Shown: in pieces, positions 1 through 64,000 of the stretch | Position numbering within the stretch: position 1 is the first letter of the stretch | Layout of the letters: each line of letters starts with the position of its first letter | Source of the DNA: Lampris incognitus | Taxonomy: Eukaryota > Chordata > Actinopteri > Lampriformes > Lampridae | Length of the DNA stretch: 64,000 nucleotides | Direction: 5' to 3' | Assembly (NCBI RefSeq): GCF_029633865.1 | Contig: NC_079217.1 | Span: forward strand, 39,955,834 to 40,019,833 | Program-made: the position numbers and the translations under genes | Notes under the pieces: generated by a model | Seen by the model: the letters and a program-made list of their open reading frames with translations, nothing else | Told to the model about the DNA's origin: nothing | Database searches by the model: none

Positions 1-1
1 C

Positions 2-304
2 GGACTGATCATCAGTCCAGCCAAATGCCAGTTCAGGCTGGCAACCATCGACTTCCTCGGACACTGAGTCACCAAAGACGGGGCAGTACCCCTCCCATCA
101 AAGGTGGATGCCGTCGTGAACTTCCCGCGACCGCTCACAGTCAAGTCCCTACAGGACTTCCTTGGCATGGTGAACTTTTACCACCGCTTTATCCCCAGAG
201 CTGCTCAACTCATGCGACCACTGTATGAAGCCCTGAAAGGCAAGGCCACCAAACACACTGTGGACTGGTCTGCGGAGAGGGACAAGGCGTTTTATGGACG
301 CTAA
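2..304 (+). pseudogene. Ty3/gypsy reverse transcriptase 3' fragment (element A)
   Basis: Reading from base 2 gives the end of a gypsy RT domain. The stretch FLGMVNFYHRFIP at about 155-195 and the following LMRPLYEALKGK are the classic RT/connection motifs. There is an in-frame stop at 65-67 (FLGH then stop) and a frameshift near 293, after which the stretch ALADATMLVH can be read in another frame as the start of the RNase H region. The catalytic YxDD box would lie upstream of the window. It is a dead relic. Confidence 0.85.
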
Positions 305-453
305 TACTGCTCTGGCTGACGCAACAATGCTGGTGCACATCACCCAAGGCTCCGATCGTCATTACCACAAAATGCTTCGGACTACGCAGTCGACGCAGTG
401 CACGAGCAGTGGGTGAACGGCAGTTGGCAGCCGCAAACCACTGACCTTTGCCA

Positions 454-526
454 GTTGTGGAAGTTGGCAACAAGCCAGAGTGCATTTCAATGGATCATCT
501 CAAACTGACTCGCCTGGACTTGGACC
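454..526 (+). pseudogene. Ty3/gypsy integrase C-terminal tail, part 1 (element A)
   Basis: The frame from 454 reads VVEVGNKPECISMDHLK and LTRLDLD, matching the region just after the integrase core in fish gypsy elements, where the tail typically contains a DRLKPAHLDLD-like stretch. The hAT target-site duplication cttggacc at 519-526 ends this segment. The same frame resumes after the hAT at 11590. The fragment is too short to function. Confidence 0.75.
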
Positions 527-1457
527 CATGGACGGATTAATGCACGGGCCGACGGGGCCCGGGCCCCAGGGCCCCGCCCTTCTGGGGGCCCCGGAGATTA
601 GCGAAATTACGTCCTCTGAAATCCGCCCAATGATTACCCCTTCTATAAATAATCATTACAAGAGGTAATGTCGATTACCAGGGTTTATATAAGACATGAT
701 TTCACTAGAATTCTCAATCATGGTGGCAAAATATTTTTTTCCAATTGTATGCCAAAAATATTCCTGTATTATTTCAAATATGGATTCATTAGCACCAATG
801 TACAATTAAATGTTATAGGCTACACATACAAACAAAAACAAAGATCATCAAAAAATTAAAATAAATTGCATCATGGGCCAACAGATTTGCTCTTGACGAT
901 CATTTTTCACGTTCAAGTACGTAGCTACGTCATTGTAGGCTATACAAAAAACAAAAATTGAGAAGAGGCTTTATGCTAGTGGGTTCCTTAAAAGAAAAAC
1001 AAAACAGGAAAAAGTTGAAAGACAGGCGTCTGAGTTGCAAAAGATCCCAAAATTGGATAGTTTTTTTTAAAAAGAAAGAAACTCAAACTCCGGATAAGGA
1101 TGAACAAGAAGCGCTACTACCGCCAAGTGTTAGCAACTGTGATGAAGCTAGCAATGTTAGGCCTACTTGTAGCACACTTGATAAGAATGACACTTACAGG
1201 GGCTGGTGTTTTTGTTGTTTTACTCCATCTGTCAAATAGACATTACAGAGGACACGTTTTCAGAGCATGGCTCACTATACGAAAGGCAACACTCATCTGA
1301 CGATTCTACCCGAATGCCCCAGAGTACACCGAGAGAGCCAGCACTACGTCACACAGGCTAGAAGCAATTAACCTGCAGTGCCCTCCTGTGGCGAGAACCG
1401 GTTATCACAACAACACAGCAGACAATTCTCCTCTTTACTAGTACTGAGTTGTCAATG

Positions 1458-1516
1458 AAGGTAAGTATATGAAATAGAAGGTAAGTATATAAAATAGAAG
1501 GTAAGTATATAAAATA
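1458..1516 (+). repeat. Short tandem repeat, about 20-bp unit x3
   Basis: Three consecutive copies of a unit like gaaggtaagtatataaaata lie in the 5' non-coding part of the hAT element. Each unit contains a splice-donor-like ggtaagta. Confidence 0.8.
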
Positions 1517-2043
1517 AAAAATAGATGGGGGGGCTACTAAATCCCAAGTACCCCACATACTGAAGATGAGCTAACGTTAACAGCAACCGCCATGAATGGA
1601 CAGCAGCAGCATTTGGATAAAAGTGGCTGCTCATCAGCAGGCGAGCTAACTGTCGCCACGTTCGGGGGGGTTACTGCAGCAAGAGCAACCGCCAAGCCCA
1701 ACCGTGGAGAAAAACGGTGATGAGCAGCATGACAACAATCACAAACAATATATCAGCGATCCTGGGGAGTGGGGTGAGAAGATTAGTGAACATTTAATGT
1801 GTTGTTTGCTTCAGAAGGGTCCGACAGCTTGTCAGAATAGAAGCAAGACATATCCTGCATCTGCTCGGGAAATCAATGGAAAGTTAAGATCGCTTTCTAA
1901 TGAACTGTTTTTATGTCGTTTGCCCAACGGGGAAGAGGTGGCTCGTGAATGACTGATTTACTCTCCATCAAATGGATGCGTTTTTTGTTTTGCCTGCAAA
2001 TTATTTCTAACGAAAAAGAATGCGTTTGTTGATGGATTCTGCG

Positions 2044-3130
2044 CAGTGATTAAAGTGGGCCGGAGCTACCCGGATCCCGACACCGGCACTTCCCCTCCTC
2101 CCCCAAGTCAACCGGAGCTGAGATCCGGCACTCTGTAGACAGGAGTAATTTCAACCTTTTTGTCACAGTACAATTTAAAACAAAAAACATGATGCAGCCA
2201 ATTCACAAGCATTACAAAATAAATCGCAAATAAAGTCGTTCTTCTATTTTTATACTACTTTACTTTTTCTAAAAGTTTGAATGATATCGCGTCCTCACGT
2301 GACCCGCACCTGCCTGCTGTCTGGCTTCACCAGACTTGACATCAAAAGAGACTGGCTTCACACTCACGGGTCAGGGTCAGTTCACCGCACCAGGCAGACA
2401 AGACTCGAGATAGCGTCAACCTGCTACCTGCACTATTATCTTGGATTGGGGGGCATAAAGAGTGAGTATCTTCAGTGTATTTCCAATAGTATTTCCAATA
2501 GTTTTGTCTAGCTCTGCTGTGGTTTTCATTCAAGCAACTAACGTTAGCGAACGTAACGTTAGCTAGCTAGCTAACTAGCTATCTTCCACCCGGTAACGTT
2601 GCTAGCTAGTTGCTGACGTTGCTGGCTAGTTGTTTGAATGCTGCTAGGCAAGGTAACTATCGGTAGCGTCCGGTAACGTTACCGGTAGCTAGCTAGTTAT
2701 GTTTGTCCAACCTTAGCTCTGGCCATGCAATATTTTCATTCAAATAACTAACTAGCTAGCAAACGTTAGCTACCGGTAGCTATTATTAGCTTGTTTCAGC
2801 ATTCATTTTTTATTGCTGAAAAACTGGTTTGTTTGATATTATGATTGGAATTGGAACATTAAATGTTGTGATGACTATTAGTAAATTCATGGAGTCTGTT
2901 CAGTGGCACTTTCAACTAATACAAAAGACTGATTAAAATGCATTTCAATTTTTAAATTGAACATGTAGCCAGTGATTTATTGAGCATGTAGTGTGTGTGT
3001 GTGTGCATGTGCTCGTAGGGTTAATTTCCTGATTTGAGACGCAGTATTGAGGCCGACTATCACTCCCGCACTTTTGCCCACCTCTCTAATACAGAGATAC
3101 CCCACTTACCAAATCCCACTTTAACCCCTG
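2044..3130. mobile_element. Non-autonomous hAT-like element inserted in the hAT transposase gene
   Basis: The insert starts cagtgattaaagtggg and ends cccactttaacccctg, so its termini are inverted repeats with two mismatches. It is flanked by a perfect 8-bp duplication attctgcg (2036-2043 and 3131-3138). It interrupts the host transposase within the reading VDGFCDWKHPE. Inside there is no recognisable transposase. The interior has agctagctagct-type repeats (2560-2600, 2690-2780) and a short GT run near 2991. Length is 1087 bp. Confidence 0.85.
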
Positions 3131-4047
3131 ATTCTGCGACTGGAAGCACCCAGAGCGTGTTGGAGAGCACGAGAAAAGCCCGGAATATCAGAACAGTATG
3201 GTGGCTTTAATGTATCGGTCAAGGGGAACTGGGACTGTCGATTCTGCTCTTGTTCAGCAGTTCGAGTCAGAATGTCACTATTGGAAGGAGGTCCTGCGAC
3301 AAGTTGTATCAGTGATTAAATTTCTGGCCGAGCGTGGATTGGCATTTCGCGGCAGAGATGAATTATTGGGCTCTGAACACAACGGTAACTATTTGGGTAT
3401 TCTCGAGCTAATGGCCCAATACGATCAAATTTTAGCCCAGCATATCGAGAAATATGGTCAAAAGGGTAGGGGAAACACCTCTTATCTAAGCTCAACAATT
3501 TGTGAAGAGATTATCGATTTGATGGGGGAAAAATGAGAAGTGTTATAGCTGCAGAACTCCAGCAGGCCAAATATTTTTCCGTAATTGTGGATTCAACGCC
3601 CGATATAACCCATGTTGATCAACTGACCTTTGTTTTTAGATTTGTAAGCCCTGATGGAAAAGTCATTGAACGATTTATAGCATTTGAGCCCATAGAAAAC
3701 CACACCGGCGCAAGCCTCACGGATTGTGTGCTATCAGTGATCGCCGACTTGGGTTTGGAGCTGGAAAATTGTCGTGGGCAATCATATGACAATGCTAGTA
3801 ACATGTCTGGGTGCTACAATGGTTGTCAGGCCCATTTGAGACAACGCAACCCTCTAATTCACTACATCCCTTGCGGTGCCCACTCCCTGAATTTAGTAGG
3901 GGTTAACAGTGTTGAGAACAGCTGCCCAACCGCTAGTAATTTTTTTGGAGTTTTACAGTCACTGTATAATTTCTGTTCCACGTCTACCTACCGTTGGAAC
4001 AAAGTTTTTCATGATGACAGTGACAGCCGCTCCCTAACGCTGAAAAC

Positions 4048-4341
4048 TGTCGTGTATGAAACACTAATACTGTTCTAAACTGTTTAAGTAGATAACTGGA
4101 AAGTGCACACGGCAGACTTATGACAGTAATGTAGTATATTTATTCTTACTCTGTAACAACCTAGCTATCCCGAGTAGAGCGGAGTACCAAGAGAACGCCC
4201 TGGTGGCGAGTCTGCCTTATATACTCTTCAGGAACAACCAATAGCTGACCTCCACCTCATTCAGCACCAATCACATTTGAATGTGCACATTCAAAACCAA
4301 CCAACCCACACTGGTTAATATTCTGTGTTGGGAACACCACA
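4048..4341 (-). repeat. 3' LTR of gypsy B
   Basis: It is the 294-bp direct repeat partner of 9199-9492 and lies downstream of pol on the minus strand. On the + strand it starts TGTCGTGTATG and ends ACACCACA. On the minus strand it would begin TGTGGTG and end ACGACA. Confidence 0.93.
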
Positions 4342-4504
4342 GCTCCTCCCCTGTAAATTCCAACTTCTTTTTTTTCTAGGATTCTAACATATCCTTTTTT
4401 CTCTTAAGCTCATAACCATGTACAGTATTTCTTCAACAGTAACCATACATTACATTACAGATTTCTTTTCTCTTTTTTTTTTCAATAACCAATCTGCATG
4501 TCAG

Positions 4505-6123
4505 TCACAAGTTCAGTCTATCAGGAGGACGTCTGTCTCTCACAGGACGAGTGTTCCTTTCCACAACTGGCAGTGGTGGTTCTACAGGTTGTTCTTCCAC
4601 AACCTGTGGTTCAGGATGTTCTGACACATCAGTGTCTGCATTGAAATCATCAATCTCCCAAGAAGCTCCATCACAAGAGTCCATTTGAGTCTGATGTGGA
4701 TTTCCCTTGACACCCAACATCTGGTTCACATGTCTTTTCACACAATTTCCATTTACTTCAACACCGTATGTGACAGGACCCAACACTTCACTTATAACTC
4801 CATTCAACCATTTCTCCCCTCCCCTGTAATTTTTTACCAACACGTGTTGACCAACCTTAAAAGACCTAACACGGGGAAGTTGGTTCAGACTCGGTCTGCA
4901 TTCTCTGAGAGAACTTTGGTTTGATAAGACACAACCTGATTCGCACCTGTCTTCTCAGAAATAGCTCAGCTGGGGTCTTTCCTGTCTTAGTATGGGGTGT
5001 GTTTCTGTACCCAATCAGAAAATTTGCTACACAGTGCTCAAGCGTCATACCACCAATGGCTCTATTCTTTGCAAGGGATTTCTTAAGATTTTGGACCAAT
5101 CTTTCAGCTAAACCATTACTTGCAGGATGGTATGCAGGTGACTTGATGTGTTTTACTCCATTTTTAGTCAAAAATGACTCAAACTCTTGCGATACGAACT
5201 GAGGTCCGTTATCAGTTACAACCTCTTTAGGCAACCCATAAGCTGCAAATAAATTTCTCATTGCTTCAGTTGTCTTAGATGAAGTATTAGTGGTCATGGG
5301 AACTATCTCTGGCCATCTAGCATAGGCATCCATCACTACTAAAAACATCTGCTTGTGGTCCTCAGCAAAATCAAGATGTAGTCTTTCCCATGGACTCGAA
5401 GACCATTTCCATGTATGTATCGGTGCGGTAGCAGGCATACTACACTGCTGCTGACAAATAGTACACTGATTCACTTCACGTTCAATACTGTCATCTAATG
5501 TAGGCCACCAGAATAAACTTCTGGCGAGGGACTTCATTTTAACTATTCCCCAGTGGTGCTCATGTAATTCCGACAATAGCCTGTCTCTTAGTTTATCAGG
5601 CACTACCACACGGTAACCCCATAATAAACAATCATCCTCAATGCTAAGCTCTAATTTTCTCTGAAAATAAGGTAACCTATTGTAGTGATACAACCCTCTG
5701 TGTGTGTTGATAGTTAGGTATTGTCTTGAATTGTCCTCTAACAGAACAAGCTGATAAGCCTGCGACAAGTCTAATTTGGTAAACTGCTGACCTCCTGCTA
5801 GTTTAGCAAATAAATCTTGGGTTTTGGGTAGTGGATACTGTTCCACATTCAACCATGGATTGATGGTGACCTTGTAGTCTCCACATATTCTCACACTATC
5901 ATCCTTTTTAGGCACACAAACTATTGGAGCTGCCCACTCACTGCAATTAATGGGTGAGATGACACCTTCAGCTTCCAATTTCGCCAGTTCTCTCTCTACG
6001 GCTTCTCTTAATGCATAAGGCACGTTTCTAGGCTTACAGAACTTGGGCACTGCATCTGGAACTACATGTAGGCTGGCTTCAATACCTTTTAACTTGCCTA
6101 ACTCAGGTTTGAACACTGATGTA
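4505..6123 (-). pseudogene. pol of gypsy B: partial reverse transcriptase plus integrase
   Basis: Reading minus from the Tc1 junction at 6123, the RT N-terminal motifs include EWAAPIVCVPKKDDSVRICG and motif A KLDLSQAYQLVLL. The sequence then jumps at YNRLPY directly into FQRKLELSIEDD, so the YxDD box, RNase H and connection are deleted. Integrase follows: a zinc-binding H/H..CTIC region, then core residues in HLDFAED, TDNGPQF and NGLAERL (DDE pattern). A one-base frameshift near 4845-4866 separates the last piece (4505-4843), which ends with RPPDRLNL. It could not reverse transcribe. The pol frame is continuous with gag-protease across the Tc1 insertion. Confidence 0.88.
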
Positions 6124-7704
6124 CACTGCTCAAAAAAAATAAAGGGAACACATAAGCAATGCAATGTAGCTCCAAGTCAATCACACTTTTGAGATATCAA
6201 CCTGTCCAGTTAGGAAGCAACACTGATTTGTGAATCAATTCCACCTGTTGGTAAATTGTCTAATTTCCACCAGGTGGAAATTAGACAATTTGAAAGACAA
6301 CCCCTATAAAAGGAATGGATTTGCAGGTGGTGGCCACAGACCATTTGCCTGTCCTCATCTTTTCTGGCCGATCTTTGGTTAGTTTTTCATTTTGCTAGTG
6401 CCCTCACCACTAGAGGTGGCATGAGGCGGTATCTGCAACCTACAGAAGTTGCTCAGGTAGTGCAGCTCATCCAGGATGGCACATCAATGTGTGCTGTGGC
6501 AAGAAGATTTGATGTGTCTCCCAGCACAGTGTCCAGAGCATGGAGGAGGTACCAGGAGACAGGCCAGTACACCAGGAGACGTGGAGGGGGTCGCAGGAGG
6601 ACAACAACCCTGCAGCAGGACCGCTATTTGGTCCTTTGTGCAAGGAGGAACAGGAGGAGCACTGCCGGAGCCCTACAAAACGACCTTCAACAGGCCACTA
6701 ATGTGCAGGTTTCTACTCAAACAGTGAGAAACAGAATGCATGAGGATGGTATGAGGGCCCGACGTCCACAATTGGGGCCTGTGCTCACAGCCCAACACCG
6801 TGCAGCCCGATTGACCTTTGCCAGAGAACATCTTGGTTGGCAGATTCGCCATTGGCGCCCTGTGCTCTTCACAGATGAGAGCAGGTTCACACTGAACACA
6901 TGTGACAGACGTGAGAGAGTCTGGAGACGCTGTGGAGAACGTTCTGCTGCCTGCAACATCCTCCAGCATGACCGGTTTGGCGGTGGGTCAGTGATGGTCT
7001 GGGGAGGCATATCCTTGGAGGGCCGCACAGACCTCTACGTGCTAGCCAGAGGTACCATGACTGCCATCAGGTACCGGGATGAGATCCTCAGACCCATTGT
7101 CAGACCATGTGCTGGTGCAGTGGGCCCTGGGTTCCTGCTCATGCATGACAATGCTCATCCTCATGTGGCCAGAGTGTGTCAGCAGTTCCTGTATGTCGAG
7201 GGCATTGATGCTATGGACTGGCCTGCATGTTCCCCAGACCTGAATCCAATCGAGCACCTCTGGGACATCATGTCTCGTACCATCCGCCAACGCCATGTCG
7301 CACCACAGACTGTCCAGGAGTTGACCGATGCCCTGATCCAGGTCTGGGAGGAGATCCCTCAGGAGACCATCCGTCGTCTCATCAGGAGCATGCCCAGACA
7401 TTGTAGGGAGTGCATACAGGCACATGGAGGCCACACACACTACTGAGCCTCATTTTGAATCGTCTTGAAGAATTTCCACAGAAGTTGGATCAGCCTATGT
7501 TCTCATTTTCCACTTTGATTTTGAGTATGATTCTGAATCCAGACCTTAATGGGCTAATGATTTTGATTTCCATTGATCATTCTTAGGTTATTTTGCTCTA
7601 AACACATTCCTCTGTCTAATAAATAAAGATTTTCAGCTGAAATATTTCATTCATCGAGGTCTATATTGTGTTTTTAGGTGTTCCCTTTATTTTTTTGAGC
7701 AGTA
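6124..7704 (+). mobile_element. Tc1-like DNA transposon (DD34E), copy 1, inside gypsy B
   Basis: The termini are inverted repeats of about 27 bp: it begins cactgctcaaaaaaaataaa and ends tttatttttttgagcagta. It is flanked by TA at 6122-6123 and 7705-7706. Removing 6124-7706 restores the gypsy B reading frame, which confirms a clean TA-targeted insertion. The 1581-bp element has one intact transposase gene. The same family occurs in inverted orientation at 29398-30958. Confidence 0.95.
6421..7446 (+). CDS. Tc1-like transposase (DD34E), intact 341 aa
   Basis: The ORF begins [10 protein letters not shown]. It has an N-terminal paired-like helix-turn-helix (residues about 1-50, [11 protein letters not shown]), an arginine-rich GRRR linker and a second DNA-binding helix region to about 110. 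The catalytic domain has D152 (TDESRF), D243 (MHDNAHPH) and E278 (NPIEHLWD), with 34 residues between the last two, the DD34E spacing of Tc1. Length matches the family (about 340 aa). It acts in the nucleus, binding the element's inverted repeats and pasting at TA. No stop or frameshift is present, so it may encode a working enzyme, although activity is not shown. Confidence 0.95.
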
Positions 7705-9091
7705 TATGTCTGGCACACACATCATCCACTGTATCATGAGTCACTCTGTTGACTCTTGACCAGTCTAGCTTTAATTGACTTATCCAGTCTCTGCCCATTA
7801 ATGCAGGACCTCTTCCTTTCACGACTAGTAGTTCTAGCTTTTCTGAGCATTCCTTGCATTTCACCTTTGCTGCGAATTTTCCTATCAACGGCAATGATTC
7901 CTCACTGTAGGTTTTCAGCACACAATTTGCAGGACTAAGTTTCACATCTTTAAACCTGCGTTTAAGTAGAGTTTCAGATATCACTGACACGGCTGCGCCA
8001 GTGTCTACCTCCATTTTCACCCTTGTACCATTTACACTAACATACACATAGTAGGGTTTCACAATGTCACCTTTACCCGTGTCCATTGCAAAATGTTCGG
8101 CCCCTCCGCTGTCCAATGTCTGACCAGTGTCAATGTTCTGTACAGCATCCACCATGCACCTTGTCGGCACACAGCAGTCGTCTCTGGCACTGCAGGGCTG
8201 AGGCTGTATAGGATCTCCATCTGCTCGAAGACTGTGAGCATTGTTCTGGTCCACGTGCTGGAGAGCGTGGCAACATTCCAAATGCCTGGTCCCTTTCGAT
8301 GCCTTGCCATAGCTTCCTTCTTTAGGTGAACGGCATGCTTTTGCGATGTGTCCCTTTTTCTTGCACTGGTGACACTCTGCGTCCTTGAACCTGCATTCAT
8401 CCGGTCTGTGGCCTTTTCCATTGCAGCAATAGCAGTGCTTTCCATTAGCTGTAGACTTTACCGTAGCCTCTCTATGCTTTAGGTTAGCCTTCTTTTCTAC
8501 CACATTAGCTTTATAGCCTTTCTGTGCAAACTGTTGCGCACTGTTGCCTTTTGTTTCCTCAAAAGAAAGCGCCATTTCAACTGCGAGCTGTAACGTTACA
8601 TCTTTTGTGTGAGCAGCATTGAGTAACCGATCGCTTAGCTCACTGCTCTTAACTCCACAGACAAACCTATCACACAGTGCTTCATCTAAAAATGTTCCAA
8701 ATTTGCATGTGGCTGCTAACTTTCTCAAACTTGCAATGTACTCACTTATTGTTTCGTTTTCCTTCTGGTTTCTTCCGTGAAACTTGCATCTCTCGGCAAT
8801 AAAGTTGGTTTTCGGGATGTAGTGCTTTTCTAGCAGTCCCACCAGTACTTCATATGTTTTACCCGATGGCTTATCTGGTGCACACAAATCCATCAGCAAG
8901 CTATGTGCCCGTTTTCCTACCACCGTAAGAAACACCGCTTTGGTTTTCTCATCTCGAATGTCCAATCCATTTGCTGCGAAGTACTGCTCTAACCACTGGC
9001 GATAACTATCAAAACTTTCCTCATTTTCCTCGAAGCGGAAATCTTCTGGCTTACCGAATGCCATTTTCTGTTCGATGGTCCTTTCCCTCAC
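7705..9091 (-). pseudogene. gag-protease of gypsy B
   Basis: A minus-strand ORF starts at 9091. Its N-terminal half is a retrotransposon gag domain (SYRQWLEQYFAANG through FEETKGN). Two CX2CX4HX4C zinc knuckles follow (CYCCNGKGHRPDEC and CHQCKKKGHIAKAC). An aspartic protease segment with VDTGAAVSVISE comes next. It runs open into the Tc1 terminal repeat at 7704, where a foreign tail adds a stop at 7661. Gag would package element RNA. The gag-pol frame is single, without frameshift, which is common in some gypsy lineages. It is scored as a pseudogene because the Tc1 insertion truncates it. Confidence 0.88.
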
Positions 9092-9198
9092 CGAACATCT
9101 CTCTCTGGTTGTTCGTCGTTTACTTCTGCCTCGCTGGAGCTGCTTGACATACTAACTCTGTGACTTCCAACTTAAACATCCCATCCTCGTCGCCAAAC

Positions 9199-9492
9199 TG
9201 TTGTGTATGAAACACTAATACTGTTCTAAACTGTTTAAGTAGATAACTGGAAAGTGCACACGGCAGACTTATGACAGTAACGTAGTATATTTATTCTTAC
9301 GCTGTAACAACCTAGCTATCCCGAGTAGAGCAGAGTACCAAGAGAACGCCCTGGTGGCGAGTCTGCCTTATGTACTCTTCAGGAACAACCAATAGCTGAC
9401 CTCCACCTTATTCAGCACCAATCACATTTGAATGTGCACATTCAAAACAAACCAACCCACACTGGTTAATATTCTGTGTTGGGAAATCCACA
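9199..9492 (-). repeat. 5' LTR of gypsy B
   Basis: It is the 294-bp partner of 4048-4341, upstream of gag on the minus strand. Its last bases differ by two substitutions from the other LTR (aaatccaca versus aacaccaca). The adjacent sequence gtttggcgacgagg (minus) is the candidate primer-binding region. Confidence 0.93.
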
Positions 9493-10499
9493 AAAACATT
9501 ATCGGATACTAGGTGGAGCTGTCGAGCCGATTCAACGGAAGCACTTTGCCAGAGTTATGTCCCGATCAGAGAAGCCTCGATGGCGTTATCTGAGGATGCG
9601 AATCAATCAGCTGATACTCGAAGGGAGGCTGCTTCATTGCACGGTAAACTGGGCGAACTTGACACTGTTTTTATGGCTAAATTTTGGAACACTGTTTTGC
9701 AACAATTTAAAATGACAAGTGTTCAATTGCAAAAGAATGACATTGACTTAAAGACAGCAGTCGGATTACTGGACTCTTTGAGAAATTTTGTAGCTTCGCT
9801 GCGAGATCAGTTTGAAGACTTTGAAAGATCTGCCACAAGCGTCAACGGTGTTTCTAAACAGTACCAGCATGAACTGCATCGCAAAAGGAAGCCGAAGGTG
9901 TTTTCTGATGACTCGAGCGAACCTGCAGCATCACTGGAAGGAAGCCAGAAGTTCAGAGTCGAAACTTTTAATGTTATCACTGATCGATTACTGACTTGTC
10001 TGGATCACCGACTGCAGGCCTATATGCAGGTGAACAATCTTTTTGGGGTGTTGTTCGAAAAGAACCCTGCTGATTTGAGTGACGCTCGCAAGCGAGCCAT
10101 GGAATTGGCTGCTGCTTATCCAAATGACTTGGAAAAAAGATTTGGCCGACGAACTTTTACAGTTCGTTTTTTTTTTAGAAAGATGAGCCTGGTCAACAAT
10201 CCCCCACACAACTGCTGCAGATGTTGATCAAACATGGGCTCAACTCGACCTTCCCAAACGTTTTTATCACACTGAAACTGTTCCTGACTTTACCCGTCAC
10301 GAATTGTGAAGGTGAATGTTCCTTTTCGCAATTAGCACGTATAAAAAACAAACTAAGATCAAAAGTGAGCCAAAAGAGGCTGAAAGCATTGTCAGTTATG
10401 GCTATCGAATCAGACCTATTGAGATCCATGGATTTTAACGATGTCGTCGAGGACTTTTCCAGGAAAAAGTCAAGGAGGAAGACTGCCTGAGACAAGGAG

Positions 10500-11567
10500 A
10501 TAATGCTTAAAGCCTGGTAAGACCACGGGGGTTTCTTACTTAATGCTGTGTCTGCTGATTTGGCGTTTGGAGATGTAACTTAAAGGCCGGCTCAGGCAGG
10601 CTAGGTAACCATCTTCGTCGTGAGACGATAATTGGGTTGTCTATCAGTCCTATATCGTGTTATCTTGTGCGCTTGTGTTTGCCGCAGTTATGGGCACTAT
10701 TCGTTGCTGTTGTATCACGAAAAATCACTGTCACATCATGATTGGCTTGCTGATAACTTTATTTACTTTATTATTCACGCGTTTTCCAATATTGATACCA
10801 AAGCGTGTATTCCGATTCTTTTCGGTGCTTGTATAAATTGTTGGCACATGTGAGGTGTGTAAAATGCTTTTTATAATCTTGTAACCTTACTGGTTATGCT
10901 AAGTTAATTAATTCCTACTCAATATGGGTGCAGCCATATTTAATGTTTATGTCAGTAGCCTATACTGTAGTTTGTTACACGGCTTTGTTGAATACTCGAT
11001 TCTGATTGGTCAATTATGACATTCAGCGGTGTGTCATTTCTTGATAGACACCGCTGCTAGGTATAACAGACCGTTGCTATGCGTAGAACGTAGAAATCTA
11101 ACGTAATCTGGATGAATGGAAGCAATAGCCTACAATAATTTTTAAATCAATAAAAACATTTTTTGTTATAGTTTGTGGCAAATTATTGATTTATTTAGTA
11201 AGTGGCCGTGTAACAAGCGGGATAATGTACAGCAAGCTGGTTATTATTTCGTAATAATAACCGGCTTGCTGTACATTATCCTTTACATATTCAATGCATT
11301 CTGGGAGGTAACGTTAACGTGACGTTTGCGCGCCTTAGCAGTTAGTGCTGGTGACGGGTGAAATAATAATAACAACAACAATAATAATAATAATAATAAT
11401 GTAATGTTTTGTAGGTCCTTTAATAATATCACATACGTTGCATTGTTTCCGGTGATTACTGTAAGTCACATGACTAATCAAAACTGCTTGGTGAAATTGC
11501 ATTCAGACTCTCTGGTGTTGTTATAGGGGGGCCTCGTGAATTATTGTGCCCCGGGCCCCAGATTGGT
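10500..11567. other. 3' non-coding part of the hAT element
   Basis: No gene is seen. It holds a 28-bp-arm hairpin (11221-11280), an AAT/AAC microsatellite (about 11368-11400) and the motif tactcgattctgattgg near 10993, which recurs near 48188. These suggest another small repeat lies inside, but I could not define its ends. Confidence 0.5.
11221..11280. repeat. Near-perfect hairpin, 28-bp arms
   Basis: The left arm gataatgtacagcaagc... at 11221-11248 pairs with 11253-11280 with a single mismatch and a 4-base loop (tcgt). It is in the 3' non-coding part of the hAT, close to a motif shared with 48.2 kb. Confidence 0.85.
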
Positions 11568-11581
11568 TTAATCCGTCCCTG

Positions 11582-11797
11582 CTTGGACCGACCTGTTAGC
11601 CTGTCCCAGCCTCCATGGCGGGGGCACCCTCCTACCCTGCCCCCACCCCCCAACAAGGCCCCTAAGGTTCCTCCATCCCACCCTGCACCCCCACACTGCC
11701 GCAGGGTCCCCAAGGCCCCTCCTGTGGGCACCCTGGCCTCCGCACCTGTTCGGCGAAGCAATTGCAGCCAGGCCATTCGCCCCCCTCTACGTTGACC
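11582..11797 (+). pseudogene. Ty3/gypsy polyprotein C-terminal tail, part 2 (element A)
   Basis: After the hAT target duplication the gypsy A frame resumes: RPVSLSQPPWRGHPPTLPP, a proline/arginine-rich tail ending at the stop near 11795. It joins in frame to 454-526 when the hAT and one 8-bp duplication are removed. Such basic, proline-rich tails are usual at the end of fish gypsy pol. Confidence 0.75.
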
Positions 11798-11829
11798 TTT
11801 TCTATTATGGTGAATTCTGTGGGGACGTA

Positions 11830-12057
11830 TGTAGCGGACTCTATGGACATAATTCATCATAATCAGTTCTGTGTTAGGTAGACACGGTCGCCTTAAGAGA
11901 GTGTTTCCGGGTTGACAGGGTGGAGCTACGACGATGGTTGTTGGGGCAGCGCCATGTTGCTTTTGCTGTTGGTTGGTACAAAAAAAAAAAATGACACGCA
12001 CGTTCGTGTAGACAATGAGAGAAATTGTCCGTCTCTTAATTTCCTGCAATTTCTACA
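11830..12057 (+). repeat. Candidate 3' LTR of gypsy A
   Basis: It starts TGTAGCGGAC right after a ggggac purine run and ends TTTCTACA, so TGTAG/CTACA form the short inverted termini expected of an LTR. Length is about 228 bp. The partner LTR lies left of the window, so this cannot be confirmed by comparison. Confidence 0.6.
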
Positions 12058-12221
12058 ACCTCTTGTATAATTGATCTTGTTGACTTCATGACTAAGTAAG
12101 GATAAAGTCACAAAGAGAAGATTCCCTGAAGACTGCCTGAAAATAGCTCAAAGCTGCCGCACAGAAATCACAAAAAAGGCTCACAAAGATTGAGTCCCTG
12201 AGGGTTAACATAGGAACATAG

Positions 12222-12275
<54 letters not shown>

Positions 12276-15200
12276 TTGTCCTCCATTATTATTTATGCAG
12301 CTGTGGAGCACAATTGGAAATTATTATAGGAGACATAGAACAAAAACAAAAAAAACTTCTGGGAAACACATTTAAGCAACAGGGAGAGAAAGCGCCAGAG
12401 GCTGATAGAGAAGTTGGATGATGAGGAGAGAGATGAGAGATTGAGAAATAAGGAGAGAGACAGAGAGGACCACACTTGTGTAAATCGTTCCGTCTTTCCT
12501 CTGAGAGACTATACTAAGAATCAGAATCAGAATACTTTATTCATCCCTGAGGGGAAACGTACCAACATGCTGTTACTCCGAGATACACACATAAAACTGC
12601 CTGCCTCAGTAAACACAGAAAGGTGGATGGACACATTACGAGGGCCCATCTTTTGACTCAGCTGCAGGCATGCATACAAAACTCCTCGAGTGTTACAGTT
12701 TAACTCTACACCAGTACAACACACTACGTCACAAGACTTCGCCGACCGAGAACAGTGCAGAAATAAAGCGTGTCACAAGCAAAGAAAGATTAACCGAAGG
12801 ATAAGGTAGGCTAGACCTGACTCCGTAAAGACAAGTGTCAGATGAATATTAATATTAGAACTTCTGTCAAGGATGTGCAGAGACAGCTGGCTCCCAAACA
12901 TTATAACCATGCAGTATCTTCAGTGACATGGCTTTTCTGTAGTTTTATCCAACATAATACCGTATGTCATGATAACTAACATCTTATCAATAGTGTTATA
13001 TCTACATGTATGCCTTCGAATATAATGCCACAACAAAATGATACAACTCCTGCTTAACTGGTAGGTTGAAAACACACAAGCCATGGGCCAATATTTTACT
13101 GACCCACACACCCCGGGGTCTCTGGACAAGGCTAATGTTCTTAAATCTAGCCTGGGTCCCAGGGTGGAAACCAATTATACTGAAAAGGAACTGCTTCCAA
13201 CAGGTCTTGATAGACTACGTTCAACTGAATTTAGCCCTCTTTCGTGCTGTGTGTGCACGTGTGTGTGAGGGTGTGTGAGAGAGAGAGAGAGAGTCTGCAT
13301 GCACAATTGTGACAAATGGCAGTCAATCCAGGCAACAACTGTGCGGGAGTTTTCTTTTTTTGCTGTGAGACTCCACTGCCAAGAGGATTTCCACAGTGGG
13401 GTGGAAAAGTGCCAGTAGAAGACGGTTTTACCACCATTACCACGTTTGGCCAGTTAATATTCACATACATTTTCGGTCCATTCATTATTCATTGCTCCCC
13501 ACTGCCCTCTGCAATCCAAACTAACGGCCTACAGAAGGCCTGAAAGCTGAAGCATGCTCTGCTTTAGGATGAGGGTATGGGTTAGCGGTGCAGTGAAGGG
13601 CAAATCTGAGTAAATAATGCACATTCTGCAAAACCATCAGGAGTAGCCTCTAAATATTGCGTTGCACACCCTGTTTTTGTACAATATATGTCACAGAGGT
13701 ACACAAGCTTTGCCACAAGTCTCTGTTGAACTTGCCTGCTCCCTCAGAGCATATGATCCATATGTTTTGCTTACCATCTGTATAGTCTCTTACGTTCTCT
13801 GGGTCATCAGCAGTATGAATCTACTCACCTATCAGTCTAATTTGAAATCAAACTTACAAAATCTGAGGAAATCAAAGGGTCGTGAAAGTGAGTGGTGAGG
13901 GTCGTAGTCGTGAGTTGACCTGAACTCAGGTCATCCCACCTTTTATATGTGATACAACTAACCTGCATTTGCAACGCGTGTTTCATGAAATAAACAGGGT
14001 CAGTCATTTTTTCGTGTCGGGGGTCATATGTGAACACGAGCCAGAATCTATATTTAAAAAAAAAAAGAAAAACTGTATCGGCTCAAGACCTAGTAAATGA
14101 TCTGGAATGACAATACTTTGCACAAAAGCTGTAAGACCGCAGTAATAATCTTATACGATGCTTTTATGGAATGATCAAACCCATCTCAAGGACGGTATCC
14201 ACATCTTGCTCACGGCAGGCATTTATGTGACGTAGTAAAGTTGTCTGTAAACCAGCAAAAAGCAAGAGCATATGTAGTAGGTCTGAAAATGGGACTGGGG
14301 GAACTAGTGAGCTGTGTGGTACAGACGGGGATGCCGTAGGTCACAGTAAAATGAAAGGCGTCCTACATAAGCGGGGTGTATCGAGATAGACGACACCATC
14401 ATGTCATGTGTGAACAACCACTTCCTGGACATCTTGGAGGCTCTATGTCAGGAAACAGGAGAAAGCATCAGCCAGATATTGTGGCAATCTTACAAAATGT
14501 ATGCGTGAAAGGGCCTTAAAACTCAGATTATTATCATTTTGATTGTTTTCTGACAGATTTCTTGCAGGCTGGGGGGCAGGTGTTGTCCCTCTGATTGCCA
14601 ACCATGTAAAAGTTACCCATGTTTTTCATCAAACACAACATCAGCAGTAGCCAACCCACCTCCTCGACTAGTCTTACTGGTAAACCGCCAGTACCAGCCT
14701 ACACTTTCAGAGGCTTTTCTCCTGTGTGCAGCCCTGTAATCCCCAGACTCTGTAAACCTCTGCATTCTCTCTCTCTCTCTCTCTGACCAAGACAGACAGA
14801 CAGACAGACAGACAGATAGATATCTGAGAAGAGTGACCTTGAAGAGTCCTGGTATGCACTTGGCCTACAAGTGAAATCCCATTAAGCCTGTTGTGAATGT
14901 CTGTCTACCGGTAGACCACCATGAATTTCAGTTCAAACAGAGCGACAGAAGAAGAAATGCACAGACGTGAGCAATGCGCCTAAACTTGTGACAGACGTGC
15001 CACAGTATTTAATCCTACGGAGAGAGGAAGGGGCTGCTAAATGAAAGGCGTGCAGCGACCCCCAGAAAAAAAAAGTCCGTCAAGAATGGCAGAGCAGAGA
15101 GATGACCTTCGTGTAGCTCTGTTATCTATGGCACGGGCTTCTTATTATCATGATTATATAACCTGCAAAGACACTTCCATCTTTCCCACTTTCGCACAAA

Positions 15201-15712
15201 TCAGCCGCGTGGTGGTCCTCGCATCCCCTTCATATTCTCCACCGCGAAGTGTCTAATCTGCCAAAACATGGGCTATAACCGCGGCCACCTAACCTGGGTT
15301 CTCCACTTGGACGACGTTTAAGGAATAGATGGCGTTCATTTCCCCGGCAACGCGTTTTCCACCGCCAGTCACACAGACGATGTGTTCAGACACAAAAAGC
15401 CCGCGTAACGCAACACACATCCCGCCACACGGCTTACCTGACTGCGGCATGCAGAAGGGCGCACAGATATCACCAAGTTTCCCGCAGTTTCTCAACGCGC
15501 CGCTCGCAAGCGACGGGTTTCAACACAATTTCCATTCACGGCTTCAAGTTTTCCCACAGGGTTCGATGCCTTCTGATCCTCGCCTTCTACGGCGGAGCAC
15601 GCCATCCTGTGGTTGGTGAGGACGGGGGGGGGGGGGGGACTCAACAGGTGGATCAGGGGTCTCGTAAGGAGAGAGAAAAGAATAGATAAGAACCCGATAA
15701 ATAAGATGAACC

Positions 15713-15760
<48 letters not shown>

Positions 15761-15930
15761 TTCATGATTATTTATTCCACTCATGGTAATGCACAGCTCC
15801 AGACAGAAACAAGTAATTCATAATCAAACACAAATCAATTTACACATTCCATGGTTGAAAAGAAGCAGGGAGAAGAAAAATCTCATTTTGCCTGCCCCTT
15901 CCTCAAACATAAATAAACAACAGACTAGAT
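12058..15930. other. Intergenic DNA with microsatellites and a truncated retroposon tail
   Basis: No gene is recognised apart from the candidate 5' exon around 15.44 kb listed separately. It contains (TG)n at about 12222-12273, and a minus-strand retroposon tail at about 12518-12730 whose + strand shows gaatcagaatactttattc followed by ccctgaggggaaa. It also has (AG)n near 13278, (CT)n then (GACA)n at about 14768-14815, a G-run near 15625 and (GT)n at about 15716-15758. Confidence 0.6.
15260..15620 (-). promoter_or_regulatory. CpG-rich block with minus-strand splice donor; candidate 5' end of an unknown gene
   Basis: This stretch is visibly richer in CG than its surroundings. On the minus strand it reads CCGCAGTCAG followed by gtaagcc, a consensus splice donor with the exon ending at 15438. 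An ORF on that strand covers 15289-15495, but I recognise no protein. It could be a first exon of a minus-strand gene, or chance. Confidence 0.25.
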
Positions 15931-16134
15931 CAGGGGTGGGCAATCTTATCCGGAAAGGGCCGGTGTGGGCGCAGGTTTTTGTCCCAACCAAGCAGTTACA
16001 CACCTGATCCCACTAATCAACCAGTAGAGTCTTTGCTGAGGAACTTGATTAGGAGACACAGGTGCGTAACTGCTTGGTTGGAACAAAGACCTGCACCCAC
16101 ACCGGCCCTTTCTGGATAAGATTGCCCACCCCTG
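15931..16134. mobile_element. hAT-like MITE, 204 bp, long inverted repeats
   Basis: It starts caggggtgggcaatcttatc and ends with the inverted copy. The arms are similar for about 75 bp (through the ggccggtgtggg and aaccaagcagttac segments). It is flanked by gactagat and gactaaat (7 of 8 match), an aged 8-bp duplication. No coding capacity. Confidence 0.85.
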
Positions 16135-16282
16135 GACTAAATGGTCTGTCAGTCACTTACTCAACAACTAATACTTACAGCAACATGGGAAATGAAAAAA
16201 GAACCAAAAAGCCATACTCAATAATTCACCATCAACTGAAAAAAAATAATTTACCATCAACTGTATATATACATACATATCT

Positions 16283-16296
16283 CTACACACACACAA

Positions 16297-16367
<71 letters not shown>
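16283..16367. repeat. (CA)n microsatellite
   Basis: It is a long CA run followed by tatatatata. The Tc1/mariner-like MITE and the Penelope-like element lie directly to its right. Confidence 0.95.
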
Positions 16368-16378
<11 letters not shown>

Positions 16379-16399
16379 TATACATGCATACTATACTTA

Positions 16400-16766
16400 G
16401 CACAAAAAGTAAGGAAATTTGTGTTTGGTAGATGATTTTTTTGTTGTAACAATACTTATTGGCAATAAATCTTATACCATTGGAAAGCCTGTTTATTTCC
16501 CTTTTAAATGGGGCCACATTTGTAAGGAACATGCATTCGTGGGATGAGCAGCAGAGCTGAGTATGTGGGTTGCGCCCATGAAAAATTTGCCAAATCTTCT
16601 CTGCCAATGCCAAACAGCTTATTTTGGGGTTGCTATTGACTCTTGTTTTGAGTTTCTGGTACCCCAGGTGTTGACAGTCAGGTGCCTGATATAAGATTTA
16701 TTGCCAAGAAGCATTGTTATAACAAATAAATAATCTACCAAACACACATTTCCTTACTTTTTGTGC
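16400..16766. mobile_element. Tc1/mariner-like MITE, 367 bp, about 80-bp inverted repeats
   Basis: The left end GCACAAAAAGTAAGGAAAT and right end ATTTCCTTACTTTTTGTGC are inverted. Similarity continues through ggtagat and gcaataaatcttata for about 80 bp on each side. TA precedes the left end, but AC follows the right end, where it abuts the Penelope-like element. No transposase. Confidence 0.8.
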
Positions 16767-16802
16767 ACCCATGTGTCGTCCACATATCTGAACCAGTGGC
16801 TC

Positions 16803-17777
16803 GACACATGGGTCAAAATCCAAACACAAGAGGTGCAAGCGTTCACCAAACACATCAACTCAGTGGACAAGAACATTAAGTTCACAAGAGAAGACGTAAA
16901 GAACAACAGTTTGCCCTTCTTGGACTGTGACGTCCACATTGGGGAAGACAGGAGCCTCCACATTGGGGTTTACAGGAAACCTACACACACAGACCAATAT
17001 CTACTTTTCGACTCACACCACCTTCTGGAACACAAACTGAGCGTCATCAGAACTCTGTAACACAGAGCTGACAATGTGCCCAGCAGCACTCAGGCCCAAC
17101 GAGAAGAACACAAACACCTGAAAGGAGCTTTAAAAACCTGCGGCTACCCCAGTTGGACCTTTGTGAAAACTGCAACACGTTCCAAAAAGACCAACCAGGT
17201 GAGCGACGAGGAGAAAAGGAACAGAAGGAATAATATAGTCATCCCATATGTTTCTGGGGTCTCCGAGAAACTCAGGAGGATTTTCAACAAACACCGCATC
17301 CCGGTATACTTCAAACCCAGCAACACACTCCGACAAAGACTGGTTCATCCCAAACACCATGTACCACACACCCGGAAAAGCAATCTGGTGTATGCTGTAC
17401 AATGCAATGAGGATTGCACTGACCTATACATAGGAGAAACCAAACAACCACTACACAAACGGATGGCCCAACACAGAAGGCCAAACTCCTCAGGACAAGA
17501 CTCAGCAGTCTATCTACACCTAAAGAAAACACACTCCTTCGAGGACAGCAATGTACACATTTTAGACAGGGGAGATAGATGGTTTGAAAGAGGGGTGAAG
17601 GAAGCCATCTATGCGAAACTGGAAAAACCATCCCTCAACAGAGGAGGAGGTCTGCGACACCACCTATCTCCCACTTACAATGCCGTCCTTTCATCTCTAC
17701 CCAGGAGACTCAAGAAGCCTAACCTCCAAGAACAACAGTCGGTCGCTAACGGCTCCAACGACTCTCATGACCACTGA
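16803..17777 (+). pseudogene. Penelope-like RT C-terminus plus GIY-YIG endonuclease
   Basis: One frame from about 16803 to 17777 carries the RT thumb region (NSLPFLDCDVHIG, GVYRKPTHTDQYLLFDS), then a linker with basic residues. The GIY-YIG domain follows (LVYAVQCNEDCTDLYIGETK, KRMAQHRR, then E in WFERGVKEAIYAKLEKPSLN). A single in-frame stop (taa, 17058-17060) sits where the RT meets the linker. Penelope-like elements use this endonuclease for target-primed insertion. The copy lacks the RT palm, so it is inactive. Confidence 0.88.
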
Positions 17778-18043
17778 ACAATGAAGTCGAAACTAACACC
17801 CCCAACGACCGTCGCTGCTAAACAAATGCATACCAATAGCTCCGATAACGACGGGCGCGGCCATAACATCGGTGCACAAAAGAGCCACTCATATCTATGG
17901 CTCTGTTAGCGACGGGCGTTGGTAAACATCGGGACACAAAGAGCCACGCATATCAATAGCTCTGACAACGACTCCTAGAGGATAAATTCTGAGTCTCATC
18001 ACCAGCCAGTCAGACTAGCTTGGTCTAGTCAGAAAGGCACGAA

Positions 18044-18077
18044 CTGAGGAAGCCTCTAGGATGAGAGGCGAAACGTC
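18044..18077 (+). ncRNA. Hammerhead-ribozyme-like core in the Penelope-like 3' region
   Basis: CTGAGGA fits the CUGANGA box. It is followed by a 6-bp stem II (gcctct / agaggc) with loop aggatg, then GAAAC and GTC. The palindrome ACGT could form stem III only between two molecules or copies, and gaa before the core can pair with ttc after GTC. Penelope-like elements are known to carry such motifs. Cleavage is not shown. Confidence 0.55.
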
Positions 18078-18179
18078 TTCACGGATATATACCAAGTCCA
18101 GTTGCACTTGATTCAACTCCCTTGGATAACCATGACCTGGATGAATGAGAACATTCACAGACACTTTCTCTCAGACATT

Positions 18180-19658
18180 TTCCAAATTTTCTGTGGATAA
18201 TTATTGGACCAAGCTTATCAAAAGTTGCATAAAACTTGTTGATATCTTATTTAGTTTTCAAGATATTGACTAATGAACTTCAAAAGGGTCGGGGTTCAGC
18301 ACATAAATAACCAAAGTCAACAACCTTGGGCCAATCCTCGCAAAATGTACAGGATATGTCCACGTACCTGAAACATCCAATGAAAGTTTCATTCAAATTG
18401 ACCACTAGGTGGCGCTTAAAAAGGGGGCGCAACATAACACAAATCAGCGTTTATATCAGAAATTGTCCAACGTTACACAACTCACAGCATGTGTTTCATA
18501 ACAATGCTGGAGCGCTATTTAAAATGCAAATTGACTTGACTTGATTGACCACGTGAGTAAAACTATTTTGAAATCCCTCAATAGGGGGCGCCACCAGTTC
18601 CAAACACTACACGGGCCTGATGCAAATTTGGCCATAAATCAATGACAGTTTGTCCAAACATCACCAAACTTGGTGGATATTTTTAATTAAGCTATTGAAT
18701 TTTCAACTCCTAACGGTCTGTGTTGGCTTGAACCCGGAATCACCGCTTGTACTTGGACAGCAACTGCACATTTGATATATTGATGTATTTATCGGGTTTT
18801 GTTTTGTTTGTTTTTTTTTACTTTTTAAAATTTTATTGCATATGTTGGCGAGGTGAAAACTCCTCCTGCAAGGTTTATCTGTCCCATCAGTCAGCTCTGC
18901 GGCAAAAATTAAAAGTTATTTATGTCAAAAAAATTAAACTACGACTACGCCGAGAATGGGCTTGAGAATCAAAGATGCTCAAAAAGTTAAAATTTCAAAG
19001 GTCCTCAAATAGCGGCGCAGCGGGCAGGACTGGTTGAGTCCAAAGCTTTTGGACAGAAGATAAAGAAGAAAATGACATCGACCAGACATGAATGAATGTG
19101 AATGAATGTTTTATTTTAGTGTCCGGTCGTTTACAAGCTCCCTCATAGGATTACGCATGTTAACCCAGCATCTTCTAACACCACAATGCATAGCGAAACA
19201 TCATCCGAACATAAACTCCCCACAAATCACGCAGAGCACGGTTCAAGAAAGAAGGTTTGAAAAAAAATGTAAACTTGAAACTCGAATTTTGACTTGATAC
19301 ACGTGCTGCATTAATTTGTGTTTCCAGTTCCACAGATTAGGTTCACTCAACCTGGGATAAACTGAGTCTGGGTTGGGCGCATGCGCGGCGATCTTTAAAA
19401 GCCGTCATCAGTCGAACACTGAAGATGGATGTGATAAGTGATGGATGGTGACAGACAGAAACCACTTGCATTTTTTCCCCACAGCAACAAAGTAGACATG
19501 ACAGCATACCAAGACTACCGGCAAATATTCTTAGAGAATGTTCTGGATGAGTACTAACACGGCGACAGCAGCAAAGGAAAGGGAGACGGCGTGGCAAAAA
19601 ATTGCTGATGCGTAAGATTACTAAATTGTGTAAAGTAATTATGTCGCATTCAATATTT
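18180..19658. other. Non-coding DNA, probably dispersed repeat at 18.18-18.76 kb
   Basis: No gene is recognised. The stretch 18180-18760 contains ctaggtggcgctt and agggggcgccacc and ends in a cgaacccg-like gcttgaacccggaatcacc, which look like a fish dispersed repeat, but I see no ends. The remainder shows nothing definite. Confidence 0.4.
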
Positions 19659-20118
19659 GGTAACACTTTAGTATGGGGAACATAAAAAACTTAATTACTA
19701 GTGAATTAGTAATGATCAAGATGTCACTTTAGTATGGGGAACATATTCTAAGTAACGAAAACTTAATTTACAGTAATTTAACACTATTAACACTTGTAGT
19801 TTTGTGTTTTGTTATGTAAGAACAGACCATATTCATTAAGTGTTAGTAAGGGAGAATAACTCTTCTTGTGGTACTACCACCTTATAAAGTCCATACTAAG
19901 CAAAGCATATTGAGATGGTACTACTAATAAGCAATAATTCTGAGGTTATAGAGGGAAAACTCATAGTTAATGGCTTACTGGTTGTATAATAAGGCCATGC
20001 AGAATAAGGCATTAATGAGTACGTAATAAAGACCAATTAAGAGCCAATATGTTGCTAATTTGCATGCTAATAAGCACCTAATTAATGGTGACTATGTTCC
20101 CCATACTAAAGTGTTACC
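19659..20118. mobile_element. MITE with perfect 26-bp inverted termini
   Basis: It starts ggtaacactttagtatgggg and ends with its exact inverted copy (20093-20118). A second internal copy of cactttagtatggggaacat occurs at about 19722. No ORF. No clear target duplication is seen, so the superfamily is uncertain. Confidence 0.8.
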
Positions 20119-21011
20119 GGCTGGGCCCCTGAAACATTCCAGTTAATGCCCCCCCAAATAAATAAAGGAATGTGCTTTTCTTCTATCAACACACGCATGT
20201 GCTCTCTCTCTCTCTCTCTCCGATTAAACACATATATGTGAACTGAGAGACTTACTCAGTAACAGGGGCTACATAGGCATAGGCACACACATCCACACTT
20301 GCTTGCTTGCTGGTTGTCCATCGTGCCCGATGATGACCATCTTCTTCTATTTGTGGGTCCTTTGAGGACTCAGATAGCAGAAGATACCTGCGCAGAGATG
20401 GTTTTTAAAGTGGCATGGGGGGTGCACTTCTCCCAACGCCACATGACTTGATTGTAGAGGAGATGGTTCCGATGGCAAGGGGGATCTCTAGATGACCGGC
20501 ACCTCCACACAACTGCAGGGGGCTGCCGGAAATCCAGTTTTTTGGAAACTGCCTCAAAGCGTGCCGCCACAGCTTGCTTTTCTGTTGGGGTAAGCTCCCT
20601 TAGCCTTATGTCTTCCAGACTCACCCACAAGGCAGCGGGGCAGTGGTTGATAGGTGCCAGGGTGTGTCCACCAGGGTGGGCCTGCACACCATATCTCTGG
20701 GGCCCACTGCTGCTCCGAGATCCCCTGCCAAGTTAGCCTGGGGCCGCAAGACCCCAGTTACCACGTGTGGCCACGGGGAGGCCTGGCAGGAGTCTTGGTG
20801 AAGGAGAGGCTATGTACTGGCAAGGGAAGGGTTACACGCTAGGATGCTTCCCTATTTGCCACAAAGGCTAGCCAGCGGCAGCAAGCTAAGGGCAGGAAGG
20901 ACACAAGCGGGTTGGAAGAACACGTGCACCTTCCCTCCAACTACACACTGCTGCACTAGACGCATCACAACACTCTGTGTGTATGTACACACACACACAC
21001 ACGCACGCACG

Positions 21012-21086
<75 letters not shown>

Positions 21087-21242
21087 CAACCATGGCCAGG
21101 AACATACTTTTCCTTTAAAAGAATTAAACTGGAGAGAGGGAGTAGGGATGAGAGAGAATAAAAGAGAGAAGAGAGGCAGAGAGGAGAAGAGAGAGTTGGG
21201 GAGGAGTGAGAAAGTGTCAGAACTGAAGAGAGTCGTACTGTG
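20119..21242. other. Non-coding DNA with (CA)n; unrecognised minus-strand ORF
   Basis: It contains (CT)n near 20206 and a long (CA)n with CG interruptions at about 20985-21083. A 105-codon minus-strand ORF (20370-20687) is also here. I do not recognise it; it might belong to the adjacent Harbinger remnant, but nothing proves that. Confidence 0.4.
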
Positions 21243-21760
21243 GCAATATTGCGTAACACCACACTTGCCACAGTGATGTCACATGCCCTCTCTGGAGTGA
21301 CCCAGGGCCTGAGCAGGCACTGGAACTGGGCCTTGAGGATGCCAGTGGTCATCTCCACCCTGGCTCTTGTCCTGTAGTGGGCCAGGTTGTAGCGGCACTG
21401 CACTCAGGCTCAGGGTAGGGGGTCATTAGAAAGGGCAGGTAGGGGTAGCCTCTGTCCCCAAGGAGGATATAATCATATAGTCCTATAAGCACATGACAAA
21501 AGTTACCATAAGTTATACACTTGACATACAAAACCATAAAAGTAAGAATTGAAGAATAAATCATTGTTTGAAAGGCAACTTGCCCTGTTCAAACTTGTTG
21601 TACGAGGTGGACTTATGAAACACCACTGAATCATGTACAGACCCTGGACTTCAGCTTCTTTATTTGTGATGATATGGGTGGCATCACATATTATCTTGAC
21701 AATAGTGTTGTTGCATTACTACCTGAAATGAAGATTTGACTTAGACACTTAAACCTTTGT
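21243..21760 (-). pseudogene. PIF/Harbinger (HARBI1-like) transposase fragment
   Basis: Reading minus: PGSVHDSVVFHKS (first conserved D region, about 21610-21650), then LLGDRGYPYLPFLMTPYPEP (second D, about 21410-21475). Next comes YNLAHYRTRARVEMTTGILK, with the catalytic E, and the C-terminal CLLRPWVTPERACDITVASVVLRNIA. These are the DDE and C-terminal blocks of HARBI1-type nucleases. Frameshifts and interruptions split the blocks, and no Myb-like partner or terminal repeats could be assigned. It is inactive. Confidence 0.8.
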
Positions 21761-22162
21761 CATCACCTGCACACTGTTGATTTCCCGATGCACAGTTTGT
21801 AACGACGAGGGCTGAAATCCACGATGAGTGACGTTTGGGGTGTGAGGTTTAAGGAGGTTGTTGATATAGATTATAGACAGTGATGAAAACCGATAACGTT
21901 CGCAAAGAAACTCCTCTGAAAATGACAAAATATCACAACGAGCTCTAATAACTCGTTCTCAGCGAATGATTTGGGCCTCCGTGTCAACTGGACTTGGAAT
22001 GAACGGCCACGGCATTATCGAAACAGATGAGACGTCTGATTAAATTGTCTGCTACTGAAATGCTGCAGCCGTGGTGGGGTTTAACTCAAACAAACCTGCG
22101 ATTTTCCAGGTTCGTTTCAGAGCACAATTTGTCACAGCAACTGAACTTTACTTATCCAAAGG

Positions 22163-22377
22163 AGTCGAATCAAGTGCAACTGGACTTGGTATATATCCGT
22201 GAAGACGTTTCACCTCTCATCCAAGAGGCTTCCTCAGTTCGTGCCTTTCTGACTAGACGGTCAGAAAGGCACGAACTGAGGAAGCCTCTATAATATTATA
22301 AATACCAAGTCCAGTTGCACTTGATTCAACTAATTTGGATAACCATGACCTGGATGAATGAGAACATTCACAGACAT
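22163..22377. mobile_element. Head-to-head pair of Penelope-like 3' ends
   Basis: The minus-oriented unit 22163-22257 and the + unit 22260-22377 both match the 3' terminal region of the element ending at 18172 (ccaagtccagttgcacttga, gcacgaactgaggaagcctc, gagaacattcacagaca). The junction gtgcctttctgac / gtcagaaaggcac is palindromic. The + unit has lost the GAAAC part of the hammerhead-like motif. Confidence 0.8.
22204..22237 (-). ncRNA. Second hammerhead-like core (minus strand)
   Basis: Reading minus: CTGAGGA, then gcctct, loop tggatg, agaggt, then GAAAC and GTC. It differs from the 18.04-kb copy by loop and stem changes only; the stem keeps a G-T pair. Confidence 0.5.
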
Positions 22378-23190
22378 GAACTTTACTTAATCTGATCTTT
22401 GAATCTGGAATCGAAAATTAAAGATTTCTGTGAATTTCGAGTTAAAAGATATGGTTAACTCGCAAATCCTGCTTTCTGGGACACACTCCAGGAGATGTCC
22501 AACATCAGAAAAACAACAAATATACAAACACACAAACGCAGCCCCCGAGGCACAAGACACAATACACAAATGCAGACAAGAAAAAATAAATCTACGTCTG
22601 CATCCGTTAGTGTCAAACACTACATATTTGATCTCGCTCATAAACCAACATGACCAGACTTGATGAGTAAATAGGGAGCTCTTCATCCCTGCCGGTTCTG
22701 ACACCGATGAGCACTAGATGGCGCTAAATCCCAGAGTTTAGAGAAAAGCGGAAGTAGCGCTGGGGAACGTTTGGCGCCGTGTTCCGGAATGGGGGTGGTA
22801 GGAAGGGACGATTGTAGGATGTGGTTGAGTGCACAAAGCGACAACAGACAGCCAAATCACAACATCAGCAGCCCATCTACAATAACACCATTCACGTGGC
22901 CTGCAAACACAGTTCCTGGGGTAGAATAACGCGCAGGATGGGGGAAACCTTTACGTCAACGACAGGAGAGAGACGCGAAAGTTTCAGGTGAGAGTTTACG
23001 GATCCTCCATGTATATATACTCACTATTGTCTCCACCAGTTTAAATACAAGCCGATGCATGTCTGGACAATACAAATCACAGATAATGGCGCAACAGCCA
23101 AATAACTAAGAATATCTGTTCTGATGTGATTTAATTCTGAACATTATTCCTTCAGCATTTTGCACTGTTAAATCATTCTACCTATTTAAC

Positions 23191-23230
23191 CTTTTTTTGT
23201 AGACTCATCAAACGAGTCTACAAAAAAAAG
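23191..23230. repeat. Hairpin with poly-T/poly-A arms upstream of the SLC66A1-type gene
   Basis: ctttttttgtagactc (23191-23206) is followed by the loop atcaaac and the inverted arm gagtctacaaaaaaaag (23214-23230), with one extra A. It lies about 205 bp before the start codon. Confidence 0.85.
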
Positions 23231-23436
23231 AAGGGGGGGGAGCGTGGCAAGTCACTGCACATCAGTGTTCTGGTGGGTGTGGTGTGTCTGAGGAAGAGTC
23301 GAGTGTATGTCGTCCCGTATCCTGTCATTCATTCGCGTCTCTTGCCTGAGCCAACAGGCGTACCGTGTGACTAGGAGGCACAAAGAAGCCTCTCATACCG
23401 AAGAGGGCTGGCAGACGAACGGACGCCGTCGCCTCC
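23231..23436 (+). promoter_or_regulatory. Likely 5' UTR / promoter region of the SLC66A1-type gene
   Basis: CG-rich sequence begins here and continues through exon 1, consistent with a CpG-island promoter. No TATA box is obvious. The transcription start cannot be placed from sequence alone. Confidence 0.45.
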
Positions 23437-23639
23437 ATGGCTACCGCCCGTTTCCCCGGTAAGAGTGCGGACGTGGCCGTCGGTAACGTCTCCTATCCTG
23501 TACCGGGCCGGCCTCCGTGTGTCAACGGCACCCAGTGGATCCTGTACCTGCTGGAGGAGTGTGTGGAGAATGTGTGGGAGTACTGGAGCGTGGTTATCGG
23601 CCTCATCTCCATGTTCTGTTTTCTCCTGTCGACTTTACC
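23437..23639 (+). CDS. slc66a1: SLC66A1-type exon 1
   Basis: It starts at ATG in tccATGgct and ends at the donor gtgagt (67 codons plus 2 nt). It encodes the lumenal N-terminus and first helix ([18 protein letters not shown]). P68 of the first PQ motif is split by the intron. Confidence 0.9.
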
Positions 23640-26600
23640 GTGAGTCTGGGATCTGACGTGGGATTGGGAGAAGAAGTACTCAAGTCAAAGTTTTTTGTCC
23701 CATGGATAAATTTCCTTTGTAGTGAATTTCTTTCTCCTGAGTGAATTTCCCCCTTTTATCAAATGTGTATGCATTCACAATCAAGTTGAAGTCTATCTAT
23801 TTGTCTGTCTGTCTGTCTGTCTGTCTGTCATTCATTCCATCCATCGTTCTAAATATTTATCATTCTATCCGTTATATCATTCTGTTTATCAACTGTGTTG
23901 TTCTTGCAATCTATCATTCTACCTGTCATTCTGTTGTTGTTTGTACGTATCATTTCATCTATCTATTCTGTCATTCTATCGCTCCATATCATTCTGTTCT
24001 GTCTATCATCTCAATCATTCTATATCGATCTATCGATATCTCTCTCTGTTGATCTCGTTTTTCTGTGTATTGTTCCATCGTTAAATTGCGCTTCTGTTCT
24101 ATGGTTCTATCATCATTCTAACATCCCAAATCCTCTGTAAATAGTACACATAGCCATTGAAACTATTTAAAGGTCACACCTATATTTGCATATGAAACTG
24201 GTCGTTGGTTTCAGTTGTTAGGCACTGTATTGTACTGTATTGTTTATAAGGGTGGGGATATCTGCAGTCAGTCTGAAGCTGTCACTTAGTTGAGTGATGA
24301 AACATATCTGTCAATAAACATTGTATCTGATGAGATGAACTGATTCAACCTTCTTTGATTTTCTTCCCTGGATTATCTGAGCATCCATCAAGACATTCTA
24401 TCATTGTATTTATATTTTGTTCTATTTGCCTGTCTGTCATCTTAGTCAAGTCTATGAGGCTTATCGTAATGGTAAAGTGGAGGAAGCCATGTCTTTTGGC
24501 TTTCTCTTCTTCCTCTTCAGTGGAGACCTTACCAGCTTTGCAGGCTGCTACCTCACCAGCCAGCTGCCCATTCAGGTAAACCATTAAACAGTACATACAA
24601 TAAGATATGTCCCTGTTCAACTCTTAGTATAGTGCTCCTATTACTATTTATGTCTCAGTGACAAAGTCAGGCAAGTCTATTCACAGTAATTACATGTTGA
24701 TTCAAGTGATTCTTACTTCAGCAGGAATACAAATCAGAAAACCTGGCCATCCTGTTGTGGAGGCTGTGTTAGACACCTAGATGTAATACACTTTTTATGC
24801 GGTTTTACAGTGTAAGATACCATTTTTTTTCCTACTGTCAAAGCAGGTTATTCATGTTTTAATACTAAACTTCCACACTGCATTCAGGAAATAGTCTTAC
24901 AAAAGCATCTCAGAAAAAGATGACGCAAGATGCACCACCATGGTCTGCTGTTTAAGTTTGCTGTGTAGACAGAAATATTTTACATCTCCTTGTAAAGGTG
25001 GAACCCTTTCTAAAGTAGCTACTACACTTATCTCAAATGGCCAGCAACTCTGTTTCCTTTGATACCACATCATCATAGAATTGTTTTGCATGTTCAATGT
25101 TATTCTTTTGTTCATGGGAAAATGTATCATTAAGATGTTTTTAGGTCTGCTGGTTGTGTATTTGTAAATGATAAAGTTTTTACATCTGACAACAGAGTTG
25201 ATGCCATACATGACAATCTTAGGGCTTTGTTCTTAACCATTTCTGTTTGGGTACTACACTTTATACAGAGGGAGAGCTGCTGTTTTTGAAGTCTGAGTGA
25301 TATTTTATTGAATTGCTTGAACTGAAAGGGTTTGGACCTCAGTTTTGTCTAAGTAGTACGTATCAACATGGGTAATTTCAAAGAAGTAATCAGTAGACAT
25401 AGCCACCTTGTATATTGTGTAGGTATAGCCTTGTTTCTGTAGCAACTCGCAGGACTATTGCCTGACAAATGACCCAAAAATCCTGATTGTCTCACTTGTT
25501 TGCTCGCTTGCTCTCTTGGCGTGGGAATAGTCAGAGGCAGGATACCAGGGGGTGTGGCTATTCTATGGAATAAGAAGCTCGACTCAAATGTGGTTAGGCT
25601 TGTTGTAGACTGGTGCATTGCTCACAGTTTGCTCACAATGATAGGGAATTCTTTATCCTAAATGTATATACACCCTATGAATGCCAGCAGAATGAGGATG
25701 AATATTTAAATATGCTTGCATTCATCAAACCCTATATACAAGATAATACTTCTTACAGTGTATATGTCATTGGGGATTTGAATGCAGATATCTCAGACAG
25801 GAATCGTTATTTGCTAATCACATGGCTCAGTTCTGTCAAGATAATAACCTTATATTGTCAAGCAAGGTCTTGTTGCCTACAAATCGTTATACATACATAA
25901 ATGAGGCCTGGCACACTACCTCTTGGCTGGACCACTGTATTTGCACTTCTGATGCACATGCCTCGTTGGGGAGTATGAGTATTATGTATGGGTCAGCAAC
26001 GACTGATCACATACCTCTTGCTATGGCTATAAATGTTGAACCTGTGTTATCTAATAATGGATATAGTGACAATGCAGGAAGGTTGGACTGGTCAGCTCTT
26101 ACAAAGGAGGACATCTTAGCCTATCATGCCTGTACAAATGAAACCTTGGGTAATATATATCTGCTTAGAGATGCAGTTATGTGCAGAGAAATTAATTGTA
26201 AGGATATGAGGCATAGGAGAGATCTCTGCTGCATGTATGATGATATTGTTAGTGCTCTGTATGAAGGTAGTAAGCCCGACTATAAGTATAAAAATAAGAC
26301 ACATAACATCAGTCTTGGTTGGAACAAGTATGTAGCTGAGTGTCATGGAGAAGCCAGTGAAGCCTTTAAATCATGGGCTATGGCAGGCAGACCCAGACAA
26401 GGGCCTGAGCTTAAACACAAGAAACTCACTAATGCAAGATACAAGTACGCCATTTGCTTCATTTGTAAAAATGAGCAAGCCATGAGGGCACATTCAATGG
26501 CTAAGAAGCTACTAGAAAATAATCCTACTAATTTTTGGCAAGAAGTGAGAGTTCTCAATAACTATAAAAAATCTCTACCATGCACTGTTGATGGTATCTC

Positions 26601-28810
26601 CGGTACAGACAATATTGCTGAGTTAAGGCGACAGCATTATAGTGCCTTATTCAGCTGTGTCCAAAGTGCTCTGTATAAGGTGGGCAATATTGAAAGTGAT
26701 GATTCAGTGGTGATGATGTCACACGAGGTGTACCAAGCTATAAACAAGCTGTCTGTTAACAAGGCAAGTGGTTTAGATCATATTACTGCTGAACACCTTA
26801 AATATGCCAGTCTGAGGTTAGCTCCTCTCCTTGCTATCTGTTTTATTGGCTTTATGATCCATGGCTTGTTACCAGACTCAATGTTGTCTGTACTGTTAGT
26901 GCCAGTCATTAAGGACAAAGCTGGTTAAGTATGCAGCCTAGATAACTACAGGCCTATAGCTCTAGCCAGCATACTGTCAAAAGTCCTAGAAAGAATACTG
27001 CTGGATAGAGTGCATGAGTTTATCAACTCAACAGATAACCAGATTGGTTTTAAAGTTAAACGTGGCACTGACTCATGTATATATGCCTTAAAGGAAATTG
27101 TAAACAAATACAGAGGCCAAAACTCATCAGTGCTTATGTGTTTTATTGATGCTTCTAAAGCTTTTGATCATATTAATCATAGAAAGTTGTTTGTTAAATT
27201 GAGTCAAAGAGGGGTACCTAAATACATTGTGAGAATTCTGGCTCATTGGTATGCCCACCAGAATATGCAAGTGAAATGGGGTAATAGTGTTTCAGCCCCA
27301 TTTGGAGTTAGCAATGGTGTCAGACAAGGGGAATTCTGTCTCCAGTTCTCTACAATTTATACACTGATTTGTCCAAGCAGTTGAAAGACTGGAACACTGG
27401 GTGCACGATTGATAATACCTTGGTGAACCATATTATGTATGCAGATGACCTTGTCATTCTTAGTCCCTGTAGCGCTGGTCTCCAGCAGCTCCTTGATATA
27501 TGTTCCGTGTATGGTGTGGCGTATGATATCAAATACAGTGCTAGTAAGAGTGTTTGTTGTCATGATCTGCAGAACCAAAGAGGTCAATTAGTTAAAATTT
27601 CCTGATTTTAAATTGTCTTATAATAATCTTGTATGTAATAAGGTGAAATATCTTGGACATTACTGAACAAATGATATTTATAGGCAATGCTGCTTGATGT
27701 ATGAACAAGCAAACACTGTCATGCAAGTTTGGTATTTGTTCAGTTAGTGTGAAGATGTCTCTGTTCAGAGCACATTGTACACCACTTTATACTGCAAACC
27801 TGTGGTCAAACTACAAAAAAGCAAGCTTACAGAGGCTTCGAGTAGCTTGTAATGATGCATTGATAATACTACTGTTACAACCCTCGGTCTGGAGAGGGTG
27901 CAACTATTAGTGTACTGAATAACAGTGAGGTGAGGGTACAACACAGTGAGACAAACGTATAAATATATTTATTAACAATGACAGGACAAGGGAACCGAAC
28001 GATTGCCAAACAAACTATCAACAAAAGTAACCCACCCTTGACAGTGCTGAAAAGCACCAAACCTAAAGACAAAAGGTGGCAACCGCTGCTAACCTAGTGT
28101 GTCTAACAGAGGTAAGCTACGTGATGGGGTGTTTGCCCATGGGCATCTTACCTTGATCCCCTTGCCCAAAAGAGCTAAACAACTAAACATAACTTAAACT
28201 AGTCAAAATGCAAACTAAACCAAAAACGGGCCAGACGTTACAAACACAAAGTAACTACATCACACAAACTAAACTAGCTGGCAGGTGAACTGAACACATG
28301 TGGGGGTTTAAATGGGAAACTACACAGCTGATGAAAATTGGATGATTCGTTGCCCGGTTGATTAGGTGATGAGGAGCACCTGGCGGATACCTGAATGTAG
28401 AGTCAGAGTGATACAGGAGGCAACACAAAACTATACGGACACACCCGTGGCCGTAACATCTACTAAAAAGACCTAAATGGTGTACTGCAAGTGAAATGTT
28501 TGTGGCTGCAGGAGTCAATACCTTTCAGGATCTTCTAAGAAATCTCGTGTATAAATTTATTTGCCGGCTCAGTGACTCTGATAATGTAATCATCAAGGGT
28601 TTAACTAATATAAGATTCAGTGCCACACGCTACCAATCCCGGCAGTGGGACCACTGGTATAGCTGCCTTCTTATAACACACTGATTTGTTCCATTTATGT
28701 TATTTTATTGTTTACTCTGTGTATTGTCTAGGGTTTGTCTTTTACCTATTTGTCTTTGTCTGTTATGGACCCTGAATCTGCAATAAAATTTTAAATTGAA
28801 TTGAATTGCT

Positions 28811-28860
<50 letters not shown>

Positions 28861-31800
28861 ATAGTCACTGTGGTGTTCTACATCTTCACAGATATGATCC
28901 TCATCTCTCAATTTCTCTACTATAAGATCAAGAACAGTTCCACCAGAAGTAAGCCATGACATTCTAGCTATGCGTTCAGTTGGCCATGTATTCATGACTG
29001 TCTAGATGGGTATAGTGTATAACAGTTAGGATTATGAGCTAAACTGAGTTTTTTTTCTGCTGTTTAGTCATCATGAATGTGTGCTCTCGAATGGTTTCCT
29101 CACAGTTGTACATATATAAGAACACAAATTTAGTATAAAGAAAGGTCAGTAAGTACCCATATTGACCCTTTGCACGTGACGTCACGTCCCACTCGCGGGG
29201 AATATGAACGCCATGACGGACTGCAGAAGACTTGCGCGTCAAATTTAAGACAAGCAGGCACGTTAGCTATAGTTCGACATTTCATTGTTTGAAGCTAGTT
29301 TTTATTTTACTTTTATGGTACGAGGGTGATTTCCTGCTGTGCCGTGCAATGTGCCAACAGGCAAGGACTGAACCTGAACTGACTAAATATATATATATAC
29401 TGCTCAAAAAAATAAAGGGAACACCTAAAAACACAATATAGACCTCGATGAATGAAATATTTCAGCTGAAAATCTTTATTTATTAGACAGAGGAATGTGT
29501 TTAGAGCAAAATAACCTAAGAATGATCAATGGAAATCAAAATTATTAGCCCATTAAGGTCTGGATTCAGAATCATACTCAAAATCAAAGTGGAAAATGAG
29601 AACATAGGCTGATCCAACTTCTGTGGAAATTCTTCAAGACGATTCAAAATGAGGCTCAGGAGTGTGTGTGGCCTACACATGCCTGTATTTACTCCCGACA
29701 ACGTCTGGGCATGCTCCTGATGAGACGACGGATGGTCTCCTGAGGGATCTCCTCCCAGACCTGGATCAGGGCATCGGTCAACTCCTGGACAGTCTGTGGT
29801 GGGACATCGCGTTGGCGGATGGTACGAGACATGATGTCCCAGAGGTGCTCGATTGGATTCAGGTCTGGGGAACGTGCAGGCCAGTCCATAGCATCAATGC
29901 CCTCGACATACAGGAACTGCTGACACACTCTGGCCACATGAGGACGAGCATTGTCATGCATGAGCAGGAACCCAGGGCCCACTGCACCAGCATATGGTCT
30001 GACAATGGGTCTGAGGATCTCATCCCGGTACCTAATGGCAGTCATGGTACCTCTGGCTAGCACGTAGAGGTCTGTGTGGCCCTCCAAGGATATGCCTCCC
30101 CAGACCATCACTGATCCACCGCCAAACCGGTCATGCTGGAGGATGTTGCAGGCAGCAGAACGTTCTCCACAGCGTCTCCAGACTCTCTCACGTCTGTCAC
30201 ATGTGTTCAGTGTGAACCTGCTCTCATCTGTGAAGAGCACAGGGCGCCAATGGCGAATCTGCCAACCAAGATGTTCTCTGGCAAAGGTCAATCGGGCTGC
30301 ACGGTGTTGGGCTGTGAGCACAGGCCCCAATTGTGGACGTCGGGCCCTCATACCATCCTCATGTATTCTGTTTCTCACTGTTTGAGCAGAAACCTGCACA
30401 TTAGTGGCCTGTTGAAGGTTGTTTTGTAGGGCTCCGGCAGTGCTCCTCCTGTTCCTCCTTGCACAAAGGACCAGATAGCGGTCCTCCTGCGGCCCCCTCC
30501 ACGTCTCCTGGTGTACTGGCCTGTCTCCTGGTACCTCCTCCATGCTCTGGACACTGTGCTGGGAGACACATCAAATCTTCTTGCCACAGCACGCATTGAT
30601 GTGCCATCCTGGATGAGCTGCACTACCTGAGCAACTTCTGTAGGTTGCAGATACCGCCTCATGCCACCTGTAGTGGTGAGGGCACTAGCAAAATGAAAAA
30701 CTAACCAAAGATCGGCCAGAAAAGATGAGGACAGGCAAATGGTCTGTGGCCACCACCTGCAAATCCATTCCTTTTATAGGGGTTGTCTTGCAAATTGTCT
30801 AATTGCCACCTGGTGGAAATTAGACAATTTACCAACAGGTGAAATTGATTCACAAATCAGTGTTGCTTCCTAACTGGACAGGTTGATATCTCAAAAGTGT
30901 GATTGACTTGGAGCTACATTGCATTGCTTATGTGTTCCCTTTATTTTTTTGAGCAGTGTATATATAATTATATATATATATATACACTACCGTTCAAAAG
31001 TTTGGGATCACCCAAACAATTTTGTGTTTTCCATGAAAAGTCACACTTATTCACCACCATATGTTGTGAAATGAATAGAAAATAGAGTCAAGACATTGAC
31101 AAGGTTAGAAATAATGATTTGTATTTGAAATAAGATTTTTTTTACATCAAACTTTGCTTTCGTCAAAGAATCCTCCATTTGCAGCAATTACAGCATTGCA
31201 GACCTTTGGCATTCTAGCTGTTAATTTGTTGAGGTAATCTGGAGAAATTGCACCCCACGCTTCCAGAAGCAGCTCCCACAAGTTGGATTGGTTGGATGGG
31301 CACTTCTTGTGTACCATACGGTCAAGCTGCTCCCACAACAGCTCAATGGGGTTCAGATCTGGTGACTGCGCTGGCCACTCCATTACCGATAGAATACCAG
31401 CTGCCTGCTTCTGCTCTAAATAGTTCTTGCACAATTTGGAGGTGTGTTTAGGGTCATTGTCCTGTTGTAGGATGAAATTGGCTCCAATCAAGCGCTGTCC
31501 ACTGGGTATGGCATGGCGTTGCAAAATGGAGTGATAGCCTTCCTTATTCAGAATCCCTTTTACCCTGTACAAATCTCCCACCTTACCAGCACCAAAGCAA
31601 CCCCAGACCATCACATTACCTCCACCATGCTTAACAGATGGCGTCAGGCATTCTTCCAGCATCTTTTCATTTGTTCTGCGTCTCACAAACGTTCTTCTTT
31701 GTGATCCAAACACCTCAAACTTGGATTCATCCGTCCACAACACTTTTTTCCAGTCTTCCTCTGTCCAATGTCTGTGTTCTTTTGCCCATCTTAATCTTTT

Positions 31801-34800
31801 TCTTTTATTGGTCAGTCTCAGATATGGCTTTTTCTTTGCCACTCTGCCCTGAAGCCCAGAATCCCGCAGCCGCCTCTTCACTGTAGATGTTGACACTGGT
31901 GTTTTGCGGGTACTATTTAATGAAGATGCCAGTTGGGGACCTGTGAGGCGTCTGTTTCTCAAACTAGAGACTCTAATGTACTTATCTTCTTGCTCAGTTG
32001 TGCAACGCGGCCTCCCACTTCTTTTTCTACTCTGGTTAGAGCCTGTTTGTGCTGTCCTCTGAAGGGAGTAGTACACACCGGTGTAGGAAATCTTCAATTT
32101 CTTAGCAATTTCTCGCATGGAATAGCCTTCATTTCTAAGAACAAGAATAGACTGTCGAGTTTCAGATGAAAGTTCTCTTTTTCTGGCCATTTTGAGCATT
32201 TAATTGACCCCACAAATGTGATGCTCCAGAAACTCAATCTGCTCAAAGGAAGGTCAGTTTTGTAGCTTCTGTACCGAGCTAAACTGTTTTCAGATGTGTG
32301 AACATGATTGCACAAGGGTTTTCTAATCCTCAATTAGCCTTCTGAGCCAATGAGCAAACACATTGTACCATTAGAACACTGGAGTGATAGTTGCTTGAAA
32401 TGGGCCTCTATACACCTATGTAGATATTGCACCAAAAACCAGACATTTGCAGCTAGAATAGTCATTTACCACATTAGCAATGTATAGAGTGTATTTCTTT
32501 AAAGTTAAGACTAGTTTAAAGTTATCTTCATTGAAAAGTACAGTGCTTTTCCTTCAAAAATATGGACATTTCAATGTGATCCCAAACTTTTGAACGGTAG
32601 TGTATATTAACCAAACATTATGCATTTTTAATTTAATTAACACATTTCATATGAAGAGGGAAGTATTTTTGCTCATAAGAACAATAAAAGTCTGAGATTT
32701 ATGTGATATTTTTTAAGTGTTACCTTACATGAATGTGAGAAATGGTCAGAGTGGACATGAGAAAATGATTGCAATCTAACAAAAACAGCCAAAAATGTAC
32801 AAATTGTATATTTATTATTTAATTGTATTTTGCTTCATGCTAACCAGTACACTTGAATCAATGGCTTCAGACACTGAAAACATTACTGACAGTTTTATTA
32901 TGCCTCCTTGTCCCCTTTGAATGTTGTGGACTCAAACTTAACGCTTTCTATGGAATGACCCAAATGCTAGCTAGATGGCAAGACTGTCTAGCCTACTATG
33001 AAATGGCAAGGAAATTATGAGCTGCTTTTGGTTACAGTCGATTTGAGTTTTGATGGCATCTTAGGGGAAACAGGTTAAAAACATACACAGCTGGCTAGCT
33101 ATGTCTTACCTTTGCCATTATGAGGTACAGCCCCCTGCTGTGAGCGTAGCACCGCGATTCTGTAACCCAACCAGCTACAAAGAACTGGTAAGCATCCAGA
33201 CTTTTGTATGCTTTTAGTCCGCACCTGTGTATGGGGACACTCCGTTGGTAACATAGTGGTACAGATCGTGTGGATTGAACTCGGGCAGACTGGACGATTT
33301 TGCTAGATCCGTGAACACATCGGTAGGAAGATGGTACGGGTCAGTAGCTAACCCTGCTATCGCTAGCTTCTCCACATTTCGCTCTTTGTGCCGTCCTACA
33401 AGGTGACTCACTTCACAGGACAACTCCACAACATTACTCTGACTATTGGTAGCCATCACTTAAATTTAAACTATAATAGCTACTCATCCGTCGCAATATT
33501 TTGTTTGTTTTTGTTGTTCGCTTTTGAATTTCCCGGTCTATCACTTACTGCCGTCCGTCATGGCGCAGTCTCCCTCGTCACGTGATAATTGTGACGCGTC
33601 TGCAAAGGGTGAATAGAAAGGTCAGTAAGTACCCATCTTGATTACCACAAGAGTCAACATAGAAATGAGCTTGACTTTTGATAAAGCACGTGTCCTGATT
33701 CCTAATGAACACATGCAGCATTTCTACCCAGCATTGAATAAAATGCTCCCAATGAAGATTCAGGACTTATGTGTTTGTGTCGTCATAGTCTAATGTTTTT
33801 AAAGCCGCTTGAGTTGCCAACCCTGTCATGTTGCTTAGCAGCATTTGCAAAATTCCATAAATTCCAAGCATACTAATTTAACATGGCTGGTGAGTTCAGA
33901 TGACTGTTACTTCTCCAGCCGTATCTCCCTAGGGCTGTATCTCACAAGGATAGAGGTCATGAAATTTATTACACAAAGTGAGGTTCCCATCCCAACCATT
34001 CGACCACACGCGCAAACCTCTGCAGTTATCTCTGTAAGTATTACCTTATAGGTGTGACTGCACCTTTTCAAAGCCAAAGATATCAGATCAACACCATGCT
34101 GGGCCTGCTAGTTCAAGATCTAGGTCAGAGAACAAACAAGGAGCACATCCACTTATACTCCGTGCTGATCTTGATTAGACATTATCACACAACTTGAGCT
34201 GACAAGCTCAAGTTTCAAGCTTATTTCAACATGAAAAGATCTCTTATCTTATGTAAGATAACTTCCCACCCTCACATCTAAACAAACGGATGACTCTGTC
34301 TCCACCCTTTGCCTCTTAGACCCCCAATCCCCATACATGCACTTGCACAGAAACACACACACGACACTGCAGTGTATAGATGTTGGGTCACCTAGCCAAA
34401 AGGACATATTGTGATAGGACATATTTGTGATATTGCGCTATACTGGGGTGGCTAACCATGTGCCATGGAGAGCCATGTGTGTGCAGGTTTTCATTCCAGC
34501 CGGACTCCACACGAGATGATTTCACTGATTAGCAACCCTTCAATCAAAGAGGAAGAATGTATCAGTGAAATCACCTGGTGTGGAGTCGGGTTGGAATGAA
34601 AACCTGCATACACATGCCTCTCCATGGCACATGGTTAGCAATCGCTGGGCTATACAAATAAAATTGACTTGAATTATTGCTTTGCATACCATAACCCAAC
34701 CACACTAGCATCAAAGACAAAAGTAATTGGAATTATGGGCATCCGGGTAGCATAGTGGTCTATTCTGTTGCCTACCAACACGGGGATTGCCCTTCGAATC

Positions 34801-37800
34801 CCCGTGTTACCTCCGGCTTGGTTGGGCGTCCCTACAGACACAATTGGCAGTGTCTGCGGGTGGGAAGCCAGATGTGGGTATGTGTCCTGGACGCTGCTCT
34901 AGCATCTCCTCTGGTTGGTCAGGGCGCCTGTTCGGGGGGAAGGGGGAACTGGGGGGAATAATGTGATCCTCCCACGTGCTATGTCCCCTTGGCGAAACTC
35001 CTCACTGTCAGGTGAAAAGAAGCAGCTGGCGACTCCACATGTATCGGAGGAGGCATGTGATAATCTGCAGCCCCCCCCCTCCCCCCTGAATCGGTGAAGG
35101 TGGTGGAGCAGTGACCAGGACGGCTCAAAAGAGTGGGGTAATTGGACGGGTACAATTGGGTAGAAAACGGGGGGGGGGAAAAATCCCTCCAAAAAAAGTA
35201 ATTGGAATTATGTCAAATGAGGAGAAGGTGAGCTAAGCAAGCAGACAGGGACCAGTATGACTACTCCTCACCTAGAAGCAGGCAATGCAAAACTATCCCT
35301 CTCCTAGAACGTAGCATGGTGTTAGCCCATGCTCATACCAACCAGCTGTTAAGCTATAAATAAGCAGCAGAGTACCTTATGCAAGTAAGCATGCACTTTC
35401 TTTTTCAAATAAGCTTGTCAATAGAGATTTTATTCAGATATTTATTCCCTTGTTAATGGAGCAAGTATTGGTCCACGGGAGGTAAGAAGGCAAATGGGTC
35501 ATCATTCGAACAATACTTGTTCCATTAACATGCCCTTAAGCTTTCGAGTGATGACACATTTGTCTTCTTACCTCCCATACTATAGCTACCCTATAGGCAG
35601 CTTTCGCTGCCTGTGTTTCATGTTTGTGTGACAACAAAACTACTTTTTCCCCAAATTTTACAATATGTGCCTATCCTTGGAGAATGTGGTTGGGCATTAA
35701 TGTAGAAAAGGGGTGGCATAAGCAATTTTACAAAAACGTGATTAAATTAATGAGAAAAAAATGCAGTTAAGGCCAATTTAGAGGTTTGTAGGCTAGATTA
35801 AAGTTACCTTTAACAAAGCATAAAAAGTATTGAATCGAACAATAAATTGGGAAAAACAAAATGACTAGAAGAGAACATTTTAATTTTCTAGCAGCGATTG
35901 GAAGGCTTTTTTATATGAAACTGGTGCTCTGAGGTCAATGGCCTATTGACAGATAGAACTGACAGGCACAATGTCATCATGTTTGTCAGATCGGTTGGTC
36001 GGCATCATCAGCTATGATGTTGGCTGCAGAAAAACATGCTCAACAACTGTCCGCCATTGCGCTCTCTCCTCACATGCGCTGATGGCTTCCGCTTTACCCA
36101 TTTTCATCCAGTTTGAGATGTTGTCCATGTACGAGATTGCTGGCCTGCCTCGTCGCCTTTTGCCTTCAACTTTGCCTTACAGCATATTTTTCATAATACT
36201 GCAAGTCTTATGACGCATAGCATGGCCGAAATATTTTAGTTTTCATCTCTGAATGGTCGACAGAAGGATCATATTTGTTCCAAGTTGCTGTAGCACACTT
36301 TCATTTGTATGTTTTTCTACTGGCTTACAACTGCTTGTTTTCAGACAGAACAAACAATCTATAATCACGCAGTGTCACATAATCTGTGCTAAGACTTCAC
36401 AGTACTGCTTAAAGTCTATGTGTATTTTGAGGGCTGGGCACTGCTGTGTTTACCCTGTGCTCCAAAACAATTGCTCCTTGTGTTGTTGATGATACAGAAA
36501 GTCTGTTCCACACTTGCAGTAGGTGTAAGCCATGGCATGTGAACGTCAAATAAAGGCCGGAAAATATATTGCACATAATTGTAATCATCTCTTGGTGTTG
36601 TAAAGATATCAGCTGTCGTGTGTGTGTGTGTGTGTGTGATCCTTACAGAGAGTCCTCTGTTGAAGTGGCTGTGCTTCCTGTGGTGTGGTTCTGCTACCTT
36701 ACTCCTCCCGGTTCTACCCAAACTCATCACTGACAATAGCTCTAACTTGGACACACAGGTGCATACATGCAGTGTTTAGGTGTGTGTGTTAGGGTGTTTG
36801 CTGAGGTGTGTGACTTCAGCGATGGAATTATTTTAACACGCTATTATTATTCCTCTCGCTGTTCTCATTCTCCTTCTCGCTGTTGTTTATGTGGCTGACG
36901 TGCCTGTCTCATCCAGAGTCCAACTACCTCCAATACAGTGGAGATTACTGGCTATGTCTGTGGATACCTGGCCTCCATCTTCTACCTCTCCTCCCGTTTC
37001 CCTCAACTCTATAAAAACGTAAGTGGCAATTTGATATTTTGGTTGCATTTAGAGGTTCACCTGTAAATATTGGTTGTGTCTTTGCTATGTTTTGTCATGT
37101 CACTCAAGAGATGTTAGTCGGTAAAACATCCCTCATGTGTTGGTCATAAAAACAGACCACACGTGTTTGCGAATGTGTGCGTTTTTTGGTTTGTTTGTGT
37201 CTTTTTGTTAAAATGGAAACCAGACATACATGACAATGGTGCCGTTGTGCTCAAGAAGAATATTGGCTCGACTTCTGCCATTAGCTACTGGAGACATTTG
37301 CCAAAGTTCTGCTTTCAAATGCCAGAGAAATTTCTGGACACACACACACATACACACACATACACTGTCTCTAAGTCAATATATTTCCATTTAAAATTTA
37401 ACGCAGTGCATGGCGTAAAAGAAATTTTTTTTCACCATGTGCTTCCCATTACTTCTCACAAAACATGCATGAAATGACAGATCGTATCTCATCTTATCTT
37501 ACATATTTATCATTGTTAAAATCAGTATTGGCAATGCCTACATGGTCTAGTCCACCTAAAACAGTAGTCGATAGCACATCCATTTTGTGTTGCAATGCAA
37601 CGCTTAAAGATTTCACGCATATGAAACCATAATACACTCAGTGGCATTGAACAGATTAGGGTAAGGTTGAATAGGGTACATTTGGTTGACACACCAGGTA
37701 GTCCAGGGATCAGGCTGAAATCTGTTAAGGAATCTGAAAATAACACTCCCTGCAAACAGTCAAAATGTCAGATCGTGAAGGCCACCGTCTGTTGGCTGTT

Positions 37801-38951
37801 TGGTCCTCAGTAAATATGACTCATATTTGACCCTTAACCCTCCTAGTTCCAGAGACAATCCACAGAGGGCACCTCCTACCTTTTGTTTGCCTTGGCCATG
37901 ATGGGCAATGGGACATATGGGCTGAGCGTCATCGTGGTCCTGCCTGCCCTGAGGGGCTCCAAACACACCTTCATCATGAAACACCTGGCCTGGCTAATTG
38001 GCAGCCTGGGAGTCCTTGTTCTTGACTTCTTTGTATCCTTTTATTCACAAGCCTGGGGTTACGTTGTTATATAATATTTTAGCTTATGGAGGTATAACAT
38101 GCTTCCCTAAAAATACCTGCATGTTATAACAATACAAAGTAAGGATTCCTACTGTCATGGTAAATGGAGATACAGTGGTTTATGAGTGCCATTTTTTTGA
38201 CCTCCTGGGTTATTAAAGGTTACAATAGAAAGGTTTTATTAGAATTTTCACATTTTAATGGCTCTCAATGAGTTTTGATTGGCTAACATGTGGGCATTTA
38301 TTTACCATTAAGTATCTTAATTTAGGGGCGTCTATTCCGTTGCCTACCAACACAGGGATCGCCAGCTTGAATCCCCGTGTTACCTCCGGCTTGGTCGGGC
38401 GTCCCTATAGACACAATTGGCCGTGTCTGTGGGTGAGAAGCTGGATGTGGGTATTTGTCCTGGTCGCTGCACTAGCGCTTCCTCTGGTCGGTCGGGGCGC
38501 CTGTTCGGGGAACTTCGAGGGCAGAAACTTTTTCATACGTTTTGGCTATTGATTAAGTAGTATCTGTTAGTGTGGCCCAGTGGTTAGCGCCCAGTGGTTA
38601 GCACTGTCGCATCACAGCAAGAAGGTCCTGGGTTTGAACCCCGGGGTTGTCCAACCCTGGGGGGTCATCCCAGGTCGTCCTCTGTGTGGAGTTTGCATGT
38701 TCTCTCTGTGTCTGCTATGGGTTTTCTCCGGGTGCTCCGGTTTCCCCCACCATCAAAAAGACGTGCATGTTAGGGTTAGTACTCCTGTCTGTGCCCCTGA
38801 CCGAGACATGGCAAGACGAACTGGAATTGGTCCCCGGGTGCTGCACAGCAGCTGCCCACTGCTCCTAACTACGCAGTTAGGATGAGTGAAATGCAGAGCG
38901 TAATTTCCAACCCAAAGGGGAATCAATAAAGTATCTCAAAATAAAAAATAA

Positions 38952-38996
<45 letters not shown>

Positions 38997-39850
38997 TACA
39001 GGCTTCTACATGTTTGCCACAAACAAACTAACTTTGCTTCTTCTTTTAAACTTGTCTTTTCTTCTGCATTTCAGTGCCATAGTGAAGGCATACAACACCA
39101 TGTGGTGAATGGTTTTCCCCCAGGAAGGTTCTATCAGACAGGAACAATTGAAATGAGCAAGTACTGGCAGCTTGGTGGTCCAGTGGTTAACACTGTTGCC
39201 TCAAAGCAAGAAGGTCCTGGGTTCAAACCCCAGTCCATCCCAGGTCCTTTCTGTGTGGAGTTTGCATGTTCTCCCCATGTCTGCATGGGTTTCCTCCCAC
39301 CATCAAAAAGACATGCAGGTTAGGGTTAATACTCCTGTCTGTTCCCCTGACTAAGGCAATGGAAAGAAGAACTGGAGTTGGTCCCTGGGTGCTGCAGCTA
39401 CCCACTGCTCCTATACAATAGGATAGGTTAAATGCAGAGAACTAATTTTGTTGTAACCTATACAATGACAAAAATAAAGTGGCTTTCTTCTTCTACTAAA
39501 TGAGCAAACTACTTAAATATACCAGTGATGGAAAGTATGAAAAAGAGTGTTTGTTTACATAGAAGTCTTCAGGATTGTAGCTTTAGCCTCTTGTCTTTAT
39601 AAAATCATTAATAAAAATACTAATTAGTCCCACCATTGTAAAGTGTGGGTAATTAGGAATGCAAGGGCCAAAACAGCAGAGAATTAGTATGTTGTTGCAC
39701 ATGGTGGTTCTGTGTGAGCCTTAACCTTGTCAGGTGACTGCTCAGTTCATCATGTACAGGAAGAGGAACTCCCATCAGTGCAGCCCGCTGGTCAAAGTGT
39801 CGGAGGTAGAACCTCTACTGTGCGAAGAAGAGGAACTCTCAATGTTGTAG
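23437..39850 (+). CDS. slc66a1: SLC66A1/PQLC2-family lysosomal cationic amino-acid transporter, complete (7 coding exons)
   Basis: Seven exons join in consistent phase to a 936-nt CDS (311 aa): 23437-23639, 24446-24575, 28861-28948, 36649-36758, 36917-37018, 37847-38032 and 39734-39850, all with GT..AG borders. Two PQ-loop motifs are visible: P68-Q69 (STLPQVYEAY) and P206-Q207 ([10 protein letters not shown]). Lumenal N-terminal sequons are N17 (NVS) and N30 (NGT). Several hydrophobic helices follow, and a C-terminal acidic dileucine signal EPLL sits at 299-302. In the family this protein exports cationic amino acids from lysosomes. It could be the SLC66A1L paralogue, since golim4 is its neighbour. 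Introns 1, 2, 3 and 6 carry transposons or SINEs. Confidence 0.93.
24235..24385 (+). repeat. Penelope-like terminal tail, second family (intron 1)
   Basis: tataagggtggggatatctg, then cacttagttgagtgatgaaac, then gatgaactgattcaac and ctggattatctgagcat. The same order of blocks occurs at about 49985-50160. The layout (stem-loop, GAAAC, ccagttgaa-like, acctggat tail) mirrors the end of the Penelope-like element at 18.0-18.2 kb. Upstream (about 23800-24080) the intron is a CTGT/ATCT-rich degenerate repeat. Confidence 0.5.
24446..24575 (+). CDS. slc66a1: SLC66A1-type exon 2
   Basis: Acceptor cttag, donor gtaaac. It encodes [20 protein letters not shown] and the next helix through SQLPIQ, in phase with exon 1. 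Confidence 0.9.
25545..28681 (+). pseudogene. LINE ORF2-like polyprotein remnant
   Basis: The endonuclease starts around [13 protein letters not shown]. The linker contains [17 protein letters not shown] motifs include the nonsense-interrupted [20 protein letters not shown], motif [20 protein letters not shown] and motif [10 protein letters not shown]. Disruptions are a frameshift near 25840, a stop at 26926 (KDKAG then taa), a frameshift near 27327 and decay after 27600. After the LTR it resumes with [20 protein letters not shown] and stops at about 28681. It is inactive. Confidence 0.85.
27873..28458 (+). mobile_element. Solo LTR, 586 bp
   Basis: It begins TGTTACAACCC and ends GGCCGTAACA (TGTTAC/GTAACA inverted ends). 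It is flanked by actac and tctac (4 of 5 match), and LINE coding sequence lies on both sides. There is a TATA-like gtataaatatat inside. No internal region, primer site or second LTR, so it is a recombination product. Orientation is assumed from the TATA-like box. Confidence 0.8.
28811..28860 (+). repeat. (CT)n tract serving as the polypyrimidine tract of exon 3
   Basis: An uninterrupted CT run ends in the acceptor cag directly before exon 3. Its length is likely to be polymorphic. Confidence 0.8.
28861..28948 (+). CDS. slc66a1: SLC66A1-type exon 3
   Basis: The acceptor follows the CT run; the donor is gtaagc. It encodes [20 protein letters not shown] and YKIKNSSTR, a transmembrane helix, ending one base into a codon. 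Confidence 0.9.
29398..30958 (-). mobile_element. Tc1-like DNA transposon (DD34E), copy 2
   Basis: It has the same inverted repeats as copy 1 (tactgctcaaaaaaataaag at the left, tttatttttttgagcagtg at the right), set in a TA run with TA on both sides. Its 1561 bp differ from the 1581-bp copy 1 mainly by a 19-bp deletion in the transposase gene. Orientation is opposite to the host gene. Confidence 0.93.
29689..30662 (-). pseudogene. Tc1-like transposase, broken sister of the copy at 6421
   Basis: It begins [12 protein letters not shown] at 30662. After GGGRRRT the frame is lost, because 19 bases present in copy 1 (aacaaccctgcagcaggac) are missing between two short gcaggac-like repeats. The catalytic part in the other frame is otherwise preserved ([22 protein letters not shown]). 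It stops early at SMPRRCRE, whereas copy 1 continues for 11 more residues. It is inactive. Confidence 0.9.
30985..32602 (-). mobile_element. Tc1-like DNA transposon of DD38E type, apparently intact
   Basis: Perfect 27-bp inverted termini (cactaccgttcaaaagtttg...) are flanked by TA (30983-30984 and 32603-32604). One transposase ORF fills the element. It is 26 bp from the DD34E copy 2, and both sit in the same AT-rich repeat. Confidence 0.95.
31147..32190 (-). CDS. Tc1-superfamily transposase with DD38E spacing, intact
   Basis: The start chosen is MARKRELSS; an upstream ATG at 32199 would add three residues (350 aa in total). An N-terminal helix-turn-helix ([20 protein letters not shown]) is followed by the AT-hook-like SGRPR and a second helical region ([14 protein letters not shown]). 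The catalytic residues, numbered from the upstream Met, are D157 (WTDESKF), D247 (QQDNDPKH) and E286 (NPIELLWEQ). There are 38 residues between D247 and E286 instead of 34; the extra residues are in the QKQAAGILS stretch. DD38E matches the recently described Intruder group of Tc1 relatives. No disabling change is seen. Confidence 0.93.
   Translation of the reverse strand: MARKRELSSETRQSILVLRNEGYSMREIAKKLKISYTGVYYSLQRTAQTGSNQSRKRSGRPRCTTEQEDKYIRVSSLRNRRLTGPQLASSLNSTRKTPVSTSTVKRRLRDSGLQGRVAKKKPYLRLTNKRKRLRWAKEHRHWTEEDWKKVLWTDESKFEVFGSQRRTFVRRRTNEKMLEECLTPSVKHGGGNVMVWGCFGAGKVGDLYRVKGILNKEGYHSILQRHAIPSGQRLIGANFILQQDNDPKHTSKLCKNYLEQKQAAGILSVMEWPAQSPDLNPIELLWEQLDRMVHKKCPSNQSNLWELLLEAWGAISPDYLNKLTARMPKVCNAVIAANGGFFDESKV
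33214..33459 (-). pseudogene. YqaJ-type transposon protein, N-terminal fragment
   Basis: The minus ORF starts [13 protein letters not shown] and continues through [13 protein letters not shown] to [20 protein letters not shown]. After a frameshift near 33215 the frame continues [18 protein letters not shown]. The stretch resembles the N-terminal part of the SWIM/YqaJ exonuclease-like proteins encoded by ISL2EU elements in fish. It is truncated by deletion toward the Tc1 insertions. Confidence 0.55.
34443..34646. mobile_element. hAT-like MITE, about 205 bp, in intron 3
   Basis: The left arm (ctggggtggctaaccatg, caggttttcattccagcc) is inverted at the right (ggttggaatgaaaacctg, catggttagcaatc). 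Flanks gcgctata and gggctata match at 7 of 8 positions. No coding capacity. Exact ends are uncertain by a few bases. Confidence 0.75.
34737..35190 (+). mobile_element. tRNA-derived SINE, family 2, copy a
   Basis: The tRNA-like head has an A-box region gggtagcatagtggt and a B box ccttcgaatcccc. The body runs through ggcgtccctacagacaca to a tail ggtacaattgggtag. Other copies: 38328-38516, 57810-58113 (minus) and a tail at about 60985-61045. Confidence 0.8.
35453..35576. repeat. Interleaved inverted repeats (A-B-A'-B')
   Basis: A (ttaatggagcaagtattg, 35453-35470) is inverted at 35511-35528. B (35477-35510, starting gggaggtaagaag) is inverted at 35543-35576. The pairs interlock rather than nest. 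Confidence 0.8.
35965..36300 (-). pseudogene. RTE-type LINE, 3' end of the RT polyprotein
   Basis: Minus reading gives [15 protein letters not shown], then [20 protein letters not shown] and [19 protein letters not shown], the usual C-terminus of CFDP2-like RTE polyproteins. A stop after MKNML disrupts it. It complements, but is separate from, the RTE 5' half at 41491-44379. Confidence 0.8.
36649..36758 (+). CDS. slc66a1: SLC66A1-type exon 4
   Basis: Acceptor ttacag, donor gtgcat. The frame reads [20 protein letters not shown] and ends NSSNLDTQ, a transmembrane helix and a loop with an NSS sequon. A short (GT)n lies just before the acceptor (about 36617-36638). Confidence 0.88.
36917..37018 (+). 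CDS. slc66a1: SLC66A1-type exon 5 (second PQ loop)
   Basis: 34 codons from SPTTSN to LYKN between acceptor tccag and donor gtaagt. It carries the second PQ motif [10 protein letters not shown]. Confidence 0.92.
37847..38032 (+). CDS. slc66a1: SLC66A1-type exon 6
   Basis: 62 codons from [20 protein letters not shown] to VLVLDFF, between acceptor cctag and donor gtatcc. It holds two transmembrane helices; the stretch [17 protein letters not shown] parallels the human STQGISYSLFALVMLGN. Confidence 0.92.
38328..38516 (+). mobile_element. SINE family 2, copy b (truncated), intron 6
   Basis: It has the same body as copy a from gttgcctaccaacacaggg through ggcgtccctatagacaca to ggcgcctgttcgggg. The head before the B box is truncated and the 3' half is absent. 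Confidence 0.75.
38571..38985 (+). mobile_element. tRNA-derived SINE, family 1, copy a, intron 6
   Basis: The A-box segment cccagtggttagc is duplicated in tandem, followed by the B box gggtttgaacccc. The conserved body has gtggagtttgcatgttctc and ccaccatcaaaaagac. The tail is aatcaataaagtatctca plus an A/T run that becomes (TA)n at about 38955-38986. Confidence 0.85.
39166..39492 (+). mobile_element. SINE family 1, copy b, intron 6
   Basis: It starts near ggtggtccagtggttaac and has the B box gggttcaaacccc. The body is the same as copy a, with tail aaaataaagtggctttcttc. It lies about 240 bp before exon 7. Confidence 0.85.
39734..39850 (+). CDS. slc66a1: SLC66A1-type exon 7 (C-terminus with lysosomal dileucine signal)
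   Basis: Acceptor gtcag; it encodes [19 protein letters not shown] and ends [16 protein letters not shown] then tag. EVEPLL is an acidic dileucine motif as in the human protein. The last 57 coding bases are duplicated downstream. Confidence 0.92.
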   Translation: MTAQFIMYRKRNSHQCSPLVKVSEVEPLLCEEEELSML

Positions 39851-39927
39851 TGCACAGAACAAAGTATCGGAGGTAGAACCTCTACTGTGTGAAGAAGAGG
39901 ACCTCTCAATGTTGTAGTGCACAGAAC
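39794..39927 (+). repeat. 67-bp tandem duplication across the stop codon
   Basis: 39794-39860 and 39861-39927 are the same 67-bp unit with three differences. Copy 2 still contains the coding sequence for [14 protein letters not shown] and a tag. Because copy 1 ends in a stop, copy 2 lies in the 3' UTR. Confidence 0.92.
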
Positions 39928-41236
39928 AAATAAGGAACATGGACATTTTAGACATTAGAGAACAGAGTGATCAGTTTAAAGCTCTTCAGCGGACTTCTCT
40001 AGCTGGAATCATCACTCATACTGGGTGAGAAGACCTTCAACCATTGCGAATTGTACCACATTCAAAAATCTAAAATTAATTGCAATTTGGAGGAGTCTAC
40101 ATATCAGTTTGAAGTTTTTGTTTTTGCGCTAGCATAGCCAAACCTGGTTTGAACTTAATGCAAATGTGATCCGTAAAAAATGCGTCAAGTATTTCATAGA
40201 TCATAGAGAATATTTGGATTTGAGATTTTTGTGCTAAAAAGGGATTTGTAGATTTTTCTTTTTTTTCAGTATACCTGGTTTCGTCAAACACTGGGGACAG
40301 TATGAGGGGCACATTTTCAGACTTAGCCTTCAATCACGTTAGAAATATCCCTTGCTGTTATTTCTTCTATTACATGGTGTTTGTCCCCAAAGACTTCTCA
40401 GCATCTTGTGGCAATGCTATGAAGCTACATTTAGCCATGGGAGGTCGCCTACCGCCCATCACTCTGCTGTTTCAAGTCTCTTTGTCTGTGCCTTTATATC
40501 TTATAATAGATGATGCAGTACACTTTGTTTCTCATCTATTGGTGATGCTTATGCCAAATCCAGCATTTGTTGACTACTATGGGCAGAAAGCCTGACTTCT
40601 GTTCCACGCAGCACACTAGCTGAATGGTGTTCTCAGGGGGGTTGGTTGACTAGAAGCAATAACTGCTACACTTGCAGGTAATCCTCAAATGGCCTTTTGT
40701 TAACCCCCTTCTTAACATTACCTTTTTAAAAATACATTACAGATAATGTGTGTGTGTGGATGGATGGGTGAATGGCATGAGAGTGAATGATCATTGAAGC
40801 CTTGTTAAAGTTGATAAGGTTAAAACTTCGGACCATCATGTTTATTTTAATTTTAATTCATGTTAATTTATTTTATTTTATTTTTGCCTTCTGTGACTTC
40901 AAGCCAAGACACATTTGTTCCTTAAGCACTTTTCCATAACATGTTGGTAGACATGCTTTACAGAACCATACAGGGTGTTAATAAAGGTAGTAAGAAGAGA
41001 CCAGGAACAATGACTGTCCCTGTGCATTGTACAACATGAGCAAAAGAAACAATTTAGTAAACCTGTACTGACTGTTTGGGTCATACTGGTTAACCTTCTC
41101 CGTTACATGAATGTAACTAGGATGCACCTGCAGATTCATCTACATTTATGTAGGTGCGCTTGATTTCTCTCCTCCAGTGTGCTTATAACTGCCCTAATAA
41201 GTAAGGACAGTTATAAGTGCGTATATACTGTCTTCT
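39851..41236. other. 3' UTR and intergenic DNA
   Basis: The 3' UTR starts at 39851. No gene is recognised after it, and a polyadenylation site could not be fixed. Ordinary AT-rich DNA. Confidence 0.4.
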
Positions 41237-42094
41237 GGGGTGACACGGTGGCCCAATGGTTAGCACTGTTGCTTCATAGCAAGAAGGTCCTGGGTTCGAA
41301 CCCCAGGCCTTCCCAGGTCCTTTCTGTGTGGTTTGCATGTTCTCCCCATGTCTGTGTGGGTTTCCTCCCACCATCAAAAAGACATGCATGTTAGGATTAA
41401 TACTCTTGTCTGTGCCCCTGAGCAAGGCAATGGAAAGAAGAACTGGAGTTGGTCCCCGGGTGCTGCTGCTGCCCACTGCTCCTATACAATCATCCAGACC
41501 TGAAACCAGCTTGTTCTTCAGCAAGAATCTGCTCAACTTGTGGTGTGATTTTCCTCAGAATGATCCTGAGCATTACCTTGCTCGCATGGCTGATTAGACT
41601 AATGGTTCTGTAGTTGCTGCATAATTTCAAGTTTCCTTTCTTTGGAAGTGGAATCAGTACCGAAGTAGTCCACTGCGTAGGCCATTTCTTCAGGCTATAA
41701 ATTTTGTTTCAGATGCTAAGTAAGATGTCTATAACTTCGTCGCCGCCATTTTTGATTAGTTCCGCTGGTATATTGTCTGCTCCTGGTGCTTTGTCATTTT
41801 TCAGATGTTTGATGGCTTCTTCAACTTCGCATCTTAAGATGTGATCTTCGTCTTCTGTGCCTTTGTTCTCATCAACTATCAGTTGGTTGTATACTTCCTG
41901 ATTTTCATTGAGGTCACAATGGACCTATCGCTCAGTCCCGCCCCTCGAACACAGACGAGCCAATGGCAGTGTAGTACCAAGTGCACGCGGGAGCTCACTC
42001 GGACATCTAGAGCTAACGACTCCATTAAGTAGCATCAGTGTTGCATCAGAGGTCATGGTTTTTGTGATGTTTTATGGATATAAGTTGAACAAAA

Positions 42095-42297
42095 ATGGTC
42101 AAACGATGTGCATGGGGTACATGCAACACTGATATGAGGTATCCTGAGAGGATAGGCAATGGGGTATATTTTATCTCATTTCCCAAACCAACACAAGACA
42201 GAGCCAAATGTCTCCAGTGGATTAAGCTGTGTGGCAGACCACACAGTCAACTCAACGTAATGAAGATAAACAAGGATGTTTACATTTGTTCATGCAG
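42095..42297 (+). pseudogene. THAP zinc-finger N-terminal exon (transposon-derived)
   Basis: It begins MVKRCAWGTCNTD, with the first two zinc-ligand cysteines, then FISFPKPTQDRAKCLQWIKL with the invariant P and W of THAP, and ends DVYICS near a gcaggta splice-donor-like site. No downstream transposase is present. Confidence 0.65.
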
Positions 42298-42429
42298 GTA
42301 CAGGGTAATGCTAGCTAGTTAATAAAATAAACTAATGCACATACATCTCAGTGCCTCTCCAGGATTAATGCTAGTTAATTGAAGGTAAATTAATTTATCT
42401 TACCCTGCGGTGCATGAACAATGCTGGTC

Positions 42430-42675
42430 CTAGATGATGTTATCTGCAATCGTGATGACCGTGAGATGAGGCTTTTCCCTCTTGCATTGTGATCTGTAAA
42501 CTCTCACCTCCAATTTATGCTTGTCACCCACCATATCTAGTTTTAAATTTTGTACATATCCCTCTGTAGCATAGTGAAGTCCTTTCTGATGCCTTCTAGA
42601 TGAAATCAGGTCGTTCTGTCTCCAAAAGTTATGTATAGCCTCTTGGGATATAGTTTTGACACCGATAGCTGCCAT
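42430..42675 (-). pseudogene. Second transposon ORF fragment (possible YqaJ-type protein N-terminus)
   Basis: MAAIGVKTISQEAIHNFWRQ then GLHYATEGYVQNLKLDM and KPHLTVITI. The HYATEGYVQNL block resembles the start of ISL2EU second proteins (compare [11 protein letters not shown] in the 33.2-kb element). Weak similarity, no catalytic part. Confidence 0.4.
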
Positions 42676-44884
42676 TGTAACTCTCTAGTCAGCCCGGGTA
42701 GCTTGTCCGAGTTAGCAAGAGTAACTAAGGGGGCGGTACTTAGCGATAGGGCCATTGTAAAGATCACTGCAGTATTCCGCTCATCTCTTTGCAATGCTTT
42801 TTTGTCTGAGATCAGTTCTCCATTTGCGTTGTTAACAGCATATGCCTTTACGTTTTGTTCTGTAGTTAATTTCTTCACTGTTTGGAATGTTTTGAAAGCC
42901 ATTTTAGTGTTGCTGTGCCTCAAGTTGTTATCAATACTTAGACATTCTTGTTCAATCCATTCCTCCTTATCTTTCTTCATCGCAGCTTTCACTTCTCTGT
43001 TACATTTTCTGTATTCCTCCTTGCATTCTTCAGAGCTGTACTTCAGAACCTTGGCTTCATGTTTTCTGTCGCATAGCTTCAATGTTCTATATTGAATCCA
43101 TTAATGTTTCTTGGATTTCTTTTTACCTAGTATTTCTAGCGCAGCTTTGTTCACTTCTTCCAAGAACTTTTCGGTCACTTCTTCAACATTGTCTATGTTC
43201 CAGAAAGCAGCAACACATCCTCCAATTCTGGCTTGGAATTTGTCTCTAACATTTGCATCTTTTAGTTTTTCAAAGTCATATTTGATTCTACCATTCTTTT
43301 CTCTTTTCTGCTTTTTCAGCTTTATGTTGACGGTCATCACCAAACCGTGGTCGCTTCCTATATCAGCTCCAGGAAATGATCTTGTTTTATTTCTTATAAT
43401 GCTTGATTGAAACCTTTACGACATTAGTATGTGGTCTATTTGGCTATGGTTTATGCTGTCTGGTGAGTGCCATGTAGTTTTCTGCGAGTTCTTGTGAGGG
43501 TGGAGCATGTTTCCCAGAACCAGTTGTTGTTTGTGCGCAAACTCTAGTAGTCTGAGACCTCTCTCGTTAGTTTCTCCCACACCAAATTTCCCAACGTTTC
43601 CTCTCCAGTTCGCGTGCCCCTTAGGAATATCTTTATTTGTTTTTTCTTTGATGCAATTTTCAATTTCTTCATAGAATTCTTCGACCCCCTCATTGGTGTG
43701 ATCTGTCATAGGTGCATAAACTTGGATAATAGTGATGAGGCAAGGTTGAACTTTTAGTCTCAGAGTGATGATACCTGAGATTGGTGAGCATTCTAGTACT
43801 GAATTGACTGTGTCTTTCCGCACCACAAATCCAACACCTCGGACATGTTTGAGACTGTTACCACTGTGCCAGACCTTATGACCTTTGTCAGTGACATTCT
43901 CTCCCATGTCATTCCATCTCATCTCTGTGATGCCTAATACATTCCAATTGTACCTTTCCATTTCGTGGCAGAGTTCTTGTCATTTTCCAGGTGTGTTCAA
44001 TGTTCTTACATTCCAGGTCCCTGTGATGAACTCAGATTTCTATAGCTTTAGATTTGTAGTTTGCTTTTTTCTTCCTCAGTAAAATATTTTTCGACTTCAC
44101 CCTAAGGAAGGTTGGTGAAGGATGCGGCCATTGTTAACCCGGGCCTCAACCGATCCGGTATGGTGATTGAGTTTGATTGAGTCATCATTGTGTTTCAGTA
44201 GGGGGAGTACCTGGTGGTCCCTATTTCCTCTCCAGGTATGAATGGCCGTTGGTTCACAGAGGAACTTTAGTCCTGCTGGGTGTCCACACACCCTCCTCAC
44301 AACAACCCAAGGGTTAAAGTGGGGGTGTCGATTTAGTTGCCAATGACCTGACGGTTGCAGTTTAATGTCATACCCAGGACTCCTATACAATAGGATGGGT
44401 TAAATGCAGAGAACAAATTCATTGTAACTGAACAACTGTACAATGACAAAATAACGTGGCTTTCTTCTACTTTCTTCTAATAGCTTACATGGTAGGTAAG
44501 CAAAAACCTTCATAAAACACAACTTTAAGTTAATCAATGATCTCTTAGAATAATTCCAGTTAACATATGAAATGCATCATGAAAACTGTGTGTGCATACT
44601 TGTAATAAAGCAGGCTAAGAAGGAGCCATAGACCAGGGTGATCAAGCTAACAAAGGGTTTGTTGTCTAGAGCACAGTCATTATTAACAGCCTTCCTTGTA
44701 TCCAGCATTGTAAATCAGTCAGCCAAGGAAATGTAACATTATTTTGGTTTTGACTTTATTCATGGGGAAGGGAAAGAGAGTTAAATGCATTTATAATTTT
44801 ATTCTGTCTAAAGAGACAAAAAGCTATTTTTGAATTGCTTCAAAATCCACGAAACCACATGTATTTAAGTCTCTCAATGTAACA

Positions 44885-44979
44885 CTGCCCCGTGCCTGTG
44901 TGGGTTTCCTCCGGGTGTGCCGGTTTCCTCCTACAGTCCAGACATGTAGGTCAGGTGAATTGGCCATACTAAATTGTCC

Positions 44980-45040
<61 letters not shown>

Positions 45041-45172
45041 CCCTGTGATGGACTGGCGGCCAGTATAGGGTGTCTCCCCGCCTGCCGCCCAATGACTGCT
45101 GGGATAGGCTCCAGCATCCCGTGACCCCGGTTGGGATAAGCGGCTTGGATAATGGATGGATGGACTGTAACA
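44885..45172 (+). mobile_element. Retroposon (SINE-like), family 3, copy a, with internal (GT)n
   Basis: gtgggtttcctccgggt, attggccatactaaattgtc, (GT)n at 44985-45038, then gatggactggcggcc, tgctgggataggctccagca, gataagcggc and a tggatgga tail. A minus copy is at 51826-51968. Confidence 0.8.
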
Positions 45173-46559
45173 CTGCCTTTAACCAAGTTTTTTTTTTGTG
45201 TTTTGCCTTTCCTTTTTCTGATCTAAAATGGGTTGGTGTACTTTTAAGGGATGGTAAAATATTTAGGTATTTTTTTATTCCATAGGAAACATTTATTTAT
45301 AAGATTTTATTGATTCTGTTATTGTATTTACTTCATTGGTGACAGTTGTTTTACAAGTTTAATTTATATTCCTAAAATGACTGCACTGCCTTGTTATTTT
45401 ACTATATTGGTGCATTTTACTGTATGATTCAGATGATGTTCTACTCAGATCTTCATGCCAGTGTCTGTTCATTACCAATGTCTTCCAGTATTATCTACAC
45501 TGAAAATCCTTTATGTACAAAGCAAAGCTTCAATAAAGTGCAACAGGATATATTGCTAAAATGCATCTTAACGTATTTGTCCCTCTTTAAAAAAAAAGCC
45601 CACGTTGTAGCCACACACACACACACACACACACGTTCCTCTAATTTACACATTTGCATGACCCAAATTTTGCTTTATGTAAAGTGTAGAGCTTTATGTG
45701 ATATTAGTGGTACTCAAACATGTCCATCTCAGGAGCCTTATGGCTTAAAAAAACCCAAAACTAATTTTAAAAAGAGATGCATTTCAAAAGCAGCCTGTTC
45801 CCCAACCAAGCCATCAGAACTTTTAGAATAAGGCTGCTAGCAATTAGGGATTCAAAGGCATGACTACGTTGCTGCACCATCATGTCACCATAGCAACCAT
45901 GCCATACCAGGCCATACAGGCTACGTATGGCAACATGGCAAATACAAGAGAGAGAAAAAGGGATGAAATATGCAAAACAGTGAAAGAGTGGCAGGTAAAA
46001 ACAGTCTGTGTACTCCTTTTGTATTTGGGCCTTCCAGTTTCGTTCGCCTTGTCCGTTTAACTGTGCCCTGTCAGCTCATAACGTTCCGACTGGGAATTTC
46101 TGTGTCATGGAACATAGCGTTTTGACGAGTTTCCACCACTGAAAATGTGCTTGAAATCCGCCCAAGTATACGTCTGTAAATGTTAGAGACAAACAGAAAG
46201 GTGGGCACACTGCTGAATAAAGAGAATCAATGAACCACAGACGGCTCACGGTTTGAGTATCACTGCCCAATAAAGTAAAAACCATATGACCGAAAAGTCT
46301 GAGAAGACGGGCAATGGCCAGGATAGTCATAATATTCCTACGACGTCCCGATGGGGCACACTCACATTCCCACTTGTTTTTTTGACAGAACTTTGCGGTG
46401 GCCAATTGGTAAAAACCGTTCGTCTGAGGGCGGGAATAGGGAAATTTAGTCTTCTCATGGAGGAGGGACTTCCTTTAGGTTCGCTGTTACATGACTCGCA
46501 GCTGCTTAAGAGTGACACGTAAACTGAAATTAAAGGTGGTATATGGCGGCCTTGTCAAG
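45173..46559. other. Intergenic DNA between the two host genes
   Basis: No gene is recognised. A short (CA)n lies at about 45613-45634. A 146-codon + ORF at 45391-45831 reads through this run and shows no domain, so I do not call it. Confidence 0.4.
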
Positions 46560-47087
46560 AAATTAAGATTGAATTTCCCTCTCCCACGAAGTTTCCCGTA
46601 TTTGTCAAGAGCTGCGCTGGAGAAGTGAGGCTGGAGACGGGAATGCGCGTTAGAAAAGCGCGCCGCCGCGGTCAGAGCTGCTTTTCAGAAAACAGACGGG
46701 AGTTTGATGTGTGTGTGTGCGCGCGCGTGTATGTGTGTGTGCGGTAAAGCGAAATATCGAAGCAGCGCCTTTGAAGTTGTCGTCTGAGTGCGTGCGTGTG
46801 TGTGCGTGTAGTGTGTGCGTGTGTGTGTGTGTGTGTGTAGTGGGGGGGCGGTGGGGTGTATTGATGTGTGAATGTGACTATGCTGTGACAAAGTGTACCG
46901 CTGAATCCCGGCTCTGGAATTCTCTGGGAGTGGAGTGTTTAACAGTACCGAGTAGAGAGAGAGACGGACAGACGGACGGACAGACGAGAGAGAGAGATTA
47001 AAAAGTTGCGTGGAAGTTTCCACCAGCGGAGGCGGACGGGGCTTCGCTGGCCCGGACGGACGGAGGGGAGGGGAGCGGGGGTCCACC
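46560..47087 (+). promoter_or_regulatory. golim4: CpG-rich promoter and 5' UTR of golim4
   Basis: Dense CG (gcgcgccgccgcgg near 46658), GT-rich stretches and a purine-rich 5' leader (gagagagacggacagacgga) precede the start codon. The start site is not resolvable. No canonical TATA box at the expected place. Confidence 0.5.
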
Positions 47088-47274
47088 ATGGGAAACGGGG
47101 TATGCTCGCGGAGGCAGCGGAGGATTTTCCAGTCACTCTTACTGGTTACGGTGGTCTGCGGGATGATATACGGCGGCATGGTTTCATACGAGATGCACAA
47201 ACAGCTGAGAAGGACGGAGGCCATGGCCCTGAAGTACCAGCAACACCAAGAGTCTCTGTCAGCGCAGCTCCAAG
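47088..47274 (+). CDS. golim4: golim4 (Golgi integral membrane protein 4 / GPP130), exon 1
   Basis: ATG in a strong context (gtccaccATGg). 62 codons read MGNGVCSRRQRRIFQSLLLV then a single transmembrane segment (about residues 13-35) and the start of a coiled coil, RRTEAMALKYQQHQESLSAQ. This closely follows the mammalian GPP130 N-terminus. The exon ends one base into a codon at the donor gtaaac. The protein is a type II cis-Golgi membrane protein that cycles to endosomes; its lumenal coiled coil and acidic tail lie in later exons. I find no exon 2 (expected to begin VYEHRSRLEKSL) before the window ends, so intron 1 exceeds 16 kb here. Confidence 0.92.
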
Positions 47275-47367
47275 GTAAACGATGCCGTGATCTTGTGTAC
47301 TCTGCAAACGGATTAACTGCCATAGGCGTGTGTGCGTTTTGTGTGTATGTATGTATGTATGTATGTA

Positions 47368-47409
<42 letters not shown>

Positions 47410-49314
47410 AGGGAGGGAGGGAGGGGGGTTAAGTAGGCTACCATTGCACTGACGTTATCCCGAGAGCCACACGCATTTCTTGTATGTTGCGCCCTGACGT
47501 GTGACACGTACAATGTCCCGTTGACTGAGTGTACGCTGTTTTATATCCACTATGACTGGAGACACGAGTCGCTTTATGCAGCCGACTCAAGCGCGCAGAC
47601 CTTTTACTCAAATACAAAATAACTCTGGTGAAAAGTACTACTTCGACATTTCTACTTAAGCACAAACACAAAAGTACTCCCTCTTAAATGCACTTATCGA
47701 GTTGAAAGTAAATGTACTTGTCATATTCAGTGCCCTGATGTAGCAGAGAGACTGTGATATGGCTTGAAATATGCCTTAAACTTAGTTAACACGACTGTGT
47801 TAGACTTGTAGTGGTGTAAAAAGTATCGATACTAGCTTTGAAATGCAATGGAATACAAGTTGAAATCTCTCAAATGTAATACTACACAGTTAAGTAAGTA
47901 CAGATAGTTGAAAAAGTATTTAAGTACAGCAACGGTGTACTTGTACAAAGCTACCTTCCACCACTTATCAAAAAGATTTTAAGCTTGAATCCAGGTCACT
48001 ATGTAATCTTGCGATAAACCAGGTTAGGATACCTATTTGCAGTCTGGGCTTGCAGTCTCTGACTAGGTCAACTTTGGTTCATTAGGCCAGGTTGATTCTT
48101 TACGTATAGGCCCTCCTATGTTTAGTAGTTCTTGGTGATAAGGGGGGAAAAACTCCACGATAATCATAGGGTATTTAGCATGATATACTCGATTCTGATT
48201 GGCTACAGGGACACCTACTAAGTAGTTCCAGTGAAACTGTCTGTTCACCGTTCTAAATTAACGTGCTGGCTAAAATGAGTAACCATAGCAACAGGGACGC
48301 AGTCAAAGCCTCCATTTACAATTTATTGTAATGTATTGTACGCATGGTCTATCATTTGTTTGTGAAAATCTTGATACTGATTTGGGGACAATGACTTGAC
48401 TGGGCAGCTAGCTAGTCTTGTTGTTTAACATACTGTCAAACTTTGGCGTAGGCAGAAATCACAGTCTGGGTGGGCACAGGGAAAATCAGGTGGGCCTAGC
48501 CTGTCCAAGAACAATCATACTTAATAGGTTCTGAAACGAATATGTTAACCAAAATAGGCCATTATAACTATACTTGGCTGCATGCGCCACAGTTTAATCA
48601 TACAAGGCTTATACATTATCAGAGGTAATGTTACATGCACCAAGACGGACATTAACAGCATCACATAGCCTGGCACGTCGGCCACATATTCACACACACA
48701 GCTGACAGACGCAACAGTATTATTAATCAAGTGTATGGACAGAGGTACACAGGGCTGCTAACACCGGGGGAACACCGGGTTGGTTGTCCTGGGCTCTGGG
48801 TCAAGGAAGGGTCCAACTCCGATTGCTCCCGCAGCCGCCGCCACTTCATCAGCCCTCGGAAGGCACGATGACGGACGCCGTATAGCACCACTGGAGCAAA
48901 GGGACCCGCGTGAGCCCGGTCAGGATTGTGATCCAGACTAGATATACACTGCCTATGTTTGGGCTGTTTAAGGTCCCAGTATGTATTTTTCCATGTAAAT
49001 CTGATGTTCAGATAATTAAATAACGAGTTTGTTATCAATTTTCCATAGACAACTTCAAAGCTTTAAAGTTGGGATTTAGCATGTTTCTAATATGACTGAA
49101 TTTTGGTGGTGGAGCTACCCTTTTAACCAGCCTATATTTGGATTAAATAGTGTGTGGGAGATGAGAGCTCTTTTGCCATGCGCAAATGGAACAAGCGTTG
49201 TGTGTGCGTTATGACCAGTCAGCGAACTGTGTGCGGTTGGGATCGGGAGGGGTAGCTTTAGAGATCATCTTGTCCTGGGCACGAGCAAGACACACTTGAA
49301 CATAGCCACATAAA

Positions 49315-49354
<40 letters not shown>

Positions 49355-49980
49355 CAACGTCGGTATAAAATCCAATTGTACACTCAACAAAAACTATATC
49401 CAGTAAACAATAATATTGAAATAGGTAATAAGCTACTACAGTCTGACATTGTAAATTAACTTACTTTTGATGACTAGAGCAGGAGATGACGGGGCTCGGT
49501 GTGGATGGCGAGCTGAGAATGATGCCTGAACTTGAGCTGAATTCTTTCTCCCGCTCCTCATGTCTTTTTGTGACAAACTTAAGCAAGCTGCTTTGTATAG
49601 CCATGATTTTTATCTTAACCTACTTTAGATGCAGCTAGCTAGCAGAAAGTAGGCTTCTCTTCCTGTGCAATGTGCAGGCTGTACAGAGTGAAGGAGGAGG
49701 GGCTGCTCGCAATCTGGCATTTGCGAAATGTACTGCCGCTCAAAAAAATCTTACCTATCATTGCCATATCGTAAACAAGAAGCAAGGAATAATTAAAAAA
49801 AAAATTTTATTGGTTGCATCAGATAATTGAAACAGTATTCACTGACTGCCAATTCACTGGTTAGGGCAGCAAAAAAAGGAAGCCTTCTGATTGGATGGGC
49901 CTGAGCTACACAGCAGCTGTCAAATTATATTTACTGTTTGTCAACTGTATGCAATATATCGACTTTTGGCCCATAGTTGA
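47275..49980. other. golim4 intron 1, left part
   Basis: Microsatellites (TGTA)n/(TG)n/(GGGA)n at about 47343-47428 and (CA)n at about 49314-49352. A motif tactcgattctgattgg at about 48186 is shared with 10.99 kb. Otherwise no gene or clear element. Confidence 0.5.
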
Positions 49981-49984
49981 GCCA

Positions 49985-50160
49985 AAGGGTTATCCCCCAC
50001 CCTTATAAACAATACAGTGGCATAAGGGGATACCTGCAGTCAGTTTAGGCTGAATAGGTCACTTAGATGAGTGATGAAAAGTTTCTTTCAATAAATGTTG
50101 TGTCCAGATGAACTGATTCAACACTGTGATTTTCTTACCTGGATTATTGAGCATGCATAA
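49985..50160 (+). repeat. Penelope-like terminal tail, second family, copy 2
   Basis: cccttataaacaatacagtg, then cacttagatgagtgatgaaaag, ccagatgaactgattcaaca and acctggattattgagcatg: the same blocks as 24235-24385 with small changes. Confidence 0.5.
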
Positions 50161-50995
50161 ATACATTAATGATCTTACTTTTTTCCCTTTGGCAAGTGAC
50201 CATGGTATAAGCGGGATAATACCCTTCGAAGTGTTTATCAGGAATTAATGGACGACAGGGAGGCCAGAACCTCAGGCATTATCCCTTACTTTTCTGAGTA
50301 CTGTACCCCCAAAGCATTTCAAGCCATCTTAAAGTACCCCCTAATACACAATCAATTGTGGTGATCACCAGGATATATAATTAATGTATATAATTTATAT
50401 ATACTACATATACAGTATTTAGTCTATATATGATTAAGTTAATACTTTTTCTAAAAAAAAGACATCTCCCCAATTAATGTGACACTTTAATCATATTCAA
50501 TCATAACTAATCATATTGTTTATAATAGCTATTGTTTATAGACTTTAAAAAAACTAAGGCTCAAACTCACCAATTAATGTGACACTCAATGGGACACTTG
50601 AGCCTGTTTCTCACTCATCAGTTTTGTGAGTCTGGGGCAGATTGTTGCAACTGCTGTGACCAGGTTATTCTCCAAGTTGAGCCTGTTCCTGTGTTTAGTT
50701 TTGATGTGGGTCATGGCGGAGAATGTCACCTCACACAGGTATGTGAATCCAATGGGCAACAATTAATTCAGGGCATGTTTCCCAATTCAGGATACTCTTT
50801 CTCCACAACACACCAGAACTGCATCAGTGGTGTGCTGGAGTTGAGTACCTCATCTTCAGGCTCCTATCTGAGGGCACATCTATGAGGTTTTCTTGCAGTG
50901 TCGGGAATGCTGCTGTTAATGTCCATCACAAATGGATTACGCACCCAGTCCAGTTTGGAAGACTTGTTGACAATATCAGGAAGTAGGAGTTGAAC

Positions 50996-52560
50996 TCATT
51001 CTTGAGCTTGGATACATGTGTGTATTGTAGCTCTGTCACATTCACCAGTGGCAATGTACGTCTCCAGCTGCAGGAAACAACTTGTATCCCCATCTTCACA
51101 CTTGCTCTGCCAGAGCTTGATCTTCTCCATGAATCCACCTACTTTGTCATACAAGCTAAGAACATGTGTGTCTTTACCTTGAAGAGAGAGATTCAGCTGG
51201 TTGAGTTTGCTGAAAATATCGGAGAGGTATCCCAGCCGAGCTACCCAGTCAGCGTCGTCGAACATAGCCACAAGGGGGTGCGTGTGCTCCGACAGAAATT
51301 CCCTCACTTCATTGCGTAACTCGAACAGCCGCTGTAACGTCCTCCCTCGGACACAGGCGAGAAGCAGTAGCTGTTCATGTTCTGACCCCCTGTCTTGACA
51401 AAGTGGCTGAAACAGTCTATGATTCAAAGGTCTGGACTGTATGAAGTTGATCACTTTTACGGCATCATTCAAAACATCGTTTAACTCTGGACTCATTCTC
51501 ATGCTAGCTAATGCTTCTCGGTGAATCATGCAGTGCATCCATGTAACATTAGGGTTTACGTTTTTGATGTGGGCCATTAAACCATTCACTCTGCCGGTCA
51601 TCGTCGCAGCGCCGTCCGTGCACACATGAGAGCAGGATTTCCAATCCAGCTTGTGTTGAGAGAAACAAATATAACGTTAAAACGTCCTGTCCGGTAGTTC
51701 TCCCCGTGAGTTTCTCGCAAAACAGACTGTGCTCGTTCATCTCCAAAGTGTCTTTGTGACGCACAAACACAATCAGCTGCGCTTCCCCACTGACGTCTGT
51801 TGATTCACTCTTCCAATTTCTGCACCATCCATTCATCCATCCATCCATTACCCAAACCGCTTATCCTGCTGTCAGGGTCGTGGGGATGCTGGAGCCTATC
51901 CCAGCAGTCATTAGGCGGCAGGCAAAGAGACACACCGGACAGGCCGCCAGGCCATCACAGGCCAGTTTCTCCACCACTTGGTCAATAATGTCAACTCCCA
52001 TATCGTCGATCCGATGGCACACTATTATTTGACGTCACTTTCTTCAGGACATCAGCTGCTTTCTTATCGATCACTGTTTCTGCGAGAATGACAGCAGCAG
52101 GCAAGATTAGCTCTTCGGCTATGGTAAATGGCTTTTTTTTCTCTTTTCTTTTTTTTAGCCGCGAGTAGCGACACAGCATATGATGCCTTCAAAGCCTTGG
52201 TTGAGAACGACGTCGCTGTCTTTAGTTTCTCTTGGCTTCTCTTAAATTCAGCCAGCTTTTGGTGGAAAAACTCGGCGGGTTTACCCACACAGGAGAGGTG
52301 CTTAGTACTGAGGTGGCGATGTAAATGGGACGGTTTCATGCTATTATTCGAAAGCACGTCGCCACAGAGGAAACGCCTTGGCTGCGGCGGCTCTGTCGTT
52401 GTGGCAGTAAAGCCAGAGATTGTTCACCAAACTGACGATGCTTTACCTTCTCCGTTTTCTTTTTCTTCTGAGCGGGTTCTCCCGATTCAGCAGTATCAGC
52501 GGTGCTGCTGTTGCTGGACGAACCCGCTCGACTCAAGCCATTTATCCATAACGTTAACCG
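50996..52560 (-). pseudogene. hAT transposase (ZBED/SCAND3-like), broken
   Basis: Minus reading: a BED finger region (CGDVLSNNSMKPSHLHRHLS, TKHLSCVGKPAEFFHQKLAE) at about 52390-52260, then a core region with VCTDGAATMTGRVNGLMAHI, WMHCMIHREALASMRMSPEL, FDDADWVARLGYLSDIFSKL and GKDTHVLSLYDKVGGFMEKI. Stops, frameshifts and the SINE-like insertion split it, and the hATC C-terminus is not recognised. Similar proteins in vertebrates have been domesticated (ZBED5, EPM2AIP1 group), but this copy is decayed. Confidence 0.82.
51826..51968 (-). mobile_element. Retroposon family 3, copy b (fragment)
   Basis: On the + strand: catccatccatccattaccc, cgcttatcctgctgtcaggg, tgctggagcctatcccagca. It is the inverse of the 3' part of the copy at 44885-45172, inserted in the hAT transposase remnant. 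Confidence 0.8.
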
Positions 52561-53196
52561 AAACTTTGAAAGAGGCTTGATATTTTGCCAGCTAGCAAGA
52601 AAAACGGCACGCTAGTATGCGCTCGTGAGCGGAGTGACGACTACGTCCGGTGGGAAACTGTCGCGGATTGCGAAAAAGTATAGCCAATAATAATAGAGCC
52701 AACAAATTATTACGTAATTTTAATTGTCCCAATTTTGGTTACATTATACATGATTCATTATTTGGTAACAGTTTTCCTGTACACGTTTAATTTTTTCTCT
52801 CATTTTTAAAATATTTTCACGTACCCCCTGGGAACCACCCACCTACCACTAGGGGTGCGTGTACCACCGGTTGGGAAACACTGGTCTGTTTTAGTTTTTT
52901 TTTTTTTTTTGGCTGGACCGGTGTAGGTACTCGGGCCGGCCCGGGTTGGTAGATCCGTGTTTTTTATTTTTATGATTTGCCAGTTTTTATAAGTTTTAGG
53001 GCTTCTATAAATTCACTGAATAGGGTTGTCACAATTAGTTTTAACTGTTCTGAAATGGTAGGGATATATTCTTTAATGTTATTTAAGAATTCTTCACAGT
53101 GTTCTGGCTCAAATCTAGATTTATATAGTTCTTTGTAAAAGGATCCTATATGTTCAGCTATTTCTTTGGGATGGGTAGGAATGTTGCCATTTATTT

Positions 53197-54380
53197 TTAA
53201 TGCTGAAATATTGTTTCTTTTGCAATTACGTTTTTCAAGAGCAAAAAAATAATTGGAGTTTTTTCACGTTTTTCTAACCATCTTGCCCTGGATCCTACAA
53301 AGGCTCCTTTAGCAGCATTAACATATACATGATCTATTTCGCTCTGGAGTTGCATTAGTTTTGCGTTCTCATTTTCTGAAAGATCTTCTTTATTTAATAA
53401 AACCTTCAAATTTTCCATAATTTCATTTTCTTTTGCATCGTTAGCCTTTTTAATGTTTTTGCTGCGATTAATAGCGGTTTCTCTAATCTTAAATTTAAAG
53501 TATTCCCATTTCTGAGTATTACGCATTTAATTTTTTCTAAAAAAATTTTGTGCCATCTGTTTAACTGAATCTTGAAAGGTTATGTCTTTTAATAAGTTAT
53601 TATTTAGTTTCCAGTACCCTCGTTTCTTATTACTTTCTTTGGAACCAACTAAGTGTATAGAAATCATTTTATGATCAGACAAAGGAGCATAACAATGTGA
53701 GACTTTGGATATATATTGTATGCAAGATGTAGAGGTTACCCATAAGTCTGTTCTGGAATGTTGCGTACATCTAGCATTACACCAAGTAGATTCTTTACAG
53801 CCAGGGTTAAAGAATCGCCATGCATCGGTTATTGACAACTTCTCACTTAGATAAAGTGTGGCTTTGAACTGTGAATTTTGGGAGATTCTTCCTGGTATTT
53901 TGTCTATCAAGTCATTCTGAGGATCATTAAAATCCCCTCCTATAATCAGAAATGCATCTTTATTTTTGTCTTGTAGATCCCTTACTTTTGAGTAAACGTG
54001 AGTGAACATAATTTTAGCTTGGGCTACTCCATTGTGACCATATACATTACATATTATGAAGAGAGTTTAGTTTGATTGCAGCCATAATCCATCTGCCATC
54101 CTCAGAACTGAAAGTTTCTAAAATATCACCTGTAAATTTGTTAAACAGAAGAGCGACACCTGCTGAGCGATGAGAAGAATGAGAAAAATATGTTTGCGCT
54201 CCCCACTGTCCTTTCCAAAATTTACTGTCTGTATCTCATGAACGCGTTTCTTGTAAAAGGATAATGTTGGCATCCATTTTGCGCATAAAGAGGAATATTG
54301 CTGTTTCGTAATGCCCTAGCGTTAAGAGAAACACATTTTAATGAGTTGAACTTAAAATCACCCATAATAATAATAATAAT
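53197..54380 (-). pseudogene. L1 ORF2 endonuclease and linker, RT absent
   Basis: The AP-like endonuclease includes DANIILLQETRS (about 54290), the frameshifted SAGVALLFNKFTGD, then FLIIGGDFND, SRTDLWVTST and PLSDHKMISIHL (53527-54009). The linker piece (53197-53526) includes KWEYFKFKIRETAINRSKNI and SEIDHVYVNAAKGAFVGSRA. A stop after RKN near 53527 and frameshifts break it. It is inactive. Confidence 0.8.
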
Positions 54381-54703
54381 AATATATGAGTACAGTATCT
54401 GAAGAACAAAAAGTAAATGTAAGCCTTAAAATTGAATAGGCTTGTTTATGTGAATATCTCAAGGAATATCGAAAAAAGTTTTTCAAGTTTTAGGCACCAG
54501 CAATTAACCTAATTAACTGCAACTGAAATGCTTGGTGACTAGTGTGTTAGCTCAAAACTATTAGTCAGTTTAACAGACTAACTTGTCAACCAAACTGTTA
54601 TTACCAGTCCAATATTAATCCGTTCGTAAGTAGAATGAAAAGTAGGAACAGAGTCAAGCGAAACTTATAGTCCTTGATTGAATCTGCTGCGACTCTTTTT
54701 CCA

Positions 54704-55444
54704 TCAACGACCACAACAGGGCCACGCCATGTAGTTTTTTTGCCCTTCCTTGCGTGCTTTGTCAACAAGCGGCCAAAGTTTTTTCCGACATTGTCTCTCC
54801 CAGTATGTCAGCTCCTCTGCGAGTCGTAGCTTCCCTTCCTTCATTACCATGGCGTTTACTGAAGCTTTCCAAATGTTCTGCATGAAGGTGTGCATGGTGA
54901 ACTGAATTATTACTGGACGTGTGCTTCCGTCTTACCTGGGGCGTCCGACCCGGTGTACAGTGTCGATGAGAAAACCTCGTTTGTTTTTCTCATCTGGAGC
55001 AATTTGCTCAAAGATCTGCTTCCTTGCATCCTCTGCGGTTTCGTTGATAGCTTCAGGGAGATTGAAAAGTTTCAGATTCCAACATCGATTGTAACGTTCC
55101 GCTTCTTCAATCTTCATGTCTTGTTCAGCCATTCGCCGATTCACTGCCCGCACCTTATCATTCGTTATTTTCGTTTGGTGTTCTGTCCCTTCGATATCTT
55201 CTTTGTCACAATATCTGCTGTGTTTTTACTTATCATTCGTTCGAGGGAAGTAAAACGCCTCATTAACTCCTGGACAGCTTTCAGTATGTCCGCATTGGAC
55301 ACCTCATCCTCTTGGCTGCCTGAGCAGACTTTCTTGGGGTTAGAACTTAACTCGGGTCATTCATGTAAGGGCGAGCATAGAGAGAATGAGCTTTCGTCTT
55401 CGAAATCCATCAACATGTTCCCCCACCTTCTCTCGCTTTGGCAT
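54704..55444 (-). pseudogene. L1 ORF1 (RNA-binding) remnant
   Basis: A coiled-coil-like N-terminus (about 55444-55150) with stops, then VNRRMAEQDMKIEEAERYNR followed by the RRM start CWNLKLFNLPEAINETAEDA and IDTVHRVGRPR. The C-terminal domain MHTFMQNIWKASVNAMVMKE and LWPLVDKARKEGQ follows. The order matches the coiled coil, RRM and CTD of L1 ORF1p. Confidence 0.78.
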
Positions 55445-55700
55445 GCTGACGTCCGGTAACGTTAGCATATAGCAGGCTGGTTAGCATTAATTTGGTTGCG
55501 CTCGTCAAAGTTTGTATTTCTCTCAAAAGTAATGACACTGTTAGACTGGAGTCTTTCCCGTGTCTTTTTCTCAAACAACGGTTCTTTTGAGTAACATCTC
55601 ATGGTGTTTTCTTCTTTTAAAGCAATTGGTGCTCAAAGCTTGTCAGAGCTCAAAGCAAAACGTGTTCACTGGCCGCCATTTTGCCCGACCTCCTGGGTTT

Positions 55701-57040
55701 GTACTCTTACAGATGACGTAACACATTATGATTGGCTGTGTACGACGGAAAGTGTACGGTTGCCGTGTGGTCGCGCCGCAGATTGTGTAGAGAAAGATCT
55801 ACATCTAATAAACAGTAAACGTTACATTTAATTGTTACATTTATTTATTATTATCTGTTTGTGTAGAGTGTAGGTTCACTATATAAATCAAACAAGGTAT
55901 GATGTGTTGAACAGTGAGGTTTCGAGGTGCTGCTAGAAGGTGTATTTTATTTAGACAGACCCAGGCTAGTTGTTCTCCAGTTTCTTATCTTTGTGCGTTG
56001 CTTCAAAAGTTTATTTAACAAAGGCATGGTATTTTTGACAGTAGGTGGGAACTGTGACATACATGAAACCTGTAAAATAATTTGTTTTTCAACCACTCCC
56101 TCTTCCCTAACCCTAACCGACTTTTCTACCTCTCTCAATCCGGATGTGATCATTGGCACATACAGATCGAGATTGGCAGAAAACATATAAACATCGCTCT
56201 TGCTTTTTCGGGCCTATAACTGGCAGTTGAAACAACTCAGATATTCATTAATGGCAATCATAGACGTATACAATGTTTTATTTGTTGGCGTATTAGAGCT
56301 CTGCAGCCCTCATCAAAATAGAACATCCATTCGAAACACTGGGGTGGTGCTGACATACTGTAAGCAATGTGCATTCACTGGACTCTATTTTATGGCCTCC
56401 GATTATCAGTTAGCTACAAGTCTTACTTTGTTCAAATCCGGAAAATTTTAACTTTGTTCAAATCCTTTGCTCTGATACGGTGCATGTTAAAAGGCATGCA
56501 GCTGTCTCGTATTGTGACCGGTTCAGTAACACAAAGCTGACTTGTTTAATTTGCCTTATAGCTTAAGTTACACTGTAATGTCATAAACCTATGGGAAAAT
56601 ACCAAAAACTATTATAATACTGGAAGGGTATAAAAAGCTACTTGACTTTTTACACAGTTCAAGTTAATTTTGTACAAAGTAAAAGTGCATCAGTTGTTTA
56701 AAGACTGTCCTGTGTTTTTCCAGGATGCTGCTCTCTACAGGCTCTCTATCGGCACATAACAAGCATAGGTGTGCAGATATTTTTTGTCAAAAAGTTAAGT
56801 TTATAACTCACATATCCATGTCAGTTGCTTCATCCACAATTGTAAAGGGCATAAAGTTGGACCCCTTTTTAAAGATTTGTAAAAATGATAATGAAAAAGG
56901 TTAAAGTAAAAATCCAAAGTTAAATTAAAAAATATAGTAAAGTAAAAACACATTAGTGAACATATTTTGATATATTTTAAATTTTCTGTAATAAATTACA
57001 TGAATCAATTATTTAAAAAAAAAATTTTTTTGTGGCTTTT
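55701..57040. other. golim4 intron 1: nothing recognised
   Basis: AT-rich non-coding DNA. No gene, repeat end or RNA gene was found by eye. Confidence 0.4.
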
Positions 57041-57044
57041 TCCA

Positions 57045-57318
57045 CCTTTATTTGATAGCGATAGTAGAGAAATACAGGCATGGGTGCAAGTCCATGAATA
57101 GTGGGATGACATCCAGTGCTTTACCTGTGCCCCCATCAATAGGGTTAGTGGTTGTTTCAGGAGGGGCATCCAGCGTAACATTTTGCCATACCGGATCAGT
57201 TGAGGCCCGGGTTAACAACAGCCGCCATTGGTGCTGTACCCTCACAGGGTACCGATGGAAACCATAAAATCCACTGTGGCGACCCCTGAGAAACAGGGAA
57301 CAAGCCGAAAGAAGAAGA
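57045..57318 (+). mobile_element. Retroposon with (GAA)n tail sharing a segment with the RTE leader
   Basis: ggggcatccagcgtaacatt, then ccataccggatcagttgagg and cccgggttaacaac, then gtggcgacccctgagaaaca and gccgaaagaagaagaag. The middle segment recurs (minus) at about 44112-44165 in the 5' leader of the RTE LINE. Confidence 0.7.
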
Positions 57319-57452
57319 AGTAGAGAGAGAGACAGGAAAGAGAGAAGGTATGACATGCAGCAAAGGGCCCGGGCCAGATTCAAACCCAGGCTGCTGCGGT
57401 AAGGACTCAACCTTATGTGGCATGCGCTCTACCAGGTGAGCCACCGGAGTAC
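57319..57452 (-). mobile_element. tRNA-derived SINE, family 4 (minus)
   Basis: Minus reading: tggctcacctggtagagcg (A box), gggtttgaatctggcccgg (B box), ctttgctgcatgtcatacc and a tctctctttcctgtctctct tail. It is head-to-tail adjacent to the (GAA)n retroposon. Confidence 0.8.
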
Positions 57453-57809
57453 CCCTCAATTACTTTCTATAGTGTTTTTGCAGACCTTTACCTTCATGTA
57501 TTTAAATGACATCATTTAGTCTAGTCTGGGATTTGTGTGTGTGTGTGTCCAACTTATATTTACCTAAATATCACATTTGGCTGCAGAATTGATCACAGCA
57601 GCCTGGATATGTGTCTTTGGAATATAAATTCATTGTGGTTCTCCCCTTGTCCCTGTTCCAACTTATCCTGTAAAACAGAGAAAGAAAATAACATGGTCCA
57701 TGCATAGTTATGACATCAATACTATGTGTACTGACAGATATAAGATTATCCAGTATAAGATGAATACCTGGTGTGCAGTTTTTTTTAATTTTGTTTTGGT
57801 TTTGTTTTT

Positions 57810-58113
57810 TCCTCCCCAACTGTATCCGGTCAATTACCCCACTCTTCCTAGCCGTCCCAGTTGCTGCTCCACCCCCTCTGCTGATCCGGGGAGGGCTGCA
57901 GACTACCACATGCTTCCTCCGATACATGTGGAGTCGCCAGCCGCTTCTTTTCACCTGACCGTGAGGAGTTTCGCCAGGGGGACGTAGCATATGGGAGGAT
58001 CACGCTATTCCCCCAGTTCCCCCTCCCCCCGAACAGGCACCCCAAACAACCAGAGGTGGCGCTAGTACAGCGACCAGGACACATACCCACTTCCGGCTTC
58101 CCACCCACAGACA
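57810..58113 (-). mobile_element. SINE family 2, copy c (minus)
   Basis: The inverse of the 3' two thirds of 34737-35190: ccaattgt-like tail, actccacatgtatcggagga and ctggtcgctgtactagcgcc on the minus strand. Confidence 0.8.
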
Positions 58114-58184
58114 TGGTGTGCAGTTTTTATAAAGCCTCCGACATTCAAGGCAGGTGTCAATGGTGCACATAGTGTAGAATCATA

Positions 58185-58655
58185 GAGATTCAGAATCATA
58201 ATCATTTAGAAGATCATAGGAACTGCTCTCCCATCCATCCAGGCCATCTTTGACACACAGTGCACCCGGAAGGCTCTTAGCATCATGAAGGACCCCACCC
58301 ACCCACCCTTCCCACATCCACTTCACCCTCCTACCCTCTGGCAGGAGGTACCAGAGCATCCGTGCTGCCTCCACCAGACTATGCAACAGTTTCATTCCTC
58401 AGGCTGTGAGGTTCCTCAACAGCCTGAACACTTAGGCCTTCCACTAAATTAATTTTTGACTGTCTTAATCACTGTCTGTGTCAGGTGTGCTTGTGATGTT
58501 TAGGTCTGTGTAGTAATTCTTGTTTTTAATGCATGTTTTGTTTTTAATATTTATTGTGTGTTATTTGTTTTTATGTGGCACTCAGGTCCTTGTGAAACAC
58601 AATTTCCTTCCCTTGTATGTATGAGACATGCATATAAGGCAATGACAAATAAAAA
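58185..58655 (+). pseudogene. LINE 3' end (RT C-terminal tail and 3' UTR)
   Basis: The + frame reads CTRKALSIMKDPTHP, then HFTLLPSGRRYQSIRAASTR and LCNSFIPQAVRFLNSLNT before a stop. This is the common C-terminal tail of L2/jockey-group LINE proteins. The 3' UTR then runs to gcaatgacaaataaa. It is heavily 5' truncated. Confidence 0.7.
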
Positions 58656-60311
58656 CAGCCTAAGTCTAAGAAGGCTTTTCTGCATTAAGCAGAGAGCTTG
58701 CTCCATGTAGCAACACCTGTGTAGATAAAAATGTCGGCCAAAAGAGCACATGTCCGTGGAGCCAATGAAAACATGCATAGACGCCACAGCACTTAAGTAC
58801 TGTACACTGCTGCAGCCTTTACTAAAGCATTTACTGTCAAGCCCCTGAAAAGTGTCCCATCTCCAAAAACATTCACATCCTGTTTACGTCTCATCTCAAC
58901 AGTACCTGTGTTTTTTCTAAGGCTACCTTACACTTGTTAGTGATAGTTTCTAAGTGACCCAAATGCCTTTTATTCCAGTTTCAAACAGCTGCAGTACACA
59001 CATTGAAAGAGGGGAAACCTAACGAGAAAATAAGTCACACCTGAAAATAAAGTAAATATTGGCCAGCCACCCTTCAGGAACATTTGCATTGTTGAATCGA
59101 TGCACCCAACCCATGCTTTTATTGTGTTGAAGCGATGGAGGGTTGATTCGAGTGCCAGACATGGGTCATCTGATATCCATGCTCGACTGTGCACAGCTGT
59201 AAAGTGACCTATATTTAGAGGGGGGCTGTAGCTTTGGGATTGTGAGCCGGGCGTATTGATTCAGTGTTACCCACTATAACCACAGGCCAACAGTTGTTAG
59301 TCTCGCCTTACATGTATTCTGACACGCGTGTCTGCAGGCCTGCAGGCCGGGACACTCCACCCAGCTTCATCATGTCTCTCTCCCACGCAGTTAAACCATA
59401 ATCGTATAAATCACATGTCTCTAAACAAGGTATATTAACTGCCATCGTTATTGTTTTTCCTATGATGTTTGTGCTAATGAAGTCTATTTTCTCTGCTGGA
59501 TTAACCAGCATGTTTTAAACCATAGAAAATGGCACAAAAAAACAAGCCCAAAACAAAAAACCCAACAACATTTTGCTCCCTTGAGTAAGAATCGCATCGC
59601 AGCCCCCTCGTAGACTGATAGGAAGTAGAAAGCCACGTGTGAAGTTGAATAAGAGTTTTGTGAAACAAGTATGTGTACATTACAGAGGGGAAATGAACAA
59701 TGGCCAACTTAGTTAACAAACCACATTACAACACAAGATGATGTCACAACTTGTTTTGGAAATAAAATAAATGATAAAGATAGAAACATTTGTCAGGAAA
59801 TGAGCAGGTAAATGAAGTAAAATTCAAATTGGGAATGTTACTGGTAAATGTGTGTTACACTGACAGCTTCAGTCTGCAGTTTAAAGTAAAAGAGAAGCAA
59901 ATGCTGGTATGGGTGTAAAAAGTGTAAATCTCCCTTCAGTCTTTTGTTAGCTGATGATGAAATGAGTTTCCTGACTGATTCCTATCTCAGAGGGGCATTT
60001 TACAGATCAGCCCCCCACCAGGGGTGGATCTGCTGGGTAATCTCCGGCATTGCCCTTTTTCTTTCCCAAAAGCATCTGTAATCAGATTAGATGTCAGGTA
60101 AATCTTGCTGGTCATAGGTGGACAGATTCAGACCATGTCCAGTGGAAATAACTAGATAAATTGCAGCAGTGTGTGCGATTTGAAAGCATTTTTAAGACCC
60201 CCATGCATGTCAGTAGGAGATCCCAAGTAAGCCAAGGGTCCCATTTTAGTAGGCAAGCTTCAGTAAAGTAACCGGAAATATTTAATACCAATGCAAATAT
60301 AGAAACTTAAG
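58656..60311. other. golim4 intron 1: nothing recognised
   Basis: No gene or repeat boundary was recognised by eye in this stretch. Confidence 0.4.
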
Positions 60312-60319
60312 GCTCTGAC

Positions 60320-61112
60320 TAGGGCTGTCACAATTATTACATAATTGCCTGATCGCGATTATTTGACCAGACCGCGATCATTTTGCGTAATCGTTTCCAT
60401 TCATTTGTATAAAAACAGAAATGTCATATTTCCAAATTTGTGATATTGGGTTATACAAATAAAATGGATTGACCTTTTCCACGTCGTTTTCTACCGTGTG
60501 TCGTTTGACTGGCGCTCTGGTAATGATGTAATCTTGTTGCGCCCCTGGCACATGCGTGGTGAATTAGCGCCAACAAACTGTTTTATCTTGAGACGCTTGA
60601 GCATCTGTGGACATTCACATCATGGGCATAGTTGCAAAGCCAAACACGCAGATTTTGTTTTTAAGCCAAATTGATAAAGGAGAGCCCAACAACTTGGAGG
60701 AGGCGATTTGTCGGATTTGCAGCAAAAAGGTGGCGGTCACAAGCGCTAATACCACACATTTAAAAAAACATCTACGGATCCATCACCTCACCCAATTCGC
60801 CGAATTTGGGAAGACAGCCACCGCCGCAGTCCCATCCCGGCAATCGGCTGTTCCTGAAGCGTTCGGACAAGTGTCTAAATATAAACGTGACAGTGCCAGA
60901 TGGTGCACGTTAACAGACAGTGTAACGCTGTATACAGCCAAGGAAATGCAGCCGTTTAATTCGGCGGATTGGCAGAGGGGGCGGAGCAAAATAAGGTAAC
61001 TGGCCAAGTACAATTGGGGAGAAAAAGGCGGGGGGCAAAAAAAAGACAAATCGTTAATCGCGATTATTTGTATGACAATTAATCTTCAACTATCGTGATC
61101 GTGACAGCCCTA
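60320..61112 (+). mobile_element. Small hAT element with BED zinc finger (Ac-like), internally deleted
   Basis: Inverted termini tagggctgtcac (60320) and gtgacagcccta (to 61112), flanked by gctctgac and gctctggc (7 of 8 match). Both ends carry atcgcgatta-type repeats. It holds one BED-finger ORF and the tail of a family-2 SINE (about 60985-61045); the transposase catalytic part is missing. Confidence 0.85.
60622..60999 (+). pseudogene. BED zinc-finger N-terminus of an Ac-like hAT transposase
   Basis: MGIVAKPNTQILFLSQIDKG then AICRICSKKVAVTSANTTHL and KKHLRIHHLTQF: C-x2-C followed by H-x4-H, the BED finger layout. A linker follows and coding ends in SINE-derived sequence (QRGRSKIR). This would bind the element's ends. 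The RNase-H-like core is absent, so the product could at most be a DNA-binding fragment. Confidence 0.75.
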
Positions 61113-63796
61113 GCTCTGGCTGCAGGAGATGCATGTGTTGAACTGCGTTCTAGATGATTTATGGGATAAAACCTGATTCACCAGCACTGACTCATAAACA
61201 GTGCGCTGCTGGATTACTGCAGCGTTACAGCAAACATGACAGGATAGGGAGAAAAATGCCCCGCCGTCTTGTCCTGAATTTTTTTTTTCTTGATCAGAAA
61301 AATCATGTTTATTAGCATCATCCAACTTCGCCTATGATCCTGGATGTGCTGCCATGTCAATAGGGTTAAGGTTTTGCCCATAGTAGAAAATGATCCGGAT
61401 TTAGTCAAATCCATTCATGTAGCTCTTAATCCCAGCTACAGTCCCCGAGGATTTAACGTTCGCTTTGTGCCAAACGGGTAGATATAGTAAACAAGGATGA
61501 AGGCTACCGTTTATCCACGGACCCTTTACACAGACATGGAAAAACTCCACAGGAAAAACATTTTCTGGAAAAAAACAAATGGGATAAACGGGATAAAAAG
61601 CATCAGAGGAGGAACCCCTCCTCCAGGACCCATAGGTGTGCAATGCAATATGTGCCGAGTTGGCACAGTAGCTAATGCAGCAACAGATTTAGCAACAAAA
61701 TACCCGAAGAAAAGCGCTTAATAACTATGAAAAAGGAAATGTATGTATGGAAAGCACTGCGTGCAGCGAAAGCGAATGAATTATCTTCGAACAAATGTCG
61801 CTGTAGCTCAGCATTGTACATGCAGCATCACCGACTGAGTGTCAAGTAGCCCCGGAAGACAAAGCACAGCGTTCATGCACACAACAGGCAGACCCACACA
61901 CACATCGCACAACTCACACAGACGAGAGTACAGACTGAGGACGGTGCGTATAGATGGGGTTGTCAGAAATGGTGAAGTTAGTTCATGACTGTTTAGTCAT
62001 GAACTGAAAGACGAAACAAGAGGCAGACAGAGGTCTTGGCAGAGGTCAGGGCCTGGGTCAGTGGGAACAGAGGAGGCAGAATTAGATTAGGTTAGCTCAA
62101 ACATGTTGCATTACCTGTTGAATACTGTACTGTGTACTCCTCCAGTCTCTGGCCACCTGTAGAAAGTGAATACAAAACACACACACACACACACACACAG
62201 TACCCAGTGTGTTATTGGAAAAGTCAAAGATCAGTATTAAACCATGGGTGCTTGTAAATGGAAATGACCCCCAGGGATTTTTTTTTCTGTGCCTATGCAC
62301 AGAGAGAGTTTCAACTCACTCACTCACTCATACACAGACTAACACACACAAAGCCCATTTTTAAAAGCGCTTTGGACTTGAACATGGTGCCCATCCACAG
62401 TGGCCAAACCCAGGCCAAGCCAGTTGTCTCTGCAGCCAACCAAGCAGACCCATAAAGGTCACCAGCGTGTCGAGCGCCCTTGTTCTCTGGGACCATGCCC
62501 TTTAGCTGTGGTGGAGGAGACACCTCCTGTTGACCTTGCGGGTGGGGGGATACACTCCACTGATGAGCCCATACCCATCGAAATGATCCCATGATAAGAG
62601 GCGGTAAAAGAAAGTGAATCAGTTGGTGGATGTGTGTTTGGGGGTATGGCATGAATGCTTGGTGTTTGTACTTCAGCGGTAGTGGCGGTTGTATGTTTTT
62701 GATCTCTTGCTGAAAGATCCTGGACGTCCCCAAAATGAAAAGCACAGGCTTGACATGCTGGTAAAGATGAAGATGAGGCAGACTACGTATCAAATTGTTG
62801 TTTTAGGGGCGTATTTAGTAGGGGTGCAAGGAAAAAGTAGTTCACTACATTACGATTTTAACATTGCAGCTTTCCCCCCCCAAATTGCAATGTTGAAGCA
62901 TAATGAACAGATGCTACGTAGAGGTTTGAGCTATGATTTCTACATCTCCGAATGTTGGAGTTGTTTGGCTGTTTACTCCGGGAAGCATACTCATGTTTTA
63001 TATTTGTTGTACTCTCTGAATTATTGCAGTTTTCCCATTTTACTGTACATAAGAGATGATGGTGCCGTGAAAAAAGTGTAACTGTCGAATCACAATATTT
63101 ATAATATCGTGATATTTGAAAAATCACAATATGTATTGGCACGAAAATATCATCGTAGTATCGAACCAGGAATTCCCTGCCGATTCACAGACCTACTATT
63201 TATCAGGGAGACTTCCTCTTCAACTAGAAGGTTGTGGCTCAAACCCAGGAAGTATCCTGGTAATGTATTTCATGATCAAGACGCTTGGGAATTTGCCTTC
63301 AGGGATAAATCTTTCTCTGAAGAAAAACAAACAAAAGCCCAAGTATACTGATCAGCACCTTTTTATTTACTTGTTGGATAGAAAAGGGATCTGTTCTGCC
63401 CTGAGTCTACACTGTTCTTTATTATTTCTCTTGTGTCCTCAGCATCCCTCATACCATCGCTTTTTTTTGCCCTCAAGCTGCTAATATTGCTAGTAATGCT
63501 AATATCGCTTATATTGCTTGCTTGGGCGCTACATTACATCTAAACTAATACACACTGTGTGTTTATGCGTGCTGTGATGGTCTCAGCCCCCAACTTCCTG
63601 TGGTTGGATACTCAAGGCCAGTTTTTTGTAGGGGTTTTTCTTCAATAGTTCGGCAATTTATGATCGTCCAATCAGCGTCACCACAATGCCGTCAACACCC
63701 CATCTCTGCTCTACTTTGATTTCGGACGCTGTAAAGTAGAAATGCATCAGCGACACTCGAACGAGTTGCTGGGCTTTAGTCATTTGTTCTCAAGAG
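61113..63796. other. golim4 intron 1: no gene recognised
   Basis: A short (CA)n occurs at about 62179-62200. The stretch 62800-63160 has gatttt..caatattta blocks that could be an old hAT-type repeat, but no ends were found. Confidence 0.35.
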
Positions 63797-64000
63797 ATGG
63801 ATGCAGAAAGCCAGGAGATAAATGTACATCTTTTTGCAAAGACGGAAGATGCACAGACCACGAATTTATATATGAGGGAGGCGAACACTAGGAGGGAAAA
63901 ACCTGGTCAACATCTCATCCTTGTTCAGCGGGACACAGGCACAATAAAATGGTGTTTATTGCATTTTCGACCAAAGCATGATCCTCCATTACAAACAGAT
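63797..64000 (+). CDS. Open reading frame running off the right edge, unrecognised
   Basis: From ATG at 63797 the frame is open for all 68 codons to the window end: MDAESQEINVHLFAKTEDAQ and so on, with basic REANTRREK and HFRPKH parts. The composition is plausible for a protein, but I recognise no domain. It lies in what should be golim4 intron 1, so a transposon ORF or a chance frame are the likeliest explanations. Confidence 0.25.
   Translation, partial: MDAESQEINVHLFAKTEDAQTTNLYMREANTRREKPGQHLILVQRDTGTIKWCLLHFRPKHDPPLQTD

What the first reader, a model, noticed from the sequence alone, without database searches (positions are those of the whole stretch)
1..12057. Multi-level nest: gypsy A > hAT > (hAT-like MITE, gypsy B) > Tc1
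Insertions can be peeled off one by one because each keeps its own target duplication: 8 bp (cttggacc) for the hAT, 8 bp (attctgcg) for the MITE, 5 bp (aaaac) for gypsy B and TA for the Tc1. Host reading frames rejoin at the hAT, gypsy B and Tc1 breakpoints. The order of events is therefore fixed: gypsy A first, hAT second, MITE and gypsy B later, Tc1 last. The Tc1 ORF is intact while every host is broken.
Basis: seen in the sequence. Interest (0 to 1): 0.72.

Follow-up and report, generated by a model that had tools for sequence, protein, structure and literature searches.

The report
Nest of six transposable elements
Six mobile DNA elements sit inside one another, four layers deep; related copies elsewhere in the same genome show the landing sites still empty, so the nest is real, but this kind of nesting is ordinary.

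Summary
The nest is real. In the window's own genome (G000, 1.48 Gb) relatives of each host lack the insert. hAT in gypsy A: 7 of 7 sites read (5 keep exactly CTTGGACC). MITE in hAT: 20 of 20 informative matches. Gypsy B in hAT: 19 of 19. Tc1 in gypsy B: 29 of 29.

Nesting fixes gypsy A > hAT > gypsy B > Tc1. "Tc1 last" is not shown: it is not nested with the MITE or solo LTR, and private changes do not separate Tc1 (6/1581) from MITE (6/1087), p=0.57. hAT (38/3034) and gypsy B (17/1452) do not differ either.

Extras: the TA used by Tc1 is CA in 28 of 29 gypsy B relatives, so a base change most likely made the target first. This gypsy B lacks about 1071 bp of pol present in relatives. Tc1 looks recent: 27 best-scoring copies differ from it at 8-20 of 1581 sites.

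Verdict: ordinary nesting, unusually well resolved; a new instance of a known kind.

The parts
1..526 (+). gypsy A, left part: pol (RT end / RNase H start), cut off by the window edge; about 1.37 kb missing after 434 relative to relative L097
   Evidence: 39 relatives at 87-90%, most matching to about 432-435 (40 of 1505 candidates scored); nearest solved relatives are Ty3 RT/RNase H, E 1.4e-09 and 5.4e-09; L097 alignment
519..526 (.). hAT target duplication CTTGGACC, left copy
   Evidence: single copy at 7 of 7 relatives read, exact in 5
527..11581 (+). hAT element together with its own inserts (11055 bp); ends CATGGACGGATTAA / CAGGGACGGATTAA
   Evidence: DUF4371 and Dimer_Tnp_hAT in colinear pieces; 24 matches at 94-97%
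   Evidence: absent in 16 of 16 informative hAT matches; five same-strand pairs 6.9-7.3 kb apart in the genome
2044..3130 (.). hAT-type non-autonomous element (1087 bp); duplication ATTCTGCG 2036-2043 / 3131-3138
   Evidence: absent in 20 of 20 informative hAT matches
4048..9492 (-). gypsy B with its Tc1 insert (5445 bp); LTRs 4048-4341 and 9199-9492; duplication AAAAC 4043-4047 / 9493-9497
   Evidence: LTRs 285 of 294 identical, K2P 0.031; absent in 19 of 19 informative hAT matches
5667..5668 (.). point in gypsy B where relatives hold about 1071 bp more of pol (between RT and the integrase zinc-binding region)
   Evidence: exactly 1071 in 12 of 28 measurable relatives, range 1022-1074; 5-bp microhomology in 26 of 28
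6124..7704 (+). Tc1 element (1581 bp); TA 6122-6123 / 7705-7706
   Evidence: absent in 29 of 29 gypsy B relatives read, site CA in 28 and TA in 1
6421..7446 (+). Tc1 transposase, 341 codons and stop, open; D152, D243, E278 (34 residues between the last two)
11582..11589 (.). hAT target duplication CTTGGACC, right copy
11582..12057 (+). gypsy A, right part: end of pol and putative 3' LTR (about 11830-12057, read by eye, boundary not tested)
   Evidence: 39 relatives at 80-86% (40 of 965 candidates scored); the LTR part has no match in L097

Best explanation
Six transposable elements landed one after another in the same stretch. A Ty3/gypsy-type element (A) came first. A hAT element inserted near the end of its pol gene, duplicating 8 bp. 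The hAT then took three separate hits: an LTR element that later shrank to a solo LTR (4-bp duplication), a 1.1-kb hAT-type non-autonomous element (8-bp duplication), and a second gypsy element (B, 5-bp duplication) inside the transposase gene. In gypsy B, or in the copy it came from, a C-to-T change made a TA, and a young Tc1 element inserted there. Shown: insert boundaries, empty sites, nesting order along gypsy A > hAT > gypsy B > Tc1, and the CA/TA difference. Inferred: the enzymes at work, the recombination that left the solo LTR, and the timing of MITE, solo LTR and Tc1 against one another.
For: Exact target duplications and element ends. Empty sites: hAT 7 of 7 read; solo LTR 16 of 16, MITE 20 of 20, gypsy B 19 of 19 informative among 24 hAT matches; Tc1 29 of 29 (28 of 28 measurable by rule). 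Colinear domains on each side of breaks. Codon phase carries across the breaks. Pairs of the solo-LTR sequence elsewhere. Private changes: gypsy B above Tc1, p=0.02; hAT above Tc1, p=0.004, uncorrected for six tests.
Against: hAT and gypsy B do not differ in private changes (p=0.89), MITE does not differ clearly from hAT (p=0.06), gypsy B (p=0.14) or Tc1 (p=0.57). Gypsy A's own ends were not verified, and Pfam gave no gypsy family for its two pieces; its name rests on the Ty3 match and on weak integrase matches in L097. In two of the five solo-LTR pairs the members differ in identity to the window copy (97% and 91%). All relatives come from one assembly and are mostly the best-scoring candidates, which favours similar copies.
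Confidence: 0.96

Rival explanations
1. The pieces are unrelated fragments brought together by rearrangement or misassembly, with chance short repeats at the edges.
For: AAAAC and TA are common (267 AAAAC in the window), and only one assembly was seen.
Against: The flanks of each insert are adjacent at other loci with one copy of the target; the two 8-mers occur only twice in 64 kb.
Confidence: 0.02
2. The nest formed elsewhere and was copied here by segmental duplication.
For: Two hAT relatives on C5 (L068, L069) look identical to each other in the pieces compared, so such duplications may exist in this genome.
Against: No second place matched gypsy B piece 5400-6123 over its full length (40 of 452 candidates scored), and the next best hAT match is 97% (36 of 36 scored).
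Confidence: 0.02
3. Same nest, but the MITE or the solo LTR, not Tc1, was the last event.
For: Private rates of MITE (0.0055, 95% 0.0020-0.0120) and Tc1 (0.0038, 95% 0.0014-0.0083) overlap; nesting is silent; the solo LTR was not dated.
Against: The point estimate is slightly lower for Tc1.
Confidence: 0.35

Closest known systems
Nested repeat clusters as resolved by REANNOTATE (Pereira 2008, PMC2672092; abstract, section 30 and passages seen)
   Same: Order of insertion read from nesting, LTR divergence as a clock; its Table 3 gives 48% of repeats on human chromosome 2 as inserted in another repeat.
   Different: Here empty sites were read in relatives within the same genome rather than inferred from a repeat library.
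Tc1-like DTSsa02 of Atlantic salmon (de Boer 2007, PMC2198921; passages seen)
   Same: Table entry: TA target, CACT end, ~40-bp inverted repeats, ~1600 bp. Here: TA, CACT at the left end (TACT at the right), short inverted repeats, 1581 bp.
   Different: Features compared only; no sequences compared. DTSsa01 (CAGT, 200-bp repeats), to which the lamprey elements of Kuraku 2012 (PMC3516227; abstract and first part of Results seen) are close, differs in these features.
hAT transposons with DUF4371 and Dimer_Tnp_hAT domains (Pfam names)
   Same: Both domains in colinear pieces, 8-bp duplication, short inverted ends.
   Different: Transposase frame of this copy is broken by stops and shifts besides the inserts.

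Membership tests
hAT superfamily (527-11581) | 8-bp target duplication and short terminal inverted repeats | tested here: met
   empty sites
hAT superfamily (527-11581) | hAT transposase with C-terminal dimerisation region | tested here: met
   Dimer_Tnp_hAT 1.4e-08 and DUF4371 1.5e-15, both above cut-off; DUF4371 N-terminal part 1.5e-04, below cut-off
Tc1/mariner (6124-7704) | TA target duplication | tested here: met
Tc1/mariner (6124-7704) | DDE transposase of Tc1 type | tested here: met
   HTH_Tnp_Tc3_2 2e-23, DDE_3 7.4e-16; D152, D243, E278 lie in the conserved stretches aligned to Sleeping Beauty
Ty3/gypsy, gypsy B (4048-9492) | LTR pair with TG...CA ends and a short (4-6 bp) duplication | tested here: met
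Ty3/gypsy, gypsy B (4048-9492) | gag, then protease, RT, RNase H, integrase in that order | tested here: inconclusive
   integrase core 2.5e-16 and zinc-binding domain 1.4e-14 above cut-off; gag, protease and RT start only below cut-off (1.5e-04, 1.1e-05, 0.011); the stretch that should hold RNase H is missing from this copy and was not searched in relatives
Ty3/gypsy, gypsy A | Ty3-type RT | tested here: met
   68-301 closest to Ty3 RT/RNase H, E 1.4e-09 and 5.4e-09; Pfam gave no RT family
Ty3/gypsy, gypsy A | LTR pair with target duplication | not tested
Solo LTR (1168-1557) | the same sequence flanks full elements elsewhere | tested here: inconclusive
   five same-strand pairs 6.9-7.3 kb apart, in three of them both members 92-93% identical to the window copy, in two 97% and 91%; the interiors were not read
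hAT-type MITE (2044-3130) | inverted ends, 8-bp duplication, no transposase frame, many copies | tested here: met
   24 other full-length matches among 40 of 460 candidates scored; no frame of 80 codons or more within it; its parent element was not sought

The most novel reading that the evidence does not exclude
The locus is a preferred landing zone (for instance a silenced or piRNA-producing stretch where insertions are tolerated), so the depth of nesting reflects local selection or targeting rather than chance in a repeat-rich genome.
Probability: 0.05. Interest if true: 0.45.

Novelty: new member of a known kind. Interest (0 to 1): 0.15.

Why it matters
It gives a cleanly ordered record of element activity at one locus, checked at each insertion by empty sites. 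It includes one small, neat point: a base change most likely had to create the TA before Tc1 could land. It does not change what is known about transposable elements.

Tried and rejected
A scan of viral contigs for the Tc1 protein found no relative. Other copies of nest parts within the rest of the window: only one further Tc1 copy at E <= 1e-3. DTSsa01 / Kuraku Group 1 as the Tc1's family: set aside on end sequence and repeat length from the de Boer table, without comparing sequences. 'Tc1 last' as a proven point: rejected. A gypsy B subfamily sharing the pol deletion: none among the 40 scored of 452 candidates matches across the point. Descent of the TA from the one TA-bearing relative (L031): L031 is among the least similar to the window copy in the RT piece (97.6%), so this is not favoured, but the source copy was not identified. 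An earlier count said at least 26 full-length MITE copies; the recount is 24 others (one more reaches 1068 of 1087). Passages of PMC7599744 were also seen and not used.
Full report
What was checked. The window lies at G000:C10:39955834-40019833 of a 1.48-Gb genome. All four inserts of the finding were located to the base, with target duplications CTTGGACC (hAT), ATTCTGCG (MITE), AAAAC (gypsy B) and TA (Tc1). Both 8-mers occur only twice in the 64 kb, both strands counted.

Empty sites. The strongest test is whether relatives of each host elsewhere in the genome have the flanks side by side. For Tc1 in gypsy B, 40 of 452 candidates were scored, giving 39 other places; 29 were fetched, and all 29 have exactly two bases where the window has TA-Tc1-TA (by an automatic rule 28 of 28 measurable). 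For the hAT, all 36 candidates were scored: the window copy, 24 matches at 94-97% and 11 distant ones at 64-69%. The 24 are at most 22 copies, since two pairs of partial matches (L075/L083, L076/L081) look like one copy each, split by another insert. Of the 24, 20 were informative for the MITE and all 20 lack it; 19 were informative for gypsy B and all 19 lack it (site AAAAC in 17, AAAAT in one, AAGAC in one). L068 and L069 look like duplicates of each other and both count. For the hAT in gypsy A, 7 relatives were read at the site (L097 and 6 of the 39 other places). All 7 are uninterrupted; CTTGGACC is exact in 5, 7 of 8 bases in one, 6 of 8 in one. The flanks match at 22-25 of 30 bases upstream and 15-18 of 22 downstream.

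A missed insertion. The hAT relatives lack window 1168-1557. The stretch starts TGT, ends ACA and is flanked by TACT on both sides; 16 of 16 informative relatives of the 24 have one TACT. In the genome 40 of 743 candidates were scored; among them are five same-strand pairs 6.9-7.3 kb apart, on C2, C3, C6, C9 and C14. In the C3, C6 and C9 pairs both members are 92-93% identical to the window copy; in the C2 and C14 pairs one is 97% and the other 91%, which is less like two LTRs of one element. A solo LTR is the simplest reading; the interiors were not read. The nest thus has six elements and four levels: gypsy A > hAT > (solo LTR, MITE, gypsy B > Tc1).

Reading frames. Codon phase carries across the hAT, MITE, gypsy B and Tc1 breaks. 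By the same arithmetic on the frames it also carries across the solo LTR (codon start 1165 on the left corresponds to 1559 on the right). Protein domains are colinear: DUF4371 in two adjoining pieces (1.5e-04, below cut-off, and 1.5e-15) and Dimer_Tnp_hAT beyond gypsy B (1.4e-08). In gypsy B, gag and protease (weak, below cut-off) lie on one side of Tc1, and a weak RT start, the integrase zinc-binding domain and the integrase core on the other. Gypsy A's pieces gave no gypsy family in Pfam. The left piece is nearest to Ty3 RT/RNase H among solved structures (1.4e-09 and 5.4e-09), and its relative L097 carries weak integrase matches downstream (3e-05 and 1.5e-04, both below cut-off).

Hosts are broken, Tc1 is not. 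The hAT frame has stops and shifts. Gypsy B lacks a stretch of pol at 5667/5668: relatives hold about 1071 bp there (exactly 1071, a multiple of three, in 12 of 28 measurable, range 1022-1074; 5-bp microhomology in 26 of 28). None of the 39 other places matches across the point. Gypsy A lacks about 1.37 kb after 434 relative to L097; a 19-base match (E 0.002) within it suggests two losses. The Tc1 frame of 341 codons is open, with D152, D243 and E278 in the stretches aligned to Sleeping Beauty. Of 27 other Tc1 copies compared, 20 keep a stop-to-stop frame of at least 377 codons, and they differ from the window copy at 8-20 sites. They were taken from the 40 scored of 492 candidates, so these figures are biased toward similar copies.

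Order and age. Nesting fixes gypsy A, then hAT, then gypsy B, then Tc1, and puts MITE and solo LTR after hAT. Divergence was compared by one rule with 8 relatives each: private changes hAT 38/3034, gypsy B 17/1452, MITE 6/1087, Tc1 6/1581. Uncorrected p for the six comparisons: hAT-Tc1 0.004, gypsy B-Tc1 0.02, hAT-MITE 0.06, gypsy B-MITE 0.14, MITE-Tc1 0.57, hAT-gypsy B 0.89. With up to 15 relatives (MITE still 8) the picture is the same. Gypsy B's LTRs differ at 9 of 294 sites. Gypsy A's relatives are far more distant: 87-90% on the left and 80-86% on the right. The divergence data agree with nesting but cannot say that Tc1 was last. The solo LTR was not dated.

A target made by mutation. At the Tc1 site 28 of 29 gypsy B relatives read CA and only L031 reads TA. 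Tc1 elements need TA (established knowledge; TA also borders all 27 other copies). So a C-to-T change most likely came before the insertion, in this copy or in its source.

Verdict. Nesting of this sort is common; on human chromosome 2, 48% of repeats lie within another repeat (PMC2672092, section 30). Nothing here departs from known kinds of elements or known ways of nesting.

Noticed in passing
window 29398-30958 (-): A second copy of the nest's Tc1, 27 differences over 1561 aligned bases, longest frame 293 codons.
   Followed up: partly
window 31147-32199 (-): A different Tc1-like transposase with an open 350-codon frame, 32% identical to the nest's Tc1.
   Followed up: partly
window 17061-17777 (+): Open frame with a GIY-YIG match below cut-off, perhaps from a Penelope-like element (recalled).
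   Followed up: no
window 43416-43979 (-): Weak match to an endonuclease of LINE-like elements (Exo_endo_phos_2, below cut-off).
   Followed up: no
window 11220-11281: 29-bp inverted repeat, 97% complementary with 4 bases between the arms, in the 3' part of the hAT.
   Followed up: no
L075/L083 (G000 C10 ~31.09-31.10 Mb) and L076/L081 (G000 C13 ~39.105-39.109 Mb): Two other hAT copies appear split within the transposase stretch by inserts of about 4.5 and 3.3 kb, with 6 and 3 overlapping query bases at the breaks: more nests in the same family.
   Followed up: no
L068 and L069 (G000 C5, about 140 kb apart): Two hAT relatives that look identical in the pieces compared, perhaps a segmental duplication.
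   Followed up: no
G000 C14 51-54 Mb and C21 39.7-40.2 Mb: Matches to the solo-LTR sequence are crowded there; some C21 copies carry extra tandem repeats of the first 62 bp.
   Followed up: no
gypsy B relatives, at the place of window 8241-8274: 14 of 29 fetched relatives carry an extra stretch with a repeat of 21-34 bp that the window copy lacks (overlapping pieces), so the family may have two forms.
   Followed up: no
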